Virus record (IMG/VR): IMGVR_UViG_3300025876_000119
Span: 1-22,794 of that record
DNA: 22,794 nucleotides
Source of the DNA: a virus
Reading direction: 5' to 3' (one strand)
Shown here: positions 1 to 22,794 of the stretch, in pieces
How the letters are laid out: each line of letters begins with the position of its first letter
Position numbering within the stretch: the stretch's first letter is position 1
The notes under the pieces: model-generated
What the model was told of the DNA's origin: nothing
Databases searched by the model: none
Seen by the model: only the letters and a program-made list of their open reading frames with translations
Made by a program: the position numbers and the translations under genes

Positions 1-1009
1 CGATAGCGAAGCTGAAGTCCCGGTCAACGAAGATGACGTTCTCCTCAATCGAACCCTGCTTATCCAAGCGAGAGATGATTGCATCGAAGTCAGCCAAAGC
101 AGTTGGGATACCACCAGACCAGAGGTTGCCTCGGTTCTGAACAGCGTAGAAAACGCCTTCGGAACCAGCATTGACAGTGCCCGCGCCTGTAGCAGAACTA
201 AGCGCAGCTTCAGCACCAGAACCAGTATCAGCAGGAACAGCCTCAATCATAGCTGTCTCGAGGTAGTCGTCAAAGCGAAGACGGGTCTCGTGCTCGGACT
301 TCATGTACCACAAGTATCCGGAAGCTCCGTTCTCGGTGGTCACCTCAATCCATCCAATCTGAGCCATGTCAGAACCAGAGACAGCGTACTTGTCCTTGAT
401 GATGATTGGCTTGTTGTCGAAGATGAAGTCGTCAGCCTCGAGGGTTCCAACCATTCCGTCAGTGCCCTTAGCGAACTCAGAACCGTAAATCATTACGGTA
501 CAAGCGACGGCACCGGCGGGGTCAGCGACACCGGTCATAGCCTGACCAGCAGCCTCATAGTAGGCCACGGTAAACGTGTCTCCAGAAATAGACGTAACGA
601 CAGCCTTATTAGTAAGACCGCTTCCAGCAGTGTTGTCGGTGATGAATACCGTCTGGCCAGCACGGATAGCGATGTTGCCAGTACCGGGGTTGAGGGCGTC
701 ATTCACCGTCCATACAGCGCCGTTGTCGGTGCCAGCAGCCGCAGCAGAAGTGCAGTTGGTGTACTTAGTGTGGAGACGACCTTGCTCAGCCCACTTGATG
801 AGGTCTGAGTTGGTGGGCATCTCTGCTCCGACCATACGCATGAAGCCTGCGACGCTACGGTTGCCATAACGCTCGAACTCCTTCTCGTAAGTATCAGGGA
901 GATACTGGTTGAGGAAGTCGAAGTTGGTGATATAGTTGGTTGCAACTGGAACCCGCTCTGCGCTGGGTTGCAAGTCGAAACCGGGGGTTGCATTTACTGA
1001 ACCTGCCAT
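1..1009 (-). CDS. Major capsid protein, partial (3' end outside window)
   Basis: The frame is open from an ATG at 1009 to the window edge (336 complete codons, no stop), beginning MAGSVNATPGFDLQPS. It lies 6 bp after the scaffold gene in the canonical TerL-portal-scaffold-capsid order, and this position is the main reason for the call. The visible part is a mixed soluble protein. N-terminal segments rich in Phe, Tyr and Arg (for example NYITNFDFLNQYLPDTYEKE, residues 25-44) resemble the start of HK97-fold capsid subunits. A Gly/Ala/Thr-rich stretch (about residues 90-185) could be an insertion domain. No N-terminal delta domain separate from the scaffold is obvious, fitting use of a separate scaffold protein. 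The spacer before the ATG is AAGAAAAC-like and A-rich, without a Shine-Dalgarno. A decoration or other head protein is less likely given size and position. Confidence 0.8.
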   Translation of the reverse strand, partial: MAGSVNATPGFDLQPSAERVPVATNYITNFDFLNQYLPDTYEKEFERYGNRSVAGFMRMVGAEMPTNSDLIKWAEQGRLHTKYTNCTSAAAAGTDNGAVWTVNDALNPGTGNIAIRAGQTVFITDNTAGSGLTNKAVVTSISGDTFTVAYYEAAGQAMTGVADPAGAVACTVMIYGSEFAKGTDGMVGTLEADDFIFDNKPIIIKDKYAVSGSDMAQIGWIEVTTENGASGYLWYMKSEHETRLRFDDYLETAMIEAVPADTGSGAEAALSSATGAGTVNAGSEGVFYAVQNRGNLWSGGIPTALADFDAIISRLDKQGSIEENVIFVDRDFSFAI

Positions 1010-1015
1010 GTTTTC

Positions 1016-2083
1016 TTAAGATTTGTTTCTTGAACTACGAATTTTGAGCCCCCGACCCGAACTGGGTGCGACGGCTCGAACTTTGAATTCCCCCTTAGAA
1101 ACAGCTTGGGGCACGGGACGCTCGGACATGTTGATGTTTTTAGTCTTTCGCATCACGTCATCCACCGCAGCTGCTTTGCCTTGCTCGTAAAAGAACTCGG
1201 CAAACTTCTCGGGGTTCATCGCGACGGCTAATGACTTGTGGTATCCCTTGGCGTCCTTGACTAAGCCCTTGTCATCCAGATACTTGTTTAACCAAGCCTC
1301 GGGAGTCTGTTGTAACTTCTTCAATTCGCCACGGTCACCGGGAGAGTACACATAGGATTTGTCGTTGAGGTTGAACTCAAAGCCCTTGAACTGTTCACTG
1401 AACACCTCGTTAGTCTTGTCGTCAAACCACTCCTTCCTGCGCTTCTGCTCCTCTTGGTAAGTCTTCGCCTGCTCAACATATTGCTTGTACTCTTGATACT
1501 CTTCGGAGTCCTCCAGAGAACCTGCGCCCCTTGACTCAAGAGGTGCTTGGTATTTCTCCTTCTGCTCTTCGAAGAATTTCTTCGCTTTAGCAACAGCTTT
1601 CTTCTTGGCTAATTTAGCCTTTTTAATGTCGGCCTCGTCATCGAGGTCTTCATCAAACTTATAGTCCTCCATCATCATCTCTACGTCCTCTGCATCGAGG
1701 CCGTCTTCAGTCTGTAGGAGGTATTCTTTTAGCAACCCATCGCCGTCGGCTTCGTCGAGGTTCTGGTTGACTTTCATAAAATCTTCGAGACCGCGACCAG
1801 TCTCCTGCTTGTACTTGTAATACGCAGCTACGTCTTCAGGCAAATCAGGTGCCGTCTCTCGCACCTCGGCCAGCTCGTCCAACGAGCCAATCTCCCTTCC
1901 GTAACGGTTGCTCAAGAAAGACCTTACGTCATCTTCCGAAAGCGCAGGCGCCTCAGGCTCAGACTCAGGCTCAGGTGCGGTCTCATCGCTTACCTCAGCC
2001 TCATGCTTATCGAGCAGCTCCTGTTCAATCTGCTGCGTAGACTTTGCTTCGACCTCACCGAGGTCACGTACTTTAATTTCCAT
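1016..2083 (-). CDS. Capsid scaffolding protein
   Basis: A 355-aa, strongly charged, helix-rich protein between portal and capsid genes, the usual place of the internal scaffold that directs procapsid assembly and is then removed. The N-terminal half is very acidic (SDETAPEPESEPEAPALSED near residues 32-51, and an Asp/Glu block near 110-150). Lys/Glu coiled-coil segments fill about residues 150-245 (KKAKLAKKKAVAKAKKFFEE). The C-terminus is basic and poor in acid (KVRAVAPSSGRGLKIRSSR), as expected of the capsid-binding tail of a scaffold. No protease catalytic motif is recognisable, so scaffold removal by exit or by another protease is more likely than self-cleavage. The leader between portal stop and ATG is a pure A/T run. 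The call is by composition and position. Confidence 0.85.
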   Translation of the reverse strand: MEIKVRDLGEVEAKSTQQIEQELLDKHEAEVSDETAPEPESEPEAPALSEDDVRSFLSNRYGREIGSLDELAEVRETAPDLPEDVAAYYKYKQETGRGLEDFMKVNQNLDEADGDGLLKEYLLQTEDGLDAEDVEMMMEDYKFDEDLDDEADIKKAKLAKKKAVAKAKKFFEEQKEKYQAPLESRGAGSLEDSEEYQEYKQYVEQAKTYQEEQKRRKEWFDDKTNEVFSEQFKGFEFNLNDKSYVYSPGDRGELKKLQQTPEAWLNKYLDDKGLVKDAKGYHKSLAVAMNPEKFAEFFYEQGKAAAVDDVMRKTKNINMSERPVPQAVSKGEFKVRAVAPSSGRGLKIRSSRNKS

Positions 2084-2094
2084 TTATATATATT

Positions 2095-4530
2095 TTATCG
2101 TGGACTAAATTCTGCCAAGTCGAAACCATCGAGGCTATCCTCATTCGACTCGAAATTCATGGGCGGCAAGTTATTCTTCCGCTGGTCAATAAGCTTGCTC
2201 TGCTCAGTATTTTGTTGACTGATACGCTGTGACTTAGCGCCCTCGCGCTTATCCTCACGCATCTGCAACTGCTGCTCCTGCATACCGTGGAGCTGCAAGT
2301 TGTATTGGAACTCGCGCTCCATGAGCTGGGCCTTAGCTTGAGCCTCGGCCTGCATCTTCTCAATCTCGAAAGCAATCTCCGCCTGCTTGACCTGCATCTT
2401 GCTCTGCGTCTCAGCCTGAATCTTTTGCATAGCCGTCTGGGCCGCCATCTGCTGGGACTGCATATTGTTCTGAGCCTGCATCTGCTGCTGCTGGAGCTGG
2501 AACGTACGCTCCTCCTCCTGCTTAGCGATACGCTTAATCTTCAAGAGCTGGTTGGCGAGCTTGATGTTTTTAATCTCGCGGATATCGATAGCGTCCTCGA
2601 GGTCGATACCACCTTTGCTTAGAGCCATTTGGATATTGGCTTCGAGCTGGGCACGCTGCTCCTCGTCGGGGCTGACCTCAATAAATACACCGAAGTCGTA
2701 GATATACAAGTCGCTAATCTCTCCGAGGATGCTGACGTTGTACTTACCAATCTGGTTTACAAACTCGTCCTTGAAGTCAGCGTACTCCAAGATATCGCTG
2801 ATACGGTATGTCAAAGCCTCAGCCAGAGAACGGAACATATACAGGCTTCCGTCCAGAATATGGCGGGTAGCCGTATTGCTGTTGGCGGCAGCGAGCTTTT
2901 GCAACCCGACCAAAGCGTGTGGGTCGGGAATACTTCCGTCGCGGGCTTCGTTCAAACCCGTTACGTCACGAATCATCTGCAAGTAGTGATTCATATTCCC
3001 AATTAGCATCTGCGTCTTAGCCGCACCGCTGTTGCTATTGAGCTCTTGGATAGGAACCTTGCCTTGATTGTACTCTCCGTCCTGAGTATACGAGCGCCCT
3101 ACGACACTACCAGTTTGGAAATACAGGCGCAAAGCATCCTCGGGGCTATAGGCATTGCCCGTACCGAGGTCGACTTCACTAAGTCCGTCGGCATCGATAT
3201 ACACGCCGTCGGGAACGGTGCGCGAGATGACCTGCTGGAGCTTGAGGTGGGTAACCTGAATGAGGTCGGCGAAAGGAATCATACGCCGCGTAAGCGACTC
3301 GATGACACCCTTGTACATGCGTGGTGCTGTAGCCACATAGTTGGGCAGCGCGTGCTGACTAGCAGACTTCGGGCGCACCATATTCTGAGCTACCTCCCAC
3401 TTGAGTAGGATGTTGGTGCCCATCACCATGATGCCGTCGTACCATACGTCGATGGTCTTCTCGACCTTCTCGTAATCGCCCTCCTCCATCATCTCCTCGG
3501 GAGGATTGAACTGGTCGTCTTTTTCAATGACGCGAGCCCCATCGCCGTCAAGCTTCTTACGCTTGTAGACAATCTTCTTAGTCGTCTTGTAATTGAAGTA
3601 CATCAGCGTAGCTACGTCACGATAGAACATATCGTTCTCGTAGTACTGAGCCACGTTGTAGTAATCGTACCAGCTCTGGCTGTACTTGCTAATCTCTTCC
3701 AAGTCCTCGTTGGTGAGGTTGGGGTCAATCTTCATAAGCTCCGTGATAGGGAGCGTCTTAATCTCTCCCCAGTAGAAGCAGTCTTTAAAGTATGGGTCTT
3801 CGGTATAGCTGTAGACCACATTGGCGGGGTCGACATACGAGACCTGAACGCCCGCGCCGGGGAGGAACTCGTGCTTAGCTACGCTAAGTCCCAGTACAGC
3901 AAGGTCGTAGTCGAGGCGCTTGCGCGTATCGGTATAGTGGTTTTCTTCGAGGATGGTATTGATAGCTTCCTCCTCAGCAATCTCTATAGCAGGCTTGTAG
4001 TTGAGCTGCATAAAGACCTTAAGCTCCTCGTCGCTGTTAGGCAAGTCGTCGGGGCTCATAGTAAACGGGTCGACACCAGTCTTCTGCTGAATAATTTCTA
4101 AGACGGGCTTGGCTACCATCTGCCCCTCAATCATATCCTGATACTTGCTGCGCTTAGCTTGCGAGAGAGCATCTTGAGCGTAAGCCTTGACTTTGAAGAC
4201 GCGCTCGGACATGCCGTTGACGACGATGTCAATAAACTTCGGGAGGATAGGAACCGGGGTCCAGTCCAAATTCAAATACGAAAGGTCACCATCGACAGCG
4301 AGCTCGTTCTTGTACTTAGCGATACTCTGCTCGCCACGAGCATAGAGCCGCAAGCGGTTGAATTCGCGCCACTGGTTATAGAACCGGCATTGGTTGCCAT
4401 CCTTCTTAAACCACTCGTACTGAATGGCCTGACCTACCATCAAGCCGTACTCATCACTAGCCTTCTCCGAGTCAGAAACAAACTGACTTGGGAACCCAGC
4501 AGTGGAGATGTTTACCTTGACGTCCTTCAT
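2095..4530 (-). CDS. Portal protein
   Basis: An 811-aa protein immediately downstream of TerL: its ATG abuts the TerL stop with no gap. Portals form the dodecameric ring at one capsid vertex through which DNA is pumped and to which the tail attaches. The first 650 residues look like a large alpha/beta portal body (NQCRFYNQWREFNRLRLYAR near residue 45 is a typical N-terminal helix). Residues from about 655 onward are a long Gln/Met/Glu-rich coiled coil (EEERTFQLQQQQMQAQNNMQ and following), then an acidic tail ending DLAEFSPR. The length exceeds the 500-600 aa of many siphovirus portals and matches the long P22-like group with an extended C-terminal barrel. The exact portal family cannot be settled by eye. 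Neighbours TerL and scaffold make the role secure. Confidence 0.93.
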   Translation of the reverse strand: MKDVKVNISTAGFPSQFVSDSEKASDEYGLMVGQAIQYEWFKKDGNQCRFYNQWREFNRLRLYARGEQSIAKYKNELAVDGDLSYLNLDWTPVPILPKFIDIVVNGMSERVFKVKAYAQDALSQAKRSKYQDMIEGQMVAKPVLEIIQQKTGVDPFTMSPDDLPNSDEELKVFMQLNYKPAIEIAEEEAINTILEENHYTDTRKRLDYDLAVLGLSVAKHEFLPGAGVQVSYVDPANVVYSYTEDPYFKDCFYWGEIKTLPITELMKIDPNLTNEDLEEISKYSQSWYDYYNVAQYYENDMFYRDVATLMYFNYKTTKKIVYKRKKLDGDGARVIEKDDQFNPPEEMMEEGDYEKVEKTIDVWYDGIMVMGTNILLKWEVAQNMVRPKSASQHALPNYVATAPRMYKGVIESLTRRMIPFADLIQVTHLKLQQVISRTVPDGVYIDADGLSEVDLGTGNAYSPEDALRLYFQTGSVVGRSYTQDGEYNQGKVPIQELNSNSGAAKTQMLIGNMNHYLQMIRDVTGLNEARDGSIPDPHALVGLQKLAAANSNTATRHILDGSLYMFRSLAEALTYRISDILEYADFKDEFVNQIGKYNVSILGEISDLYIYDFGVFIEVSPDEEQRAQLEANIQMALSKGGIDLEDAIDIREIKNIKLANQLLKIKRIAKQEEERTFQLQQQQMQAQNNMQSQQMAAQTAMQKIQAETQSKMQVKQAEIAFEIEKMQAEAQAKAQLMEREFQYNLQLHGMQEQQLQMREDKREGAKSQRISQQNTEQSKLIDQRKNNLPPMNFESNEDSLDGFDLAEFSPR

Positions 4531-6762
4531 TTAGTCCAATCGTTCACTACGAAAACCTCGGTTGTTGTATCTCGGCAAGTTAATGCTTATAGAACTCTTC
4601 TTCTGCTCAGGCATATAGAGGTGCTTTTGGTTCGCCATCACCGCCAATCCACTGCTGATAGTCGCGTCGAAAGCAGTCCTATTGCTGATATCAAAACGCG
4701 CCCAATCCTCCAGTGTGCGTACGAAAGGCATGGTGCCTATCTCTCCCGTATCGCGGAAGGTTCCTTCCATATCTACACCGATGTGTTTTTCTATGTAGCT
4801 CTCGATAGCTGCGGCATGGGCTTGCTTAACATCCTCAGAACTGTTAGGTATTCCACCAAGTTCGCGCTCCGTCTTACTGAGTTTATTGAACTGCTTATCG
4901 GGGCGGTTCATACAGAAGCCACGGTACCCCCGGTTCTTAAAGTGGTATAGCAGGCGAGGCTTGTTGTTCTCGATAAGGATAGGCATACCATAGAAGACGC
5001 ACGCCATCAACACCTCCTCGAAAAATATCTCTGCCGTCTGGGGCCTAGCTACATACTCCAAGAAGAACTCGTTGGTAGGGGCGTCGTCCATATGGAACTT
5101 CGTCATTCCGTGAAGAGCACCGTTAGAACCGCCGCCACCCACAGTACCGCTAATGTCGTAAGAGTCGCATCCAAATGAGCCAAGGTGCTCGTTACCAGCA
5201 TATTTAATTCCACGTCGTTCTACTACTCTATTCTGTTGCGCCTTGTTTGGAGTCCAAGAGATATTAAACCTTCCCCTCCTATCGGGACGGAATATTACTT
5301 TGCTGTCTTTGATTCCGTTCTCCCAACTGAAAGACCCCCGCGTGAGGTAGTGCTCCTTGACTAGGCTGTCGGCGTAATCTATCTGTTGGTAGATTTTAGT
5401 GAGGTTGAAAAGGCTCTGCTTACTCTCGTCACGGAAGGCATGGGACTCAGTGCGAGGGAACTGGCGGTAGAATTCGTTGAGCGCATCGGGGTCGCTCTTC
5501 ATACTCTCTACCTCAGCCTCCCAGTAGTCGATGGCGCCTCCCTTAATCATCTCCCCGTCGACGCCCTTTACAGGCTTCTCTGGAGCATTGAAGACAGGGT
5601 GGCCGTACTGGTCGATGAAGCCTTCCATGTTGTACTCCATGGGGATAAACAAAGAGTACATCCCGCTCTTAGTTTGCCCGTTAGCATTTCTGGTAAGTGG
5701 GTGGGAATCTTCGTACAGCTTCTTGAAGTTGGCACCACCCTTAGCTAAGGCATTGGATGTAGAGCCCATCAAGCACTTGCCGATAATCTTACTTCCCAAG
5801 CGCAAGCACGTCTTGGTGACGCGCCAGTTGTTGAGGATGTTGTTGGGCTTAATCCACTTCCCACTTTCGTCATGTACCAGTAGGAGAAGTTTCTCTCCGT
5901 CGTAGGAGTTGTCGTCGGTATTCTTCCAGTCGATGGTGGTATCTAGGCCAAGGATTTCCTCGGCTTCGATGTCGTACATATTCTTCTTGGTAATCTTTGA
6001 GGCCGGGACACGGAAAGCAAGTTCCGTCTTTGGCTTATCCATGCCGTCTTGTATCGGTTTGAAGAAGAACGGAAGTCGGTTTGCGATAGGAACCACCTTG
6101 TCCGTGAACATCTTCTTGGCATCAGAACCGGTCTTGGAAAGTATACCTACCCGAGAGTCCTTGGCTAGAGTACCGGTATTGACACACTCCGAGGAACCCA
6201 TGAAGGAAAATCCAGAGCGACGAATCTTGAGGTACGCCATACCAAAACATCGGGAGTCGGCTTTGCATGCTTCCCAGAAGATAAAAAATATCCTGTTGGC
6301 CTCACGGAAGTCGGGGTAGCCCACATCGATACTTGTCCATTGCAAGTACATATAGTGGGCGCCCGTGATATATGTCGGCACGCGGTTGTTGTAGAACCAA
6401 TGGCCGTCCTCACGTCGGTCGAACTCCGACTCGATATAGTCCACCCACTCGGACTTAAATACCTTCGGCATATCATTCCATTGGAAGATGCTTTGGATGC
6501 GTGAGAGGGCCCGAGGGAGCTCCTTACGGACCCATCTATTGTCGCCGTCGGAGATGTCTTTAGGTGCCGGGGGGAGAGCGATATTTACGCCGTTGATATT
6601 GATGATGTCTCCAACCTTCCCCGTCTTGGAGATGATGACCATATCGTACTTCTCGTTATAGCCATAGAGCCATGTCTTAGCACGGTTCTTATTAGCCATA
6701 ACAGACTTCGATACCAGCCCTTCTACAGGGCTATACAGCTTATCTCGACCTTCGCTCTGCAA
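4531..6762 (-). CDS. terL: Terminase large subunit (packaging ATPase/nuclease)
   Basis: A 743-aa DNA-packaging motor that docks on the portal, pumps DNA with ATP and cuts concatemers. In the ATPase domain, a deviant Walker A region KIRRSGFSFMGSSE lies at residues 179-192, Walker B LLLLVHDE at 292-299 (D298, E299) and a coupling motif GKCLMGSTSN at 328-337. The RNase H-like nuclease domain follows: FGCDSYD with D533, ILIENN with E598, and FDISNRTAFDA with D691/D699 near the C-terminus. It is longer than common terminases (450-600 aa) because of about 110 extra N-terminal residues and an insertion before the nuclease. The annotated ATG overlaps the preceding gene by 23 bp. An internal ATG 21 codons later (VMANKNRAK) is an alternative start. 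Confidence 0.96.
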   Translation of the reverse strand: MQSEGRDKLYSPVEGLVSKSVMANKNRAKTWLYGYNEKYDMVIISKTGKVGDIININGVNIALPPAPKDISDGDNRWVRKELPRALSRIQSIFQWNDMPKVFKSEWVDYIESEFDRREDGHWFYNNRVPTYITGAHYMYLQWTSIDVGYPDFREANRIFFIFWEACKADSRCFGMAYLKIRRSGFSFMGSSECVNTGTLAKDSRVGILSKTGSDAKKMFTDKVVPIANRLPFFFKPIQDGMDKPKTELAFRVPASKITKKNMYDIEAEEILGLDTTIDWKNTDDNSYDGEKLLLLVHDESGKWIKPNNILNNWRVTKTCLRLGSKIIGKCLMGSTSNALAKGGANFKKLYEDSHPLTRNANGQTKSGMYSLFIPMEYNMEGFIDQYGHPVFNAPEKPVKGVDGEMIKGGAIDYWEAEVESMKSDPDALNEFYRQFPRTESHAFRDESKQSLFNLTKIYQQIDYADSLVKEHYLTRGSFSWENGIKDSKVIFRPDRRGRFNISWTPNKAQQNRVVERRGIKYAGNEHLGSFGCDSYDISGTVGGGGSNGALHGMTKFHMDDAPTNEFFLEYVARPQTAEIFFEEVLMACVFYGMPILIENNKPRLLYHFKNRGYRGFCMNRPDKQFNKLSKTERELGGIPNSSEDVKQAHAAAIESYIEKHIGVDMEGTFRDTGEIGTMPFVRTLEDWARFDISNRTAFDATISSGLAVMANQKHLYMPEQKKSSISINLPRYNNRGFRSERLD

Positions 6763-7021
6763 AACCCATCTTGCTATCTGCCACGGTCTTTGTCTCCGAC
6801 AAACCCAAGGCTTCCTCCTCGGAATCTATGCGACTCAAAATCTCTAGCGCGTCGAAGATGGCGAGCTTCTTGGTAGCCGCCGCATTCTTTAGCCTGTCCG
6901 CTGCGAGGTCGTCGTCGTCGCCCGGCTTAAGGATATCCTCCTGAGCCACCTTGATGAGCTCTTCAACAGCTATACGCCCCGCAGCGATGATGCGCTCCTT
7001 TAGCTTCTTTGAATCTTGCAT
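6740..7021 (-). CDS. Candidate terminase small subunit
   Basis: A 93-aa, probably all-helical protein directly upstream of terL, overlapping it by 23 bp and overlapping the preceding gene by 22 bp. Small terminase subunits bind the packaging site and regulate TerL and usually sit exactly here. Visible features are an N-terminal charged helix (LKERIIAAGRIAVEELIKVA), an acidic turn GDDDD at residues 34-38, a helix AADRLKNAAATKKLAIFDAL and a polar C-terminus. No clear helix-turn-helix can be claimed, and the protein is shorter than most TerS (120-180 aa). The call rests on position, size and helical composition only. It could instead be another small packaging or head-assembly factor. Confidence 0.5.
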   Translation of the reverse strand: MQDSKKLKERIIAAGRIAVEELIKVAQEDILKPGDDDDLAADRLKNAAATKKLAIFDALEILSRIDSEEEALGLSETKTVADSKMGFAERRSR

Positions 7022-7551
7022 GTTATCTGGTGGTCAAACATTCGGTACAACTTCTCTCCGTCTACGATAAACTCGTACTCGCTCTCCGGACGGAACGTAA
7101 CGGTGTCTCCGGACTCAACGCCTTGACCCATAAGATAATCATTAGGATATCTCATAATACCCATCAGCGGCTCCTCACTTACGGGCTTAAATATTGTTGA
7201 GTCTTCAGGTGGTATAGGTTGCACAAAACAATACCTGTCGTGGGGATGCCAGTCCCCATCGCTGCGGTACATATAGAACTGGTCGAAATCGACAAGGAAG
7301 AGGTCGTCTTTAAGAAAACTCCTACCGCTTTGCCTACGGCCCTTCATGTCGTTATAGAACTTGAAGACGTTATGGTGGACAAGGAGGGTATCCCCAACAC
7401 CTATAGGACCCTCATAACCCAACGGCAATGCCACTACCTCTCCCTCGCGGTTTGAGAACCGGTGGTCCTCCTCGCTAGTATTTACGATGAGGTCGCCCTT
7501 GGTGTTATTGTATCTGTGTCCCCTAACTACGAATTGATTGACGGCTCTCAA
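7000..7551 (-). CDS. Tandem GroES-like (co-chaperonin-fold) protein
   Basis: A 183-aa protein that reads as two GroES-type beta domains in a row. Domain 1 (about residues 5-97) has a strand FVVRGHRY, a loop segment GDLIVNTSEED at the mobile-loop position, GEVVALPLG (37-45), GVGDTLLV (51-58) and LKDDLFLVD (80-88). Domain 2 (about 103-181) has HDRYCFVQPIPPE (104-116), then GVESGDTVTFRPESEYEF (144-161), VDGEKLYRM (163-171) and HQITCKI (174-180). The latter closely mirror the C-terminal GroES pattern of GDxVxF, then E, then DGEEYLxxR, then DIxAVI. Single-domain GroES is about 95 aa. The start is TTG, overlapping the upstream stop as TTGA; the next Met is too far inside. It is transcribed just ahead of the terminase, so a head/packaging folding role is possible. 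A beta-barrel structural protein that merely shares the fold is the alternative. Confidence 0.68.
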   Translation of the reverse strand: MRAVNQFVVRGHRYNNTKGDLIVNTSEEDHRFSNREGEVVALPLGYEGPIGVGDTLLVHHNVFKFYNDMKGRRQSGRSFLKDDLFLVDFDQFYMYRSDGDWHPHDRYCFVQPIPPEDSTIFKPVSEEPLMGIMRYPNDYLMGQGVESGDTVTFRPESEYEFIVDGEKLYRMFDHQITCKIQRS

Positions 7552-7772
7552 AAGTTAATATTGTATTCTATTGAAGTAGGCATCGTGCTATTGAACTCTT
7601 TCCAAAGCACCACGATATCGCCCTGCTCAATATAGATGAGGATTGACCCGGTATCCTCATTGTATTTAATTAAATGCACATGGTGGGAGTTGCCTAGTAC
7701 GGCTTGTCCCACCAAGTAACACATGGAGTCCTTATAGTCAGGACCAATACAAACCTTGCGTATGTCTCTCAC
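7548..7772 (-). CDS. Small hypothetical protein
   Basis: A 74-aa protein, not recognised. It starts with GTG (MRDIRKVCIGPDYKDSM); the GTG overlaps the upstream fibre-gene stop by one base (TAGTG), and its own stop overlaps the next TTG start (TTGA). This tight coupling is the main evidence that it is real. The sequence alternates hydrophobic and polar residues (SILIYIEQGDIVVLWKEF, residues 43-60), suggesting a small beta-rich fold. There is no membrane segment and no signal peptide. It lies between a tail fibre and the double GroES-like protein, in the same transcript as the packaging genes. Confidence 0.65.
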   Translation of the reverse strand: MRDIRKVCIGPDYKDSMCYLVGQAVLGNSHHVHLIKYNEDTGSILIYIEQGDIVVLWKEFNSTMPTSIEYNINF

Positions 7773-9043
7773 TAGGCTGAGATAACCCTATATGTAATCT
7801 CTAACACCGCATCGCCATCGGCGGTAGGAGCGGTGTTGGCACCAGATATCATCCTCAACTGAAGAGGTTGGTTTGGCGCAAGATTACCCATGGACACTTT
7901 ATCCAAACTAACGAACTGGTCAACGGGGGCGTTCATGACAGCATCGGTCACTGTATACTGCGCGTTGTTTACGCCAGTAAATAAACCCAAGTCACCAATA
8001 AAATTGTATCCCACCGTACCAAAATTGTAACTTATAGCAGCGCCAATAACCTGAATGGCTGCCCCCGCTCCGGGAGCAGGAATAATCTCTGGACCAACAG
8101 CCGATGTTAAGGACAGGAGCGCAGAGTTGGACACAAAAACACGGGTGGCTAAGACAGGCTGGTCGACCCATACAACACCCGGTAGGGTGGGGTCGGAAAT
8201 AAGCATTTGACCTTTAGTTCCGGTTTGGTCGTAGTAGTCTTTAATCTGACCACCTAGTTCCAGCTCGCCACTCAGCCTTAAAATGTTACCAGTTCCTAAC
8301 TGCGACCAGTCTGCATCCTGAACATATAGACCTCCCTGCGTAGCTGTAAAGGCTGTTCCCGAGCCCGTAAGCACGATGTTTGACGCAGCAGAATTACCCG
8401 TCGTAAGCACCGACTGCAAGTCTTGGTTGGGCTGGCCGTCGCCATTGCTGGCTGAGGTAATCCGCCCCTGCTGGTCGACGGTGATGTTTGCGTTGGTGTA
8501 CGAGGCGGGAGTTACAGTGGTGTCCGCAAGGTTGATGGTACCCGTGGTCGTAATAGGTCCACCGTCGAGGCCCGTGCCCGTGTCTACCTGCGTAATGCCG
8601 CCGCCGCCGCCGCCGCCGGTAGAGGCAATGACGAGCTCGTTAGTTGCGCCCGGAGTAATAGTAACGTTAGCCCCCGGACTAAGAGTGACGGCCCCGTCAA
8701 TACCATTGACCGAAGTAACCGGAGTGTTGGTAGATGCCGAAACAACCCTTCCGTATTGGTCGACAGTAACATTGGCGTGCTGGTATGTGCCTTGAACGCC
8801 GGAGACGGTGTCCAACGAAACGCCCACATTGCCTGTAGTAGGGCTGGTACTGATAGGCCCCAGTCCGTTTACAGAGTTGACAACATTAGTATTCGCCGGA
8901 TTGGTGGCAAAGTCAGCAATATCCTGAACGCGAAGTTGCTTGGTCTCTTTATCTACGGTCTGCGAGTCTGTCCCAATAGCCGTATCCGCTCCGTTTAGTG
9001 GAGCCGATTTAACGGGGTAGCTCGCGCTATTAATCTTAGCCAT
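7772..9043 (-). CDS. Tail fibre / virion appendage protein
   Basis: A 423-aa fibre-like protein, low in Cys and rich in Thr, Gly, Asn and Val. The N-terminus MAKINSASYPVKSAPLNGAD plus DKETKQLRVQDIADF looks like a virion-attachment segment. Two copies of a fibre motif follow, HANVTVDQYGRVVSAS (residues 89-104) and NANITVDQQGRITSAS (184-199), typical of repetitive trimeric fibre shafts. A hinge of seven Gly (143-149) separates them. The last 120 residues (PEIIPAPGAGAAIQV at 318-332, then TADGDAVLEITYRV at 407-420) match the C-terminal module of the proteins at 17418-19035. The ATG at 9043 is preferred over one 26 codons earlier, because the longer form adds a spurious hydrophobic leader and overlaps the 54-aa membrane gene; the upstream stop then lies 1 bp away. 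Confidence 0.82.
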   Translation of the reverse strand: MAKINSASYPVKSAPLNGADTAIGTDSQTVDKETKQLRVQDIADFATNPANTNVVNSVNGLGPISTSPTTGNVGVSLDTVSGVQGTYQHANVTVDQYGRVVSASTNTPVTSVNGIDGAVTLSPGANVTITPGATNELVIASTGGGGGGGITQVDTGTGLDGGPITTTGTINLADTTVTPASYTNANITVDQQGRITSASNGDGQPNQDLQSVLTTGNSAASNIVLTGSGTAFTATQGGLYVQDADWSQLGTGNILRLSGELELGGQIKDYYDQTGTKGQMLISDPTLPGVVWVDQPVLATRVFVSNSALLSLTSAVGPEIIPAPGAGAAIQVIGAAISYNFGTVGYNFIGDLGLFTGVNNAQYTVTDAVMNAPVDQFVSLDKVSMGNLAPNQPLQLRMISGANTAPTADGDAVLEITYRVISA

Positions 9044-9044
9044 A

Positions 9045-9209
9045 TTACTTCTTCTTACGGCGGTCGCCAGTAATAGCAGTAATAAGGATATCGAGATAAC
9101 CAAATACAGCATTGTCAGCATCCGTTGGAGTTAAATTCACGACGACCTTGATAAGCGCCATGATGGCGATGGTAAGGGGAACCCAGTTCTCTGCAATGAA
9201 ATCAATCAT
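9045..9209 (-). CDS. Small membrane protein, holin candidate
   Basis: A 54-aa gene that fills the gap between the lysis peptidase and the fibre gene. It begins MIDFIAENWVPLTIAIMALI and ends GDRRKKK. One clear transmembrane helix spans about residues 9-27 (WVPLTIAIMALIKVVVNL), a second weakly hydrophobic segment lies near 36-47 (FGYLDILITAIT), and the tail is strongly basic. A short N-terminal membrane segment, possible second segment and Lys/Arg tail are common in holins. It follows an M15 endolysin by 18 bp. No sequence motif proves holin activity; it could be a virion or accessory membrane peptide. The fibre-gene ATG follows its stop by 1 bp, supporting translational coupling. Confidence 0.6.
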   Translation of the reverse strand: MIDFIAENWVPLTIAIMALIKVVVNLTPTDADNAVFGYLDILITAITGDRRKKK

Positions 9210-9227
9210 AGAACCAAGGTACACAAT

Positions 9228-9581
9228 TCAATACAACCAAGTGCAGTTACCCGCCTTGCTCGGGTCGCAGTCCACATGGATGAAATTCTGCCCTATGCCA
9301 ATGCGATTGAATCCGGCTTCGATGAGGCCCTTCAAGACAAAGAACCTACGGTTGGAACTGTCGGTACGGATATCACTGGCCCAGCCCGTAAGGTGGCTGC
9401 TTCCCGGGACTCCCCCTACCTCAGCATTATGTTCTGGCGTCCGGAAGCCAGAGTTGATAACATAGGGTACGTTGCTGTACCCGCGAGCCAAGTCCAGCTT
9501 CTCCAAGAAGATGGGCTCCATCTCATGACCCGAGCCGGGGAGGTCGGGACTGTCGAACTCGGAGTAGGTGAAGTACTTCAT
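9228..9581 (-). CDS. M15 family peptidoglycan peptidase (endolysin)
   Basis: A 117-aa zinc peptidase of the M15 (VanY/D-Ala-D-Ala carboxypeptidase, L-Ala-D-Glu endopeptidase) type that cuts peptide cross-links of host peptidoglycan. Motifs are SGFRTPEHN at residues 44-52, the metal site SSHLTGWASD at 61-70 (H63 and D70 as zinc ligands) and FIHVD at 100-104 (H102 third ligand), with the standard spacing. The domain is complete and minimal, with no cell-wall-binding module or signal peptide, so export would need a holin. It starts inside the stop of the upstream coiled-coil membrane gene (ATGA) and is followed by a small membrane gene, making a compact lysis cassette. Virion-associated wall digestion during entry is possible because fibre genes surround it. 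Confidence 0.93.
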   Translation of the reverse strand: MKYFTYSEFDSPDLPGSGHEMEPIFLEKLDLARGYSNVPYVINSGFRTPEHNAEVGGVPGSSHLTGWASDIRTDSSNRRFFVLKGLIEAGFNRIGIGQNFIHVDCDPSKAGNCTWLY

Positions 9582-9781
9582 CTTTGACGGGCTACAAGAA
9601 TTTTGAGTTCATCGACAGCATCGACGAGCTTTTCCAGCATAGCCATAATCTGCAACTCTTGCTTCTCCAGCATAGCGATACGGCCCTTCAACTTTCCGAC
9701 CTCGGTTTGCATCTTGAAGTAAATCCCGACAAGCGCCGCTGCGACAGTGAGGATTTCGAATAGGGTAATGGTGCTGGACAT
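9578..9781 (-). CDS. Small membrane-anchored coiled-coil protein (holin/spanin-like)
   Basis: A 67-aa protein starting MSSTITLFEILTVAAALVGI. One transmembrane helix spans residues 6-24, then a heptad-like amphipathic helix runs to the end (TEVGKLKGRIAMLEKQELQI and LEKLVDAVDELKIL). This TM-plus-coiled-coil plan resembles XhlA/BhlA-type holin accessories and inner-membrane spanins. Its stop overlaps the M15 peptidase start as ATGA, the strongest sign that it belongs to the lysis cassette. The ATG at 9781 is chosen over one at 9817, because the twelve extra residues there (MDLLGRSSIRGD) are not membrane-like and overlap another small ORF; GAGG also lies a few bases before the ATG. Exact role unproven. 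Confidence 0.68.
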   Translation of the reverse strand: MSSTITLFEILTVAAALVGIYFKMQTEVGKLKGRIAMLEKQELQIMAMLEKLVDAVDELKILVARQR

Positions 9782-9861
9782 ATCGCCTCGTATACTGGAC
9801 CGTCCCAGTAAATCCAATACTGGTCGTGTTCGTTGGTCTTGTAAATATACTTCAGCTCCAT
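9688..9861 (-). CDS. Possible small overlapping ORF
   Basis: A 57-codon frame beginning MELKYIYKTNEHDQYWIYWD. The first 27 residues look protein-like (aromatic, charged, no bias) and occupy the otherwise empty 9782-9861 stretch. The remaining 30 residues overlap the coiled-coil membrane gene in another frame and look like out-of-frame translation (Ser/Arg-rich). Either this is a real short gene with a long overlap, or a remnant whose original end was lost when the lysis gene took its present position. Weakly supported. Confidence 0.3.
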   Translation of the reverse strand: MELKYIYKTNEHDQYWIYWDGPVYEAICPAPLPYSKSSLSQRRLSGFTSRCKPRSES

Positions 9862-9873
9862 TTTACGAGGGGG

Positions 9874-10137
9874 TTAAGGCTCCAAGTCGTTACAACTCCA
9901 TTCATTTGGGTTTGCAGGCCACTCAAGCCGATGTTCACACGTCCAATACCACCCCTGCTCTCCAACTAAAGCGTCAACCGCATTGGCAAATTCTTCCTCA
10001 TTATCATATTCGGAAACCGTATAGCTAGAACTAGTGGTAACCGTATCTCCCACTGGGTTTGCTGAATAAATAAACCCTAAGTGATTAGGAACGCCTTCTA
10101 AAATAAAAAAAGGCTTGGTAGAAATAAAGTGACTCAT
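9874..10137 (-). CDS. Hypothetical protein, 87 aa
   Basis: The function is not recognised. The start at 10137 (MSHFISTKPFFILEGVPNHL) is chosen because the ATG forms an ATGA overlap with the stop of the upstream BspA-like gene; a start nine codons earlier would overlap by 31 bp. The protein is acidic, with an aromatic C-terminal part (GEQGWYWTCEHRLEWPANPN) containing several Trp and two Cys, and a helix-like central segment EEEFANAVDALV. The N-terminal strand pattern and the position after a large adhesin-like gene suggest a small accessory of that appendage, for example a fibre chaperone or tip protein. That is inference from neighbourhood only. Confidence 0.65.
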   Translation of the reverse strand: MSHFISTKPFFILEGVPNHLGFIYSANPVGDTVTTSSSYTVSEYDNEEEFANAVDALVGEQGWYWTCEHRLEWPANPNEWSCNDLEP

Positions 10138-11759
10138 ACAAATGATGTTCCTGAAAAAGCCCAACCGACGCCCCCGTCGACACTATAAGCGTCGGAAACA
10201 ACAGTAAATATATCGTCGCTTAAATCCAACTCTGTATCACTAACTACAGTGGTTACCTCTGCAAACGTACCAGCAGTAGTGTTCTCAACAAAGCATCCCG
10301 AAACAACCGTGGCCGTAAACGTTGCTGAACTATCAATAAGTTTATTTGAAACAACACTGTCATTTGTACCCGACGCCCTATTTGTTGGGTCAGGTGTTCC
10401 AGTAGCCTTTAACCACGCACCGTAAGTGGCCTGACCATCATACCCCTCCACACCAATCGTAGCAGACTTATCAAAAACTGTTGTGCCTAAAACAGCCGTT
10501 GCACTAACACCAACTGCGGGGTTGTTACCCATTATTCCCACCAAAGTTTTAGCCTTGTTAGACAACGAGATGGTGGTGTTGTTTAAAAAATTATTCGCAG
10601 AAAAAGCACTCGACATATTCCAGTTTTCAAGACTATGGTCAAAAGGACAGTTGAAAAACGTGGCAGAAAACAGAATCCCAGAAGAAGTGTTCCAGCTGTT
10701 GAGATTATGGGTCATACCCGAATTTTGAAACATACTGGTAAAAGTTTTGTTGAAGCTCACGTTCCAACCAGAAAGGTCTTGGTCAAATGAGGTGCAGTTC
10801 TCAAATATGCCATGAAGCCCCGTCGCATTTGACGCAGCATTACCCGTACCAGTCACATCCCAACTAGAAAGGTCTTGGTTAAATGAGGTGCAGCCATCAA
10901 ACATCTCTCTGAAATTAGACACATTGCTCACGACCCAACTAGAAATGTCTTGGTCAAATGAGGTGCAGTTCTCAAACATAGCACGGCATTCTTCAGCACT
11001 ACTCATATCCCAACTGGAAATGTCTTGGTTAAATGAGGTGCAGCCCTGAAACACATATTGGAACACAACCACATTACTTACGTCCCAACCGCTGATGTCC
11101 ACATTAAAAAGGGGGCATATCGCGAAAAACCCTTGTATATCTGTTGCTGAAGAGTCAATCAGGTTTTCACAACCAATCCCTGTAAATGAGTCACAAAAAA
11201 CAAAGGGAAAATAGTATTCTCCGGCAGGAGGGGGCGAAAGATTAGCAGGGCCGTATTCCGTGAAGTCACTATCAAGAGACCTCCAGTCCCAAAAGGGCGC
11301 GTTCCAGAAGTTATTAGTAAAGTTTACTGGTGGATACCTACGAACTGTAGTTACATTACCTAAGTCAGTTCGGAATCCCATGCCGTTAAAAGAAGAACCC
11401 CACGCATCAATAGATGTTGGCGGGTTGTCGAAATTGGAGCCGTAAACCGTATCTAATCCTACCTCTGTAGAAGAAACGACCCTGACCTTGTATGTCCCTG
11501 TAGCAGAGTAGGTATGGCTCGCAACAACGCCAAAGGACAAAGCGTCGGTGCTACCGTCTCCCCAAAAAATAGTACCGTTGATACCATCATCGGTTAACTT
11601 CTTTAATGGCAAAAGGAATGAAACGGCAGCGTCAGAAATTGAGATGGTCATCTCAAAGTCTTGACTCGTTCCACTAATGGAATAAGCGTATTCAGATTCG
11701 CTAGAAGAAACTTTACTTGAATCTGAAAAAACAACCCCGGAGAATTTACCTATAGCCAT
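10134..11759 (-). CDS. BspA-like (DUF285) repeat adhesin / tail fibre
   Basis: A 541-aa appendage protein. Residues 60-98 form a PKD-like beta sandwich (FWGDGSTDALSFG, HTYSATGTYKVRV). Residues about 205-395 carry roughly seven copies of the BspA/DUF285 leucine-rich-type repeat, each about 25 aa, with the core CTSFNQDISSWDVSNV and a conserved Trp (W225, W250, W275, W300, W332, W356, W380). The C-terminal part (about 470-527: NKLIDSSATFTATVVSGCF, DTELDLSDDIF) is a beta module that also resembles part of the 15187-15666 product. BspA repeats are known in surface adhesins of Bacteroidota and other bacteria, so a host-binding fibre is likely. No signal peptide is present, consistent with a virion protein. 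It is joined by TAATG to the gene before and ATGA to the gene after. Confidence 0.85.
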   Translation of the reverse strand: MAIGKFSGVVFSDSSKVSSSESEYAYSISGTSQDFEMTISISDAAVSFLLPLKKLTDDGINGTIFWGDGSTDALSFGVVASHTYSATGTYKVRVVSSTEVGLDTVYGSNFDNPPTSIDAWGSSFNGMGFRTDLGNVTTVRRYPPVNFTNNFWNAPFWDWRSLDSDFTEYGPANLSPPPAGEYYFPFVFCDSFTGIGCENLIDSSATDIQGFFAICPLFNVDISGWDVSNVVVFQYVFQGCTSFNQDISSWDMSSAEECRAMFENCTSFDQDISSWVVSNVSNFREMFDGCTSFNQDLSSWDVTGTGNAASNATGLHGIFENCTSFDQDLSGWNVSFNKTFTSMFQNSGMTHNLNSWNTSSGILFSATFFNCPFDHSLENWNMSSAFSANNFLNNTTISLSNKAKTLVGIMGNNPAVGVSATAVLGTTVFDKSATIGVEGYDGQATYGAWLKATGTPDPTNRASGTNDSVVSNKLIDSSATFTATVVSGCFVENTTAGTFAEVTTVVSDTELDLSDDIFTVVSDAYSVDGGVGWAFSGTSFV

Positions 11760-12322
11760 TATGCAATCTCTAACCAGTCTTTACTAGGGTCGAAATAAAT
11801 TTTGTCTGAAGACAACTTGTACCCCAAAACCCTTACAATCTGTGTGAAGCCAGTAGGAGCCGACGCAGATAATCCACCGTTGGTAGTGTCCAAATAAAGG
11901 GGGGCCCCTACAGAGCCGGGGACAGAGGCCAATTGAATAATCCCGCTAACCAACACATTGGGTGCAGAAGCGGTGTCAGTAGAAATACCCAATAGGCCGC
12001 TGGCGGTGGCATCCGAGCTCGCGTTAGCCGTGCCCCACTCAGAGCCGTCCCACATATACACGGTGCCCGCCGTAAGGCCGAGGGTACCAATGCTCAGTAC
12101 CGTGCCCTCGTGGTCGCCAGTGCCAGAATACGGGGTGGACCGGACAATAAGGGAAAGGTCCTCGCCCTCGGTTTGACCGCCGCCGCCGCCGCCGACACTG
12201 TCGATGATATCCTGCATGGTGTAAATCTCACGCAAGCCGTCGGCCTGCGAAGAGCCGCGCTCCACCGTAGGGGTGTTCGCGTTGAGCGTGTGGAACTTTT
12301 GTCCTAAAGGTATCTGTGCCAT
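11759..12322 (-). CDS. Appendage protein with shared N-terminal attachment module
   Basis: A 187-aa protein. Residues 1-39 (MAQIPLGQKFHTLNANTPTV, then ERGSSQADGLREIYTMQDI) are the same module that starts the four proteins at 16789-19035: IPxGxKFH, a T..(R)GS motif, LRxxYTxxDI. A six-Gly hinge follows (residues 44-49), then a Gly/Ser/Thr-rich beta region (TAGTVYMWDGSEW, ASDATASGLLGISTDTA) like repetitive phage fibre or tip domains with a bound-ligand loop. The shared N-terminus probably docks on a common virion site and the C-terminus gives the variable part. This is the most divergent and most distant copy of the family. Coupled by TAATG on both sides. Confidence 0.75.
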   Translation of the reverse strand: MAQIPLGQKFHTLNANTPTVERGSSQADGLREIYTMQDIIDSVGGGGGGQTEGEDLSLIVRSTPYSGTGDHEGTVLSIGTLGLTAGTVYMWDGSEWGTANASSDATASGLLGISTDTASAPNVLVSGIIQLASVPGSVGAPLYLDTTNGGLSASAPTGFTQIVRVLGYKLSSDKIYFDPSKDWLEIA

Positions 12323-12735
12323 TATTCTTCTGGTGCGTTAGGGTCGGGCCAGCCCTCGGCGATAGCCTCGGCTTCGGTGAGCTGGACAGAGCTGGGTGGG
12401 ATGAGGTTTTCGAAAGGTACGTATCCTCCTTTATTTGCTTCGACGTACAAGCTTAGTAGCTCCTTCTCTTCGTCGCTGACATTAGGTAGGATAGCAAGCA
12501 ATTCCGTCAAGTCCACTTCAGGACTGATGTATACCTGCTCCGTAGTCTCACCTACGATAGCAGCCATATCGTCGCTAGGACGAATCGAGATGGGGAACAA
12601 CTGCCGGGTAATATCGTTCGGGCTTTGGATGCTCGCAGGGCGATACAAATTCCAACACTGCTCGTCAATAGCAATCGCGTGTTCGTTGCTTGTCGAACCT
12701 TCCATAGGCTCGACGGGGAGATAAACTATGCTCAT
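12322..12735 (-). CDS. Hypothetical structural-region protein, 137 aa
   Basis: Not recognised. An acidic protein (MSIVYLPVEPMEGSTSNEHA at the start, ending EGWPDPNAPEE). The N-terminal half looks beta-rich; the C-terminal half has a helix DLTELLAILPNVSDEEKELL and ends Pro/Glu-rich. It overlaps the 817-aa gene by ATGA and the next appendage gene by TAATG, so it is co-translated with virion surface genes. There is no membrane segment, signal peptide or enzyme motif. It could be an assembly chaperone for the preceding large appendage protein, since such small acidic proteins often follow fibre genes; that is inference only. Confidence 0.6.
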   Translation of the reverse strand: MSIVYLPVEPMEGSTSNEHAIAIDEQCWNLYRPASIQSPNDITRQLFPISIRPSDDMAAIVGETTEQVYISPEVDLTELLAILPNVSDEEKELLSLYVEANKGGYVPFENLIPPSSVQLTEAEAIAEGWPDPNAPEE

Positions 12736-15185
12736 GGTATTTGGTAGTAAGTCATGATGTCATCCTCGATGGCGGTGCGGCTGCTGGATTTTTCGCTCTC
12801 GTAAAGTATGACCTCTTGAATTGGGTCATTAAAAGCATAGGTATTACTGTTTAAACCGCGACCAATTGTATCTATATACCAATTACCGACGGTGCCGCTA
12901 AACTTGCTCGTTCCGTTTAAATGGAAAGTATATGCACCACTGTTGCCATTCATGAAACCTAAATACTGAGTGCCATTACTCAACCCACTTGCGAAAATTA
13001 CTTGTCCTGATGTAGTATTTATACGAATACGATTTGCGCTGTAATGTTGCCACCAAGTCGTAGGTCCGCCACCTAACGGCATCTTTAAGGAGCTTACTGA
13101 GGTGTCATATACACTCACGAGTATTTGACAAACAGAGTTTGTAACCGCCGTAGACGTTAACGACAGGTAGTCGTTGCTACCATCAAACTGCACCGCAGGC
13201 CTACCGTTCTCAGTAAGAACCGCAGCCCCGTTGTATATCTGCGGCTGTGCGCCCGGAGTAATCTGCGTAGCGTGTCTTTGATTTCCTGACTGGTCGTACC
13301 AAGCCGAGACCGTGAGAGCGTCACTCCCTCCAAATGCTACAATGGCAGCTTCATCTAAGTCTCCGTTTACAAACCCAATGTCCTGTTCATCAAACGGGGC
13401 TACAGCCCTACGCACACGCATACTGACCGTAGCGTTATTGTTTAGCTGACGAACTGAATAAGCCGTACTAGCATTAGGATAGTCAAACAAGAACCCACTC
13501 GTAGGAGCGTCAGGGTTGTACATCGTATACACATCGTAATACGTGTTGATGTTCGTCTCGATACCGGTGCGGTTGCTGGATTGGTCAGTGTCATAAATGA
13601 CTACCTCGTGCATTGACCAGCACCGTTGGTCAGCAGTTGCACTATAGCCCAGCGTTACGTTTGTCCAATTACTACTGTCCTGATTGACTGTAAAAAGTGA
13701 TTGGGTACCAATGTCTGTGTACAATGCATCTCGAGTAGTGAAGCTGTAACTGCTACCGTTTCTAAATGCCGTTAGTGTGCCTGCATTGCTGTTTACGCCT
13801 GTGCTAACGCTGCCGCTTTGCATTGTACCTAAGTAACCGCTGCCACTACGCGCGAAAAATAGTTTTGTGTTGTTGCTCAAGTTGCCAGCTGCGCTGAAAA
13901 TCCAATTGTCTGAACCAAAACTTAAACCCGTTTCGAGCAAGCCGTATTTAATATAAGGCTTCCCGTTCTCGGTAATGACCGCCGTGCCGTTGTATATCTG
14001 CGGCTGAGAGTTTGGAGTAATCTGCGTAGCGTGTCTTGACTGTCCGCTTTGGTCATACCAAGCCGAGACCACAAGCACATCTGAACCCCCGAACGCGACG
14101 ATAGCCGCCTCGTCTAAGTCGCCGCCCGCAGTAAAGCCGATGTCTTTTTCGTCGAACGGAGCAACAGCCCTACGCACACGCATACACTTGATAGCTGTAT
14201 TGCTCAACTGACGCACACTATAAGCCGCAGCGGCGCCGGGGTAGTCAGCTAAGAACCCGCTCGTGTAATCGGGGAAGTTGCCAATCTGGTAGAAGTTGTT
14301 GATGTTGCTCGTAAGAACATCACGCACACCAGAAGTCTGGATAGACTTGTAGATGAACAGCTCCTTGATATATCCTATATACCTTCCCTTAGGGTCGTCA
14401 CCAACCTGCGTCTTAGCCATCGCAGAGATATAATGGCTCAAAGAACCTATGTTGGCAGCGGAACTGGCTGTAGCAATTAGAGTATTGTTAATAAGGACGT
14501 TCTTTGTAGGTCCAGCAGTCGTATTGTAGACGTGCTGCATATACATATTCGGGAAGCCTATGCCTAAAAGGGCTGGCCTAGTGTTGCTTCCAAATCCCTC
14601 ATACACATTGCCGTTAGGATAGCTAATAGGCTGGTGATAATTGAAGTTGTAAGGGATGCTGGTAACATACAGCGGAGTGCCAGAGTTTGTCGTGGCTGCG
14701 GTACTGACCTGAAAAGACTCATAACCAGAAGCAGCACCAAGGTTGCTGAACCGAAGGGTTGGATAGTCAGTAGGGTTGACAAAGTCCAAGGCCGGCTCGA
14801 TACCGTCTGTGATGATAGACGAACCGCTATAAATGATGGCTCGGGTAAGTGTTCCCGTAGTGTCATTTATAGTAGATATGGCATGGTTAGCACCCGGCAT
14901 CTGGTCGTACCACGTTTGTACCTCCAAGACACTGCCCCCAGAAAAAGCTGCCAGCTCAGTAGCACTGATGCGACCATTGCTATCGAAACCAATATCTTGG
15001 GTAGCCCCGTCGCTAACACGGTACGCCTCAATACATGGCCCGGTATAGCTAGTGCTGACCAGACGGACTGAATACGCCACGTCCGCAGGATACGCGTCCA
15101 TAGGCGGCGTGTACGGAGGGGTGGGCCCCGGGCCCCCGCCTACGCCCTGACGGGCGCCGACAGCGTTTTGGATGGCAATCCACAT
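12732..15185 (-). CDS. Triplicated lectin/LamG-like appendage protein
   Basis: An 817-aa protein of three tandem units at about residues 30-300, 308-550 and 562-817. Each unit opens with (D)YP..AYSVR.L, then RxRRA or a variant, DIGF, a run ending WYDQ, and closes with a sandwich-like domain ending in I..NIN.YY. The opening segment resembles the head of arabinofuranosidase-B-like/LamG-type domains (AYS.R.L, RVRR, DIGF, WYDQSGN..HA). The closing parts look like concanavalin-type carbohydrate-binding folds. Units 2 and 3 are nearly identical over about 100 residues (APFDEKDIGF against APFDEQDIGF; EAAIVAFGGSD in both), unit 1 is diverged. A short Pro-rich leader (GGGPGPTPPYTPPMD) precedes them. 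It is likely a glycan-binding or glycan-cleaving tail spike; no catalytic residues can be assigned by eye. Confidence 0.78.
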   Translation of the reverse strand: MWIAIQNAVGARQGVGGGPGPTPPYTPPMDAYPADVAYSVRLVSTSYTGPCIEAYRVSDGATQDIGFDSNGRISATELAAFSGGSVLEVQTWYDQMPGANHAISTINDTTGTLTRAIIYSGSSIITDGIEPALDFVNPTDYPTLRFSNLGAASGYESFQVSTAATTNSGTPLYVTSIPYNFNYHQPISYPNGNVYEGFGSNTRPALLGIGFPNMYMQHVYNTTAGPTKNVLINNTLIATASSAANIGSLSHYISAMAKTQVGDDPKGRYIGYIKELFIYKSIQTSGVRDVLTSNINNFYQIGNFPDYTSGFLADYPGAAAAYSVRQLSNTAIKCMRVRRAVAPFDEKDIGFTAGGDLDEAAIVAFGGSDVLVVSAWYDQSGQSRHATQITPNSQPQIYNGTAVITENGKPYIKYGLLETGLSFGSDNWIFSAAGNLSNNTKLFFARSGSGYLGTMQSGSVSTGVNSNAGTLTAFRNGSSYSFTTRDALYTDIGTQSLFTVNQDSSNWTNVTLGYSATADQRCWSMHEVVIYDTDQSSNRTGIETNINTYYDVYTMYNPDAPTSGFLFDYPNASTAYSVRQLNNNATVSMRVRRAVAPFDEQDIGFVNGDLDEAAIVAFGGSDALTVSAWYDQSGNQRHATQITPGAQPQIYNGAAVLTENGRPAVQFDGSNDYLSLTSTAVTNSVCQILVSVYDTSVSSLKMPLGGGPTTWWQHYSANRIRINTTSGQVIFASGLSNGTQYLGFMNGNSGAYTFHLNGTSKFSGTVGNWYIDTIGRGLNSNTYAFNDPIQEVILYESEKSSSRTAIEDDIMTYYQIP
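13204..14270 (-). repeat. Internal DNA duplication encoding units 2 and 3 of the 817-aa protein
   Basis: Two stretches about 769 bp apart (13204-13500 and 13973-14270) match at the nucleotide level. For example CCGTTGTATATCTGCGGCTG occurs in both, as does GCCCTACGCACACGCATAC. They encode the YSVR...WYDQ...ENG segments of units 2 and 3. The following sandwich domains no longer match in DNA, so the similarity is confined to the head of each unit, as expected from recent duplication or gene conversion of that part. Confidence 0.8.
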
Positions 15186-15186
15186 G

Positions 15187-15666
15187 TCACCACAGGGCTA
15201 TGATGTCCGTAGCCGTAGTGTTCGTAGCGAAAACACGCTTGACCTGAACAGGGACGAAAGAGCCAGCAGGGATGCCAACGAACGTAAGGTCGGCGTTGCT
15301 GCTGGTCAAGACCCGCAGGTTGCCCGTATTGCCCACGTAAAGCACGCAGCCGGGGTTGGTCGCGCCAACGTAAATCTGGTACGTAAGGACGGTGCCCCCA
15401 GTGTCAGTGATGGAAGCGTCGAGAACCAAAGCTGTGGCGCTCGTGATACTCGCCACCCGAGCAATACCGCCGTTGGTGACTACCGTAGAGCCAACCAACC
15501 CCACGATAGACGTGAAGTCTTGAGTGGTGTCCACAAGTACAGTGCCCAAAGGGGGAACGGAAGTCTGCGTGCTGTCGACAGCAGGGCCGCTGACAGCAGG
15601 GATGTCGATGGTATCGGACGGGATGACGGGGATGCCCGTGCCGACCTGAAGCTTTTGATATGCCAT
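15187..15666 (-). CDS. Small phage structural (spike-base/decoration-like) protein
   Basis: A 159-aa beta-rich protein. The C-terminal segment carries a pattern common in small phage structural proteins: CVLYVGNTGNLRVLTSSN, then LTFVGIPAGSFVPVQVKRVF, ATNTTATDIIALW. In spike-base or decoration-type proteins this half-motif repeats the form LYVG..G.LRV.T, V.F..VPAG.F.PV.V.RV.AT.TTA..I.AL. The N-terminus MAYQKLQVGTGIPVIPSDTI and a middle module (VLVDTTQDFTSIVGLVGSTV, TALVLDASI) resemble the C-terminal beta module of the BspA-like protein. The gene starts in a TAATG junction with the 48-aa gene and ends 1 bp before the 817-aa gene, so it may form the base on which that spike sits (inference). Confidence 0.68.
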   Translation of the reverse strand: MAYQKLQVGTGIPVIPSDTIDIPAVSGPAVDSTQTSVPPLGTVLVDTTQDFTSIVGLVGSTVVTNGGIARVASITSATALVLDASITDTGGTVLTYQIYVGATNPGCVLYVGNTGNLRVLTSSNADLTFVGIPAGSFVPVQVKRVFATNTTATDIIALW

Positions 15667-15812
15667 TACTTAAAAGGGAATGTACGGTTTAAACTGTCCT
15701 TGCGACGACCACATCCGCAATCCTTGCCCGTAGCCTTAGATACCGTGTCAACCACCTTCTTGATGCCGGTGGCCTTAGTGACCTTCTCTACCGCGTCGCC
15801 TAAACCTTTCAT
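15666..15812 (-). CDS. 48-aa protein with CGC motif
   Basis: A short ORF encoding MKGLGDAVEKVTKATGIKKV followed by VDTVSKATGKDCGCGRRKDS and a short LNRTFPFK-type tail. It is lysine-rich and helical, with the compact DCGCGRRKD motif (two Cys), and lies exactly between the homing endonuclease and the 159-aa structural gene, joined to the latter by TAATG. From memory, similar tiny proteins (MKGLGD.IEKVTKATGIK...DCGC.KRK..LN..FP) occur in many marine phages without a known role. The two Cys could bind a metal or form a redox or lipid-linked site; none of this is shown by the sequence. Confidence that it is a gene is good, function unknown. Confidence 0.7.
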   Translation of the reverse strand: MKGLGDAVEKVTKATGIKKVVDTVSKATGKDCGCGRRKDSLNRTFPFK

Positions 15813-15821
15813 GCCCCCAAG

Positions 15822-16523
15822 TTAATACTTTCCTTTCCGACCTTTGTAGACCTTAACTCCATGATAGTTTGATGAGCTAAAGTCGAAATCGCTCCTGAAT
15901 AAACCTCGAGTTGAATTCCTCTTTCCAGAAAGAACCTGCTTCAGTTTGTCCAGCTTCTCTAAGCCAAGCTCGTAAACGCACTGGTATATGTCCTTGAATT
16001 CGTAGTTCTCGCCGTCTATAGTCTTCAAAGACACAGGCTCGGAAAATTCTTTCTTCACGTACCTGCCGCCGCACATACGCTTCTTACCGCTGATGTTCTT
16101 CAAACCCAAAAAGTGGGCGCAATCAGCTTGAGACTCAAATGTTTTTTCAGAGCCATCAGCGCAGTCTATGATTGTAACCGGATTGCAAGTGGACAAAACC
16201 TTGCCACCAACACCGCCAAGGCGAGTGTTCATACAGTCTGGATTGCCGACTTGTTCTTTGTCGACTATCAAAGACTCAATCTCATACGCGTCATCAATGC
16301 TGTCGGTTTCAATCAGAATCTCTTTTCGGAAATTCTTGTAACCGTATTTGATGACGGAGTCGATAAGAACAGACTTGACCCCTTTCTTCTGTAAATTGAT
16401 TGCGGTACCGTCACTGCATACACCACAGCCTATATACCCATCGCTTTTGCGGCGCTCTGAATGGACGCCGTAGTAATAACGGCTAGTTGGAATGCAAGTT
16501 GTTTTGTAAACGTAGTGCCTCAC
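15822..16523 (-). CDS. GIY-YIG family homing endonuclease (free-standing)
   Basis: A 233-aa protein starting with GTG in a GTGA overlap with the preceding gene. The N-terminal GIY-YIG nuclease domain has HYVYKTT (residues 3-9; the GIY position reads YVY), RYYYGVHS (15-22; the YIG position reads YYG), the KYGYKNFRKEIL block (59-70), the candidate catalytic Glu in AYEIESLIVDKE (E81/E83) and DCMNTRLGGVGG (96-107) with the conserved Asn. The C-terminal part carries NUMOD-like DNA-binding segments (TIIDCADGSEKTFES, CAHFLGLKNISGKKR, then a repeat YQCVYELGLEKLDKL, QVLSGKRNSTRGLF). Such genes usually spread by cutting an allele that lacks them. It is inserted between small virion-region genes without disrupting any, and 9 bp separate it from the next start. 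Confidence 0.9.
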   Translation of the reverse strand: MRHYVYKTTCIPTSRYYYGVHSERRKSDGYIGCGVCSDGTAINLQKKGVKSVLIDSVIKYGYKNFRKEILIETDSIDDAYEIESLIVDKEQVGNPDCMNTRLGGVGGKVLSTCNPVTIIDCADGSEKTFESQADCAHFLGLKNISGKKRMCGGRYVKKEFSEPVSLKTIDGENYEFKDIYQCVYELGLEKLDKLKQVLSGKRNSTRGLFRSDFDFSSSNYHGVKVYKGRKGKY

Positions 16524-16789
16524 TTGCCCTTTAGGTATTTAGGGCTGTTTTTACTCCACAGCTTCTTGCACGCCCAGTACCGGGCCGTAAGCTTGTCATT
16601 AGCTGTATCGCATCTATGGCGAGCTTTGAAATTTTTGCGGGCCGCAGCACTGTAGTTCGACTTGTAACCCTTTGCACCAAAATGGATAATCTTTTCCTTA
16701 CCATTGGCACAAGCCTTGACCATCATCTTCTTGCCCTTGCTCGTAGACCGCGTAGGCGAGTTGCACTTCATCTTACTCTTCTCTGCCAT
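16520..16789 (-). CDS. Small basic protein (DUF5754-like)
   Basis: A basic 89-aa protein: MAEKSKMKCNSPTRSTSKGK, then EKIIHFGAKGYKSNYSAAAR and RHRCDTANDKLTARYWACKK. The KIIHFG..GY..NYS..ARK.F.ARH.CD.A.DKLTARYWACK.LW pattern recalls the family I know as DUF5754, seen in viruses and phages with unknown function. It contains four Cys in the C-terminal half and in the MKCNSP/KACANG region, possibly for metal or DNA contact. The ATG at 16789 (TGATG junction) is preferred; a GTG one codon earlier is the alternative. It precedes the homing endonuclease, overlapping its GTG. Role unknown; packaged or nucleic-acid-binding is a guess from charge. Confidence 0.7.
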   Translation of the reverse strand: MAEKSKMKCNSPTRSTSKGKKMMVKACANGKEKIIHFGAKGYKSNYSAAARKNFKARHRCDTANDKLTARYWACKKLWSKNSPKYLKGK

Positions 16790-17418
16790 CACGTACTCTT
16801 TGCTTGGATGACAATCCAGTTGACGCCGTCAGACCAGACAGCAATACCGTTGTACACCTTGTTAATCCTATACGATGCCTCCCCGTCAATGGTCTCAGAA
16901 CCCGGAGCATAGATATCGACCTTGTCCTGTGCCGTGACAGTGCCGTCGTTGACGATACGCAGAAAACGATAAGGAATAGCCGCAGCAGAAGGCAACGTAA
17001 GGTTGTGGGTGCCAGCAACTCCAACCCAAGTCAAGTCGACAATATTTTTGCTCGTAGTAATAGTAGATGACCCGCCGGGACCGACAGTCATAAACTCAGG
17101 CTCCAAAACAGCTACGCCGCCAACGTTGTTGAGCGTATTGTCAATGGTGACGTTGTTGCCGCCAGACTGAGAGAGACCGATACCAGTACCAGCCGTGAGC
17201 TGGACAGTAGAGTTGAGGCCGCTGACAGCATCCAAGTTCAAGTCTACGTTGTCGCCGTCGGTGCTAGAGTTGAGCGTATACACGTCAGAAGTGCCTGCGG
17301 CACCAATCTCCTCGATGGTATACACATCGCGCAAAGGCTGCACGGTAGCACTGCCCCTATCGGTGGTGTCAACACTAGGTGCTACGCCGTGGAATTTTGT
17401 GCCGGGAGGTATAGGCAT
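16789..17418 (-). CDS. Appendage paralogue 4: shared N-module, beta C-domain
   Basis: A 209-aa protein opening with the shared module MPIPPGTKFHGVAPSVDTTD, RGSATVQPLRDVYTIEEI. A fibre-like segment follows (SSTDGDNVDLNLDAVSGLNS, LTAGTGIGLSQSGGNNVTID) of the kind found in repetitive phage fibres. A C-terminal beta domain runs IPYRFLRIVNDGTVTAQDKV, ETIDGEASYRINKVYNGIAV, ending VWSDGVNWIVIQAK; similar endings are common in tail-fibre tips of marine phages. It differs from its three upstream relatives at the C-terminus, so the N-module is combined here with a different tip. TAATG links it to the gene before. Confidence 0.75.
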   Translation of the reverse strand: MPIPPGTKFHGVAPSVDTTDRGSATVQPLRDVYTIEEIGAAGTSDVYTLNSSTDGDNVDLNLDAVSGLNSTVQLTAGTGIGLSQSGGNNVTIDNTLNNVGGVAVLEPEFMTVGPGGSSTITTSKNIVDLTWVGVAGTHNLTLPSAAAIPYRFLRIVNDGTVTAQDKVDIYAPGSETIDGEASYRINKVYNGIAVWSDGVNWIVIQAKST

Positions 17419-17957
17419 TACTCTACAATTTTATACTGAACGTTAATCTGAACGGTGCTGTCACCAACTGTAGCAGGCTGGTCTGAAGAAAACAAACACA
17501 AATACAAAGGGCCGTTATCAACTAATGGCGAACTTGTCCATGTATTAAGTCTGCCTACATTGGCCAAAGACCAATCGTTATAAGACTGAGATATGCCTTG
17601 CAAGGAACTGTTAACAAACATCGCTTGACTAAATTGATATCCACCAAAAGGCGCCGGTGAAACATCAAGTTGAGTTCCATTGGGGTAGTCGAAAGGAACG
17701 CTGTTAAAAAACAACTTCATCTGGGCCGAAAGAACCAAAACGCTTTTGCCTACCCCCGGAGCGGGAACCACCTCTATAGCCGTAGTGTTTAACGCTATAA
17801 CGTCAGATGCAGAAAGAGTTGTAGAGACATTTAAAGGAATGTCAAAATCCTCTATAGTATACGCGTCGCGTAAAGTCTGAACCGTAGCGCTGCCAAGGTC
17901 AGCGGTATCAACGCCGGGAGCAACGCCGTGGAATTTTGTGCCTGCGGGGATAGCCAT
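17418..17957 (-). CDS. Appendage paralogue 3
   Basis: A 179-aa protein with the shared N-module MAIPAGTKFHGVAPGVDTAD, LGSATVQTLRDAYTIEDF, then the C-terminal module shared with its neighbours: SASDVIALNTTAIEVVPAPG, GKSVLVLSAQMKLFFNSVPF, a variable middle rich in Gln, Ser, Asn and Trp (about residues 95-145), and the final strand TVGDSTVQINVQYKIVE. The variable middle compared with its tandem neighbours suggests the surface-exposed, ligand-facing part. No signal peptide. Joined by TAATG junctions on both sides, in a tandem triplet that probably arose by duplication. Confidence 0.75.
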   Translation of the reverse strand: MAIPAGTKFHGVAPGVDTADLGSATVQTLRDAYTIEDFDIPLNVSTTLSASDVIALNTTAIEVVPAPGVGKSVLVLSAQMKLFFNSVPFDYPNGTQLDVSPAPFGGYQFSQAMFVNSSLQGISQSYNDWSLANVGRLNTWTSSPLVDNGPLYLCLFSSDQPATVGDSTVQINVQYKIVE

Positions 17958-18490
17958 TACTCTACAATTTTATAATCAACAGTTATCTGCATAGGGCTAT
18001 CACCAACGGTAGGCGCAAGAAGTTGGTCTTGCATACCCAAAACAAGTGAGCCGTTGTTAACTAAAGAGCTGTTTGCGAAAATATTCCCCCACCTATTTAA
18101 TGAATACCAAATGTCGGAGGAAGAATTAAAGTCTTGGGCAGGCTGAAAATACTGGTAGCTTACGTACGATGGTAAAGTAGGAGACGGATACATAAATAGA
18201 CCCAGATAGTCACTGCCAAAATCGTATGCAACACTATTAAATACCATCTTAATCGATGCCGAAAGAACGACAATGGCTTTCCCTTCTCCCTGAGGGGGGA
18301 CAATCTCTATATAGCTATCCCCTAGAGATAAAATTTGGGCAGGAGTAATATCGACAATCGTGCGTATAGGAGTGCCAAAGTCCTCAATAGCGTAAGCGTC
18401 TCTATTGCTGTTGGCGATACTGCTACCACGATTTATCGTGTCAACGCTCGCGGCAACGCCGTGGAATTTTGTTCCTTCTGGAATAGCCAT
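17957..18490 (-). CDS. Appendage paralogue 2
   Basis: A 177-aa protein starting MAIPEGTKFHGVAASVDTIN with GSSIANSNRDAYAIEDF. The ATG at 18490 sits in a TGATG junction with the previous gene, so the GTG one codon earlier is not needed. In this copy the RGSATVQPLRD stretch is partly replaced (GSSIANSNRD), making it the most changed of the three N-modules in the triplet. C-terminal module: SYIEIVPPQGEGKAIVVLSA, KMVFNSVAYDF, a variable middle, then LAPTVGDSPMQITVDYKIVE at the end. Likely a virion surface protein; partners and ligand are unknown. Confidence 0.75.
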   Translation of the reverse strand: MAIPEGTKFHGVAASVDTINRGSSIANSNRDAYAIEDFGTPIRTIVDITPAQILSLGDSYIEIVPPQGEGKAIVVLSASIKMVFNSVAYDFGSDYLGLFMYPSPTLPSYVSYQYFQPAQDFNSSSDIWYSLNRWGNIFANSSLVNNGSLVLGMQDQLLAPTVGDSPMQITVDYKIVE

Positions 18491-19035
18491 CACTCTACAA
18501 TTTTATAACCAACAGTTATCTGCATAGTGCTGTTGCCGTTTTGAGTAGCAGGGGGAGCCGATGCGTATATATACAGTGGGGTGTTAGCAACCAAAGGGGT
18601 AGCATTACGATAATTACCCTTATAGTTGAACCTGAATACACCGTCTGAATTAGCGTTCATAGCGTTGTTGGGGACGTCGACGTCAGCCTCTAACGAAGCC
18701 TGAACATAAGTCTGGCTGCTTCCACCCGGATTTGTAGCAAGGCGAATAGGCTGTTGGCCTAACGGAAAGTCATAAGGGACACTGTTAAACGATAACTTCA
18801 TAATAGCCCAACTAACAATGATGGCTTTACCCTCACCCTGAGCGGGGACAACCTCTACAGGAGTAGTGTCTAAAGCAAGAATCTGAGCAGAAGAAAGCTC
18901 GATGGTAGAAGTTCTATCGCCAAAATCCCCTATAGTATACGCATCGCGCAAAGGCTGCACGGTAGCACTACCCCTATCGGCGGTGTCAACGCTCGCGGCG
19001 ACGCCGTGGAATTTTGTGCCGGGAGGTATAGGCAT
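18490..19035 (-). CDS. Appendage paralogue 1 (first of tandem array)
   Basis: A 181-aa protein with the shared N-module MPIPPGTKFHGVAASVDTAD, RGSATVQPLRDAYTIGDF; the first 30 residues are nearly identical to those of the 16789-17418 product, so the DNA of the two starts is also almost the same. C-terminal module: TTPVEVVPAQGEGKAIIVSW, KLSFNSVPYDFPLGQQPIRL, a variable middle (about residues 90-150) and the ending NSTMQITVGYKIVE. It is the first gene of the appendage run, preceded by an 83-bp gap that holds a weak promoter-like sequence and a hairpin. The leader just before the ATG is A-rich. Confidence 0.75.
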   Translation of the reverse strand: MPIPPGTKFHGVAASVDTADRGSATVQPLRDAYTIGDFGDRTSTIELSSAQILALDTTPVEVVPAQGEGKAIIVSWAIMKLSFNSVPYDFPLGQQPIRLATNPGGSSQTYVQASLEADVDVPNNAMNANSDGVFRFNYKGNYRNATPLVANTPLYIYASAPPATQNGNSTMQITVGYKIVE

Positions 19036-19052
19036 GTCTTTTGAATCTCTTT

Positions 19053-19080
19053 ACAAGATAAGGTATAACCCAGCGAGCAA
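19053..19080 (-). promoter_or_regulatory. Weak Bacteroidota-type promoter candidate for the appendage genes
   Basis: On the minus strand TTG (19080-19078) is followed after 17 bp by TATCTTGT (19060-19053), two mismatches from TAnnTTTG. It lies in the 83-bp gap before the first appendage paralogue, 17 bp from its ATG. Position is good, sequence match only partial. A hairpin (GCAAGGCG / CGCtCTTGC, 19077-19098) overlaps its upstream edge. Confidence 0.3.
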
Positions 19081-19118
19081 GGCGCTTGACGCTCTTGCGG
19101 CTGAGGAACCGGATAAGC

Positions 19119-19352
19119 TTACTTCCTACTGACACGAGCCGCAGGAGTGTTAGGAACGAACTGACCCTTGCCGCGCTTCTTCTTCTTCGCCGTAGCAGCA
19201 CGCTCGGCCTTGCTTAGACTCTTGGCCTTAGATAGGGGCAGGCACCGGTCTGGGTTCTTCTTATCCTTGCTCGTGCCGCACTCGCCCTTGATGCTGCCAT
19301 CCAAACCGATGCGCACCCACTTCTCGTCGCGCCACCTCTTGAGCTCGCCCAT
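19119..19352 (-). CDS. Small basic protein (DUF5872-like)
   Basis: A 77-aa, Lys/Arg-rich protein: RWRDEKWVRIGLDGSIKGEC, GTSKDKKNPDRCLPLSKAKS, LSKAERAATAKKKKRGKGQF. The pattern W.RI...G.I.GECGTS......RCLP..KA.SLS..ERAATA.KK recalls the family I know as DUF5872, found in phages and large viruses without known function. Two Cys (in GECGTS and RCLP) may bind a metal. It sits in a run of tiny basic genes upstream of the appendage genes, joined by a TAATG-type junction to the 86-aa gene. A nucleic-acid-binding or virion-packaged role is possible but unproven. Confidence 0.7.
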   Translation of the reverse strand: MGELKRWRDEKWVRIGLDGSIKGECGTSKDKKNPDRCLPLSKAKSLSKAERAATAKKKKRGKGQFVPNTPAARVSRK

Positions 19353-19612
19353 TACTTACTCTTAGGGAGAGGGATGTCGCGGCCCACAGGAGACATAGCG
19401 TCAGTCTTAAAACTATAATTGCCGCTGGCGTCTTGAGTCAACTTGCCCCTGTTCATAGCGTTGAGCTTATCTGCTCCGGTAATACCTTGACGCTCGAGCT
19501 GGCTCATAACCTTCCTTTTTGCAATCTCACGGTCCGTAGACCGCGCAGCAAAACCGGCTTTGTTATAGTTGACAGCAGCCTTCTTACGGCCTGTTCTACC
19601 CTTCTTTGCCAT
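19352..19612 (-). CDS. Small basic hypothetical protein, 86 aa
   Basis: A lysine/arginine-rich protein starting MAKKGRTGRKKAAVNYNKAG. The middle part looks helical (DREIAKRKVMSQLERQGITG); the end is polar (SFKTDAMSPVGRDIPLPKSK). No known motif is recognised. Its ATG shares bases with the stop of the 26-aa gene (TAATG) and its stop with the next ATG, so it is firmly part of the small-gene cluster. High positive charge suggests contact with DNA, RNA or acidic virion surfaces (inference). Confidence 0.65.
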   Translation of the reverse strand: MAKKGRTGRKKAAVNYNKAGFAARSTDREIAKRKVMSQLERQGITGADKLNAMNRGKLTQDASGNYSFKTDAMSPVGRDIPLPKSK

Positions 19613-19692
19613 TACTTCTTAGGTTTTTTAGGTTTCATAACCTTAGCCTTCACCTTAGCCGTACACGGCTTACCATATCCTTTACTTGCCAT
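19612..19692 (-). CDS. Very small basic peptide, 26 aa
   Basis: Minus-strand ORF MASKGYGKPCTAKVKAKVMK followed by a Pro/Lys tail (PKKPKK). It overlaps the end of the 43-aa gene by 11 bp and ends in a TAATG junction with the 86-aa gene, so it leaves no gap in the cluster. Composition is almost entirely Lys, Ala, Val and Pro plus one Cys. Function unknown; the gene call rests on tiling and on resemblance to the basic tiny genes around it. Confidence 0.5.
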   Translation of the reverse strand: MASKGYGKPCTAKVKAKVMKPKKPKK

Positions 19693-19813
19693 AATTGGGG
19701 TCTTTGCAATATTTGCTCGCAGCCATGTTGGCATACGCGCTGGGGTACTTGTCAAACGTCCTCTTCGCCCAAGCAATACCCGCTGGGCAAATCTTGTTCT
19801 TCTTCTTAGCCAT
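19682..19813 (-). CDS. Small Lys/Cys protein, 43 aa
   Basis: Minus-strand ORF starting MAKKKNKICPAGIAWAKRTF and continuing DKYPSAYANMAASKYCKDPN before the stop. The KICP.G.AWAKR.FD.YPSAYAN.AA.KYCKDPNY arrangement is one I associate with very small conserved proteins of marine phages (family naming uncertain, possibly DUF6321-like). Two Cys about 27 residues apart could form a disulfide or metal site. Its ATG overlaps the stop of the 30-aa membrane gene (ATGGCTAA), indicating co-translation. The conserved look makes it a likely real gene despite the size. Confidence 0.65.
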   Translation of the reverse strand: MAKKKNKICPAGIAWAKRTFDKYPSAYANMAASKYCKDPNYGK

Positions 19814-19898
19814 GAGTAAACTTATGGATAATCATACAGATGATGGCCCCGGCAATTCCAAGGCATACCATCCTATATGAAAACTCTTCGCGGGTCAT
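19806..19898 (-). CDS. 30-aa single-pass membrane peptide
   Basis: Minus-strand ORF MTREEFSYRMVCLGIAGAII followed by CMIIHKFTHG and stop. Residues 10-24 form a hydrophobic membrane helix preceded by a charged N-terminus. It is the first gene of the leftward small-gene/structural transcript, only 20 bp from the start of the divergent winged-helix gene. Its stop overlaps the next ATG by 8 bp. Function unknown; being so short, it could be a coincidental frame, but coupling and the TM pattern favour a gene. Confidence 0.5.
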   Translation of the reverse strand: MTREEFSYRMVCLGIAGAIICMIIHKFTHG

Positions 19899-19918
19899 AT
19901 CTTAAGCCCCAAATTACA

Positions 19919-20341
19919 ATGAACTATTTAAAGTACTGGCGCGTAGTGCGCTACTTCATCAATGCCAAATACGGCATATCGCAGCCCGACCTAGAGATGC
20001 TCATCTTCCTCTACGATGAGCCATACTTTACCCGGGCCAAATTCAAAGAGTTCGATAAAGTCTTCTCGTGGGATAAAGACCGCTTCAAACGCCTAGTAAA
20101 AAACGGGTGGGTGGAGAAAGTATCCGTAGAGTCAAAGTCAAGGCTAGGCGTATACAACCTGACCTACGCAGCCAAGAGAGTAGTAGGGTACGCATATGCC
20201 ATACTGCAAGGCAAGGAGTTCCCAACAGACGACCAGAACAACCCAGTCTTTAAACGCAACGTGTCATTTACCGATAAGATGTACCGGAACGTGATGATGG
20301 AAATCAATGAAGCACAACGACAACATCGCGCTCAGAAATAA
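19919..20341 (+). CDS. Winged-helix (MarR-like) protein, candidate phage regulator
   Basis: The only supported plus-strand gene. 140 aa from the ATG at 19919 (MNYLKYWRVVRYFINAKYGI), chosen because the leader is A-rich (CCCCAAATTACA) and because an ATG 42 bp upstream would overlap the divergent 30-aa gene. Layout of a winged helix-turn-helix: helix QPDLEMLIFLYDE (22-34), helix FTRAKFKEFDKVF (37-49), recognition-like helix KDRFKRLVKNGWV (53-65), a wing VSVESKSRLGVYNLT (68-82) and a long helix AAKRVVGYAYAILQG (84-98). This matches the MarR core, although the C-terminal dimer helices are short. It is divergent from the small-gene/structural cluster and convergent with groES (38-bp overlap), a natural place for a transcription switch between modules. 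DNA binding is inferred. Confidence 0.72.
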   Translation: MNYLKYWRVVRYFINAKYGISQPDLEMLIFLYDEPYFTRAKFKEFDKVFSWDKDRFKRLVKNGWVEKVSVESKSRLGVYNLTYAAKRVVGYAYAILQGKEFPTDDQNNPVFKRNVSFTDKMYRNVMMEINEAQRQHRAQK

Positions 20342-20564
20342 TGGTGCGGGCAATACCATCAATCAACATAGTATAGCTGGCACGCTTGTCGTAGTATAGC
20401 TCCTCGCCAGCGTCGATGCTGGTGACGTCAGTGCCAGAAGCCACAACGAGACCACGACCGTAGCGCATCTGGTCGGCGTCGTCAGAACTGAGTAAGATGC
20501 CGCTGGCAGTAGTCGTCTCCTCCTTGATGGCGTCGATGACAATATATTTTCCTATGGGACGCAT
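20304..20564 (-). CDS. groES: GroES co-chaperonin
   Basis: An 86-aa lid protein for the chaperonin. N-terminal strand GKYIVIDAIKEE (residues 5-16), a mobile loop (about 15-32) with the hydrophobic tripeptide ILL in TTTASGILLSSDDA (the GroEL-contact IVL position), GRGLVVASG (37-44) and the C-terminal strand pair MLIDG...TIISERDVVVVL (66-85), equivalent to the DGEEYLILRE.DILAVI end of GroES. It is about ten residues shorter than cellular GroES (95-97), mainly in the roof/middle region, as in other phage cochaperonins. It is the last gene of the groEL operon and overlaps the previous gene by 13 bp; its 3' end overlaps the convergent plus-strand gene. It probably works with the neighbouring GroEL, perhaps also with the host one. 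Confidence 0.93.
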   Translation of the reverse strand: MRPIGKYIVIDAIKEETTTASGILLSSDDADQMRYGRGLVVASGTDVTSIDAGEELYYDKRASYTMLIDGIARTIISERDVVVVLH

Positions 20565-20809
20565 TGAATAAAAATTGGTGTCAGCGGACCCATATACGCG
20601 CCCGCAATATTAAAATCAAAATGCTCTATAGCTCCCTCCTCGTCCATATCGTGCTCGAGGACTAAGAGCTCAAGGATACGCCCGATGTCATAGCACACGC
20701 GGTATCCCTTGTCAACCTCAGTGATGCCGATGATGGCAGCGTCAAAACCGTCGGCGAACATAGCCCCGGCATCAATGGCCTCAAGCCAATCAGTAATCTC
20801 TTCCCTCAT
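20552..20809 (-). CDS. Conserved-looking acidic protein between groEL and groES
   Basis: An 85-aa, strongly acidic protein. Helices EEITDWLEAIDAGAMFADGF and YDIGRILELLVLEHDMDEEG, then EHFDFNIAGAYMGPLTPIFI (residues 62-81). The D...FNI.GAY.G..TP.F pattern is one I associate with a small protein seen in many phages, without assigned function. It sits between groEL (ATGA overlap) and groES (13-bp overlap), so all three are co-translated. That makes a role linked to the chaperonin, such as substrate or assembly adaptor, conceivable. No enzyme motif and no membrane segment. Gene call firm, function unknown. Confidence 0.7.
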   Translation of the reverse strand: MREEITDWLEAIDAGAMFADGFDAAIIGITEVDKGYRVCYDIGRILELLVLEHDMDEEGAIEHFDFNIAGAYMGPLTPIFIQCVP

Positions 20810-22347
20810 GCCCGTGCCAGTGTGATGATAGCCTGAGTACTCAAGATAGTGACCGCAACGCTTACAGCGTTCTGTAAAGCAGACTTAGTGACGCGGGTAG
20901 GGTCGATGACGCCCATGTCAATCATGTCGCCGTACTCGCCAGTCTTAAGGTTGTAACCGCTGCCGTCAGGTGCCATACTGTAGTCAAAGTCTTCGCCGCA
21001 GTTCTCCATAATCTGATGCAAAGGAGCACGCAAAGCCTCACGCAATACTTCAGCAGCAGCACCCTTACGGTCTGATAACCAGTTGCTTAGGTTGTAAAGG
21101 GTGACGCCGCCGCCAGCAACAATGCCGTCTTGCATAGCAGCGCGGACAGCGCACACAGCATCGTCGACCCTGTCGTATAACTCCTTCTGCTCTAGGTCAG
21201 TATGGCCCCCAACCTCAATCACTCCTATACCTCCAGACAAGCCAGCGATGCGCTGGTTGATGAACTCTTTGTCGACGCGACGCTTGGTTAGTCGATATGC
21301 CTCCTGAAGCTCAGCGATGCGCTCGTCGATACCATCCTCTTTGTCGCCCTTGACAATGACAGTACTGTCGCGACCCACAACAACACGGTCAGCAAAACCC
21401 AAGTCGTCGAAAGCCATGAGGCTTAAGTCGTCGCCAGTCTTCTCACTGAAATACGTAGCACCAACGCTGACAGCCAAGTCTTGCATAAGCTCGTGCTGCT
21501 TATACCCGAAATTAGGAGGAGGAACAACACAGACCTTTAAACCCTTCTTGACAACATTGGCAGCAAGGGTGTTGATGACGTGAGTGCTGCACGGAGCAAC
21601 AATGAGAAGACGCTTGCCCTCACGGATGATAGGACCTAAGACGTTCTCGATACTTAAGATATTGTTTATCTCGCCGTCGCAGACCATAACGTGACAACCG
21701 TCTAGTATGCTCTCGTCACGGCTCTGGTCGTTGACGAACAACTCGCTGGCATAGCCACGGTCGAGCTTGAAACCATGAGTGACATCGAAACCAGTCTCGC
21801 TCGTCATACTCTTCTCGACAGTGACAACACCGTCTTTGCCAACCTCGCCATATACCTCAGCAATTAAATTGCCGATGGCCTTATCGTTGTTAGCACTGAT
21901 AGTAGCCACACTCCTCAAGTGCTTCTTGTTCAACCGACGGCTGCGACCGTCAAGCTCCGCAACAACATCTTTAGTCAAAGACACCATGTCGCGCAAGACG
22001 TCAGTCTTTTTGGTATCGCCACCCAATACCCGTAAGCCACCCTTGACCAAAGCCTCAGCCAAAACAATGCTAGTAGTAGTACCGTCGCCAGCCTCACTGG
22101 CCGTCCGGTCAGCAGCCTCCTTCATAATCCGTACCGCCAAGTTCTCGACAGGGTCAAGCAAGTCAACAGCCTTAGCCACAGTAACACCATCCTTAGTGAC
22201 CGTAATGCCATGGGTGTGGTGAGGACTCTCGATGAGTACCGTCTGGCCGCTAGGACCCAACGTACTCCTTACAGCTCGACTCAACTGCTCAATGCCGCTG
22301 ATGAGCTTGTCGCCTTCGAAGTGAAGGTCTTTAGGTATTTCATTCAT
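20806..22347 (-). CDS. groEL: GroEL chaperonin (phage-encoded)
   Basis: A 513-aa group I chaperonin that folds proteins in an ATP-driven double ring. ATP-site motifs: STLGPSGQTV (28-37; K and R of the usual GPKGRNV are replaced by S and Q), TKDGVTVA (51-58), AGDGTTTS (86-93; D88 equals the D87 of E. coli), GLSGGIGVIEVGG (369-381), VDDAVCAVRAAMQDGIVAGGG (394-414; D396 as the hydrolysis Asp). Apical helices align with E. coli Y199 (Y199 here), F204 (F204) and, by memory-based alignment, V263/V264 replaced by Ala262/Ala263. The C-terminal GGM tail is absent (ends ILSTQAIITLARA). The start at 22347 is chosen because the 40 codons before it run through a CT-repeat and are non-homologous. ATGA overlap with the next gene. 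Its role is presumably folding of phage structural proteins. Confidence 0.98.
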   Translation of the reverse strand: MNEIPKDLHFEGDKLISGIEQLSRAVRSTLGPSGQTVLIESPHHTHGITVTKDGVTVAKAVDLLDPVENLAVRIMKEAADRTASEAGDGTTTSIVLAEALVKGGLRVLGGDTKKTDVLRDMVSLTKDVVAELDGRSRRLNKKHLRSVATISANNDKAIGNLIAEVYGEVGKDGVVTVEKSMTSETGFDVTHGFKLDRGYASELFVNDQSRDESILDGCHVMVCDGEINNILSIENVLGPIIREGKRLLIVAPCSTHVINTLAANVVKKGLKVCVVPPPNFGYKQHELMQDLAVSVGATYFSEKTGDDLSLMAFDDLGFADRVVVGRDSTVIVKGDKEDGIDERIAELQEAYRLTKRRVDKEFINQRIAGLSGGIGVIEVGGHTDLEQKELYDRVDDAVCAVRAAMQDGIVAGGGVTLYNLSNWLSDRKGAAAEVLREALRAPLHQIMENCGEDFDYSMAPDGSGYNLKTGEYGDMIDMGVIDPTRVTKSALQNAVSVAVTILSTQAIITLARA

Positions 22348-22354
22348 AGTGACC

Positions 22355-22386
22355 CAAAGATACCATGTCGCAATGTCGATTTCAAA
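22355..22386 (-). promoter_or_regulatory. Bacteroidota-type promoter of groEL
   Basis: On the minus strand TTTG (22386-22383) is followed after 20 bp by TATCTTTG (22362-22355), a complete match to the Bacteroidota consensus TTTG/TTG-N17-23-TAnnTTTG. The -7 box ends 7 bp before the groEL ATG, so transcription probably begins within a few bases of the start codon, giving a nearly leaderless mRNA. It is the only full-consensus pair noticed ahead of a gene in the window. Confidence 0.75.
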
Positions 22387-22391
22387 CGCCC

Positions 22392-22442
<51 letters not shown>

Positions 22443-22521
22443 GAATAATAATTGACATTTCCGACACTGTAGCTGAAAACCAGCAACTTAGCCGTACACA
22501 AACTGGAATAAAACCGGTATG

Positions 22522-22543
22522 AAACCGACATTAGTGTCGATTT
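22522..22543. terminator. Small stem-loop with A and T flanks
   Basis: AAA-C-CGACA-TTAG-TGTCG-A-TTT: a 5-bp stem with a TTAG loop (22526-22539), extended by three A-T pairs after one mismatch. The plus strand continues into TTTT, so it could end rightward transcripts weakly, or work in both directions. Short stem, hence moderate confidence. Confidence 0.4.
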
Positions 22544-22558
22544 TGCCCGAACACAAGA

Positions 22559-22582
22559 GCACCCCGGACGTTTCCGAGGTGC
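22559..22582. terminator. Strong stem-loop, terminator or RNA-structure candidate
   Basis: GCACC-c-CGGA-CGTT-TCCG-a-GGTGC: nine base pairs with one internal C/A mismatch and a four-base loop. It is GC-rich and stable but has no long T-run on either side, so a classic intrinsic terminator is not assured. It probably closes a transcript entering from beyond the right edge or insulates the groEL promoter. Confidence 0.5.
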
Positions 22583-22598
22583 CCCACCTTAACCAAAT

Positions 22599-22620
22599 TG
22601 CTCGCACTTGTCTGCTCGCA
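22599..22620. repeat. 8-bp direct repeat, 14-bp period
   Basis: TGCTCGCA occurs at 22599-22606 and again at 22613-22620. Two copies with the same orientation and short spacing may be binding sites for a regulatory or replication protein, but two copies are too few to exclude chance. Confidence 0.35.
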
Positions 22621-22687
22621 GAGGGAAGGTAACCTTTTCAAAACAGGTGTATGGAGTGTTTGGGTTCAATACCATCTGACGCGCTGA

Positions 22688-22699
22688 CCCCGCTCGGGG
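22688..22699. repeat. GC-rich inverted repeat
   Basis: CCCC-GCTC-GGGG, a 4-bp GC stem with a four-base loop, followed by a T-rich stretch containing TCGA-type symmetry. Possible small terminator or structural element; no more can be said. Confidence 0.3.
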
Positions 22700-22739
22700 A
22701 AGTCGATTTGTTTTCGATAGGGGGGGTCGCGGTTGGGTT

Positions 22740-22794
22740 CCCCCGTCCGGATTTTTTGCCGTTTTGCTGTGGCAGTCCTGCCCGCCCCCGTCCG
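22740..22794. repeat. 10-bp direct repeat at the window edge
   Basis: CCCCCGTCCG is present at 22740-22749 and again at 22785-22794, 45 bp apart, the second copy ending exactly at the window end. Between them lies a T-run (ATTTTTTG) and an inverted repeat GGCAG-TC-CTGCC (22771-22782). This could be the start of a longer repeat array continuing beyond the window, or an unresolved contig end. Confidence 0.5.

Follow-up and report, generated by a model that had tools for sequence, protein, structure and literature searches.

The locus and its gene order

The stretch of DNA analyzed here (hereafter, the window) is an IMG/VR record of 22,794 bases, which is taken as a fragment because the nearest named relative genome extends over 60,850 bases. 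The earlier note had placed an ORF of 183 aa at positions 7000–7551, and our analysis confirmed it on the minus strand. It is predicted to encode a tandem GroES-fold protein (referred to here as the double GroES), based on an AlphaFold2 model and a match to PHROG 13932, "co-chaperonin GroES" (E 5.1e-20; residues 2–170 against positions 3–190 of the 200-position profile). The start codon is TTG and overlaps, within the tetranucleotide TTGA, the stop codon of a 74-aa ORF (7548–7772, minus strand). The minus-strand order runs from this 74-aa ORF through the double GroES and a 93-aa ORF (6740–7021), which overlaps both of its neighbors, to the terminase large subunit (TerL; 4531–6762; phrog_6681, E 1.2e-179) and the portal protein (2095–4530; phrog_6547, E 2.2e-143; also Pfam P22_portal).

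The two small ORFs are taken from the ORF list, and neither has a confident family match in Pfam, PHROG, or NCBIfam. Judging from its place and size, the 93-aa ORF may be the small terminase subunit. It is missing before TerL in Elemovirus, phi40:1, and Panino, and TerL of these phages is ~130 residues longer than that of the window (876–879 versus 743 aa). A profile comparison addressing a fusion of the 93-aa ORF into the longer TerL gave 10.9% versus 0.2% and 0.1% for reversed controls, which is a hint but no proof. An ORF of 71–80 aa is also found directly upstream of the double GroES in Elemovirus, phi40:1, Calle_3, Panino, and MW202828.

A normal GroES and a GroEL, both claimed by the earlier note, are encoded on the minus strand of the same window and score above the Pfam cut-off. 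The single-domain GroES is an ordinary one of 86 aa (20304–20564; Pfam Cpn10, 35.5 bits), and the GroEL has 513 aa (20806–22347; Pfam Cpn60_TCP1, E 8.6e-53; NCBIfam NF009487, 469.5 bits with a cut-off of 352). In the interval between these two genes lies an 85-aa ORF (20552–20809) that matches phrog_13182 (E 5e-20), to which PHROG assigns no function, and it is possibly a third member of the chaperonin operon. In addition, the best PDB sequence match of the window's single GroES is the N-half of a tandem Cpn20 chain (7ekq_R, E 1.5e-8), which outscores every bacterial GroES listed.

Our data show that 7000–7551 is a real gene on which purifying selection acts strongly. Compared codon by codon with its relatives, it gave dN/dS values of 0.03–0.08 in five pairs; seven pairs had been tried, with one saturated pair and one of unequal length left out, and some pairs lie near synonymous saturation. 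A chance reading frame is ruled out by these values together with the many relatives of the protein described below.

Predicted fold and sequence of the two halves

The double GroES was modeled by AlphaFold2 without templates, using an alignment of 32 sequences. The resulting model (mean pLDDT 80, pTM 0.74) displays two GroES-like barrels in tandem, namely, an N-terminal barrel (residues 1–101; 7249–7551, minus strand) and a C-terminal GroES/Cpn10 barrel (residues 102–183 plus the stop codon; 7000–7248, minus strand). Confidence was lowest (pLDDT <50) at residues 15–18 and 20–31, which we take to be the position of the GroES mobile loop (residues 15–31; 7459–7509, minus strand), and it was ~60 at residues 61–80. 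A Foldseek search of the PDB returned only two matches below 0.001, i.e., 7ekq_Q (E 5.9e-5) and 7ekq_R (E 8.6e-5). The latter is the best full-length solved match (Z 10.1, rmsd 4.4, 154 residues, model residues 1–181); the entry is titled CrClpP-S2c, with chain R described as "Cpn20 co-chaperonin subunit" and chain P as "Chaperonin 11". After 7ekq came GroES and gp31 chains aligned to the C-half (Z 7.2–9.0). In a search of predicted viral structures, the highest ranks went to a 186-aa protein (E 2.2e-21) and "Chaperonin cpn10" of phi18:3 (200 aa, E 3.8e-13), and many single GroES proteins appeared at lower ranks. The structure prediction and the fold search against GroES and Cpn20 thus bear out, at the level of predicted fold, the two-domain GroES-like protein that the earlier note had proposed.

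The N-half was also modeled alone (pLDDT 77, pTM 0.69). The first 29 rows of its Foldseek search against the PDB were all co-chaperonins (best E 0.016, none below 0.001), as were the first 16 entries of a second structural comparison (Z 5.1–7.2, a range below 8 in which values can be common). Entries past these co-chaperonins reached a Z of at most 4.2 and were mostly dehydrogenases, presumably of the kind that holds a GroES-like domain. The N-half also drew a Pfam Cupin_2 match (E 0.0052, below the cut-off), but assignment as a cupin was rejected, as the fold search ranks co-chaperonins first. By prediction, then, both halves are GroES-type barrels, with the N-half being the less certain of the two.

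All of the motifs quoted in the earlier note are present, with GEVVALPLG, GVGDTLLV, and LKDDLFLVD followed by GDTVTF, VDGEKLYRM, and HQITCKI. Its claim that the N-half repeats the C-half is upheld by the predicted fold but not by sequence, since profile-profile comparisons of the halves gave non-significant probabilities of 1.9% and 3.8%; a sequence-visible repeat is therefore not supported.

Pfam Cpn10 (PF00166) scores the window protein at 15.7 bits (E 0.016), below the 21.1-bit cut-off, and the C-halves of phi18:3 (33.3 bits), the L109 record (26.0 bits), and phi38:1, phi40:1, and Calle_3 (24.1 bits) all exceed that cut-off. The window protein had no match in NCBIfam or among the PDB sequences, and in a PDB profile search the best match to 7ekq_R was restricted to the C-half and not significant (E 0.34). 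A C-half profile built from 34 members matched the single GroES of these phages with a probability of 70%, and one built from 39 more diverse members did so with 95.4% (E 1.9e-8; reversed controls ≤1.1%). The N-half profile reached 1.8% against the single GroES, and the N-halves of eight members had no co-chaperonin match in Pfam.

The 39 members were further scored with a model built from 12 single-domain GroES proteins of phages, with 200 shuffles of each; as the members are related, these are not 39 independent tests. All 39 C-halves fell within the top 5%, and 24 of them beat every shuffle. The N-half signal was weak, with 5 of the 39 beating all 200 of their own shuffles (~0.2 expected) and 12 reaching the top 5% (~2 expected), phi18:3 being the best (12.9 bits). 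As judged from sequence, the C-half is a Cpn10 relative in the relatives examined, and the N-half is GroES mainly by its predicted fold.

The N-loop has 29 residues in the window and 29–36 across the 39 aligned members. Its letters include DLIV in the window and GGIDLIV or SGLILN in relatives (often GGI-LIV- or SGLILN-like), and the window's single GroES carries the akin SGILLS. The place of the second mobile loop (residues 111–130; 7162–7221, minus strand), defined from alignment lengths, has 20 residues in the window, which is among the 35 of 39 members with 18–21 residues, and the C-loop has 27–29 residues in L109, L110, phi40:1, and phi18:3; all loop lengths hinge on the alignment. In Cpn20, each of the two domains has a mobile loop of full length; the window protein pairs an N-loop of 29 residues with a C-loop of 20. 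Because the N-loop is long and the C-loop is short in most members, we read the sequences as suggesting that the N-barrels bind GroEL and that this binding has been lost from the C-barrels of most members.

The N-domain also contains an HHN triplet (residues 59–61; 7369–7377) that is invariant in the 34-sequence alignment and is not kept in phi18:3. HHN is not known to be a GroES trait.

Family members, TerL linkage, and accompanying chaperonins

Relatives of the double GroES are encoded in at least 599 IMG/VR stretches, and all 17 family members tested matched PHROG 13932; the profile match is to a co-chaperonin family and not to an unrelated phage structural family, the outcome that would have spoken against the earlier note. 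A search of the phage collection retrieved 77 matching records, from 68 Flavobacterium phages (host strain BAL314 in all cases), 7 Cellulophaga phages, 1 Maribacter phage, and 1 metagenome phage. With a divergent family query, 85 records were found, 15 of them from Cellulophaga phages, including phi18:3, phi13:2, phi46:3, and phi19:3. Labels among the matches listed read chaperonin cpn10 or co-chaperonin GroES, and some read hypothetical. The family is already known, as PHROG 13932, RefSeq, and GenBank name it co-chaperonin GroES or cpn10.

Published accounts of these phages mention chaperonins as well. "Chaperonin cpn10" is listed among eight Pervagoviridae proteins tabulated by Bartlau et al., where the single or the double gene may be meant, and from that table we take the eight to be core proteins (PMC8776804). 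GroEL was reported in 36 related environmental genomes by Nishimura et al. (PMC5332604), and GroEL and GroES homologs were reported for Panino (PMC11590407). In the stretches of the Panino record examined here, the "GroES" label sits on the double gene, and the single gene is labeled hypothetical. When the open-access literature was screened by title, opening lines of the abstract, and frequency of terms, no publication turned up on a phage GroES with two joined domains. Within the literature searched, its tandem architecture, the reduced length of its C-loop, and its constant co-occurrence with a single GroES look undescribed.

A scan of bacterial and archaeal genomes uncovered 19 family loci, every one of them in a MAG, under a mix of names. 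One close relative (63%) lies beside TerL in a record of 1.05 Mb that bears the title Candidatus Aenigmatarchaeota chromosome (L126), a setting that reflects either a provirus or an assembly error. The viral scan with the Panino protein gave 13 pattern matches, none of which is a relative.

The location beside the terminase, also part of the original claim, proved to be a general feature of the family. Of 108 loci, 107 have a TerL match downstream of the double GroES; the distance is no more than 600 bp for 101 of them and 728–734 bp for 6, and the contig of the remaining locus ends 188 bp on. These 108 are the loci, out of 110, that gave a whole ORF (the two dropped should be L042, with its start cut off, and L081, the stretch with the window's single GroES), and they are redundant, comprising 34 representatives at <88% identity. 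TerL likewise lies downstream in 17 of the 19 MAG loci, with the remaining two breaking off within 165 and 250 bp.

We assessed the company of other chaperonin genes in 26 records, picked mostly for length. A single GroES above the cut-off was present in 21 and GroEL in 19 of them. Using a 58-kb line that was drawn after the results were seen, all 15 records of at least 58 kb have a single GroES above the cut-off and 13 have GroEL (in one case only a gene end at the contig edge); these long records are partly close kin (phi38:1/phi40:1/Calle_3 and Elemovirus-like phages) and hence not independent. Two records of 71–73 kb, phi18:3 and the L109 record, carry both the double and the single GroES and have no GroEL gene. 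Among the records shorter than 58 kb, neither a single GroES nor GroEL was found in five, and among the named phage records GroEL is present in six of seven. Collectively, the double GroES never occurs without a single GroES in the long records searched, and it can occur without a phage GroEL.

Putative role and known counterparts

We consider it probable that the double GroES is a Cpn20-like phage co-chaperonin that forms part of a GroEL lid, is made with the packaging genes, and helps virion proteins to fold. This reading is favored because of the fold matches, the Cpn10 sequence of the C-half, the TerL linkage, and the company of a single GroES and GroEL. The protein would be made together with packaging and head proteins through the overlapping reading frames, and it would cap either the phage's own GroEL or, where the phage has none, that of the host, presumably gripping it mainly via the N-domain loop. 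Its substrates would be large virion proteins folding in GroEL, such as capsid or portal subunits, given that the gene adjoins those for the terminase and the portal and that gp31 offers a parallel in its action on the T4 capsid protein. The capsid-specific lid suggested by the earlier note is a conjecture of this kind.

Several observations count against a co-chaperonin. The C-half, with its short loop in 35 of 39 members, may not bind GroEL. The N-half, besides its lack of a Pfam co-chaperonin match, leaves 27 of 39 members outside the top 5% of shuffles and has a best Z of 7.2, within the common range. Furthermore, no GroEL gene was found in phi18:3 or the L109 record, both of which encode the double protein.

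The double and single GroES may combine in a mixed ring of seven domains, e.g., three doubles and one single, as the chloroplast Cpn11, Cpn20, and Cpn23 seem to do. We put this forward tentatively; it is attractive because the phage, with one single and one double protein, has the same parts list as the chloroplast, where functional rings with seven GroES-like domains are assembled from single and double subunits (PMC5780408). In its fullest form, and just as conjecturally, the proposal is that phages of marine Flavobacteriia and their relatives evolved a Cpn20-like lid apart from plastids. In such a mixed seven-domain lid, only the N-barrels and the singles would grip GroEL, the C-barrels with their cut-back loops would shape the dome for a virion protein, and the whole would be deployed from the terminase-portal-capsid operon.

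Alternatively, the double protein could act by itself, as a homo-oligomer of six or eight domains that gives GroEL a second lid, separate from the single GroES and with substrates of its own. We regard this variant of the co-chaperonin reading, whose odds overlap those of that reading, as less likely than not. Lids of six or eight GroES-like domains can work, and Cpn20 of plastids and apicoplasts functions as a homo-oligomer (PMC5780408); moreover, the double and single genes are widely separated in the genome. Against it, such a lid would have few binding loops, given the short C-loop of most members, and a single GroES is present in every long record searched.

The protein could instead be a virion or packaging part (a neck, head completion, or terminase accessory protein) that has the GroES fold and is no chaperone, a structural use that the earlier note had also raised. 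Its fixed position before TerL and the portal, the shortened C-domain loop, the invariance of HHN, and a non-significant PDB sequence match of the C-half to 9gb5_G, a neck valve protein of a phage (E 0.34), all speak for this option. However, co-chaperonins are the top fold matches, the N-loop keeps mobile-loop length, and a single GroES is always present in the long records. Database annotations weaken it further. In the phi40:1 record, an MS/MS-based structural tag is attached to many genes, including gp091–093 and gp097–100, and is lacking on gp089 (the double GroES) and on TerL; the phi18:3 record tags gp085–087, 099, 104, and 112–115, and not gp096 (the double GroES). These tags are database notes, and their absence is weak evidence, as TerL and some late genes are untagged too. 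The phi38:1 GroEL is made in infected cells and was also detected in free-virion samples, and the double GroES is outside the two methylated-protein tables of that study, which has no bearing on its presence (PMC13288928). On balance, we judge a purely structural role improbable.

Least probable is a cap or inhibitor of the host protease ClpP. The idea comes from the best structural match, whose entry is titled CrClpP-S2c, and from the CPN11, CPN20, and CPN23 heterotetramer, a complex of this type described on ClpP in Chlamydomonas (PMC8889267). Cpn20 is also an ordinary GroEL-type lid (PMC5780408), and the annotated neighborhood of the double GroES holds no pointer to Clp.

If the co-chaperonin reading is correct, a widespread phage double lid that travels with a single partner and terL would be a further case of a design confined, in the literature searched, to plastids and apicoplasts, and perhaps an independent one. 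Phages phi38:1 and phi18:3 on Cellulophaga baltica would then provide small culturable systems for studying a two-domain lid on a seven-fold cage, and such systems would let one ask why a virus needs a second lid. With both lids and no GroEL gene, phi18:3 would also be suited to studying the way in which a phage retunes the host GroEL.

Among known proteins, the closest are the PHROG 13932 and RefSeq co-chaperonins of Cellulophaga phages phi38:1 and phi18:3, Elemovirus, and Maribacter phage Panino, which belong to the same family (~180–200 aa, upstream of TerL). They are named GroES, cpn10, or hypothetical, with two domains unmentioned in the records examined, and the window clade has a shorter C-domain loop than phi18:3, phi40:1, L109, and L110. 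Compared with the single-domain phage and bacterial GroES (PF00166), to which its C-half is related, the double GroES is twofold longer, and the window protein scores below the Pfam cut-off. T4 gp31, also a phage co-chaperonin serving head assembly (PMC5780408), matches each half of the double GroES in fold (Z 7.2 and 6.5). Whereas gp31 is a single GroES domain replacing the host GroES, the protein described here has two predicted domains, and a separate normal GroES is encoded in the same window. With chloroplast and apicoplast Cpn20, the double GroES shares two predicted GroES-type barrels per chain, a single-domain partner, and a full-length structural match to the model. It differs from Cpn20 in having no significant full-length sequence match and a short C-domain loop, and in being encoded by a phage, beside the terminase.
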